Below the pieces are notes generated by a model that made no database searches, was not told the origin of the DNA, and saw only the letters and a program-made list of their open reading frames with translations. DNA of 33,150 nucleotides from an uncultured Gemmatimonadota bacterium (lineage in GTDB: Bacteria > Gemmatimonadota > Gemmatimonadetes > Longimicrobiales > Longimicrobiaceae): the NCBI GenBank assembly GCA_902805735.1, contig CADCTW010000231.1:1-33150 (forward strand). Direction: 5' to 3'. Shown in pieces: positions 1-33,150 of the stretch; within the stretch, counting starts at the first letter, position 1; every line of letters starts with the position of its first letter. Made by a program: the position numbers and the translations under genes.

Positions 1-396
1 ACCGGGCGACGGGTACGCTGCGCCGCCGAACGGAGGCGGGGTTCCGCCGAAGGGGGGCGGTGGGGCGCCGCCCCCCGGGCCCCGCGCGCGGACCACGTAC
101 GAGCCCGCCTCCTCCACCATCTCGTAGCCGTTCGACTGCAGCGTGCTGCGCAGCAGGGCCACCACCTGCGACTGCGGCACCGGCTGCGGGGTGCGCAGCG
201 ACACGCGCTGGCTCCCCATGGCGCCAAAGAGCACCGGGCGATCCAGGTAGCGGGAGAGCGACTGCACCACGGCGCGCAGCTCGGCGTCCGCGAAGTCGAT
301 GGTGACCCCGCGCGGCGAGTCCGCCACCTGGGCGCGGAGGGGGGACGCGGCGCAGAGCGCGGCCGCGAGAGCGATCCTGATCGATAAACGGTTCAC
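1..396 (-). CDS. gspD: Type II secretion secretin GspD, N-terminal part (runs off the window)
   Basis: The visible 132 codons begin at a GTG (396-394) that overlaps the gspC stop in a GTGA. They encode a signal peptide (RLSIRIALAAALCAASPLRAQ-type) and then a secretin N0-like domain: a VTIDFADAELRAVVQSLS strand-helix stretch, a PVLFGAM segment and a helix with VVALLRSTLQSNGY. A Gly/Pro-rich linker (GGGAPPPPFGG type) follows before the sequence is cut. In the family this protein forms the outer-membrane ring through which folded proteins leave the cell, and N0 contacts GspC, which is encoded directly upstream. The position as last gene of the E-G-F-H-I-J-K-L-M-C order fits. The membrane barrel lies outside the window, so function rests on N0 and context. 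Confidence 0.85.
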   Translation of the reverse strand, partial: MNRLSIRIALAAALCAASPLRAQVADSPRGVTIDFADAELRAVVQSLSRYLDRPVLFGAMGSQRVSLRTPQPVPQSQVVALLRSTLQSNGYEMVEEAGSYVVRARGPGGGAPPPPFGGTPPPFGGAAYPSPG

Positions 397-959
397 GGCC
401 CTGTGCGTTGGATCTGGAGGCGCCGGGTGCCGTCCGGGCCCTGTACTACCACGAGGTCCTGCGAGATGGAGCGGATGCGGAGGCCGCCGAAGCGGTCGCC
501 CTCGCGCACCACGACCGCGCCCTGCCGCTCGGGAAGCCCTTCCATGAGCGCTTCCCAGGGCGGGCCCGAGATCCCCGTGACGCGGAGCTGCGGCCCGCCC
601 GAATACGATGGGGCGCCCCCGGCCGGGCTGTACGACGGATAAGATCCACCGGGGGGAGTGTACGCCGGGTACGATCCGCCGGGCGGGTAGGGAGACCCGG
701 CGCCGCCCAGCTGCCCCGCCCGCGGAGTGCCGAGCGGGGCGGGCGCCCGATCCAGCCGGAAGGGGTTGCCCCGGGCAACGGCGTCTGCCGCCGAGGCCAG
801 CCGCGCCGGCGCCGCGGGGCGCACCGGGGAGGGCGCGGCCAGCGCCGGGAAATCCGGAGACCGTGCTTCAGGGACCGCGCGCCGCCACCTCGCCCAGCCG
901 CCCAGGGCCAGCCCCAGCGCCGCCGCCCAGAACAGACGCTCCCACCGTCGCCGCGTCAT
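393..959 (-). CDS. gspC: Type II secretion protein GspC-like
   Basis: The 188-residue protein starts at an ATG (959-957) inside the ATGA overlap with gspM. A short basic N-terminus (MTRRRWERLFW) leads into one membrane helix (residues about 8-23). A Pro/Ala-rich linker follows, with tandem GGSYP(A/S)Y(T/S)P repeats around residues 85-115. The C-terminal domain of about 70 residues has alternating strands (LRVTGISG, GAVVVREGDRF, LRIRSISQDLVVVQGPDG) typical of the GspC homology region and PilP. In the family this domain links the inner-membrane platform to the secretin N0 domain. There is no PDZ domain, so it is a short form. A longer reading of the same frame upstream runs through gspM and is not used. 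The name is supported by fold pattern and by the neighbours. Confidence 0.8.
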   Translation of the reverse strand: MTRRRWERLFWAAALGLALGGWARWRRAVPEARSPDFPALAAPSPVRPAAPARLASAADAVARGNPFRLDRAPAPLGTPRAGQLGGAGSPYPPGGSYPAYTPPGGSYPSYSPAGGAPSYSGGPQLRVTGISGPPWEALMEGLPERQGAVVVREGDRFGGLRIRSISQDLVVVQGPDGTRRLQIQRTGP

Positions 960-1549
960 GGGCGCACCTCCGCCGGACCGAGCGCCGTCAGCCCCTCCAC
1001 CGCGAACTCCAGGCGCAGCGATTCCGGGACTTCGGCCGGGCCGCCCGCGGCGGGCTGCGACACCGACCAATCGCGCACCGAGAGGAGAGCCGGGCCGCCC
1101 TCCAGCTCCCGCAGGAAGCGCAGGAGTCCCGGCAGGTCGCCGGTGGCATCGCTGCGCACACGGACGCGGGTGAAGACGGTGCGCGCCGCCGAGTCCGGCT
1201 GCGAGAGCAGAACCGCGCCCACCTGCACCCCCGCCTTCGCCGCGGCGCCGGAGACGAGCGCCGCCAGCGCCGCTCCCGCCGAGGCGGTGGTCTCCCCGTT
1301 CAGCAACGCCGGGGCGAGCGCCACCAGCCGCGCCCGCCGCGCCTCCGCGCTGTCGCGGAGCGTGGGGAGGGCGCGCACGGCGGCCTCGGCCCTCGCCGCC
1401 TCGGCCGTGAGCTCCGCGGCCGACGCGCGCACGCCCGCGTCCCAGCGGCGCCACGCCGGGATCCCGCGTCCCACCAGGAGGAGGAGGGCGATGGCCGCGG
1501 CGCCCGCCAGCAGGACGCGCCGGTCGCGGCCGGAGAGGCCGGGGATCAC
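956..1549 (-). CDS. gspM: Type II secretion platform protein GspM-like
   Basis: The 197-residue protein starts at a GTG (1549-1547) sharing GTGA with the gspL stop. It has one membrane helix near residues 11-28 (VLLAGAAAIALLLLVGRGI) and an Ala/Arg/Glu-rich coiled coil to about residue 85. The C-terminal half is a ferredoxin-like domain (AGVQVGAVLL, TVFTRVRVRSDATGDLPGLL, ALLSVRDWSV, LRLEFAVEGL). The helix, coiled coil and ferredoxin-like fold together are the usual GspM/PilO plan. In the family it pairs with GspL in the inner membrane and helps couple the ATPase to pseudopilus growth. Its place between gspL and gspC is as expected. Confidence 0.8.
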   Translation of the reverse strand: MIPGLSGRDRRVLLAGAAAIALLLLVGRGIPAWRRWDAGVRASAAELTAEAARAEAAVRALPTLRDSAEARRARLVALAPALLNGETTASAGAALAALVSGAAAKAGVQVGAVLLSQPDSAARTVFTRVRVRSDATGDLPGLLRFLRELEGGPALLSVRDWSVSQPAAGGPAEVPESLRLEFAVEGLTALGPAEVRP

Positions 1550-2721
1550 GGAGTCCTCCCGCGAGTGAAGCGCACTGTCAGCCGCTCCACCTGCCGCCCC
1601 GCCGCCAGCTCGCTCGTCACCGGGCCCACGATCTCCGCGGCCCCGATCTCGGGAACCTTTTCCAGCGGCACCAGCACCGCGGCGGCGCGCGGCGCCAGCG
1701 CAACGATGCTCCCCCCGGCGCTGTCCGCGCGCACCGAGACCAGGGCGCTCCCCTCCGGCAGGGCGCGGGCGAGGTCGGCCAGCGCCAGCAGCGGGGAGCG
1801 GCGCAGCGAGTCGAACGCCGCCACCTCCCGGAGCGCGGCGGTCACGCGCTGAAGCTCGCGCTCGGCGTCCGCGGCGGCGCGGCGCTTTCCCTGGATGGTG
1901 GCCAGGCGGGCCGCGGCCGCGTCTTCGGCCTGCATGGCGCGCCAGGCGGGGGCGACCGCGGCGCCGGACAGGGCCAGGACCGCCGCCGTACCCGCCAGCG
2001 CCAGGCGCCAGGGCGGCACATCCTCGCGGCGCCTTCCGCCCTCGCCGCGGCGCACGGCAAGCGGCTCGGCGGCAGGCAGCAGCGCGGCGCCGTACGCGTC
2101 CGCGAAGCGCCAGGCGTGCTCGCCCAGCACCGCCAGCGCGGCGACCGGTCGCGCCTCTCCGTCGGTGGACGCCACCCGGCGCACCCCCGTCAGCGCCCCT
2201 CCCGCGATCTCAACCTCGGCCGCGGCGGCTCCATCGGCCCACACGTGGCGCCCGTCCTCCAGGGCGCGGGCCAGGGCGACGACGGAGGGCACGAAGGCGT
2301 CCACGGCCAGCCCGGCGGCGCGGCATCCGGCCTCCGCCGCGCGGGCGGCGGGCTCGTCCAGGGCGGCGGCCCACACGGTCCCGGGCTCTTCGACGCGCAC
2401 ACCCGTGGTGAGAAGGGGATGTCCGTTGCGGAGGAAGAACTTCGAAGATCCTTCCCGGATGAGCTGCGCGAGCACGCGGCGGTCGTCCAGCGGCGGGAGC
2501 CCGGTCAGGCGGCGCGTCTGCGCGCGCGAGGGGCCCAGCGCGACGGTGACGCGCGGCCGGAGGAAGCGGCGCACCGGAACGGACGCCAGTATCTCGCCCA
2601 CGGCGTCGTCCAGCCCCTCGCCGGGGCCGATCTCCGCCTCCGTCGCGGCCACCACGCGCCCGCCGCGCACGGCCACCGCGCGGATGCGGTCGCTTCCCAC
2701 CGCGATGCCGATGCGCATCAC
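1546..2721 (-). CDS. gspL: Type II secretion protein GspL-like (PilM/PilN-like fusion)
   Basis: The product is 391 residues. The start is either GTG 2721-2719, sharing GTGA with the gspK stop, or the adjacent ATG 2718-2716. Residues 1 to about 210 look like an actin-fold cytoplasmic domain: IGIAVGSDRIRAVAV at the start, then VTVALGPSRAQ. A membrane helix (about residues 235-258) and a coiled coil rich in Ala, Glu and Arg follow. The C-terminal ferredoxin-like domain begins near SPLLALADLARALPEG. This is the GspL layout, equal to PilM plus PilN in one chain. In the family the cytoplasmic part recruits GspE and the periplasmic part pairs with GspM. The order L then M supports this. Confidence 0.82.
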   Translation of the reverse strand: MMRIGIAVGSDRIRAVAVRGGRVVAATEAEIGPGEGLDDAVGEILASVPVRRFLRPRVTVALGPSRAQTRRLTGLPPLDDRRVLAQLIREGSSKFFLRNGHPLLTTGVRVEEPGTVWAAALDEPAARAAEAGCRAAGLAVDAFVPSVVALARALEDGRHVWADGAAAAEVEIAGGALTGVRRVASTDGEARPVAALAVLGEHAWRFADAYGAALLPAAEPLAVRRGEGGRRREDVPPWRLALAGTAAVLALSGAAVAPAWRAMQAEDAAAARLATIQGKRRAAADAERELQRVTAALREVAAFDSLRRSPLLALADLARALPEGSALVSVRADSAGGSIVALAPRAAAVLVPLEKVPEIGAAEIVGPVTSELAAGRQVERLTVRFTRGRTP

Positions 2722-4031
2722 TCCGTCCAGCTGCGGCGGCGGACCACGGCCGCGCGCTCGCCGGCGCGCACCAGGCGCACCTCCAGCGCGGCGGCCACCG
2801 CCGGCGTCCCCACCCGGGCGCGGGCGGTCACCACCCAGGCGTCCGGAGCGTCGGTGGTGCGCGCCGCCAGCTCGGACGCGCCACGCTCCAGCGCGGCGCG
2901 CGCCGCACCGGAGAGCGACTGGCCCAGCGTCATCACCTCGGGCACGGCCTCGCCGCGCAGCCGCAGCTCGGCGATGCGGGCGAGCACCTGCGGAGCCAGC
3001 CCCGGCAGCGACGCCAGCACCGGCAGCGGCGCGTGCCCCAGCGGGATTCGCGCGCCCTCCACGTCCAGCAGGGTATCCAGCCCCGGGAAGCGGTCGAAGC
3101 CGCGCACACGCCGCACCTCCGCGCGGGCGGCGAGGGGCGCGTCGCGCGGCGGGGCGAGCCCGGCGCGAAGGTACGCGTCCGCCTCCGCGCCGCTGGGGCG
3201 CGGCTCAGTGTCGGGGTCGCGCCAGTCCAGCAGCGCATCGGTCAGCGAGTCCGCGGTCGCGGGGGCAATCTCCATGGCGGCGAAGAAGCGGTGAAGGGTT
3301 TCGGCGTCAGCCGTGTTCACGTCCAGCGCGGCGCCGGCGGCCCGCACCTCGATGTCGCACGCGGCCGTGAGCGGCGAATCGGCCACGGTGCGGGGGATGC
3401 GGTTCCAGCTCTGCCCGGAAGGGCCTTCGACCCGGGAGCCGCGGAGCGCGGCCGAGATGGCGGCGCGTGCGCGCTCGGCGCACCCCTCGGCGCGCCACGC
3501 GGCCTCGGTGAGCTCCGCCCGGTTGCGGGCGGCGGCCACCGACTCGCGCGCGGCGAGCTGCGCCATCATCGCCAGCGCCGCCAAGGCCACCAGCACCCAG
3601 AGCACCGCCAGCAGGGCGAACCCCTCACGCCCCGCCCTGCCGGCTCCCTTGGGCTCGGTACCGAGCCCCGGATCGACGGCCCTCGCCGAGCGGAACCGCG
3701 GCGCGGAGACGAGCTTCGGGACCGCTCCCCCAGGAGCGAATGAATTCGCCGCTGGGACGACGCGAAGACCGCCTGCGCGGTCTGTCCCTTCCACCAGAGG
3801 CGCACTGTACAGTGCCCGCAGGGGCACTTCGCGTCTTTCCAGCGGCGGATTCATTCGCTCCTGGTGCGCCGCCGATCCACCTCCGGTGCTCCCGGTCCCT
3901 CTACGGTTCCGCGGATCGGCGGGCCCCGAGCGGAAGCGTGGCAGCGCGGAGAGAAGCTTCCGCACCTTTGCTCCGCGTCTCCCCATCGCCGCGTGGTGCC
4001 CTTCCGGCCGAAGCACGCCGCACGGTGTCAT
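2718..4031 (-). CDS. gspK: Type II secretion minor pseudopilin GspK with an abnormal N-terminal extension
   Basis: The prepilin site is GREG followed by FALLAVLWVLVALAALAMM; the cleavage Gly codon is at 3623-3621. As usual for GspK there is no Glu at position 5. The mature part (about 300 residues) carries LDVNTADAETL and LDWRDPDTEP, as expected for this helix-hairpin-helix-containing pseudopilin that caps the pseudopilus tip. The start overlapping gspJ (ATG 4031-4029, ATGA) lies 136 codons before the cleavage Gly, whereas pseudopilin leaders normally have about 5-25 residues. The extra stretch (roughly 3651-3968) is a palindrome-rich repeat that stays open in this frame. Other in-frame ATGs are at about 3986 and 3854, the latter inside the element. 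The true start is therefore unsure: either a very long leader is made, or translation starts inside the element. Confidence 0.8.
   Translation of the reverse strand: MTPCGVLRPEGHHAAMGRRGAKVRKLLSALPRFRSGPADPRNRRGTGSTGGGSAAHQERMNPPLERREVPLRALYSAPLVEGTDRAGGLRVVPAANSFAPGGAVPKLVSAPRFRSARAVDPGLGTEPKGAGRAGREGFALLAVLWVLVALAALAMMAQLAARESVAAARNRAELTEAAWRAEGCAERARAAISAALRGSRVEGPSGQSWNRIPRTVADSPLTAACDIEVRAAGAALDVNTADAETLHRFFAAMEIAPATADSLTDALLDWRDPDTEPRPSGAEADAYLRAGLAPPRDAPLAARAEVRRVRGFDRFPGLDTLLDVEGARIPLGHAPLPVLASLPGLAPQVLARIAELRLRGEAVPEVMTLGQSLSGAARAALERGASELAARTTDAPDAWVVTARARVGTPAVAAALEVRLVRAGERAAVVRRRSWTE
3651..3968. repeat. Composite palindromic element inside the 5' part of gspK
   Basis: The parts, in order, are as follows. 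There is a perfect 18-bp palindrome GGGCTCGGTACCGAGCCC at 3651-3668. A direct repeat of about 54 bp has copies at 3670-3723 and 3914-3967 and is also visible in protein as KLVSAPRFRS against KLLSALPRFRS. A long inverted repeat lies between them, with arms 3731-3766 and 3828-3863 (33 of 36 positions pair). Three small hairpins sit between the arms: GACCGC/GCGGTC, the perfect palindrome GCACTGTACAGTGC, and GTGCCC/GGGCAC. The right flank adds GCGGAAGC/GCTTCCGC. Line 3781-3840 is 63% G+C, lower than the surrounding gsp genes. No transposase is present. It resembles non-autonomous palindromic elements that insert within genes without breaking the frame. Confidence 0.75.
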
Positions 4032-4561
4032 CCGCGCTCCCCCAGGCGCAGGATGACGGTGTCGCCATCCATCACCACCCCGATCGCCACCGGCGGGGCC
4101 ACCGACGAGCTCCACTCCCGCTGCCACGTCCCCCCGCTGGCGGGCTCCCGCAGGTAGAGGAGGTGCCCATCTGCCAAGCCGCGGCGCAGCGCCATCACCT
4201 CGCCCCCCTCTGCCTGCAGCGCGAGGACGTGGGCGCCGCCCGCCCGCAGAATGCCCAGCGAGATGGAGCACCGCTCCTGCCAACCGGCCGGCACGTCGCA
4301 CCACGTCGCGAAACGCACCCCTTGCGGCGTCCCCACGAACTCGCTCCCGGACCGCGGCTGCTCCGCCCGCCCCACCAGGGCCCGCAGGAGACGTTCGGCG
4401 TTGGCTTCGCGGTCCACCTCGGCCGCCGTGCCGGCGATCTGCTCCGCGGCATCCCCCACCTGCACGAGGAGCGCGCGGGCGCCCAGCAGCAGGAGGCCGG
4501 AGATGGCCAGCGCCACCATCACCTCCAGAAGCGTGAAGCCGCCGCGCTCAGCGGAGCGCAC
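4028..4561 (-). CDS. gspJ: Type II secretion minor pseudopilin GspJ
   Basis: The 177-residue protein starts at GTG 4561-4559, 14 bp inside the end of gspI. This gives a leader of 8 residues, RSAERGG before FTLLEVMVALAISGLLLLGA, with the prepilin Gly and Glu at position 5 of the mature form. The rest is a pseudopilin globular domain with ANAERLLRALVGR near the helix end and the pattern VRFATWCDVPAGWQERCS, in which two Cys may pair. In the family it joins GspI, GspK and GspH in the tip complex. Extending the frame upstream only reads gspI in another phase, so the short start is preferred. Its stop overlaps the nominal gspK start (ATGA). Confidence 0.85.
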   Translation of the reverse strand: MRSAERGGFTLLEVMVALAISGLLLLGARALLVQVGDAAEQIAGTAAEVDREANAERLLRALVGRAEQPRSGSEFVGTPQGVRFATWCDVPAGWQERCSISLGILRAGGAHVLALQAEGGEVMALRRGLADGHLLYLREPASGGTWQREWSSSVAPPVAIGVVMDGDTVILRLGERG

Positions 4562-4901
4562 GGGAGGTGTCCGGGCGGAAGAGGGCGGTGCGGAGGAGCT
4601 CGTGGCCGCCGCTGTCCGCCAGCGCCGCGGTGTAGAGCTCGTTCGCCGGGCGGTCGATGCGCAGCAGCCAGGGGCCCTGCGGCCGCTCGCCCAGACGGCG
4701 GTCCAGGTCGGCGCGCGTCCACAGCGCCACGGCGTCCATGAAGGCGCTGGCCTCGCGCACCCGCCGGTCGGCATCGCGGGCGCGCTCCACCGCGCGCGCG
4801 GACTCGGAGGCCATCGCCACCGCCGCCGTCCCTGCCGTGGCGAGGATGGCCACCGCCACGATCACCTCCAGCAGCGCGGCGCCCGCCTCACTCCGCCGCA
4901 C
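4548..4901 (-). CDS. gspI: Type II secretion minor pseudopilin GspI
   Basis: The 117-residue protein starts at GTG 4901-4899, 14 bp inside the end of gspH. The leader RRSEAG is followed by AALLEVIVAVAILATAGTAAVAMASE: Gly at -1, Glu at +5 and a long hydrophobic helix. The following segment (ARDADRRVREASAFMDAVALW, then RPANELYTAALADSGG) fits a small pseudopilin. In the family GspI nucleates the tip complex with GspJ and GspK. The same 14-bp overlap style as gspI/gspJ supports this start over longer ones. Its length is at the short end for GspI. Confidence 0.82.
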   Translation of the reverse strand: MRRSEAGAALLEVIVAVAILATAGTAAVAMASESARAVERARDADRRVREASAFMDAVALWTRADLDRRLGERPQGPWLLRIDRPANELYTAALADSGGHELLRTALFRPDTSRALR

Positions 4902-5187
4902 GGGGCCTCCCGGTGAGGGGGTCCACGTCCAGCGCGCTGTCCGCCAGCAGCACGCGCCCATCGGGGAACGCCACGCCCGCCGGCCCGCCTTCCGTGAGGG
5001 CGAAGGGGACGGCGCGCCTCCCCTCCAGCGCCGCGCGCCGCGCCGCCGCCACCTGTGCGGCGCGCAAGCTGGCCGGGTCGGGATCGTCCGCCGCCCGCAG
5101 CGCCACCCCGGCCACCCCGGCCGTGATCCCCAGGACCGCCAGCACGACGACGAGCTCCAGCAGGGTGGAGCCGGACCGCCCCGTCAT
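4888..5187 (-). CDS. gspH: Type II secretion pseudopilin GspH-like (short)
   Basis: The 99-residue protein starts at ATG 5187-5185 in an ATGA overlap with gspF. Its sequence begins MTGRSG, then STLLELVVVLAVLGITAGVAGVAL. The prepilin Gly, Glu at +5 and hydrophobic helix are all present. The globular part is very short (ASLRAAQVAAARRAALEGRR, then VAFPDGRVLLADSALDVDPLTG). The phrase DGRVLLADSALDVDPLTG near the C-terminus is the sort of strand pair seen at the end of GspH/FimT proteins. The usual GspH is about 150-190 residues, so this is a reduced version. No frameshift was seen. Confidence 0.75.
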   Translation of the reverse strand: MTGRSGSTLLELVVVLAVLGITAGVAGVALRAADDPDPASLRAAQVAAARRAALEGRRAVPFALTEGGPAGVAFPDGRVLLADSALDVDPLTGRPRAAE

Positions 5188-6380
5188 CCGGCCGGCCTCA
5201 CACTGTAGACCGCCTGCAGCAGCGCGGCGGCCACCAGCGCCACCATCCCCCCGAACACCAGGATCAGCGCCGGCTCCAGCACCCGCACCGCCGCCCGCAC
5301 CCGCTCCGCCGCCCGGGCCGACTCGATGCGGGCCACCTGGGCCAGCATCGGCACCATGCGCCCGCTCTCCTCCCCCGCGCGGATCAGGCGCACCGCCGTG
5401 GGCGTGGCCGCTCCCGCCGCGCCCAGCGCCGTGGCCAGCCCCGCCCCGCCCAGCACCGCCTCGCGCGCGTCCAGGATGCGCCGGGCGATTTCTGCGTCCC
5501 CGGTGGCGCGAACGGCGCTCCCCAGCGCAGCGGAGAGCGGCACCCCGCTTTCCAGGAGCGCCTCCAGCGCCGCGGCGAAGCGTCCGACCGCTCCGGCCCG
5601 CCGCACCTCGCCCACCACGGGAAGAGCCAGGAGGAAGGCGTGCCAGCGCACCCGCCCGGCCGCGGTGGAGGCCCAGGTGCGCCCCACGATCGTCCCCGCG
5701 ATCAGCGCCACCAGCGTGGGGAGCCATCCGGCCCGCGCTGCGTCGGCGGCACCCAGCACCAGCCGCGCGGTGGGGGGAAGGGTCTGCCCCAGGTCGCTCA
5801 GGATCGCGGAGAAGCGGGGGAGGACGAAGCCCACCAGGAGGAGCACCGAGGCGGTGCCGGCGCCCGCGAGGATCAGCGGGTAGGCGAGGGCGGCGCGTAC
5901 GGCCCGGCGCGTCTCCGCGGCGGACTCCGTGAGCTCCGCCGCGCGGGTGACGGCCGCGGCCAGCCCGCTCCCCCCCTCGCCAGCCTGCACCAGCCCCACC
6001 ACCAGTGGCGGGAAGGAAACCGGGGCGACGGCGAGCGCGGCGGCCAGCGACTTCCCCTCGCGTACGGCGGCGCGCAGCTCCGGGAGCGCGGGCTTCCACG
6101 ACACCGGGACCAGGTCGTCCAGCGCCGCCAGGGCGCGGGCCAGCGGAAGGCCGCTCTCCAGCAGGGTGGCCAGCACGCGCAGTCCCACGGCCAGGTCGGC
6201 CGCGGACAGGCCGGGGCGATGCGCCTCCACCCCGCGCTCGGCGCGCACTTCCAGCGGAAAGAGCCCGCGAGCGAAGAGCTGCTCGCGGGCCGCTTCGGGG
6301 CTCTCGGCCCGTACCGTTCCCTGCTCCAGGAGGCCGCTGGCGTGCGCGGCGCGGTAGGTCCAGCTCGTCCCTTCGCTCAC
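5184..6380 (-). CDS. gspF: Type II secretion inner-membrane platform protein GspF
   Basis: The 398-residue protein starts at GTG 6380-6378, sharing GTGA with the gspG stop. The N-terminal motif WTYRAAHASGLLEQGTVRAESPEAAREQLFARGLFPLEV is the GspF opening. Two copies of the six-helix T2SSF domain follow: the first with LATLLESGLPLARALAALD, the second with FAAALEALLESGVPLSAALGSAV. Three main membrane segments are visible (LAYPLILAGAGTASVLLLVGFV, WLPTLVALIAGTIVG, and the C-terminal LEPALILVFGGMVALVAAALL). In the family it is the rotor-like platform that GspE acts on. Length and order fit well. The upstream extension of this frame reads gspG in another phase and was dropped. Confidence 0.92.
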   Translation of the reverse strand: MSEGTSWTYRAAHASGLLEQGTVRAESPEAAREQLFARGLFPLEVRAERGVEAHRPGLSAADLAVGLRVLATLLESGLPLARALAALDDLVPVSWKPALPELRAAVREGKSLAAALAVAPVSFPPLVVGLVQAGEGGSGLAAAVTRAAELTESAAETRRAVRAALAYPLILAGAGTASVLLLVGFVLPRFSAILSDLGQTLPPTARLVLGAADAARAGWLPTLVALIAGTIVGRTWASTAAGRVRWHAFLLALPVVGEVRRAGAVGRFAAALEALLESGVPLSAALGSAVRATGDAEIARRILDAREAVLGGAGLATALGAAGAATPTAVRLIRAGEESGRMVPMLAQVARIESARAAERVRAAVRVLEPALILVFGGMVALVAAALLQAVYSVRPAG

Positions 6381-6832
6381 CGCCCGGGCGCCTCGCCCCA
6401 CGAGGTGACGTCCGCGTCTTCGTCCGTGCCGCCCTCGCGCCCGTCGCGCCCCAGCGTGAACAGGTCGTACCCCTGCGGATTGGCCCGCCCGGGGGAGAGG
6501 TACTGGTACGGGCGCCCCCACGGATCGTTCGGAAGAGCGCGGCGGAGATACGGACCCCGCCACCTGCGCGGCGGCTCGCCCGTGGTGGGCGCGGTGCGCA
6601 GCGCGGCCAGCCCCTGCTCGGTGGAGGGGTACGCCTGGTTGTCCAGGCGGTACTGGTCCAGCGCCAGCCCCAGCATCTCCACCTGGCTGCGGGCCGCGCC
6701 GGCGTTGGCGTCGCCCACGTTGCGGAAGATCTCGGGCCCCACCAGCGCCGCCAGCACGGCGATGATCGCCAGCACCACCAGCATCTCCACGAGGGTGAAC
6801 CCCGCCGTCCCGCGCCTATTCCTGCACCACAC
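6377..6832 (-). CDS. gspG: Type II secretion major pseudopilin GspG
   Basis: The 151-residue protein starts at GTG 6832-6830, 17 bp inside the end of gspE. The leader MWCRNRRGTAG is cut before FTLVEMLVVLAIIAVLAALVGPEIF, which carries Glu at +5 and the conserved GPEIF turn. The family signature continues with DQYRLDNQAYPSTEQGLAAL, WRGPYLRRALPNDPWGRPYQY and a C-terminal DGREGGTDEDADVTSW. The D-rich end matches the calcium-binding loop of GspG. It is the main subunit of the pseudopilus piston. Being second in the operon, right after the ATPase, fits its high demand. Identification is very secure. Confidence 0.95.
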   Translation of the reverse strand: MWCRNRRGTAGFTLVEMLVVLAIIAVLAALVGPEIFRNVGDANAGAARSQVEMLGLALDQYRLDNQAYPSTEQGLAALRTAPTTGEPPRRWRGPYLRRALPNDPWGRPYQYLSPGRANPQGYDLFTLGRDGREGGTDEDADVTSWGEAPGR

Positions 6833-8417
6833 GAAGCACCTCCTCCACGGTCGTGAGCCCCCGGGCCACCTTGCTCCACGCGTCCACGCGCAGCGGCGCC
6901 ATCCCCCCCGCCACCGCGCGGTCGCGCAGCTCCGAGCGGGGCGCGCGGCGCACCACGGCGTCGCGGAGCGCATCGTCCACCTCCACCAGCTCGAACACCC
7001 CCAGCCGCCCGCGGTACCCCGTCCCCCGGCAGCGCGCGCACCCCGCCCCGCGCACGAAGCGACCGGGCGAGGGAAGCCCCGCGCCCAGGCGCGCAACGGC
7101 CTCGCGTGGCGGATCGTACTCGGCCGCGCACGCGTCGCACACGCGGCGAACCAGGCGCTGCGCCAGTACCGCGTCCAGCGTGGCGGCCACCAGGTAGTCC
7201 GGCACCCCCAGGTCCAGCAGGCGGGGGATGGCTCCCACCGCGTCGTTGGTGTGGAGGGTGGAGAAGACCATGTGCCCCGTCATCGCCGCCTGCACCGCCA
7301 CCTCGGCCGTCTCCGGGTCGCGCATCTCGCCCACCATCACCACGTCCGGGTCCTGCCGCAGGATGGAGCGGAGCGCGGCGCCGAAGGTGACCCCCGCCTG
7401 CCGGTGCACGGGCACCTGCGTGACGCCGCCGAGCTGGTACTCCACCGGATCCTCCACCGTCACCACCTTCTCCGCCGCCACGTCGCGCAGCCCGAGGGCG
7501 GCGTACAGGGTGGTGGTCTTTCCGCTCCCGGTAGGCCCCGTCACCAGGACCATCCCGTGCGGCCGCCGCGCCAGCCCCGTCATGCGCTCCAGCACCGCGT
7601 CCGGCATCCCCAGCTCGCTCAGGGACACGGGTCGGCCGCCGCGATCCAGCAGGCGCAGCACCACGCTCTCCCCGAACAGCGTGGGGACGGTGGAGACACG
7701 CAGGTCCAGCTCGCGCGCTTCCAGCCGCACGCGGATGCGCCCGTCCTGCGGGCGGCGGCGCTCGGCGATGTCCAGCTCGGCCAGCAGCTTGATGCGGCTG
7801 ACGACGGCGTGGTGAAGCTCGGCGGGCGGCTCGGGGGCCGGGGTCAGCACTCCGTCCAGCCGGAAGCGCGCGGCCAGCCCGCTGCGCCCCGCTTCCAGGT
7901 GGATGTCGCTGGCGCCGGCGTCGTACGCGTCGCGCACCAGGAGGTTGACGTAGCGGATGACGGGCGGCTGGCTGGCGAGGTCGCGCACGTCGGCCGCCAG
8001 GTCGTCGTCGCCGGCCACCCGCGCCAGCTCGATGCGGCGGTCGGCGCGCGTGGTGAGCCGCTCGATCAGCCGCTCCACCTCCTCCGCGGGCGCCGCCTCC
8101 GCCACCGCGGGGCGCCCGTACGCAAAGGCGATCTCGTCCAGCGCGTCGAGGTGCGCGTCGGGAGCGGCGGCCACCACCAGGCTCCCCCCCACGCCGAGGC
8201 GGTGCGGGCAAACGCGGTGGTGAAACAGAAACTCGCGTGAAAGGCCGTCGGCGAGCGGAATATCGCCGTCCGGCGCGATTGGAAATGACAAGATGGCGAG
8301 GGGAACCTGAGGTACGATTTCGGCTGCGAATGGTAACCCAACCGAGGTTTGTTCCGCAAGCTGCGCGATGAACGGATGTAGTGTGGACACGCGCGCCGCC
8401 CTGCCGGGGGACAACAC
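6816..8417 (-). CDS. gspE: Type II secretion ATPase GspE
   Basis: The 533-residue protein is first in the operon. Landmarks are the N1-like domain to about residue 125, SDIHLEAGRSGLAARFRLDG at about 170-189, Walker A GPTGSGKTTT at about 294-303, the Asp box VEDPVEYQ, the Walker B region ILRQDPDVVMVGEMRD at about 352-367, a His box (GHMVFSTLHTNDA), and a zinc tetracysteine (CDAC at 427-430, CARC at 460-463). It powers pseudopilus growth at the inner face of the membrane. GTG 8417-8415 is used. No strong Shine-Dalgarno precedes it; GTG 8390, nine codons in, has CAGGGCGG upstream and is an alternative. The first 60 codons are less GC-rich than the rest. Confidence 0.95.
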   Translation of the reverse strand: MLSPGRAARVSTLHPFIAQLAEQTSVGLPFAAEIVPQVPLAILSFPIAPDGDIPLADGLSREFLFHHRVCPHRLGVGGSLVVAAAPDAHLDALDEIAFAYGRPAVAEAAPAEEVERLIERLTTRADRRIELARVAGDDDLAADVRDLASQPPVIRYVNLLVRDAYDAGASDIHLEAGRSGLAARFRLDGVLTPAPEPPAELHHAVVSRIKLLAELDIAERRRPQDGRIRVRLEARELDLRVSTVPTLFGESVVLRLLDRGGRPVSLSELGMPDAVLERMTGLARRPHGMVLVTGPTGSGKTTTLYAALGLRDVAAEKVVTVEDPVEYQLGGVTQVPVHRQAGVTFGAALRSILRQDPDVVMVGEMRDPETAEVAVQAAMTGHMVFSTLHTNDAVGAIPRLLDLGVPDYLVAATLDAVLAQRLVRRVCDACAAEYDPPREAVARLGAGLPSPGRFVRGAGCARCRGTGYRGRLGVFELVEVDDALRDAVVRRAPRSELRDRAVAGGMAPLRVDAWSKVARGLTTVEEVLRVVQE

Positions 8418-8809
8418 CGCGGGATGTCGCGCGGCTTCGAGCAGAGCGGGGGGGGATCACGCGCCTCGGATCTCCCGGGCGGAGTACCAGCGGCACAGGG
8501 GGGAACTTCGGCGGCGGCGTCCTAAGTATTGCGTCCAAGGAACGCCCTACAGGCACGGCGGTACCCGCTCGGATTCCACACACTGCGTTCTGTGGAGCGC
8601 GTCACGCCGCAGACGATCTGTTGGGCGTACGAACGTAAACATCGACGTTTACCCGCGGCGGCGAGATGGAGGCCGGGTGGTTCGCTCGCCAGGCAGGTAA
8701 ACGCCGCCCTGGCTAGAATGATCCAGGAACCTGCAAACGCGCCAGGGTGCGTACCGGCCGGGCACTCCGCTACACGAACCGCGCACTCACGCTCGCACAG
8801 CGGCAGCGT
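8418..8809. other. Intergenic region upstream of the gsp operon
   Basis: No convincing gene lies here; the open frames lack family features. It is less GC-rich than the flanks. GTAAAC (8635-8640) and GTTTAC (8647-8652) form a dyad with a 6-bp gap, and a further GTAAAC lies at 8698-8703. TAGAAT at 8714-8719 on the plus strand resembles a -10 box but has no good -35. The promoter for the gsp operon must lie here or just upstream, but I could not pick one with confidence. Confidence 0.5.
8635..8652. promoter_or_regulatory. GTAAAC-N6-GTTTAC dyad, possible operator
   Basis: These are perfect 6-bp inverted half-sites with a 6-bp centre, in the spacer between the gsp operon and the small plus-strand ORF. 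A third half-site occurs at 8698-8703. The AT content stands out against the surroundings. No regulator is encoded next to it, so the role is a guess. Confidence 0.3.
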
Positions 8810-9064
8810 ATGGAGGAGCGTGAGAGGGCCGTGAGTCATGACCCGTCGGCTGGCGACGGGTATCTCCCCCGGACGGAAGTACATGCGCTGCGGCACTTTG
8901 CCGCCTTCGCGCCCGACCATCCCCTGCGCCGCTCGCTCCGCGAGCTGCTCCGCGGCGATGCCCCGCCCCGCGAGCGCACGGTCGCGATGGTGGGCTTAGA
9001 TGCGGAGTTCCAGGTGCTGCGCAACCGCGCCCGGGGGAGAGCTCCCGCCGGGCGCGTGGCGTGA
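8810..9064 (+). CDS. Small hypothetical protein, weak
   Basis: This is an 84-residue reading from ATG 8810. An alternative GTG start at 8831 has GAGAGGG close upstream. The sequence is charged and helical in pattern (RTEVHALRHFAAFAPDHPLRRSLRELL, ERTVAMVGLDAEFQVLRNRARG), with third positions mostly G or C and no repeats. No family was recognised. It has no same-strand partner: the gsp operon is divergent and the following genes are on the minus strand. It could be a real small helical protein or an open frame by chance in GC-rich DNA. Confidence 0.4.
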   Translation: MEERERAVSHDPSAGDGYLPRTEVHALRHFAAFAPDHPLRRSLRELLRGDAPPRERTVAMVGLDAEFQVLRNRARGRAPAGRVA

Positions 9065-9408
9065 AGCGGCGAGTTGTGCGAAGAGAGACCTGACGCGGGG
9101 CCGCCGGGGACAGGTGGGCGCCCCACGCGGATTTCCTCACGCACCCCGCTCCGTCCCGGCAGCACAACCGTGCACGCATCCGCGCACGGGACAGATTCGG
9201 GGCTCGTGGTTTCCGCGGCGGCGCTAGTTCGCGCTGGGCGCAGTCATCATCGGCGATTTCTCGCGGGGCACCGGGGCCTGCGCCGGCCAGGCGCCTCTCC
9301 CGGCTTCCGGCGTATGCCTGCCGCGCCAGAGGCCGGCGCAGTTGGCCGGGACGTGCGGGAGCGTCGAGGGCGCGCCACCGGGCCAGCGGTGGCGCGCCCC
9401 GCCCATGC
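9065..9408. other. Gene-free stretch
   Basis: Apart from the hairpin at 9368-9399, nothing coding could be supported here. The open frames on both strands have no recognisable pattern. Confidence 0.5.
9368..9399 (-). terminator. Strong hairpin downstream of the haem-motif remnant
   Basis: The perfect 12-bp stem GGGCGCGCCACC / GGTGGCGCGCCC has an 8-base loop. It begins about 10 bases past the stop of the minus-strand remnant. No T-run follows, so terminator activity is likely but not certain. Confidence 0.5.
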
Positions 9409-9672
9409 CTATGGGCGCGTTTCGGACGGCCGCGGGCTCGCCCGGGCCGCGGCACGTTGCGCGTTCAGCTTGCCGAAGATCCTGGCGAACTTCTGGGTGT
9501 TCAGCGGTGCCTTCTCCGCGTCGGCGGGTTCCGGCGCGTCGGTGGGGCCCCCTACCAGCAGGAAGCTGAAGTCGCCGCCGGCCACCTGGGCGTTGCCGTG
9601 GCACCCCATGCACCCGCCCATGTTGTACGCCTTGCCGCCCGTGTAGACGTTGTGGAGGAGGAAAAGCAGGGC
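9409..9672 (-). pseudogene. 3' remnant of a c-type haem (CXXCH) protein gene
   Basis: The frame reads LLHNVYTGGKAYN, then MGGCMGCHGNAQVAGGDFSFLLVGGP and a charged tail ending at TAG 9411-9409. CMGCH is a haem c attachment motif. The phrase NVYTGGKAYNMGGCMGCHG looks like the C-terminal end of a larger exported protein, not a start. Reading upstream, the frame meets a TGA at 9675-9673 that belongs to a dispersed CACAGAG repeat, and nothing with a signal peptide precedes it. It is therefore best seen as a 5'-truncated gene whose break coincides with the repeat. A short expressed peptide from the internal ATG at 9621 cannot be ruled out. Confidence 0.6.
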
Positions 9673-9700
9673 TCACACAGAGGCACAGAGACACAGAGGA
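9671..9700 (+). repeat. CACAGAG-family repeat, single arm (copy A)
   Basis: This copy reads GCTCACACAG AGGCACAGAG ACACAGAGGA. It sits exactly at the broken end of the haem-protein remnant and provides the stop codon that closes that frame. Confidence 0.8.
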
Positions 9701-9718
9701 GTAGTTCCCGCGCGCGGA

Positions 9719-9735
9719 GCCGGGCCCGTCCCGGC
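9719..9735 (-). terminator. Short GC hairpin after the SxtJ-like gene
   Basis: GCCGGG and CCCGGC pair with a 5-base loop about 10 bases beyond the stop of the minus-strand membrane protein gene. The stem is short and no T-run follows, so this is tentative. Confidence 0.3.
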
Positions 9736-9744
9736 GCACTTGCA

Positions 9745-10170
9745 TCAAAACTGACGATTCATCGTGTCGGGCGGGGGGCCCGGCTCGCGCGGCGTCCAGT
9801 ACGTGCGGGCGTCAGGGTCGAAGCCGAGCTGCAGGGGGCGGCTCCCCACGAGGCGCATCAGCAGGCCGATGGGGACCAGCACCAGGTAGAAGAGGATGGC
9901 GAGGATGATGGGGTTCGCGATCATCCCGAGGAGCAGGCCGATGCGCATCCACACGCGGTTGAGCGGATGCAGGACGGACGGGCGAATCAGGGTGGCCCCC
10001 AGGAAGATCGCCGCCACCCCCAGCGCCCACCCGCGCACCCCCCCGCCGCCCGCCAGCGGCAGCAGCGCGATCACGCAGAACGCGCCCGCGAACACCAGCC
10101 CGAACGAGCGGTCGCTGGAGCCCTCGGCCTCCTGCGGCCGCTCGATGTCTTCGTGGATCTGGGAGGTCAT
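9745..10170 (-). CDS. SxtJ-family membrane protein
   Basis: The 141-residue protein starts at ATG 10170-10168. Membrane segments are seen at FGLVFAGAFCVIALLPLAGG, GWALGVAAIFLGATLI and a long IGLLLGMIANPIILAILFYLVLVPIGLLMRL. The C-terminal phrase GSRPLQLGFDPDARTYWTPREPGPPPDTMNRQF is characteristic of the SxtJ family. These small proteins often sit in polysaccharide or saxitoxin-type clusters and their reaction is unknown. A possible -10 box TATGAT at 10203-10198 lies just upstream, which argues against the longer ATG start at 10203. The gene is divergent from the M28 peptidase gene. Confidence 0.8.
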   Translation of the reverse strand: MTSQIHEDIERPQEAEGSSDRSFGLVFAGAFCVIALLPLAGGGGVRGWALGVAAIFLGATLIRPSVLHPLNRVWMRIGLLLGMIANPIILAILFYLVLVPIGLLMRLVGSRPLQLGFDPDARTYWTPREPGPPPDTMNRQF

Positions 10171-10230
10171 TCGCACGGAAGAAGTGTGTCGCCAGAGTAT
10201 CATACGCCCGCCCTCCCGCGGCAAGCTTTT

Positions 10231-10262
10231 CTCTCTGTGGCTCTGTGCCTCTGGGTGAGCCC
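10231..10262 (-). repeat. CACAGAG-family repeat, degenerate single arm (copy B)
   Basis: This is the reverse-orientation arm with changes (CTCTCTGTGG, CTCTGTGCCT, CTGGGTGAGC), between the divergent SxtJ-like and M28 peptidase genes. Compared with the other copies at least two positions differ. Confidence 0.65.
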
Positions 10263-10310
10263 CGTAGTAGATTGCGCGAGCCACCCGCGACTCCCTCTGC
10301 TCCGCTCCCG

Positions 10311-11678
10311 ATGAAGCCGATCACGACCCTGGCGCTCGCCGCGCTGCTGGCCGCCGCGCCCGCCGCCGCGCAGGACGCATCCCGCTTCCGCGCCCCCGCG
10401 GACTCCCTGATCCGCGCCGCCACCCGCGACAGCGCCGCGTGGAACCGCATGGCCGAGCTGGTGGACCGCTTCGGCCCGCGCTTCAGCGGCACCCCGGAGC
10501 TGGAGCGCGCCATCGACTGGATCGTGGAGGAGATGAAGCGCGACGGTCTGGAGAACGTGCACACCGAGCCGGTGATGGTGCCCCGCTGGGTGCGCGGCCA
10601 GGAGTCCGCCACCCTGCTGAGCCCCCGCGCGGCCGAGCTCCACATGCTGGGGCTGGGCGGCAGCGTGGGCACGCCGGGCGTGGAGGCCGAGGTGCTCGTC
10701 GTGGAGAGCTTCGCGGAGCTGACCCGGCGCGCCGCGGAGGCGCGCGGGAAGATCGTGCTCTTCGACGTCCCCTTCACCACCTACGGCGAGACGGTTCAGT
10801 ACCGCACCCGCGGCGCCGTGGAAGCGGCGCGGGTGGGCGCGGTGGCGTCGCTGGTCCGGTCGGTGGGGCCCTTCGGGATGCAGACGCCCCACACCGGCTC
10901 CACGCGCTACAACGACAGCCTTCCCAGGATCCCCGCCGCGGCGCTCTCCATGGAAGACGCCATGATGCTGCGCCGCATGCAGGCGCGCGGCGAGCGGGTG
11001 CGCGTGCGGCTGCGCATGGGCGCGCAGACGCTGGCGGACGTGCCCTCGCGCAACATCGTGGCCGAGATCCGCGGGCGCGAGCGGCCGGAGGAGGTGGTGG
11101 TGGTCGGCGGGCACATCGACTCGTGGGACGTGTCGCCGGGGGCGATGGACGACGCGGGCGGGTGCGTGGCCGCATGGGAAGCGGTTCGCCTGATGAAGAC
11201 CCTCGGCCTGCGCCCGCGGCGCACCGTGCGCGTGGTGCTGTGGACCAACGAGGAGAACGGGCTGCGCGGCGCCAACGCGTACCGCGACGCCCATCGCGGG
11301 GAGATCCCCAACCACGTCCTCGCCATCGAGTCCGACGCGGGCGTCTTCGCGCCGCGCGGCTTCAGCATCACCGCCACCGATCCGGCGTTCGAGGCCGTGC
11401 GCGCCATCGGACAGCTGCTCGCGCCCATCGGCGCGGACAGCGTGGGGCGCGGCGGCGGCGGGGCGGACATCGGGCCCATCATGGCGCTGGGGGTTCCCGG
11501 GATGGGGCTGGAGGTGGACCGCACGCGCTACTTCTGGTATCACCACACCACCGCGGACACGCCGGACAAGCTGGACCCGCGCGACGTGGCCCGCTCCGTC
11601 GCCGCCATGGCCGTGATGTCGTACGTCGCGGCGGAGATGCCGGATCGCATCCCGTTCGGGCAGCCGGCGACACCCTGA
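10311..11678 (+). CDS. Secreted M28-family zinc aminopeptidase/carboxypeptidase
   Basis: The 455-residue protein starts at ATG 10311 with signal peptide MKPITTLALAALLAAAPAAAQ. A PA-type insert (GKIVLFDVPF...AVEAARVGAVASLVR) precedes the M28 core. Metal ligands and catalytic residues appear in order: GGHIDSWDVSPGAMDDAGG (His, bridging Asp), TNEENGLRGANAY (Glu-Glu), ESDAGV (Asp) and FWYHHTTADTPDKLDP (His). The layout matches carboxypeptidase Q-like enzymes, which remove residues from peptides outside the cytoplasm. It has no operon partner, as the next plus gene is 130 bp away. TAGATT at 10268-10273 is a possible -10. The longer upstream reading crosses a repeat and was rejected. Confidence 0.9.
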   Translation: MKPITTLALAALLAAAPAAAQDASRFRAPADSLIRAATRDSAAWNRMAELVDRFGPRFSGTPELERAIDWIVEEMKRDGLENVHTEPVMVPRWVRGQESATLLSPRAAELHMLGLGGSVGTPGVEAEVLVVESFAELTRRAAEARGKIVLFDVPFTTYGETVQYRTRGAVEAARVGAVASLVRSVGPFGMQTPHTGSTRYNDSLPRIPAAALSMEDAMMLRRMQARGERVRVRLRMGAQTLADVPSRNIVAEIRGRERPEEVVVVGGHIDSWDVSPGAMDDAGGCVAAWEAVRLMKTLGLRPRRTVRVVLWTNEENGLRGANAYRDAHRGEIPNHVLAIESDAGVFAPRGFSITATDPAFEAVRAIGQLLAPIGADSVGRGGGGADIGPIMALGVPGMGLEVDRTRYFWYHHTTADTPDKLDPRDVARSVAAMAVMSYVAAEMPDRIPFGQPATP

Positions 11679-11726
11679 GACGCAGGGCGCATGGCGGCAC
11701 GGGGAGGCGGGGCGCGTTGGATTGTC

Positions 11727-11755
11727 TTGCTGGGAGGTAGCCCGCGGAGTAGCTT
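11727..11755 (+). promoter_or_regulatory. Putative promoter of the methyltransferase-aldolase-dehydrogenase-GT2 run
   Basis: TTGCTG (11727-11732), a 17-bp spacer and TAGCTT (11750-11755) lie 53 bp before the methyltransferase ATG. Spacing is ideal for a sigma-70-type promoter, but -10 matches are partial. Confidence 0.35.
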
Positions 11756-11808
11756 GGCACGGGTGGCGCGCCCGCGCCGCGGCCCCTCCCGCCACACGCC
11801 CCCCCGCC

Positions 11809-12537
11809 ATGAGCCCTGCCTTCACCAGTGAGCGCCTGGCGCAGCTTGCGCGGATGGAGCAGTGGCACTTCTGGTTCGTGGGCCGCCGCGCGCTGGTGGA
11901 CGGGCTGCTGGACCGCCACGGCATCGGCCCGGAGCTGCGCATCCTGGACCTGGGGTGCGGCACCGGGCTGATGCTGCGGCGCCTGGAGGCGCGGGGGTGC
12001 CAGGTGGTGGGGGTGGACATGCGCCCCGAAGGGCTGCGCCACCTGGCCGCCACCAGCCCCGTGGTGCAGGCGGACGCCACCCGCCTTCCCTTCACCGCCG
12101 ACTCCTTCGACGCGCTGCTGCTGCTGGACATCGTGGAGCACGTGGACGACCGCGCGCTGCTCGCCGAGGTCCGCCGCGTCCTGAGGCCCGGGGGCGTGGC
12201 CGTGCTCACCGTGCCCGCCTTTCCCTGGCTCTGGAGCTACCGCGACCAGGCCGCGGGGCACCTCCGCCGCTACACCCGCCGCCGCCTGGTGGACACCCTG
12301 GCGCAGGCCGGGCTCGTGGTGAGGGAGGTGCGCTACTACCAGTTCTTCCTCTTCCCCGCCGTGGTGCTGGCCCGGTGGCTCGGGCGGCGGGGCGCCGCCG
12401 TGCGCGACGCCGAGGAGCGCCCGGGCGGCGCCCTCAATGCCGTCCTCGCCCGGCTCAACCACATGGAAGCGAGGCTGGGGCGCTACGTGCCCTGGCCGTG
12501 GGGCTCGTCGCTCGCCGCCCTCTGCGTGAAGGAGTGA
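11809..12537 (+). CDS. Class I SAM-dependent methyltransferase
   Basis: The 242-residue protein starts at ATG 11809. The SAM-binding fold is clear: motif I LRILDLGCGTGLMLRRL at about residues 44-60, the acidic end of strand 2 (VVGVDMRPEG), VQADATRLPFTADSFDALLLLDIVEHV, then VRRVLRPGGVAVLTVPAFPWLWS. The last part (HLRRYTRRRLVDTLAQAGL and YYQFFLFPAVVLARW) matches methyltransferases of envelope-glycan clusters. The N-terminal MEQWHFWFVGRR is typical of the same group. The substrate is unknown. It is first in a run with 4-bp or near-4-bp overlaps, followed by an aldolase, a hydroxyacid dehydrogenase and a glycosyltransferase. Confidence 0.85.
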   Translation: MSPAFTSERLAQLARMEQWHFWFVGRRALVDGLLDRHGIGPELRILDLGCGTGLMLRRLEARGCQVVGVDMRPEGLRHLAATSPVVQADATRLPFTADSFDALLLLDIVEHVDDRALLAEVRRVLRPGGVAVLTVPAFPWLWSYRDQAAGHLRRYTRRRLVDTLAQAGLVVREVRYYQFFLFPAVVLARWLGRRGAAVRDAEERPGGALNAVLARLNHMEARLGRYVPWPWGSSLAALCVKE

Positions 12538-12542
12538 ACCCG

Positions 12543-13337
12543 TTGCCGGACTTCGGACTTCTTCTCTTCACCAGCGACCCCCGGATCGCCCGCCGCGCCG
12601 TGGCCGGGGGGGCCGCCGGGATCGTCGTGGACTGGGAGCACCTGGGAAAAGCGGCGCGCCAGCTGGACCACGACACGCAGATCAACCACGACACCCCCGC
12701 GGACCTGCGCCGGATCCGCGCGTGCACCGCCGCGCCGGTGATCTGCCGGATCAACGGCGACCACCCGGGGAGGGGGGACGAGGTGGAGGAGGCCGTGGAG
12801 GGCGGCGCGGACGAGCTGCTGCTCCCCATGGTGCGCGCCCCCGGCGAGGTGGAGCGCGTGCTGGACCAGGTGGCGGGGCGCTGCCGCGTCGGGATCCTGG
12901 TGGAAACGGTGGACGCCGTGGAGCGGGCGGCGGAGCTGGCGCGCCTGCCGCTCTCCCGCGTGTACGTGGGGCTCAACGACCTGCACATCCAGCGGGGGAC
13001 GCCCAGCATCTTCACCGCGGTGGCGGACGGCACGGTGGAGCGCGTGCTGCGCCCCTTCCGGGTGCCCTTCGGCTTCGGCGGGCTCACCCTTCCCGACCGG
13101 GGGACGCCCATCCCGTCGCGCCTGCTGATGGGGGAGATGGTGAGGCTCGGCTGCGGCTTCAGCTTCCTGCGCCGCTCCTTCCACGCCGACGTGCCGGACC
13201 CCGCCACGGGGATTCCCCGCATCCACGAGGGGCTCGCCGCCTTGCGGCGCCGGGACCCCCCGGCGGTGGCCCGCGACCACGACGGGCTCGTGCGGGCCGT
13301 CCGCGCGCTGGCCGCGCCCGCCGTGCGCCTGGCGTGA
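12543..13337 (+). CDS. HpcH/HpaI-type aldolase
   Basis: The product has 264 residues if started at TTG 12543. That TTG has AAGGAG (12529-12534) at 8-bp spacing, the AAGGAG being within the end of the methyltransferase gene. GTG 12534, sharing GTGA with the upstream stop, gives three more codons but lies on the Shine-Dalgarno itself. Family features are GIVVDWEHLGK, ADELLLPMVRAPGEVERVL, RVGILVETVDAVE (metal Glu), YVGLNDLHIQRG (metal Asp) and GFGGLTLPDRGTPIPSRLL. These enzymes use a divalent metal and pyruvate enolate for aldol cleavage or addition, or act as citryl-lyase-like enzymes. Here it pairs with a 2-hydroxyacid dehydrogenase, which could reduce the 2-oxo acid it makes; that link is inference. 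Confidence 0.82.
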   Translation: MPDFGLLLFTSDPRIARRAVAGGAAGIVVDWEHLGKAARQLDHDTQINHDTPADLRRIRACTAAPVICRINGDHPGRGDEVEEAVEGGADELLLPMVRAPGEVERVLDQVAGRCRVGILVETVDAVERAAELARLPLSRVYVGLNDLHIQRGTPSIFTAVADGTVERVLRPFRVPFGFGGLTLPDRGTPIPSRLLMGEMVRLGCGFSFLRRSFHADVPDPATGIPRIHEGLAALRRRDPPAVARDHDGLVRAVRALAAPAVRLA

Positions 13338-14284
13338 AGGTGCTGCTGATGTACCGGCCTTCGCCCGCGCACCGCGCGGCGCTGGAGGCGGCGGCGCCCG
13401 GGGCCGAGCTGTGCGTGGCCGCCTCGCAGGAAGACGCGGCCCGCCACATCGCGGACGCGGACGCGGTGCTGGGGAACCGCTACTTCGTGCAGTCGCTCCC
13501 GCGGGCGCGGCGCCTGCGCTGGATGCAGTCCAACTCAATGGGGATGGACCTGGTGCTCTCGGCCGGGGAGCTGCTGGACGGGGTGGCCGTGACCAGTGTG
13601 CGCGGCGTGTACGACGACGAGGTCGCGGAGCACGCCCTGGCCCTGGCGCTGGCCCTCCTCCGCGGCCTTCACCACCTGCGCGACGACCAGCGCCAGGGGC
13701 GCTGGGCCCGCCGCCCCCTCGCCCGGCTCTCGGAATGCCGCGCGCTGGTGCTGGGGTGGGGCGGGGTGGGGGTGGAGATCGCGCGGCGGCTCGCCGCGCT
13801 GGGGGCCCGCGTGGAGGGGGTGCGCCGGTCCCACCGCGGCGCGCCCGCGCCGGACGGCACCGGCTTCACCGTGTGCGGCCCGCACGATTGGCGGGGGCGC
13901 CTGCCGGAGACCGACCTCCTGGTCCTGGCGCTCCCCCTCACGCCCGGCACTCGCCGCCTGGTGGGGGAGGCGGAGCTGGGGGCGCTGCCGCCCCGCGCAC
14001 ACCTGGTGAACGTGGGCCGCGGGGGGACGCTGGATCAGGATGCGCTCCTGCGCGCCCTGGCGGCCGGGCGGCTCGCCGGCGCCGCCCTGGACGTGCTGGA
14101 GGAGGAGCCGCCGCCCCCCGCTTTCGCCGGCTGGAACGAGCCGCGGCTGATCCTGACCCCCCACGTGGCGCGCAGCATGGAGACCCCGCCGCACCGGTGG
14201 GAGCCCCTCTTCGAGGAGAATCTCCGGCGCTTCGCCGCGGGCGAGCCCCTGGCCAACGTGGTGTGCCGCGAGGCGGGGTACTGA
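13334..14284 (+). CDS. D-isomer-specific 2-hydroxyacid dehydrogenase
   Basis: The 316-residue protein starts at GTG 13334, sharing GTGA with the aldolase stop. Visible are VRGVYDDEVAEHALALALAL (substrate domain), the NAD motif ALVLGWGGVGVEIARRLAALGARVEGV, LVLALPLTPGTRRLVG, ARAHLVNVGRGGTLDQDALLRAL-type catalytic Arg region, LDVLEEEPPP (catalytic Glu) and LTPHVARSMETPPHR (catalytic His). The GWGGVG dinucleotide loop differs slightly from the usual GxGxxG but keeps the glycines. Members oxidise or reduce 2-hydroxy/2-oxo acids with NAD(P)H. The coupled aldolase upstream suggests a shared 2-oxo acid intermediate. Confidence 0.88.
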   Translation: MKVLLMYRPSPAHRAALEAAAPGAELCVAASQEDAARHIADADAVLGNRYFVQSLPRARRLRWMQSNSMGMDLVLSAGELLDGVAVTSVRGVYDDEVAEHALALALALLRGLHHLRDDQRQGRWARRPLARLSECRALVLGWGGVGVEIARRLAALGARVEGVRRSHRGAPAPDGTGFTVCGPHDWRGRLPETDLLVLALPLTPGTRRLVGEAELGALPPRAHLVNVGRGGTLDQDALLRALAAGRLAGAALDVLEEEPPPPAFAGWNEPRLILTPHVARSMETPPHRWEPLFEENLRRFAAGEPLANVVCREAGY

Positions 14285-14287
14285 GCC

Positions 14288-15061
14288 ATGGACCCACGGG
14301 TGAGCGTGGTGATCCCGGTGTACCGCAACGCGGACACGCTGGCCGAGCTGCACCGGCGGCTGGCCGGCGCCGTGGGTGGCGGCCGCACCCTGGAGGTGGT
14401 GTTCGTGGACGACGCCTGCCCCGCCGGGTCGCTGGCCGTGCTCCGAACCCTGGCGCGGGCCGACGGGCGGGTGGGCGTGGTGGCGCTGGCCGCCAACGTG
14501 GGGCAGAACCGGGCGGTCCTCACCGGGCTGCGGTACGCCCGCGGCGAGGTGGTGGTGGTGATGGACGCCGACCTCCAGGATCCGCCGGAGGCCGTCCCCC
14601 TGCTGCTGGACGCGCTGGCCGGAGGGCCGGGAGCGGTGTTCGCGGGCCGCCGCGGCTCGTACCAGTCGGCGGCGCGCATGGCAAGCACCCGCCTCTTCCG
14701 CTGGGTGCTGCACCACCTGTCGGGACGCCGCCTGCCGCGCGACGCGGGGCTGTTCGTGGCCATGAGCGCCGCCCTGGCGGAGCGGCTCGCCCGTTCCGCC
14801 GACCCCCACCCCTACGTGGTGGGGATGATCGGGCGCGCGGGGGTCCCGGTCCGTTCCGTTCCCGTGGCGCGCCAGCCGAATCCGCAGGGGCGGTCCGGGT
14901 ACAGCGGGTGGAAGCGGCTGCGCCTCGCGGCCCACGCGTTCCGTGCCTTCCTGCTCCCCCGCTCGCGGGCGGACGCGGGCCCGGCGGTGCGCATCGCCGA
15001 GCTGATCGGCGCCCCGGTGCGCGGGGCGGCCACACCGTCCGGGCGGCGCGGCCAGCTCTGA
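14288..15061 (+). CDS. Family 2 glycosyltransferase
   Basis: The 257-residue protein starts at ATG 14288, four bases after the dehydrogenase stop. GT2 landmarks are VSVVIPVYRNADTLAELHRRL at the N-terminus, VVFVDDACPAGSLAVL (nucleotide-binding Asp pair), ALAANVGQNRAVLTGLRYARGEVVVVMDADLQDPPEAV (DxD region as DAD plus LQDPPE), and DAGLFVAMSAALAERL. It lacks the two C-terminal membrane helices common in undecaprenyl-phosphate transferases, so it may be soluble or peripheral. LQDPPE is shared with DPM1/GtrB-like enzymes that charge lipid carriers. The sugar and acceptor are unknown. It ends the first transcriptional run. Confidence 0.85.
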   Translation: MDPRVSVVIPVYRNADTLAELHRRLAGAVGGGRTLEVVFVDDACPAGSLAVLRTLARADGRVGVVALAANVGQNRAVLTGLRYARGEVVVVMDADLQDPPEAVPLLLDALAGGPGAVFAGRRGSYQSAARMASTRLFRWVLHHLSGRRLPRDAGLFVAMSAALAERLARSADPHPYVVGMIGRAGVPVRSVPVARQPNPQGRSGYSGWKRLRLAAHAFRAFLLPRSRADAGPAVRIAELIGAPVRGAATPSGRRGQL

Positions 15062-15321
15062 GCCCGCCGCGCGGAAGCTCGTGCGTCCCGGGCGCCTCGG
15101 GCAGAATGGCCCCATGCGGAAAGAGAAATCCAACGCCTCCCCTGCGTCTCCGCGCGAGGCCCGCCGTTCCGGGAACGCGCGCCGGCTGAAGCGATGACGA
15201 CAGCCCCCACGGAGGGGAGAGCACCGCCCCCCGACCACCTACTCCGCTCGCGTATGCCGCAGTCCTGTTTCATCCGCCAGGGTCCGCGCGGCGGGTCGGC
15301 CAACTCTCACCAGGATACCCG
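15062..15321. other. Spacer between the two glycan-type runs
   Basis: These 260 bp hold no supported gene. CCAGGATACCC just before the next ATG gives a plausible ribosome binding site. No strong hairpin was found after the GT2 stop. Confidence 0.5.
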
Positions 15322-16065
15322 ATGAACCCGTCGAGCCCGTCGCTGCAGGCGCACAACCGGCAGCAGATCGACTACTTCGAGAGCACCCTCAAGCACACCA
15401 TGGTGCCTTCCGAGACGCCGTACGTGCGCCGCCACGTGGACGAGCTCGTCCGTTTCGCGGGGCTCGGCCCGGACGACCGGATCCTGGAGGTGGGGTGCGG
15501 GATGGGGCGGTACACGCTCCCGCTCGCCCGGCGGGGGCTGAACGTGGAAGGGCTCGACCTCGCGCCCGGGCTGCTGGAGCGGCTGCGCGAGTACGCGGGC
15601 GGCATGGAGATCCCCCTCCACTGCGCGGACATCATCGACCACCCGCCAGAGCTGAAGGGGCGCTTCGACGCCCTGGTGGGGTTCTTCACCCTTCACCACC
15701 TGCACGACCTGGATCTCTGCTTCCGCGCCATGGCCGAGCTGGTGCGCCCGGGCGGGAGGATCGTCTTCCTGGAGCCGAACGCCTACAACCCGCTCTACTA
15801 CGTCCAGATCCTCGCCACCCCGCGCATGACGTGGCAGGGGGACGGGGGGATCGTCCACATGCGGCGCGGCCGGGTGTTCGGCGCCATGCGCGGCGCGGGG
15901 CTGGTGGGCACGGAGCTGCGCCGCTTCGGCTTCTTCCCGCCGTTCGTCACCAACCGCCCCGGCGGCGCGGCGGCGGAGCGGGTGCTGGAGCGCGTGCCCC
16001 TGTGGCGCGCCGCGCTCCCCTTCCAGCTCTTCCGCGGGGAGCGCCCCGCCGGGCCGCCGGCGTGA
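15322..16065 (+). CDS. Class I SAM-dependent methyltransferase
   Basis: The 247-residue protein starts at ATG 15322. It has RILEVGCGMGRYTLPLARRGLNVEGLDLAPGLLERL (motif I and acidic strand 2), CADIIDHPPELKGRFDALVGFFTLHHLHDLD, and MAELVRPGGRIVFLEPNAYNPLYYVQIL. The start QQIDYFE is common among methyltransferases of lipid or sugar pathways. EPNAYNPLYY and the Arg-rich GRVFGAMRGAGLVGTELRRFGFFPPF end are shared with enzymes acting next to lipid-linked glycan genes. The substrate cannot be read from sequence. Its stop shares GTGA with the following membrane glycosyltransferase, so the two are made together. Confidence 0.85.
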   Translation: MNPSSPSLQAHNRQQIDYFESTLKHTMVPSETPYVRRHVDELVRFAGLGPDDRILEVGCGMGRYTLPLARRGLNVEGLDLAPGLLERLREYAGGMEIPLHCADIIDHPPELKGRFDALVGFFTLHHLHDLDLCFRAMAELVRPGGRIVFLEPNAYNPLYYVQILATPRMTWQGDGGIVHMRRGRVFGAMRGAGLVGTELRRFGFFPPFVTNRPGGAAAERVLERVPLWRAALPFQLFRGERPAGPPA

Positions 16066-17585
16066 CCCCCGGCCTCCGCCCGGCGCGCGGCCGGGCGGCA
16101 TGGCTGGCGGCGGGGGCCGCGGTCTTCGCGGTGGCGCTCGCCTTCAGCGCGGCGAGCGGCTTCGGCACGGCGGACGAGAGCTGGTACCTCCGGGTGATCG
16201 CCCGGACCCTGGCGGGCGACGTGCTCTACCGCGACACCTTTCTGGGCGTCACCCCGCTCTCCGTGTTCCTGGTGGCGCCGCTGGCCGCGCTGTTCGGCAC
16301 CGAGATCCTGGTGGTGAAGGCGGCGGTGGCGCTCTGCTTCGCCGCGTCGGTGCTCACCGGCTGCGCGATCTGCCGGCGGCTGGGGGCGGGATGGGGCGCC
16401 ACCCTGGTGTTCGGCGCGTCGCTTTTCGCGTACCTGCTGCCGGGGCTCACCCGCATGGGAGCGCCGTATTCCCCGCTCGCCGTGGCGTTGCTGCTGGGCT
16501 GCTTCGCGCTGGCGCTGCGCTGGGCCGCGGGGACGCGCGCGGAAGGGCGTGTGCTGGCGGCGGCCGGCGCCCTGGCGGGGCTCTGCTTCATGGCCAAGCA
16601 GAACATGGGCGTCTACGCCCTGGCGGCGCTGGTGGCGGCCGTTGTCTTCGCGGGGCCGGCGGGGGGGCGCGGCGCGCTCCGGCGAACCGCGGTGGTGGCG
16701 GTCTCGTTCGCGGGCGTCGTGGTGCTGGCCGCCGTTCCCGTGGTGGCGAGCGGGGGGCTGGAGGCGCTGGTGGACTACGGCTTCACGGGCAAGGGCACCT
16801 ACCTGCGCGCGGGGCGCATCTCCTTCTTCGGGGAGGTGGCGGAGCTCCTCCGGCTCGTCGCCGCGCCCTCGCCGCGCCTCCTGCTCCAGCACCAGTTCGC
16901 GCTGCCCTTCCTCGCCTTTCCCGTGATGCTGGCGGCGTGGATAGGGGCGGAGCCGGGGCGGCGGAAGCGGGCCACGATCGTGCTCCTCTTCGCGGGCGCG
17001 GGCTTCCTGGGCGTCTTTCCCCGCGCGGATGCCACCCACCTCGCCATCGGCACCCCGTTCCTCCTGCTGGGCGTCGTGCACGGGTGGCGGGAGCTGCGCC
17101 TCCGCGGGCGCGCGCCGCGGGCGGCGGCGGCGGGCGCCGCGGCGTGGGTGGCGATCCTCCTCGCCGCCACGCTGTCCGTGCCCGCCCGGCGGCTGGTCTC
17201 CGGCCGCTTCGAGGTGTCGGAGCTTCCGCACTTCCGCGGCGTGGTGGTCGTGCGCGGGCAATCCCGTGAGTCGCTCCTGCGCGCGGGGGAGCTGGCGCGC
17301 TCGGCGCCCGGCGGGGAGATCCTTCTCCTCAGCCCGCGGGCCGGGTTCTACTACCTGCTGACTGGGCTGGAGAACCCGACGCCGTACGACTACCCGCTGT
17401 CGACCACCTTCGGCTCCGGCGGGCAGGCGCGGGTGGAGGCGATGATCCGCCGCGGGCGCATCCGCACCGCGTGCCTGGACCCGGCCACCCCGCCCGGCCT
17501 GCGCCCCGAGGGGGTGGAGCGCGCCGTGCGGCGCCACCTGCGCTTCAGCCACCGCACGGGGCTCTGCGCGGTGTATCGATCGTGA
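16062..17585 (+). CDS. Multi-pass membrane glycosyltransferase, GT39/ArnT-like
   Basis: The 507-residue protein starts at GTG 16062, overlapping the methyltransferase stop. A long row of membrane helices follows (AAWLAAGAAVFAVALAFSAA, VAPLAALFGTEILVVKAAVAL, VAVSFAGVVVLAAVPVVASG and others, about ten in all). The first external loop carries GFGTADESWYLRVIARTLAGDVLYRDTFLGVTPLSVFL; its acidic pair after the first helix (here ADE) is where GT39 and ArnT enzymes hold the catalytic Asp/Glu. A soluble C-terminal domain has EILLLSPRAGFYYLLTGLENPTPYDY. Such enzymes transfer sugars from polyprenyl phosphate on the outer side of the inner membrane. It fits as the last step of the run. Substrates are unknown. 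Confidence 0.8.
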   Translation: MTPGLRPARGRAAWLAAGAAVFAVALAFSAASGFGTADESWYLRVIARTLAGDVLYRDTFLGVTPLSVFLVAPLAALFGTEILVVKAAVALCFAASVLTGCAICRRLGAGWGATLVFGASLFAYLLPGLTRMGAPYSPLAVALLLGCFALALRWAAGTRAEGRVLAAAGALAGLCFMAKQNMGVYALAALVAAVVFAGPAGGRGALRRTAVVAVSFAGVVVLAAVPVVASGGLEALVDYGFTGKGTYLRAGRISFFGEVAELLRLVAAPSPRLLLQHQFALPFLAFPVMLAAWIGAEPGRRKRATIVLLFAGAGFLGVFPRADATHLAIGTPFLLLGVVHGWRELRLRGRAPRAAAAGAAAWVAILLAATLSVPARRLVSGRFEVSELPHFRGVVVVRGQSRESLLRAGELARSAPGGEILLLSPRAGFYYLLTGLENPTPYDYPLSTTFGSGGQARVEAMIRRGRIRTACLDPATPPGLRPEGVERAVRRHLRFSHRTGLCAVYRS

Positions 17586-17597
17586 GCTGATCGCTCA
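17583..17597. other. Small dyad formed by two convergent stop codons
   Basis: TGAGC and GCTCA pair around a 5-base loop. The two TGA stops of the converging genes form the ends of the dyad. It may serve as a minimal two-way terminator or be chance. Confidence 0.3.
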
Positions 17598-18908
17598 GCG
17601 CATCAGCCGTCCCGAGAGGCGGTAGGCGGGGTAGCTGGCGGCGAGGAGGAGGAGGGCGTAGACGCTGTTGCGGGTGTCGCCCAGCGCGGCGCCCGCCAGG
17701 AAGGCGAGGGAGCCGGCGAGGGCCAGGGCCGTCGTCCACGGGTAGCCCCAGGCGCGGTAGGGGCGCACCGCGTGCGGCTCGCGGCGGCGCAGGGCGAAGA
17801 CGGCGGTGAAGCAGACGACGTAGTTGGCCACGAAAAAGAACGCGAGCACCGCGATGATGTCGTCGAAGGTGCCGCTGGCGATGAACAGCACCACCACGAC
17901 CAGGCTGGCGGCGAGCGCGCCCGTAGGCGTGCCGCCCGGGTGCACGGCGGCGGCGCGGCGCGAGACCAGGCCGTCGCGCGCCATGGCGAAGAGCACGCGC
18001 GGGGCCATCAGCAGGAAGGCGTGCACGCTGCTCAGCAGCCCCACCACCACCACGGCGCGGATCACGGGGTCGCCCAGCGCGCCGAAGAGCGCCCGCGCCA
18101 CCGCCCCCGCCGCCAGCGGCTCGCCCGCCAGCGCGTGCAGGGGGAGGACGCGCAGGAAGGCCAGGTTCAGGAGGAGGTAGATGGCCATCACCGCCAGCAC
18201 CCCGCCGAACATGGCGCGGGGGATCTCGCGCCCCGGGTCGCGCACCTCCCCGCCGAAGTACACCACCCCCGTCCACCCGTCGTACGTGTAGATCACCGCC
18301 TGGAGCGCGGCGATGACGGCGGCGACGCCGATGGCGGAGGGGACGGCCGACGGGCCCGCGGCCGAGGGGGGCACGGGGAGAAGGAAGCACGCCGCCACCA
18401 GCGCCAGCAGGATGAGCGTCTTGGCCAGGCTGGTGGCCTCCTGCGCGCGCCCGGCCGAGCGCACCCCGCGCCACTGCAGGAGCGCGAAGCCCAGCACGAG
18501 CGCGGTCGCCACCAGGACCCCGCGCCCCGCGCGCAGGTACTCGGCGATCACCACGGCGACGGCGGCGCAGCTTCCGCAGGTGGCGATCCAGTCGTTCCAC
18601 CCCACCACGAAGCCGGCGTAGCGGCCCAGCGCCCGGTTGGCGTACACGTACATCCCGCCGGAGCGGGGCATCATGGCGCCCAGCTCGGCCACGGAGATGG
18701 CGCCCAGCAGCGCGTACGCCCCGCCCGCGATCCACACGGCCAGGTACGGCCCCAGCTCGGGGACCCGGGCCGCCACCTCGCCGGGCGCGCGCAGGATGCC
18801 GGCGCCGATGGTGTTGCCCAGGGTGACCGCCAGGCCGAACCACAGGCCGAGCACTCGCCGCAGCGGGTCCGGGCTTTCTATATTGGCCGGGGCGGGAAGA
18901 TCAGCCAA
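17595..18908 (-). CDS. APC-superfamily amino acid permease
   Basis: The protein has about 437 residues and twelve predicted membrane helices. The first helix bears GLAVTLGNTIGAGILRAPGEVA, the unwound substrate-binding region of APC/LAT-type carriers. Other marks are GGAYALLGAISVAELGAMMPRSGGMYVYANRALG and YTYDGWTGVVYFGGEVRDPGREIPRA. It probably moves an amino acid or amine through the inner membrane. The start is unsure: TTG 18908-18906 avoids overlap with the divergent oxygenase start at 18919; GTG 18854 and ATG 18953 are other in-frame options. The stop lies nine bases from the convergent glycosyltransferase stop. Confidence 0.85.
   Translation of the reverse strand: MADLPAPANIESPDPLRRVLGLWFGLAVTLGNTIGAGILRAPGEVAARVPELGPYLAVWIAGGAYALLGAISVAELGAMMPRSGGMYVYANRALGRYAGFVVGWNDWIATCGSCAAVAVVIAEYLRAGRGVLVATALVLGFALLQWRGVRSAGRAQEATSLAKTLILLALVAACFLLPVPPSAAGPSAVPSAIGVAAVIAALQAVIYTYDGWTGVVYFGGEVRDPGREIPRAMFGGVLAVMAIYLLLNLAFLRVLPLHALAGEPLAAGAVARALFGALGDPVIRAVVVVGLLSSVHAFLLMAPRVLFAMARDGLVSRRAAAVHPGGTPTGALAASLVVVVLFIASGTFDDIIAVLAFFFVANYVVCFTAVFALRRREPHAVRPYRAWGYPWTTALALAGSLAFLAGAALGDTRNSVYALLLLAASYPAYRLSGRLMR
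18879..18884 (+). promoter_or_regulatory. Possible -10 box TATATT for the Rieske oxygenase
   Basis: TATATT lies in CTTTCTATATTGGCC, an AT-rich island in otherwise GC-rich DNA, 35 bp before the oxygenase ATG. No good -35 hexamer lies 16-18 bp upstream. It also lies inside the longer permease reading, which favours a later permease start. Confidence 0.35.
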
Positions 18909-18918
18909 AGGAGAGACG

Positions 18919-20013
18919 ATGTCCGTAGGAGAGTTCACCATCGATCCCGACATCCGCCGCGCGCAGACGCTGCCGGCGGCCGTCTATCACGATCCGGCGT
19001 ACTACGCGCTGCAAAAGGACCGCGTGTTCGCGCGGAGCTGGCAGCTCGTCACCGGGGCGGAGCGGGTCAAGGCGCCCGGGCACCTGCTGCCCCTCACCCT
19101 GCTGGACGGGTGCCTGGACGAGCCCGTGGTGCTGACCTGCGCGGACGACGGCCGTCTGCGCTGCCTTTCCAACGTGTGCACGCACCGCGGCACGGTGGTG
19201 GTGGAGGGCGAGGGCCACGCCCACACGCTGCGCTGCCGCTACCACGGACGCCGCTTCGCGCTGGACGGCCGGTGCACCTTCATGCCCGAGTTCGAGGAGG
19301 TGGAAGGCTTTCCCTCCCCCGCCGACGACCTGCGCAGCCTTCCCCTGGAGCGCTGGGGCCCCCTGGCCTTCGCGGGGCTGGACCCGGCGATGCCCTTCGA
19401 CGCGTGGATCGGGCCCGTGCGCGAGCGCGTGGGGTTCCTGCCGCTGGACGGGTTCGTCCTGGACCCGTCCACCTCGCGCGACTACCTGATCCGCGCGAAC
19501 TGGGCGCTGTACTGCGACAACTACCTGGAAGAGTTCCACATCCCCTACATCCACGGCGGCAGCCTGGGGGACAAGCTGGACTACGCCTCGTACCGCACGG
19601 AACTGTTCGACTTCTGCAACCTGCAGCTCGGCACCACCAGGAACCGCGACGACGCCTTCCGCCTCCCCCCCGGCCACCCGGACGAGGGCACGCTGGTGGC
19701 CGCCTACTACTGGTGGCTCTTCCCCAACCTGATGCTCAACTTCTACCCGTGGGGGCTCTCCGTCAACGTGGTGCAGCCGCTCGCGCCGGACCGCACGCGG
19801 GTCTCGTTCCTCTCCTACGTATGGGACGAGCGCAGGCGGGGCGAGGGCGCGGGCGCCGACCTGCACCGGGTGGAGATGGAAGACGAAGAGGTGGTGGAGG
19901 CCGTGCAGCGCGGCGTCCGCTCGCGCATCTACCACCGCGGCCGCTACTCCCCGCGCCGCGAGGTGGGCACGCACCACTTCCACACGCTGCTCGCGCGCTT
20001 CATGGGGCGGTAG
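18919..20013 (+). CDS. Rieske non-haem iron oxygenase, alpha subunit
   Basis: The 364-residue protein starts at ATG 18919 with an AAAGGAGAG ribosome binding site just upstream. The Rieske [2Fe-2S] site is CTHRG (about residue 93) and CRYHG (about 113). The catalytic iron site follows WALYCDNYLEEFHIPYIHGG, with His-x4-His and the preceding acidic bridge residue; a later acidic helix (MEDEEVVEAV) would hold the third ligand. This group includes choline, carnitine and betaine oxygenases, and the substrate here is not clear. No reductase is adjacent. It is divergent from a permease that might import its substrate, which is inference. It is an intact full-length gene. Confidence 0.9.
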   Translation: MSVGEFTIDPDIRRAQTLPAAVYHDPAYYALQKDRVFARSWQLVTGAERVKAPGHLLPLTLLDGCLDEPVVLTCADDGRLRCLSNVCTHRGTVVVEGEGHAHTLRCRYHGRRFALDGRCTFMPEFEEVEGFPSPADDLRSLPLERWGPLAFAGLDPAMPFDAWIGPVRERVGFLPLDGFVLDPSTSRDYLIRANWALYCDNYLEEFHIPYIHGGSLGDKLDYASYRTELFDFCNLQLGTTRNRDDAFRLPPGHPDEGTLVAAYYWWLFPNLMLNFYPWGLSVNVVQPLAPDRTRVSFLSYVWDERRRGEGAGADLHRVEMEDEEVVEAVQRGVRSRIYHRGRYSPRREVGTHHFHTLLARFMGR

Positions 20014-20020
20014 AACGGCG

Positions 20021-20052
20021 GGCTCGCACGGAGGCACAGAGACACAGAGAGG
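20021..20052 (+). repeat. CACAGAG-family repeat, single arm (copy C)
   Basis: This copy reads GGCTCGCACG GAGGCACAGA GACACAGAGA GG. It fills the gap between the oxygenase stop and the next gene; its last bases (AGAGAGG) lie 5 bp before the ATG at 20058 and can act as that gene's ribosome binding site. Confidence 0.75.
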
Positions 20053-20057
20053 ATACG

Positions 20058-21047
20058 ATGATGCAGCTTCTCCCCGCCCTGGTGTGGGCCCTCGCCGCCG
20101 GCCCCGACACGCTGTCGTCCGTAGACCTGTACGGGATGCGCACCGTGCCCGAGGCGGCGGTGCGCGCCGCGGTCGGCCTGCGCGCGGGCGATCCGGCTCC
20201 CGACTCTTCGGGCCCCATCCGCGCGCGCGTCCTGGCGGTCCGCGGCGTGGCGGAGGTGGACGTGGCGCAGGTGTGCTGCAGCGAGGACGGCGGCACCATG
20301 CTGTACGTGGGCATCCGCGAAGCGGCGACGCCACCCACCGTCCGCCGCCCCGCCCCCACCGGCGCCGCGCGCCTGCCGGCCGAGATGGTGGCGGCGGGCG
20401 CGGCCTTCGAGAGCGCGCTGATGAGCGCCGTGCGCCGCGACGCCGCGGGCGAGGACGCTTCGCGCGGCTACTCCCTGGCGCAGGACTCGGCGATGCGCGC
20501 GGTGCAGGAGCGGTTCATCGGCTTCGCCGCGCGCGGGCTCCCCCTGCTCGGCGAGGTCCTGCGCACCTCGGCGGACGCCGGGCACCGCGCCCTCGCCGCC
20601 CAGATCGTCGCGTACGGCGCGGACAGGAAGCGGGTCGCCGCCGCCCTGCTCCACGCCGTCGAAGACCCCGACGACGGCGTGCGCAACAATGCCGTGCGCG
20701 CGCTGGCCCTGCTGGCCGGCTGGGCGCGGGAGCACCCGGAAGCGGGCGTCGTGATCCCCTCCGCCCCCTTTCTGCGCCTCGTGGACTCCGTCTCGTGGAG
20801 CGACCGCAACAAGGGAGTCTTCGCGCTCATGGCCCTCACCGCGACGCGCGACCCTGCGCTCCTGGCCGAGCTGCGCGCGCGCTCCCTCCCCTCGCTCGTC
20901 GAGATGGCGCGCTGGACGAGCCCCGGCCACGCGATGGGCCCCTTCCTGGTCCTCGCCCGCGTCGCGGGAATGACCGACGCGGCCGCGTTCCAGGCGTGGC
21001 AGGCGGGGGAGCGCGAGGCGGTGATCGCGCGGGCGTCCGCGCCGTAA
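20058..21047 (+). CDS. Exported protein with a POTRA-like domain and helical repeats
   Basis: The 329-residue protein starts at ATG 20058 (a second ATG follows at 20061). A short hydrophobic start (MMQLLPALVWALAAGPD) suggests export. Residues about 20-90 look like a POTRA fold: VDLYGMRTVPEAAVRAAVGLRAGDPAP, RARVLAVRGVAEVDVAQVCCSEDGGTMLYVGIREA. The rest is alpha-helical with HEAT-like spacing (AGHRALAAQIVAYGADRKRVAAALLHAVEDPDDGVRNNAVRALALL). POTRA domains usually serve protein-protein contact at the envelope, and HEAT repeats do likewise. No catalytic motif was seen. The domain calls rest on pattern only. The ribosome binding site seems to be donated by a dispersed repeat. Confidence 0.7.
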   Translation: MMQLLPALVWALAAGPDTLSSVDLYGMRTVPEAAVRAAVGLRAGDPAPDSSGPIRARVLAVRGVAEVDVAQVCCSEDGGTMLYVGIREAATPPTVRRPAPTGAARLPAEMVAAGAAFESALMSAVRRDAAGEDASRGYSLAQDSAMRAVQERFIGFAARGLPLLGEVLRTSADAGHRALAAQIVAYGADRKRVAAALLHAVEDPDDGVRNNAVRALALLAGWAREHPEAGVVIPSAPFLRLVDSVSWSDRNKGVFALMALTATRDPALLAELRARSLPSLVEMARWTSPGHAMGPFLVLARVAGMTDAAAFQAWQAGEREAVIARASAP

Positions 21048-21051
21048 CCCC

Positions 21052-21079
21052 CTCTGTGTCTCTGTGCCTCTGTGTGAGA
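21052..21079 (-). repeat. CACAGAG-family repeat, single arm (copy D)
   Basis: This is the reverse-orientation arm CTCTGTGTCT CTGTGCCTCT GTGTGAGA, starting four bases after the previous stop. It lies just before the serine hydrolase gene; the longer hydrolase reading would run into it. Confidence 0.8.
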
Positions 21080-21105
21080 TCGTCGTTTCTTCTTCCGCCC
21101 CGACC

Positions 21106-22605
21106 ATGCCCTCGATCCGCACCCACGCCGCGCTCCTGGCGGCCCTCGCGTTCGCCGTGCCCGCCGCCGCCCAGCCGCTCGCCGGGATGGACGAGTACGT
21201 CGCCGCCGCCGTGCGCAACTGGAAGATCCCCGGGCTCGCCCTGGCCATCGTCAAGGACGACTCGGTGGTGTACGCGCGCGGCTTTGGCGTCGCGGGCCCG
21301 GGCGGCCCGGCGGTGGACGCGCAGACGCTCTTCGCCAACGCATCCACCACCAAGGCGTTCACCACCACGGCGCTGGCGATGCTGGTGGACGAGGGGAAGC
21401 TGCACTGGGACGATCCCGTCACGAAGCACCTCCCCGCCTTCCAGCTGCGCGACCCGCACACCACGCGCGAGCTCACCGTACGCGACCTGGTGACGCACCG
21501 CAGCGGCCTGGCCGCCACCGACGAGCTGTGGTACGCCTCGGGCGCCACCACCGCGGACGTCGTTCGCCGCCTGCGCTTCCAGGAGCCGCAGTGGTCGCTG
21601 CGCTCGCGCTACGCGTACAACAACAACGCGTTCGCCGTGGCCGGCGAGGTGATCCGCGCCGCGTCCGGCATGCCGTGGGACGAGTTCGTGCGCCGCCGCA
21701 TCCTGGCGCCGCTGGGGATGCAGGCGACGCTCACCGGGCTCGCGGGGCTGGAAGAGCGCCCCAACCACGCCAAGCCCCACATGGAGATCGGCGGCACCAT
21801 CCGCCCCGTGGGCCACCGCGCGCTGGACAACGTCGGCCCGGCCGGCTCCATGAACTCCAGCGTGGCCGAGATGGCGCGCTGGCTCCGCTTCCAGCTGGAC
21901 AGCGGGCGCGTGGCGGGCCGCCGCCTGGTGAGCGACTCGTCCTTTCGCGAGCTCCTCTCGCCGCAGACGGTGATCCCCGTGGCGTCGCGCTATCCGGCGG
22001 CGCGGCTGGCGCGGCCCAACTTCACGGCGTACGGCCTCGGCTGGTTTCTGCAGGACTACCGCGGCCGCAAGCTGGCGATGCACACGGGGAGCATCGACGG
22101 GATGAGCGCCCTGGTCGCGCTGGTGCCGGAGGAGCGGCTGGGGCTGGTGGTCTTCGCCAACCTGGACCACGCCGAGCTGCGCCACGCCCTGATGTACCGC
22201 GTCGTGGACGCCTACACCGGCGCCCCGCCGCGCGACTGGAGCACCGAGCTGCGCGCCCTCTACGGCGAGGCCGGCGCCCGCTCCCGCGCCGCCCAGCTCC
22301 GCCGCGACTCCGCCCGCGTCCGCGGCACCCGCCCCTCCCTCGCCGCGTCCGGCTACGCCGGCACCTACGCCGACCCCCTCCGCGGCGAGGTCACCATCCG
22401 CCACGAGTCCGGCCGTCTCGTCGCCCGCTACGGAGGCTACGCCGGCCCCCTCACCCACTGGCACCACGACACCTTCCGCGCCCGGTGGGACGACCCCGCG
22501 CTCGGCAACAGCCAGATCACCTTCGCCCTCGACGCCGCCGGCAAGCCCCGCGCGCTGGTGCTGGAGGGCGTCGGCGAGTTCCGTCGGCGCTCGGAGAAAC
22601 CATAG
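21106..22605 (+). CDS. Secreted beta-lactamase-fold serine hydrolase
   Basis: The 499-residue protein starts at ATG 21106 with signal peptide PSIRTHAALLAALAFAVPAAAQ. The three penicillin-binding-type motifs are present: SxxK in NASTTKAFTTTAL (catalytic Ser and Lys), YxN in RSRYAYNNNAFAVAGEV, and an HTGS triad in LAMHTGSIDGMSALVAL. About 120 residues of strand-rich C-terminal domain follow (SGYAGTYADPLRGEVTIRHESGRLVARYGG), as in DUF3471-bearing esterases and peptidases. Such enzymes hydrolyse peptides or esters outside the cytoplasm; class C-like folds need not give drug resistance. Catalytic motifs are intact. The neighbours give no clue to its substrate. Confidence 0.9.
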   Translation: MPSIRTHAALLAALAFAVPAAAQPLAGMDEYVAAAVRNWKIPGLALAIVKDDSVVYARGFGVAGPGGPAVDAQTLFANASTTKAFTTTALAMLVDEGKLHWDDPVTKHLPAFQLRDPHTTRELTVRDLVTHRSGLAATDELWYASGATTADVVRRLRFQEPQWSLRSRYAYNNNAFAVAGEVIRAASGMPWDEFVRRRILAPLGMQATLTGLAGLEERPNHAKPHMEIGGTIRPVGHRALDNVGPAGSMNSSVAEMARWLRFQLDSGRVAGRRLVSDSSFRELLSPQTVIPVASRYPAARLARPNFTAYGLGWFLQDYRGRKLAMHTGSIDGMSALVALVPEERLGLVVFANLDHAELRHALMYRVVDAYTGAPPRDWSTELRALYGEAGARSRAAQLRRDSARVRGTRPSLAASGYAGTYADPLRGEVTIRHESGRLVARYGGYAGPLTHWHHDTFRARWDDPALGNSQITFALDAAGKPRALVLEGVGEFRRRSEKP

Positions 22606-22627
22606 GCTCACACAGAGGCACACAGGA
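22605..22627 (+). repeat. CACAGAG-family repeat, short single arm (copy E)
   Basis: GGCTCACACAGAGGCACACA follows directly on the serine hydrolase stop. It is a truncated arm, at the left border of the lower-GC segment. Confidence 0.7.
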
Positions 22628-22651
22628 GCCATTCCCTCTGCACCTGCCGAG

Positions 22652-22703
22652 CTTGACAATGTGACTTGACAACAACAGGATCTTGTCAAGCTAAGATGTC
22701 AAC
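22652..22703. promoter_or_regulatory. Four-half-site dyad, probable operator of the AlbA regulator
   Basis: The half-sites are CTTGACA (22652-22658), CTTGACAA (22665-22672), TTGTCAAG (22683-22690) and TGTCAA (22697-22702), with gaps of 6, 10 and 6 bp. All pairs are symmetric about the same centre, 22677.5. The only mismatch is the outermost base. It lies 18 bp before the GTG start of the regulator gene. TTGACA also equals a -35 consensus; with 17 bp the first copy faces CAGGAT, a weak -10. Confidence 0.65.
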
Positions 22704-22720
22704 CTCCTCCAATCCCGCAT

Positions 22721-24481
22721 GTGACACAACACGAGCTGCAGGAAATCCTGCAAAACCTGCAGCACTTCGGGGCCGAGGCTCCCGGAGTGGAAGCTAAGCG
22801 CGCCCGCGATGAGCTCCCACGACGCATATGGGAAACGCTCTCCGCATTCGCGAATACGCCCGGTGGCGGGGTCCTCCTGCTGGGCGTGGACGAGACTTCG
22901 CGATACAGCGTCACGGGAGTGTCGCAACCCGCGAAGCTACAGGCCGACCTCGCATCACTTTGCGCGGACCAGATGGACCCTCCGCTCCGTCCGCTGATCC
23001 AGTTGTGGGAGCGGGACGGACACACGATAGTGAGCGCCGAAGTGCCCGAGTTGCCACGAGAGCAGAAGCCCTGCTACTACCGGGGTGCGGGCCTGCCGAA
23101 CGGTGCCTTCATCCGTGTGGGCGACGGAGATCGCAAGTTGAACCCGTACGAAGTCCAGGCGCTCTTCGATTCCCGCGGACAGCCCCATTATGATGCCGAG
23201 CCTGTAGAAGGCAGCACCCTCGGAGACCTGGACCACGCCCTGATCGAACCGATGCTCCGGAGGTTCAGGGAACGTGACGGTGCACCTTACCGCGACTGGC
23301 CAGACGAACGAATCCTGCGCACACTCCGGGTCCTGGTGCCGGATGCGGGTGGGGAACTGGCGGCGTCGCTCATGGGGTGGCTCTGCTTTGCCCCGTACCC
23401 ACAGGAGCGGTTTCCGAACCTATGCGTCACCTTCGTTCGGTACCCCACCCCAGTGGCGGGGGAGCAGGGGCCGGCGGGGGAGCGTTTTCTCGACAACGTG
23501 AAGATCGAAGGCCCCCTGCCCCTGGTCGTGGTGGAGGCGATGCGTGCCATCAAGCGGAACATGCAGCGCCGCGGCATCGTCCAGGGATTGTTCCGGGAAG
23601 ACCTGTGGGAGTACCCTGAAACCGTGCTCCGCGAGGCGCTCGTGAACGCGCTCGGGCATCGGGATTATTCGCCCCAGGCCCGGGGCGCACAGGTCCAGGT
23701 GCAGATGTTTCCCGACCGCCTGGAGGTGCTGAGTCCGGGCGGATTGTTCGGCCCGATCCAACCCGATCAGCTCGGCGAGGTGGGAGTGCAGTCTTCACGC
23801 AATGCGCACCTGATGCGCGTCCTGGAGGAACTGCCGCCACCTCACGAACGCCGGCCCCTTTGCGAGAACCGGGGCACCGGTCTGGTCTCCGTGTTGGAAC
23901 AACTGCGTCGAGCGGGCATGTCCCCACCCCGCTTCGACATCACTCTGACACGTTTCCGGCTGACGCTTCCCAATCACACCCTGTACGACGAACGCACGCT
24001 CTACTGGCTCGAGGTACTCGGGCGGGCCATGCCTCTGTCGGAGTCCCAGAGGCAGGCACTCGCCCTGATCCGCCATACGGGCGCACTGGGCAATGCCGAC
24101 TACTGCCGGGTGACGGGGACGGACTCCCGGGTAGCGACGCGCGAGTTAGCTGACCTGGTGGATCGTGGGGTGCTGCAACGCGAGGGTGCCGGACGGTGGA
24201 CGATGTACTCGATCAGCACCACGCCGGGCATTGGACAGCGCAGGGGGGCGGCGCGCCTTCGTCCCGCGGCAATCGATCGCGGCGAAGACATCATGAACGT
24301 ACTCCTCGAGGCGGGAGTTCCACTCTCTGCACGCGAAATCGCCGCACGACTGGGCATCTCTCCTTCTGCAGTCCGCTACTGGCTGCCGCGGCTTCGCGAC
24401 GCGGAACTCGTCGTTGGAACCGAGGAAGATCCCAATTCACCGGTCATGCGCTACAGAGCCAAGTACGCCGGGCCGGGTTGA
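22721..24481 (+). CDS. AlbA-domain / GHKL ATP-binding regulator with winged helices
   Basis: The 586-residue protein starts at GTG 22721. The N-terminal Schlafen AlbA_2 domain has ESP-like opening (APGVEAKRARDELPRRIWETLSAFANTPGGGVLLLGVDE) and NGAFIRVGDGDRKLNPYEVQ. The middle GHKL/RecG-C-like ATP site has LREALVNALGHRDYS, FPDRLEVLSPGGLFGP and NRGTGLVSVLEQLR. The C-terminus has two winged-helix segments (near NADYCRVTGTDSRVATRELADLV and LSAREIAARLGISPSAVRYWLPRL). Members are putative DNA-binding regulators, some near defence genes. Sampled lines are 63-65% G+C, well below the neighbours, so recent transfer is likely. No Shine-Dalgarno is seen (CCTCCTCC is the wrong strand), so it may be leaderless. 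The dyad upstream suggests autoregulation. Confidence 0.85.
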   Translation: MTQHELQEILQNLQHFGAEAPGVEAKRARDELPRRIWETLSAFANTPGGGVLLLGVDETSRYSVTGVSQPAKLQADLASLCADQMDPPLRPLIQLWERDGHTIVSAEVPELPREQKPCYYRGAGLPNGAFIRVGDGDRKLNPYEVQALFDSRGQPHYDAEPVEGSTLGDLDHALIEPMLRRFRERDGAPYRDWPDERILRTLRVLVPDAGGELAASLMGWLCFAPYPQERFPNLCVTFVRYPTPVAGEQGPAGERFLDNVKIEGPLPLVVVEAMRAIKRNMQRRGIVQGLFREDLWEYPETVLREALVNALGHRDYSPQARGAQVQVQMFPDRLEVLSPGGLFGPIQPDQLGEVGVQSSRNAHLMRVLEELPPPHERRPLCENRGTGLVSVLEQLRRAGMSPPRFDITLTRFRLTLPNHTLYDERTLYWLEVLGRAMPLSESQRQALALIRHTGALGNADYCRVTGTDSRVATRELADLVDRGVLQREGAGRWTMYSISTTPGIGQRRGAARLRPAAIDRGEDIMNVLLEAGVPLSAREIAARLGISPSAVRYWLPRLRDAELVVGTEEDPNSPVMRYRAKYAGPG

Positions 24482-24881
24482 TTACCGGGCGAGTAGCCGG
24501 GTGGCGGACGGCCAGCATGGGCCGGGCTCTCGGGCGCGGACGGGGCGGCGCGATGAACCACGGCTGCCATCGAGCCCGAATTCGGCCGCACTGCTCGATC
24601 ATATCAGCGCGGCGGACGCACGCGGTACTTCCGCATATCGAGTACAATCTCGCTCCACAATCGTGAGCCGGGCGCTAGAGTCACTCCCCTGCACTGATTC
24701 GTATCGTCCGCCGACGCCGCGGTGCCGGCGGCCCACCGACTCCGGTTCTCCCGTATTCCGTATCATCCGCTGAACCCCGCTGCCTCCGGTGCCGGTGCAG
24801 ACCGGAGGAGGGGGCGCTCACGGCGACGAAGATGATCAGGGGTGGCCGGGAGCGGTTCGCTCCCGGCCGGGCCCGCCCGGC
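24482..24881. other. Gene-free stretch after the AlbA regulator
   Basis: About 400 bp lie between convergent genes, and the AT-richer part is around 24590-24770. Open frames show no family pattern. A strong hairpin occupies 24844-24868; otherwise nothing was identified. Confidence 0.5.
24844..24868 (-). terminator. Hairpin terminator of the two-domain hydrolase gene
   Basis: The perfect 10-bp stem GGCCGGGAGC / GCTCCCGGCC has a 5-base loop, starting 13 bases past the minus-strand stop. Pyrimidine-rich sequence follows on the minus strand, but there is no long T-run. Confidence 0.55.
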
Positions 24882-27011
24882 TCAGCGCGTGCGGTCGCTC
24901 GGGATGTTCATCAGCGAGCCTACGCGGTTGGTGATGATGCGGTCGCTGGCGTCCTGGAAGCGGGCGGCGTCAGGGGCCCCGCTGCCCAGGCCGGAGATCA
25001 GCCACACCCCCGCGGCGCTGGCCACGTCGACGATACCGTCCAGCAGGCGGTCGGCGAGGGAGGTGCGGGGTGGAATGGGGGGCGCGACGATGGGGATCGA
25101 CCGCCACACGCCTCCCGGAACTCCCGGATTGCGGATGCGGATCAGCACCTTGCCGTCGCTGGAGGGCGCCGTCAGCTCCAGCCAGATCGGGATCCACTTG
25201 ATGGGGCGCCAGGGAACCGTAGGAATGGGCTTGGGGATCTCGGATTCGGGCTCGGCGTTCGCGGGGTTCAGCGAGGCGGCCGAATTCAGGTCGACGGGGA
25301 CGGAAAAGAAATCCTTGGTGCCGAAGGAGACCGTGCACTGCCCGGTCGACTCGTCGTAGTTGCCGCAGCCGCCGGCGCCCTCGGGCAGGCCTTTGCTGGT
25401 GGACTGGGCGTACTGCCAGACCCGCGCAGCCGCGAAGCCGCACTCCTCCGGCGGCGGGATCTGCTCCACGGTGCACCCCTTCGAAGGCTTGCAGGCGAGG
25501 TTGTGCACCCAGTACGCCACGTCGCTGCGGCCCAGCGACGGCGCGACGAGCGGGCCGCAGTACACGCCCGGCCGATACTCGCTGGTCGCGACCTCGTTCA
25601 GCCACTCGTGGATGTACGTATTGAACTTCGCCAGGTTGGCCGTGTCGGTAGGGCCGAGCACCTTGGCGTCCAGGTTGGTGCCGTCCTCGATGTCCAGGAA
25701 GAGGATGGCCCCGTCCGGCAGGTCTTCTCCCGCGGCGATGCGGACCGCCTGCGCCCCGTGCAGGGTTCCTTGCCCGGGCTTCATCCGGCTCATGTCCTCG
25801 GTCGTGCGCGGGCTGGGGTTGTTTTCCGGGGCGAACTGGAGGCCGTAGTAGATGGGTATGGGCCTCCATCCCATGTCCGCGAGGGTCCGCCACCTCCCCT
25901 TCCAGCTCATCTCGGGCTTCCATCCGGGCTCCCGCGCGAAGGGGGCGTCCGCGGCGCGCGGGGGGAATCCCGGGATCTCGTCGCCCGGCGTCCCTTCCAG
26001 GTAATAGCCGTGGAACCGCAGCGGCGAGCCGGCCGCCCATGCCCGCATGACCGCGTCGCCCGGGTAGTACTGGGTGTCGAATCCCAGGTACGTGCGCGGC
26101 TTCCCCGCCTCGTACGCGGCCACCCCCGCTCCCAGCGCTCTTCCCAGCGCCTTCCTGCGGGTCACGCTGTCCCGGACCGCGCGGCTCGCCTCGACGTGGA
26201 GGAAGTGGAAGTGCGGGGAATCGGCCGCCAGGGCACCGGGCTGCGCGTTGGTGTAGTTGCCCTGCGTGTTCGTGGTGCCGAGCAGTTTGCCCGTGTTCGT
26301 GGACGAGAACCCCGCATCCTTGAGCCTGGGCCCCAGGTCCAGGACCAGCTTGGACGGGTCGGTGCGGCCGCGGGACAGGACCACCTCTTCCTTGATCTCC
26401 GGGTCGTCGAATCCGTGGACCTGTGCGACCCCGCCGCGCAGTTCCAGGGTGGCCGCGATGTGGGCCGCGTGGAAGACCGTGTTCTCCTGGTGGGCGACGT
26501 CCGCGAGCTCTCCGTCGATCGAGTACCGGTGCGCCCCCGCCACGAACAGGGCGCGCGCGTCGGCGCCGAAAAAGGTCTCCAGCCCCAGGATCTCGGTGTG
26601 CAGGTCCGCTACGGGGTGGGGAACCTCCACGACCACGGTGGACGCGCTCCGCGGGGCCACGACGTACATCCCCCACCCGTGGGCGCGCGTGCGGGTGGAG
26701 TCGCTGACGCAGCGCTCTTCCAGCACCATGTACGTGTGGGTGGTGCCCGGATCGCGGTACTGGCGGACCACGTAGTCGATGGGCGCCGCGACTCCCGGAG
26801 CGGTGTTGTACGAGTCGAGCCGTTTCCGGGCCTTGGCCGCGTCGCACGCGAGGAGCGCCCGGAGCACGCCGGCCATGGCGGTGAGCTGCGCGTCCGTCGG
26901 CACGCGGTACGGGACGAGCCCCGGCGGCCGCGGAGCGACGTGGTTGGCCACGAAGCGGGTCACGTGCCCGTAGATTCCGTCGCTTCCCAGTTCGGCGTAG
27001 TGATCGGACAT
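24882..27011 (-). CDS. Two-domain hydrolase: FGase/PGA-hydrolase-like domain plus DUF1906 (Rv2525c-like) domain
   Basis: The 709-residue protein starts at ATG 27011-27009 with GCAGGAAG upstream; longer readings cross a repeat. Residues about 75-285 resemble poly-gamma-glutamate hydrolase or N-formylglutamate amidohydrolase: VEVPHPVADLHTE, ARALFVAGAHRY, VFHAAHIAATLEL and FHFLHVEASRAVRD offer the His/Glu metal ligands. Residues about 305-540 fit DUF1906, a glycoside-hydrolase-like barrel: YLGFDTQYYPGDAVMRAW, MGWRPIPIYYGLQ, GAILFLDIEDG, YRPGVYCG, AYWVHNLA and ARVWQYAQ. A tail of about 170 residues has a Pro-rich KPIPTVPWRPIKWIPIW stretch. There is no signal peptide. A cell-wall or capsule target is plausible from each family; the pairing is unusual to me. 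Expression context is monocistronic. Confidence 0.7.
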   Translation of the reverse strand: MSDHYAELGSDGIYGHVTRFVANHVAPRPPGLVPYRVPTDAQLTAMAGVLRALLACDAAKARKRLDSYNTAPGVAAPIDYVVRQYRDPGTTHTYMVLEERCVSDSTRTRAHGWGMYVVAPRSASTVVVEVPHPVADLHTEILGLETFFGADARALFVAGAHRYSIDGELADVAHQENTVFHAAHIAATLELRGGVAQVHGFDDPEIKEEVVLSRGRTDPSKLVLDLGPRLKDAGFSSTNTGKLLGTTNTQGNYTNAQPGALAADSPHFHFLHVEASRAVRDSVTRRKALGRALGAGVAAYEAGKPRTYLGFDTQYYPGDAVMRAWAAGSPLRFHGYYLEGTPGDEIPGFPPRAADAPFAREPGWKPEMSWKGRWRTLADMGWRPIPIYYGLQFAPENNPSPRTTEDMSRMKPGQGTLHGAQAVRIAAGEDLPDGAILFLDIEDGTNLDAKVLGPTDTANLAKFNTYIHEWLNEVATSEYRPGVYCGPLVAPSLGRSDVAYWVHNLACKPSKGCTVEQIPPPEECGFAAARVWQYAQSTSKGLPEGAGGCGNYDESTGQCTVSFGTKDFFSVPVDLNSAASLNPANAEPESEIPKPIPTVPWRPIKWIPIWLELTAPSSDGKVLIRIRNPGVPGGVWRSIPIVAPPIPPRTSLADRLLDGIVDVASAAGVWLISGLGSGAPDAARFQDASDRIITNRVGSLMNIPSDRTR

Positions 27012-27240
27012 GGGGGCTTCCTGCGTGAGGGTGAGCCGACTTCCGCGGGCGGGCGTCGCGGCCCCGCGAGAGTGGCGTGCCGGCGACGTGCTCGCCGGGA
27101 TGCCCTCCCACGGGCACGTGGGATGCCCCCCACGCATTTCCGCGCAATTCCTTGCGAATTCGACTCCCGGCGGCTCCCGCCTCCCCCCATTTCGGGACGC
27201 GCGTGCCCCACGCAGGGACAATCGCGCCGCGGTCTTCGTT
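27012..27240. promoter_or_regulatory. Upstream region of the two-domain hydrolase, with a dyad
   Basis: TCCCACG (27106-27112) and CGTGGGA (27117-27123) form a perfect 7-bp dyad with a 4-base centre, flanked by GATGCCC/GGATGCC copies. It lies about 100 bp before the gene start. No clear -10/-35 pair was found. Confidence 0.3.
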
Positions 27241-27242
27241 GG

Positions 27243-27306
27243 CTCACACAGAGACACAGAGGCACAGAGACGAACTGATCTCTGTGCCTCTGTGTCTCTG
27301 TGTGAG
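27243..27306. repeat. CACAGAG-family repeat, complete hairpin (copy F)
   Basis: Two perfect 28-bp inverted arms (27243-27270 and 27279-27306) surround an 8-base loop, CGAACTGA. The right arm ends one base from the doxX stop. It probably ends doxX transcription in passing; no T-run is present. Confidence 0.85.
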
Positions 27307-27307
27307 A

Positions 27308-27712
27308 TCAACGCCGTCCTTCCAAGGCCAGGACGTCCTCGTCGCGCAACGCCCACAGCACCAGTACCGCCGCGAACACCACGGCCGACGGGTAGAAGAG
27401 GACGTTGCTCCCCTCCAGGTACCACCCCCACGGATCCACGACGGATCGCCACACGCCCAGCAGCGTGGTGCCCGTAATGGCGGCGACGGCCGGGTAGAGG
27501 AGTCGCCGCGCCACGCCGAGCGCCAGCAGCGCGCCCAGGGCGATCTGGACCGCGCCGTACACCGGCATCAGCGCGCGCCCGCCGAACAGCCCCGCATAGA
27601 AGCCCCGCGACACCGCCAGCCCGTGATCCGGGTCGACCAGCTTGTCCGTGCCCCAGATGAGGAGCAGGTACGCGATCGACAAACGGAGGAGAAGCAGCGC
27701 TCCCTTCTTCAT
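27308..27712 (-). CDS. DoxX-family membrane protein
   Basis: The 134-residue protein starts at ATG 27712-27710 with AAGGA at about 8-bp spacing. Four membrane segments are visible: LLLLRLSIAYLLLIWGTDKLVDPDHG, ALMPVYGAVQIALGALLALGVA, LLYPAVAAITGTTLLGV and VLFYPSAVVFAAVLVLWAL. The first helix with RLSIAYLLLIWGTDKL is the DoxX opening. Related proteins serve redox or quinone-linked functions in the membrane, but the exact role is unknown here. It is divergent from a CGNR regulator, a pairing that suggests control by that protein. The hairpin repeat directly follows its stop. Confidence 0.85.
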   Translation of the reverse strand: MKKGALLLLRLSIAYLLLIWGTDKLVDPDHGLAVSRGFYAGLFGGRALMPVYGAVQIALGALLALGVARRLLYPAVAAITGTTLLGVWRSVVDPWGWYLEGSNVLFYPSAVVFAAVLVLWALRDEDVLALEGRR

Positions 27713-27789
27713 GAGCCCGTCCTTGCGTGTGGAGTTCTCGCTTCAAGGGGTGCAGAGATCCACGTAGGCGAACTCGCCCCCGTAGAGAC

Positions 27790-27834
27790 TTGATCGAGGC
27801 CTGCGTAACCACTAATATCATTCTGGCAGGTTAC
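27790..27834 (+). promoter_or_regulatory. Promoter and operator of the CGNR regulator
   Basis: TTGATC (27790-27795), a 17-bp spacer and TAATAT (27813-27818) form a good sigma-70-type promoter. GTAACC (27805-27810) and GGTTAC (27829-27834) make an inverted pair that brackets the -10 box, the usual place for a repressor. The sequence lies between divergent doxX and the regulator gene, so one operator may control both. Confidence 0.6.
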
Positions 27835-27884
27835 AGAGTACGGCTGTGGATGCGACGTGTCAAGCAGATCAGAAAAGGACCAGG

Positions 27885-28502
27885 ATGTCTGGGATCGAAG
27901 CTCCGCCCTTCGCGTTTGTCGCCGGGTCGACGTGCCTGGACTTCGCGAACACGGCCACGCGCGACGAGGAGGCGATCGTTGGGGAGTCGCTGGCCCGCTT
28001 CGAGGACCTGATCTCGTGGGGCGTGAGCGCGCACATCCTCACCCCCGTGGATGCCGAGCGCACCCGCGCGGCCGCGCGCGAGCGGAGCCAGGACGCGTGC
28101 GCCGCGCTCGCGCGCGCGGTCGCCCTTCGCGAGGAGGTCTTCCGCACCTTCGCGGCGCTGGCCGAGCGCAGGCCCGTCGCCCCGCAGGGCGTGGCTGCGC
28201 TCGACCGGGCGCAGCGCGATGCGTTCGCGCATCGCGCGCTGGTCGCCGACGGGCACTGCTTTCGCTGGGAATGGGACGGCGGCGGGACGGCGTTCGACGG
28301 GGTGCTCTGGCGGGTAGCGGAGTCGGCGGCGGAGCTTCTCGCGGGAGGCCGCCTGGAGCGGGTGCGGCGCTGCGCGGGGGAGGAGTGCACGCGGCTCTTC
28401 CTGGACACCAGCCGCGGCGGGGGGCGGCGGTGGTGCGAGATGCGCCACTGCGGCAACGTCGCCAAAGTGCGGCGGTTCCGGACTCGCCACGGGGATCGCT
28501 GA
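27885..28502 (+). CDS. CGNR zinc-finger / ABATE-domain transcriptional regulator
   Basis: The 205-residue protein starts at ATG 27885 with AAGGA at 5-bp spacing; the longer ATG at 27846 has none. The N-terminal ABATE domain opens with FVAGSTCLDFANTATRDEE and AREDLISWG-like helices. The C-terminal CGNR zinc finger reads RRCAGEECTRLFLDTSRGGGRRWCEMRHCGNVAKVRRF, with four Cys (C-x4-C, C-x4-C) and the defining CGN. The family comprises stress-induced or repressor-type DNA-binding proteins. The divergent doxX gene and the dyad over its own promoter suggest it controls both. Targets and inducer are unknown. Confidence 0.88.
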   Translation: MSGIEAPPFAFVAGSTCLDFANTATRDEEAIVGESLARFEDLISWGVSAHILTPVDAERTRAAARERSQDACAALARAVALREEVFRTFAALAERRPVAPQGVAALDRAQRDAFAHRALVADGHCFRWEWDGGGTAFDGVLWRVAESAAELLAGGRLERVRRCAGEECTRLFLDTSRGGGRRWCEMRHCGNVAKVRRFRTRHGDR

Positions 28503-28823
28503 TTCCCGGACGACGCCGGTTTCGCGGCACTGCGCCGGCGGGAGGCTCCTCGCGCGCGATGGCGCTCTTTCCCGCGGCGCCGAGGGTGGTTCCGCGCCGC
28601 CGGCGAGGGGATGAATCCCGCGATCGGAGGTGGGTCCGCGCCGCCCGCGAGGGGATTCATCCCCCGGCGTTTCGGCGCCCGGCATTTCGTGAAGAAGGGG
28701 TGCGCCTCCCGCACCGATCGCTTTATTTTCGTCATCCTGAACGCGTTGTCGATTCCGAGGGGCTTCGTTCGACGCAGAGGTAGAAAGCGGTTCCGATCCA
28801 ACTACACAGACGAGGATACGACG
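28503..28823. other. Repeat-bearing spacer before the YCII gene
   Basis: No gene was supported in this 320-bp stretch. It holds the tandem repeat at 28585-28663 and then an AT-richer part (TTTATTTTCGTCATCCTGAA) with the look of a further dispersed element. The YCII promoter should lie near its end. Confidence 0.5.
28585..28663. repeat. Tandem pair of 35-bp repeats with GGATTCATCC-type ends
   Basis: Copies at 28585-28619 and 28629-28663 match at 31 of 35 positions (period 44). They share TCCGCGCCGCC and GCGAGGGGAT; one ends ATGAATCCC and the other ATTCATCCC. The GGATTCATC core also occurs in the gspK element arms, so a distant link is possible. Confidence 0.6.
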
Positions 28824-29240
28824 ATGCGAGTGATGGTCCTTGTGAAGGCGAGCGCCGATTCCGAGGCCGGGGTGATGCCGACGGAGGAGCTCCTGGCCGA
28901 GATGGGGAAGTTCAACGAGGAGCTGGTGAACGCGGGCGTGATGGTGTCGGGCGAGGGGCTGCACCCCAGCACCAGGGCCAAGCGCGTGCACTTCTCCGGC
29001 AGGGACCGCACGGTCACCGACGGGCCGTTCGCGGAGACCAAGGAGCTGGTCGCCGGGTTCTGGCTCTGGCAGGTGAAGTCGATGGACGAGGCGCTCGAAT
29101 GGGTGATGCGCAGCCCGTTCCAGGACGGCTCGGTGGAGATCCGGCCGGTGTTCGAGGCGGAGGACTTCGGGGAGGAGTTCACGCCTGAGCTGCGCGAGCA
29201 GGAAGAGCGGCTCCGGGAGCGGATCGCGGCGCAGCAGTAA
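28824..29240 (+). CDS. YCII/DGPF-domain protein
   Basis: The 138-residue protein starts at ATG 28824 with GAGGA 7-8 bp upstream. It shows the family core: MRVMVLVKASADSEAGVMPTEELLAEMGKFNEELVNAGVMV, GEGLHPSTRAKRV, VTDGPFAETKELVAGFWLWQVKSMDEALEWV. DGPFAETKE is the signature of this group. Proteins with this ferredoxin-like fold are often next to extracytoplasmic sigma factors of the ECF41/SigG type, but none lies here. The C-terminal tail is a charged helix (REQEERLRERIAAQ). The biochemical role is not established. The full hairpin repeat follows its stop within seven bases. Confidence 0.9.
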   Translation: MRVMVLVKASADSEAGVMPTEELLAEMGKFNEELVNAGVMVSGEGLHPSTRAKRVHFSGRDRTVTDGPFAETKELVAGFWLWQVKSMDEALEWVMRSPFQDGSVEIRPVFEAEDFGEEFTPELREQEERLRERIAAQQ

Positions 29241-29246
29241 AAAAGC

Positions 29247-29315
29247 GGCTCACACAGAGACACAGAGGCACAGAGGTGAACTTCATCTCTGTGCCTCTGT
29301 GTCTCTGTGTGAGCC
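29247..29315. repeat. CACAGAG-family repeat, complete hairpin (copy G)
   Basis: Perfect 29-bp arms at 29247-29275 and 29287-29315 surround an 11-base loop (GTGAACTTCAT). It begins six bases after the YCII stop. It shares both arms with copy F but not the loop. It may end YCII transcription. Confidence 0.85.
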
Positions 29316-29370
29316 CTGCTGTTAGTTTAAAGGGTTGGCCGTCTCAAACCCACGCGCCGCCCGAGCTGCC

Positions 29371-32300
29371 TTGATCGTCCTGCACGCCTGCTGGAGCCAG
29401 CCTACCCTGCGAGTGTGGGGCGAATCGTCGTACCGGCGCCCGGGCGTGCGGCGCCGCACCGCCGCGCATCCCGCGGCCAAGGCGTGGCCCCACCCCTTCG
29501 CCGCCGAGTGGGGGCCCCTCCACGACGCCGTGGAGGGCGTGGGGCTGGCCCAGTGGAAGGACGCGTCGCGCTTCGACCTTACCCTGCGCCTCCCGTCGTA
29601 CGCGCGCAGCCCGCAGCCGTCCCCCCAGGCGCACCGCTTCGAGTCCGCGGAGCCCGGCGAGGAGCTCGCCGGCACCGCACTGTGGACGGTGCCCGCCGTG
29701 TACCTGAGCGGCAGGACGGCCGCGGCGCTGGACTTCCTGCTCGCCCTCCCCGCCGCGCCGCCGCAGGGGGTGGCGATCGGCGACACGCTGCGCGGGCTGG
29801 CCGAGGCGGCCAAGCTGGCGGTGGAGCTGGTGGCCAGGGGACGCGTGGTGCCCGTGCTGGACGGCGCCTCCGCGCGCGGCGGCGAGGCGGCGTGGCGCCC
29901 CGTGCTCACCGACCCGGCGGACCAGGCGCACTTCGAGGCGCTGGTGCGGGCGCTCCCCGGCGCGTGCTGGGCCGCCGAGCCCGCGCACGAGGACGACGGG
30001 GCCGCGGGGTTCGTGCGGGCGCTGGTGGACAGCATGGTGCGGCAGGGGCTGGCCGCCCACAAGCTGGCCCCCGTGCGCCGCGGCAAGCGCCCCGCGGCCG
30101 AGCAGTGGCTGCGCGCCCTGGCCGAGCGCTCCGGCTCGTTCACCGCCGAGGGCGGCGGGGCGGAAACGCTGCAGGCCGCGCTGGCCGCGTGGTCGCGCCC
30201 CGTCGCGCCCGCCAGCCGCGGCGGCGTGCGCACCTGCTTCCTCCTCACGCCCCCGGACGCGGAGCCCGCCGCGACCGCACCCGGCGGCGCCGCTGCGGAG
30301 GACCGCGCCACGCCGGATGCGCCCTGGCGGCTGGACTTTCTCCTGCAATCCGTGGACGATCCGTCGCTCCTGGTGCCGGCGGAGGAGGTGTGGCGCACCC
30401 CCGGCCCCCTGGCGGTGCTGCGCGGCACCGTCACGGACCCGCAGGAGCGGCTGATCGGCGACCTGGGGCGCGCGCTGCGCCTCTTTCCGCCGCTGGAGCC
30501 CGCGTTGCGCACCGCGCGCCCCGACGGCGTGGAGCTGGACGCGGAGGCGGCGTACCGCTTCCTGCGCGAGGGCGCGCCGCTGCTGTCGCAGGCGGGCTTC
30601 GGCGTGCGGGTGCCGTCGTGGTGGACGCGCCCGGCCACGCGCCTGGGCGTAAAGCTGCGCGCCCGCCCCGCCACCCCCGGCGCCGCCGAGGGGAGCAGCG
30701 GCCGCTTCGGGATGGAGACCATCGTCTCGTACGACTGGCAGCTCTCCCTGGGCGGCGTCGCGCTGTCGGCGGAGGAGTTCCGGGCGCTGGCGGGGCGCAA
30801 GGTGCCGCTGGTGCGCTTCCGCGGCGAGTGGGTGGAGCTGAAGCCCGCCGAGGTGGAGGCCGCGCTGCGCCTCTTCGACCGCAACGTACGCGGCGAGATG
30901 ACGGCCGCCGAGGTCCTGCGCCTCGCCGCCGGCGCCGAGGGCGGCACCGCCGGGCTCCCCCTGGCCGGCGTGGAGGCAGAGGGCTGGCTGGGCGAGCTGC
31001 TCTCCGGCGCCGGCGACGCCTCGGTGAAGCCCGTGCCCGACCCGCCCGGCTTCGTGGGCAAGCTGCGCCCCTACCAGAAGCGCGGCGTGGGATGGCTCGC
31101 CTTCCTCGACGACCTGAGCGTGGGTGCCTGCCTGGCGGACGACATGGGGCTCGGCAAGACCGTACAATTATTGGCTCTTCTCCTTTTCGAGCGGAGCAGG
31201 GAGGATGGGAAGCGGGGCACGCCCCCCACCCTGCTCGTCTGCCCGATGTCGCTGGTGGGGAACTGGCAGCGCGAGGCGGCGCGGTTCGCGCCGGGGCTGC
31301 GGGTGCACGTTCACCACGGGGCCGAGCGGCTGGGCGGGGCCGCGCTGCGCAAGGCCATCCGCGGCAGCGACCTGGTGCTCACCACGTACGCGCTGGCCGC
31401 GCGCGACCGGGAAGAGCTGGCGTCGGTGGATTGGGGGCGCGTGGTTCTGGACGAGGCGCAGAACGTCAAGAACGCGGCGACCCGCCAGTCGCAGGCGGTG
31501 CGCGCCTTCCGGGCGCCGCGGCGCATCGCCCTCACGGGCACTCCCGTGGAGAACCGGCTGGCGGAGCTGTGGTCGATCCTGGACTTCCTGAACCCGGGGC
31601 TGCTGGGGCCCGCGGCCACCTTCCGCCGCCGCTTCGCCACGCCCATCGAGCGCTTCCGCGACACGGAGCGCGCGGACGAGCTGAAGCGGCTGGTGCGCCC
31701 CTTCATCCTGCGCCGCCTCAAGACGGACCGCCGCATCATCCGCGACCTGCCGGCCAAGCACGAGATGCGCATCTTCTGCAATCTCACCCGCGAGCAGGCG
31801 TCGCTCTACCAGGCCACGGTGGACGAGATGATCGCCCGGGTGGAGGAGAGCACGGGGATCGAGCGGCGGGGGCTGGTGCTGGCCACGCTGCTGAAGCTGA
31901 AGCAGGTGTGCAACCACCCCGCGCAGCTCCTGCAGGACGGCTCGGCGCTCCCCGGGCGCTCGGGGAAGGTGGAGCGGCTGGACGAGATCCTGGAGGAGGT
32001 GCTGGAGCTGGGGGACCGCGCCCTGGTCTTCACCCAGTTCGCGGAGATGGGGCACATGCTGCGGCACCACCTGGAGGAGCGCTTCGGGCGCGAGGTCCCC
32101 TTCCTCCACGGCGGCACCTCGCGCGCGGCCCGCGACACGCTGGTGGCGCGCTTCCAGGCGGAGGACGGGCCCTCCATCCTCCTGCTCTCCCTCAAGGCGG
32201 GCGGCACGGGGCTGAACCTGACGGCGGCCAACCACGTGATCCACTTCGACCGCTGGTGGAACCCCGCGGTGGAGGACCAGGCCACCGACCGCGCGTACCG

Positions 32301-32499
32301 CATCGGCCAGCGGCGCGACGTGCAGGTGCGCAAGCTGGTGTGCGCCGGGACGCTGGAGGAGCGCATCGACGAGATGATCGAGGACAAGAAGCAGCTGGCC
32401 GAGAGCGTGCTGGGCGCGGGCGAGGCCTGGCTCACGGAGATGTCCACGGCGGAGCTCCGCAAGGTGGTGGCGCTCGCGGCGGACGCGGTGGCGGAATGA
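29371..32499 (+). CDS. SNF2-family DEAD/DEAH-box helicase
   Basis: The 1042-residue protein starts at TTG 29371, giving MIVLHACW, the usual opening of this bacterial SNF2 group; TTG 29335 is the other in-frame choice. The N-terminal half is the SNF2-associated region. The ATPase starts near residue 565 with LRPYQKRGVGWLAFL and DDMGLGKTVQ (Walker A, about 590), then TYALAARDREELA, DEAQNVKN (motif II), LTGTPVENRL (motif III), and the second lobe FTQFAEMG, FLHGGTSRAARD, LKAGGTGLNLT and QATDRAYRIGQ (motif VI). All motifs are intact. Such proteins move along DNA and are thought to act in DNA repair or transcription. It is followed at once by a SWIM-domain gene, its usual partner. Confidence 0.93.
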   Translation: MIVLHACWSQPTLRVWGESSYRRPGVRRRTAAHPAAKAWPHPFAAEWGPLHDAVEGVGLAQWKDASRFDLTLRLPSYARSPQPSPQAHRFESAEPGEELAGTALWTVPAVYLSGRTAAALDFLLALPAAPPQGVAIGDTLRGLAEAAKLAVELVARGRVVPVLDGASARGGEAAWRPVLTDPADQAHFEALVRALPGACWAAEPAHEDDGAAGFVRALVDSMVRQGLAAHKLAPVRRGKRPAAEQWLRALAERSGSFTAEGGGAETLQAALAAWSRPVAPASRGGVRTCFLLTPPDAEPAATAPGGAAAEDRATPDAPWRLDFLLQSVDDPSLLVPAEEVWRTPGPLAVLRGTVTDPQERLIGDLGRALRLFPPLEPALRTARPDGVELDAEAAYRFLREGAPLLSQAGFGVRVPSWWTRPATRLGVKLRARPATPGAAEGSSGRFGMETIVSYDWQLSLGGVALSAEEFRALAGRKVPLVRFRGEWVELKPAEVEAALRLFDRNVRGEMTAAEVLRLAAGAEGGTAGLPLAGVEAEGWLGELLSGAGDASVKPVPDPPGFVGKLRPYQKRGVGWLAFLDDLSVGACLADDMGLGKTVQLLALLLFERSREDGKRGTPPTLLVCPMSLVGNWQREAARFAPGLRVHVHHGAERLGGAALRKAIRGSDLVLTTYALAARDREELASVDWGRVVLDEAQNVKNAATRQSQAVRAFRAPRRIALTGTPVENRLAELWSILDFLNPGLLGPAATFRRRFATPIERFRDTERADELKRLVRPFILRRLKTDRRIIRDLPAKHEMRIFCNLTREQASLYQATVDEMIARVEESTGIERRGLVLATLLKLKQVCNHPAQLLQDGSALPGRSGKVERLDEILEEVLELGDRALVFTQFAEMGHMLRHHLEERFGREVPFLHGGTSRAARDTLVARFQAEDGPSILLLSLKAGGTGLNLTAANHVIHFDRWWNPAVEDQATDRAYRIGQRRDVQVRKLVCAGTLEERIDEMIEDKKQLAESVLGAGEAWLTEMSTAELRKVVALAADAVAE

Positions 32500-32568
32500 T
32501 GGGAGCACATCGCGTCCCGCCGTTGCGGGCGGTGCGAGGGCGGCCTCCCGCACCGATTCTTCCCGTAC

Positions 32569-32578
32569 ACAGAGGCAC
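32569..32578 (+). repeat. Trace of the CACAGAG repeat (copy H)
   Basis: ACACAGAGGCACG occurs in the gap between the SNF2 and SWIM genes, just before the SWIM start. Only about 12 bases match, so it may be a decayed copy. Confidence 0.4.
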
Positions 32579-32582
32579 GTAG

Positions 32583-33150
32583 ATGAGCTTTGGCGGGAGC
32601 TGGTGGTCGCGGCGATTCATCGCGGCGATGCACGAGGTGGCGGATGCCGCGCGTCTGAGCCGCGGGCGGGGCTACGCGCGGGGCGGGCAGGTGAGGGAGC
32701 TGCGCGTGGAGCCCGGGGTGGTGACGGCCCGCGTGCGCGGCTCGGTGCCGGCGCCGTACGCGGTGCGGATTCGCATCACGCCCTTCACGGACGAGGAGTG
32801 GGCGCGGGCGGAGGAGGCGCTGGCGGGGCAGGCCCTGTTCCTGGCCGCGCTCCTGGCGGGCGAGATGCCGCGCGACGTGGAGGACGCGTTCACCTCCGTG
32901 GGGCTCTCGCTCTTCCCCACCTCGCCGGACGACCTGGCCGCGAGCTGCACCTGCCCGGACGAGGCGAACCCGTGCAAGCACGTGGCGGCCACCTTTTACA
33001 TCCTGGCCGACGCCTTCGACGCGGACCCCTTCCTGGTCCTCGCCTGGCGCGGGCGCACCCGCGAGCGGCTGCTGGAGCGCCTGCGCGAGCTGCGCGCCGC
33101 GGGGCCCGCCCCCGCCGCCCCCCCCGAGGAGCCCGCTCCCCCGCCCCCCG
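32583..33150 (+). CDS. SWIM zinc-finger protein, 5' part (runs off the window)
   Basis: The visible 189 codons start at ATG 32583. The protein opens MSFGGSWWSRRFIAAM, with ARLSRGRGYARGGQV then a strand-rich stretch (VRELRVEPGVVTARVRGSVPAPYAVRI). The SWIM motif C-x-C-x(n)-C-x-H reads CTCPDEANPCKHVAATFYIL at about residues 122-141. Downstream is RERLLERLREL and a Pro/Ala-rich linker that is cut off. SWIM fingers bind DNA or proteins and often accompany SNF2 helicases; here the gap is 83 bp. The end of the gene is not available. Confidence 0.85.
   Translation, partial: MSFGGSWWSRRFIAAMHEVADAARLSRGRGYARGGQVRELRVEPGVVTARVRGSVPAPYAVRIRITPFTDEEWARAEEALAGQALFLAALLAGEMPRDVEDAFTSVGLSLFPTSPDDLAASCTCPDEANPCKHVAATFYILADAFDADPFLVLAWRGRTRERLLERLRELRAAGPAPAAPPEEPAPPPP

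Follow-up and report, generated by a model that had tools for sequence, protein, structure and literature searches.

A question raised by the gspK gene in the stretch of DNA analyzed here (33,150 nucleotides; hereafter the window) is how a minor pseudopilin is made when its coupled start codon lies 136 codons ahead of its prepilin site. The gspK frame extends over 2718..4031 on the minus strand, from the coupled ATG (4029-4031) to its stop. This ATG shares the tetranucleotide ATGA with the stop codon of gspJ (4028..4561, minus strand, from the nearest GTG to the stop overlapping the gspK ATG), which encodes a prepilin motif of its own. The gspK product matched the Pfam domain T2SSK_1st (6.1e-13) and the NCBIfam GspK model (8.4e-10, under the cut-off of that model). 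Its Gly-Phe prepilin site (Gly at 3621-3623, with Phe the predicted first residue of mature GspK), its GspK domain, and its location between gspJ and gspL (assigned by position only, with no Pfam or NCBIfam match) together identify it, from sequence, as the predicted T2SS minor pseudopilin GspK.

The distance from the coupled ATG at 4031 to the prepilin Gly at 3623 is indeed 136 codons, as an earlier note on this DNA had claimed, in an open frame that begins at the ATGA overlap, and the ATG at 3854 that it singled out leaves 77 residues before the Gly. Every ATG, GTG, or TTG start in gspK leaves at least 57 residues ahead of the Gly; the nearest starts of gspH, gspI, gspJ, and gspG leave 5, 6, 7, and 10. 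Among relatives, the five orthologues whose starts could be read carry leaders of approximately 9-23 residues (15-52 in one of them), and the element described below is absent from all five. G005, the relative with the highest identity (70% over residues 140-310), stands outside this leader comparison, its contig ending inside gspK. A scan of genome contigs returned four loci, two of which were orthologues (L128 and L129) and two weak matches (L130 and L131). The ATGA overlap is retained in G007 and G015.

The expanded leader (3624..4031, minus strand) is lower in GC, as had been noted: 0.71 in the leader and 0.65 in its core, compared with 0.78 in the gspK body and 0.735 in the window. Its codon scores are non-coding-like in all three segments (-0.27, -0.16, and -0.24), whereas the gspK body scores 0.72 and all 35-codon windows within it score at least 0.00. 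A low codon score alone is no proof, since 55-codon windows of the other gsp genes drop to a minimum of -0.63 (5th percentile 0.23, n = 268). The missing codon signature fits a recent insert and fits an untranslated stretch equally well. The leader contains 24 K+R and 10 D+E residues, and its best 19-residue hydropathy is 0.84 versus 2.73 in the prepilin helix. The earlier observation that this DNA has no stop in the gspK frame is true but unremarkable; 136 codons were open in 18% of 4000 simulated Markov-1 sequences of leader composition, so the open frame is weak evidence. Given this figure and the 158 of 282 open strand-frames among the 47 doublets in the genome, selection for an open frame was dropped as evidence.

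The extra DNA had also been described as a nest of palindromes and repeats. A palindrome and direct repeats are present, but the part that belongs to a repeat family is only a 135-bp core (3730..3864, no strand assigned), an inverted doublet with 56-nt arms (3730-3785 and 3809-3864) that are 84% complementary. In the gspK sense, the first half-unit is of the CCC type (3809..3864, minus strand; AGTGCCC/GGGCACT stem) and the second of the CGC type (3730..3785, plus strand; AGACCGC/GCGGTCT stem). DNA folding predicts two hairpins in each half. Hairpin 1 lies at 3839..3864 in the first half (minus strand), where it contains ATG 3854 and the AGGAG preceding it, and at 3730..3755 in the second (plus strand). 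Hairpin 2, to which family covariation also points, lies at 3811..3828 (minus strand) and 3766..3783 (plus strand). Folded as RNA, positions 3640-4030 gave a z of -6.2, with 0 of 100 shuffles as good. Around the core are two copies of an imperfect direct repeat (upstream in the gspK sense, 3917..3966; downstream, 3677..3723; both unstranded), whose gapped alignment scored 67, whereas 500 mononucleotide shuffles reached at most 45. A perfect 18-bp palindrome (GGGCTCGGTACCGAGCCC; 3651..3668, unstranded) was read from the sequence of the downstream flank. Beyond the core, the leader contains approximately another 205-245 bp of extra DNA without a recognised origin. A genome search at E 0.001, in which 40 of 49 candidates were scored, turned up no further copy of the upstream flank at 3866-3990, and this stretch was rejected as part of the element family; the downstream flank, searched only within a query comprising the whole insert, gave no second match. 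A scan of the window against Rfam at gathering cut-offs identified no family.

These flanks bear on whether a repeat simply joined two unrelated ends in a draft genome. In favour of such an artefact, the source assembly is a draft (254 contigs, completeness 86%, contamination 5%) and the element is a multi-copy repeat. However, the end of gspJ and the start of gspK are found at the expected overlap, the gspK body follows in the same frame, the upstream flank is single copy, and the downstream flank, covered by the search with the whole insert, showed no other match. We consider an assembly artefact very unlikely.

The core belongs to a palindromic repeat family dispersed through the genome. 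BLAST gave at least 107 matches to this family, both strands counted (40 of 141 candidates scored), and at least 47 inverted doublets were identified, the gspK copy included, 45 of which measure 127-138 bp. Each half-unit comprises two hairpins, and a CCC-type half is paired with a CGC-type half in 45 of 46 doublets. Among 75 distinct halves, three base pairs of hairpin 2 covary (TA 58, AT 13, and GC 2; CG 62 and GC 12; GC 38 and CG 34) and the fourth is invariant; these counts tally sequences, not events, in an alignment that left out eight of 46 doublets (seven extra array copies and one fused copy) and one duplicate half. The four predicted pairs of hairpin 1 are nearly invariant and so uninformative on covariation. 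A best-stem finder found 627 of 634 pairs to be paired, a figure that is biased because the finder picks the best stem, and the covariation count is the fairer measure. Element-like DNA was detected in all nine other genomes of the same genus, in 4 of 11 other members of the taxonomic family, and in 0 of 20 genomes outside it.

A GT[AG]G-type tetranucleotide (GTAG or GTGG) stands two nucleotides before hairpin 1 in 44 of 90 half-units, with two more half-units having no recognisable foot; the tetranucleotides of the gspK copy are GTCG and GTCT, neither of which is GT[AG]G. A long target-site duplication was rejected as a property of the family (median flank direct-repeat z of 0.35 over 46 doublets). 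Of the nine top direct-repeat scores, eight come from arrays or from L119, where the doublet has a further half-unit beside it, and the ninth is that of gspK. Miniature elements derived from IS200/IS605 carry subterminal hairpins and insert 3' of a short target without duplicating it. Of these traits, hairpins are present in the gspK copy, and the low flank z of the family argues against long duplication.

Where examined, the element family is almost wholly extragenic and gspK is an exception. None of the 46 testable doublets has coding-like flanks on both sides (at the gspK site itself, just one flank scores as coding), and 89 of 90 clusters in 1.6 Mb of a sister genome (G009) lie outside coding segments. 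These calls come from a codon log-odds model, not a gene finder, trained on the gsp genes of the window, including the gspK body, or, for G009, on 386 long ORFs. The earlier note had likened the insert to the Rickettsia palindromic elements, but a resemblance that goes beyond the outcome finds no support here. That the element is a coding palindrome of this type, selected for translation inside proteins, would be in keeping with its in-frame location and with the open strand-frames of the doublets. Nevertheless, with no copy flanked by coding-like sequence on both sides, with doublet length a multiple of three in 16 of 47 copies, the level expected by chance, and with differences between the G005 and G006 copies at a GH43 gene mostly changing the residue (as judged by eye), we regard this explanation as scarcely credible.

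The half-units share their design with repeats that flank IS200-class Y1 transposase genes, both in this genome and in the genus. Both Y1 genes of this genome sit between long inverted two-hairpin repeats; in a control at one of them, L052, the inverted repeat scored 109, whereas the best of 200 shuffles reached 36. A script located 21 of 27 Y1 loci, the six not matched by its locating motif falling outside the count, and found an inverted repeat at 20, of which 16 score at least 77. Both Y1 proteins of this genome score above the NF033573 (IS200) cut-off. Against the REP-transposase model NF047646, one scored 24.8 versus a cut-off of 80 and the other was not listed. A Y---Q motif was identified at 22 of the 27 loci, the other five not matching the motif pattern. 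Judged by NF033573 and this motif, the Y1 proteins look like class 1. The ends nearest to those of the gspK copy are from G001 (L091) and G007 (L089). This genome, 86% complete, yielded no Y1 gene with exactly the end sequence of the gspK copy, and neither of its Y1 proteins is proven as the cognate enzyme of the gspK element.

Our preferred explanation, which we consider reasonably probable, is that, with the palindromic element lying within the gspK leader, the coupled start is still used and the leader is cut off to leave mature GspK unchanged. A non-autonomous miniature element, placed by a Y1 enzyme acting in trans, would have entered the short stretch between the end of gspJ and the gspK cleavage site. 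Together with extra local DNA, partly duplicated around it, the element would have lengthened the leader from approximately 10-23 to 136 residues. Initiation would still occur at the gspJ-coupled ATG, and the arginine-rich, hydrophilic leader would stay in the cytoplasm until removed whole by prepilin peptidase at the predicted cleavage site, so that mature GspK would not be altered. The insert may be tolerated because the leader is discarded and the frame happens to be kept.

Either of the two starts named earlier could serve, but ATG 3854 appears to be a poor one. In the predicted mRNA fold its mean unpaired probability is 0.00, compared with 0.39 for the coupled ATG and 0.35 for GTG 3827, and just 3 nt separate ATG 3854 from its AGGAG. 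The coupled ATG has GGGGGAG five nucleotides upstream, although conservation of this Shine-Dalgarno sequence is confounded because the same bases are gspJ coding sequence. Upstream of the two starts, the predicted fold is equally closed (0.22 and 0.21 unpaired). Abandonment of the coupled start, with the insert becoming a new intergenic spacer and translation beginning at ATG 3854, GTG 3827, or GTG 3794, 57-77 residues before the Gly, would agree with the AGGAG ahead of ATG 3854, the lack of codon bias anywhere in the leader, the otherwise extragenic family, the predicted openness of GTG 3827, which is about that of the coupled ATG, and a possibly element-borne start in a GH43 lipoprotein gene (L018). 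Yet ATG 3854 is wholly base-paired in the predicted mRNA, neither GTG 3827 nor GTG 3794 has a clear ribosome-binding site, and the coupled ATG is intact; we view an element-internal start as unlikely, with perhaps a quarter of the weight. It is more doubtful still that the insertion crippled gspK and is turning it into a pseudogene. In favour are the size and strong folding of the insert and the fact that we know of no T2SS pseudopilin with a leader as long as 136 residues, but the gspK body is open, strongly coding, and 45-53% identical over its length to two orthologues, and the neighbouring gsp frames are open.

Among the matches listed in the open-access literature searched, no paper described a prepilin leader with an insert like this one. 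Excerpts of PMC3733652 list REPs inside genes, N-termini included, and warn of misannotated starts, by which most REPs in N-terminal coding regions may in fact be extragenic.

Elements also occur at the 5' end of a GH43 lipoprotein gene in three species. In the L018 copy of this gene, no start codon lies between the element and the signal peptide, which raises the possibility of an element-borne start. A general habit of element-supplied starts was rejected. Twelve sites were inspected, chosen for a gene-like frame beside the element (L124, one of eight one-sided sites, was left out); at six of them the gene has a start of its own beyond the element, at four no gene is clearly visible, and gspK and L018 are the two that lack an outside start. 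A stricter scan of G009 for element-gene fusions, run without calibration on gspK, returned 0 candidates in 90 clusters. We tentatively raise the possibility, on balance a less probable one, that the Y1-associated doublets of the genus repeatedly rebuild the N-termini of exported proteins, with gspK now having a 136-residue prepilin leader and GH43 an element-supplied start and signal-peptide front, because cleaved leaders and signal-peptide fronts tolerate doublets. The same place in GH43 would then have been entered by one subfamily here and by another in two sister species.

Should the coupled start be in use, gspK would have an exceptionally long leader for a T2SS pseudopilin, judging by those that we know of, and would provide a natural test of the leader length tolerated by prepilin peptidase and the assembly machine. 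A mobile palindrome that is otherwise extragenic may be able to survive in parts of genes that are discarded from exported proteins.

The repeat belongs to a known kind; its location inside the gspK leader is unusual. Because the family, where examined, lies almost entirely outside genes and has a link to Y1 genes flanked by half-units of like design, the gspK core is a REPIN/TIR-dimer-like miniature element and not a Rickettsia-type coding palindrome. The Rickettsia elements, as described in portions of PMC10969869 and PMC3733652, share with it a palindromic repeat of approximately 150 bp that keeps an open frame inside a gene for a host protein. However, they are often inside genes, and recurrent in-frame insertion in protein genes was not found among the 46 doublets. 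REPINs are REP doublets that form hairpins and are mobilised by RAYTs (PMC3116915, in part). The family resembles them, as far as the same excerpts describe them, in its closely spaced inverted palindromic units, hairpins, high copy number, extragenic location, compensatory changes (here in hairpin 2), and related units adjoining Y1 transposase genes; in 44 of 90 half-units a GTAG or GTGG stands near hairpin 1, as in the REPs in excerpts of PMC6006769. It differs from REPINs in having two hairpins per half, in the GTCG and GTCT of the gspK copy, and in that the two Y1 proteins of this genome, which do not reach the NF047646 cut-off, belong to the IS200 class (Y---Q) rather than to TnpA_REP (class 2). 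The TIRtrons and TIR dimers of PMC3733652 (consulted as excerpts) likewise combine Y1 genes between long terminal inverted repeats with dispersed singles, dimers, and clusters; this design is found here, although none of the Y1 genes found in this genome carries ends of exactly the gspK-copy family. According to portions of PMC6006769, TIRYT transposases are all class 2 (20 of 26 belong to subclass 2.1, the remaining six to 2.2 and 2.5), whereas the Y1 proteins here look class 1-like by NF033573 and Y---Q. Many TIRs bear a GGGGWSAS motif. Class 3 TnpA(Y1), as outlined in the same portions, has atypical structures (approximately 600 copies in Solibacter usitatus) and likewise pairs an IS-like enzyme with high-copy atypical structures as a possible IS-REPtron intermediate, but with a Y----Q motif and a CnGA foot, as opposed to Y---Q at 22 of 27 loci here. 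The family seems to join IS200-class Y1 enzymes with REP-like high-copy doublets, which are mostly separate classes in the portions of PMC6006769 cited.

The gspK reading frame (4031-2718, minus strand) opens at 4031 with an ATG sharing bases with the gspJ stop codon; its prepilin Gly lies at 3623, leaving the 136 residues ahead of the Gly that an earlier note had counted. The nearest three ATG/GTG/TTG codons, GTG 3794, GTG 3827, and ATG 3854, would leave 57, 68, and 77 residues, respectively, the last again in agreement with that note, and further start codons lie at 3965, 3986, and 4016. Since the same-operon pseudopilins have 5 (gspH), 6 (gspI), 7 (gspJ), and 10 (gspG) residues before the Gly from their nearest start, the gspK leader is an outlier whichever of these starts is used. 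This genome also carries another GspK-like gene (L045, on contig C171; 33% identity), with a possible leader of just six residues.

A protein search of 41 genomes returned a match in 13, and six genes were accepted as orthologous gspK (from the own genome and from genomes G005, G007, G009, G015, and G019); contig ends truncate those of G005 and G015, and gspJ adjoins gspK in G015. Counted up to and including the Gly, leaders comprise 9–12 residues in G009, 23 in G007, 11 in G015, and 16 or 22 in Gemmatimonadetes Centralia_MAG_343 (L128). The alignment of relatives that had been proposed thus yields shorter leaders (9–23 residues) that lack the element. The G019 leader, which would be 52 residues from an outer ATG or 15–28 from inner starts, also lacks the element, showing that a somewhat longer leader is tolerated even where no palindrome is present. 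The closest ortholog by identity is that of G005 (70% over residues 140–310); its contig ends within gspK, and the only gspJ match retrieved from this genome was a weak one elsewhere. Comparison of the window's leader DNA with 15 ortholog or paralog loci yielded a single match, of 20 nt, in the distant locus L042.

The gspK frame is indeed free of stops across the insert, as had been noted, but this carries hardly any meaning, because a 136-codon stretch of leader composition stayed open in 18% of 4000 Markov-1 simulations, 158 of 282 strand-frames among the doublets (inverted pairs of half-units) are open, and 16 of 47 doublet lengths are divisible by three. Codon scores of three leader segments are negative (-0.27, -0.16, and -0.24) compared to 0.72 for the gspK body, where the lowest 35-codon window scores 0.00; the leader, translated or not, has probably not long been shaped as coding sequence. 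Among 55-codon windows of the other gsp genes, the 5th percentile is 0.23 and the minimum is -0.63.

The earlier note had left two alternatives for the start, and both stand: we favor the coupled ATG, and the main rival is a start within the insert. A GGGGGAG motif lies five bases upstream of the coupled ATG; its conservation proves nothing about start choice, since it is also gspJ coding sequence. In a predicted mRNA fold over about 1 kb, the probability of being unpaired is 0.39 for the coupled ATG and 0.00 for both ATG 3854 and GTG 3794, while the internal GTG 3827, at 0.35, is nearly as accessible; the stretches upstream of the coupled ATG and of ATG 3854 do not differ (0.22 versus 0.21). 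PMC3733652 cautions that a REP located in an N-terminal coding region may in many cases be a sign of a misannotated start. As it now stands, the leader is basic and hydrophilic.

The core of the insert (3730-3864) comprises two inverted half-units with arms of 56 nt that are 84% complementary. In the own draft genome (254 contigs totaling 5.79 Mb, 86% complete), we identified at least 107 matches to this element, counting both strands (40 of 141 candidates were scored), and at least 47 doublets in the fetched stretches. Each half-unit is built from hairpin 1 (CCAGgaGCGAATGAATTCGCcgCTGG) and hairpin 2 (e.g., AGTCCCC-TGC-GGGGACT), joined by a linker, and in the gspK copy both hairpins are predicted to fold as single-stranded DNA. 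Hairpin 2 shows covariation among 75 distinct halves: one pair is TA in 58, AT in 13, and GC in 2, the next is CG in 62 and GC in 12, another is GC in 38 and CG in 34, and the fourth does not vary. Hairpin 1 pairs are nearly constant. Own-genome doublets have distinct left and right ends, since 45 of 46 combine one CCC-type half (AGTGCCC/GGGCACT stem in the gspK copy) with one CGC-type half (AGACCGC/GCGGTCT stem in the gspK copy). The 5' stem arms are identical between halves at 203 of 306 positions, and each stem pairs with itself, as called by a biased stem finder. That the halves differ yet each stem pairs internally argues for recognition of single-stranded hairpins rather than of one large cruciform. 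The tetranucleotide ahead of hairpin 1 in 46 doublets is most commonly GTGG in the first half and GTAG in the second.

None of the 46 own-genome doublets (of 47) with sufficient flank had open coding-like sequence on both sides; this includes the gspK copy, because its upstream flank scores as non-coding. In G009, a sister genome, 1.6 Mb of sequence holds 97 half-units grouped into 90 clusters. Of these clusters, 89 lie outside the coding segments, which make up 78–79% of the sequence; the sole cluster inside them adjoins a Y1 transposase gene. Units in G009 were single or on the same strand (four ++ and three -- clusters), and inverted pairs were not recovered. Collectively, these observations indicate that the family is extragenic where examined, with gspK as the exception, and even this site, running from a stop to a cleavage site, is nearly intergenic.

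A second case is a GH43 lipoprotein gene (L018, 421-1636; Pfam 2.4e-56) with an element of the gspK-copy family directly ahead of it. The region from this element to the signal peptide is devoid of start codons; the element itself holds three in-frame ones, of which the nearest is an ATG in a hairpin-2 loop. Among the ortholog loci compared (L139, L140, and L141), those of G005 and G006 (85% identity) carry in the same place a half-unit of another subfamily, that of the own-genome Y1 gene L051 (scores 86 and 91), with a weaker second half (43–44) and modest self-complementarity (70 versus a shuffled best of 58; 47 versus 40). The G009 ortholog lacks an element, and its signal peptide is plain (MMRIGALLL). 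The G005 and G006 elements need not be translated, since a GTG lies at the signal peptide edge. Most differences between these two copies, judged by eye, alter the residue, so we see no sign in the sequences of selection on the encoded peptide itself.

If the ancestral gspK leader was 11–23 residues, it gained ~340–380 bp, 135 bp of them from the core. No second copy of 3866-3990 was found in the own genome among the 40 of 49 candidates scored. Imperfect direct repeats flank the core on each side (z = 10.9 versus shuffles), and elsewhere in this genome elements form tandem arrays with repeated spacers on contigs C66, C39, and C198. Among 35 doublets outside these arrays, 15 show a tandem repeat no more than 100 bp away, compared to 4 of 173 control places at the same loci. 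The gspK repeats may reflect the same habit of local duplication. Array units (L127 on C66, L026-L028 on C39, and L125 on C198) measure ~230–340 bp including spacer; at L002 and L007, the tandem unit resembles the element's own end.

Both Y1 transposase genes in the own genome (L051 and L052) lie between inverted repeats of the element's design, with a repeat score at L052, the one locus with this control, of 109 compared with a maximum of 36 among 200 shuffles. Of 27 Y1 loci, our script located 21, and 20 of these have an inverted repeat (16 scoring 77–118 and four 42–60); the one without is from another family of the order. The long two-hairpin repeats of the Y1 loci (L051, L052, and L083-L107) fall into several subfamilies. 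The ends nearest to the gspK element belong to the Y1 genes of G001 (L091) and G007 (L089). Element-like DNA was detected in the own genome, all nine other genomes of the genus, and 4 of the 11 remaining members of the family, but in none of the 20 genomes beyond the family (41 searched). Both own-genome Y1 proteins score above the NCBIfam cut-off for IS200/IS605 transposases and do not reach that of the REP-transposase model, and 22 of the 27 Y1 loci carry the class 1 motif Y---Q, following the class definitions of PMC6006769.

The core of the gspK insert belongs to a known type of mobile palindromic doublet, the REPIN or TIR-dimer, and sits at an unusual site; it differs from these in its two-hairpin ends and in having an IS200-class enzyme as its putative Y1 partner.
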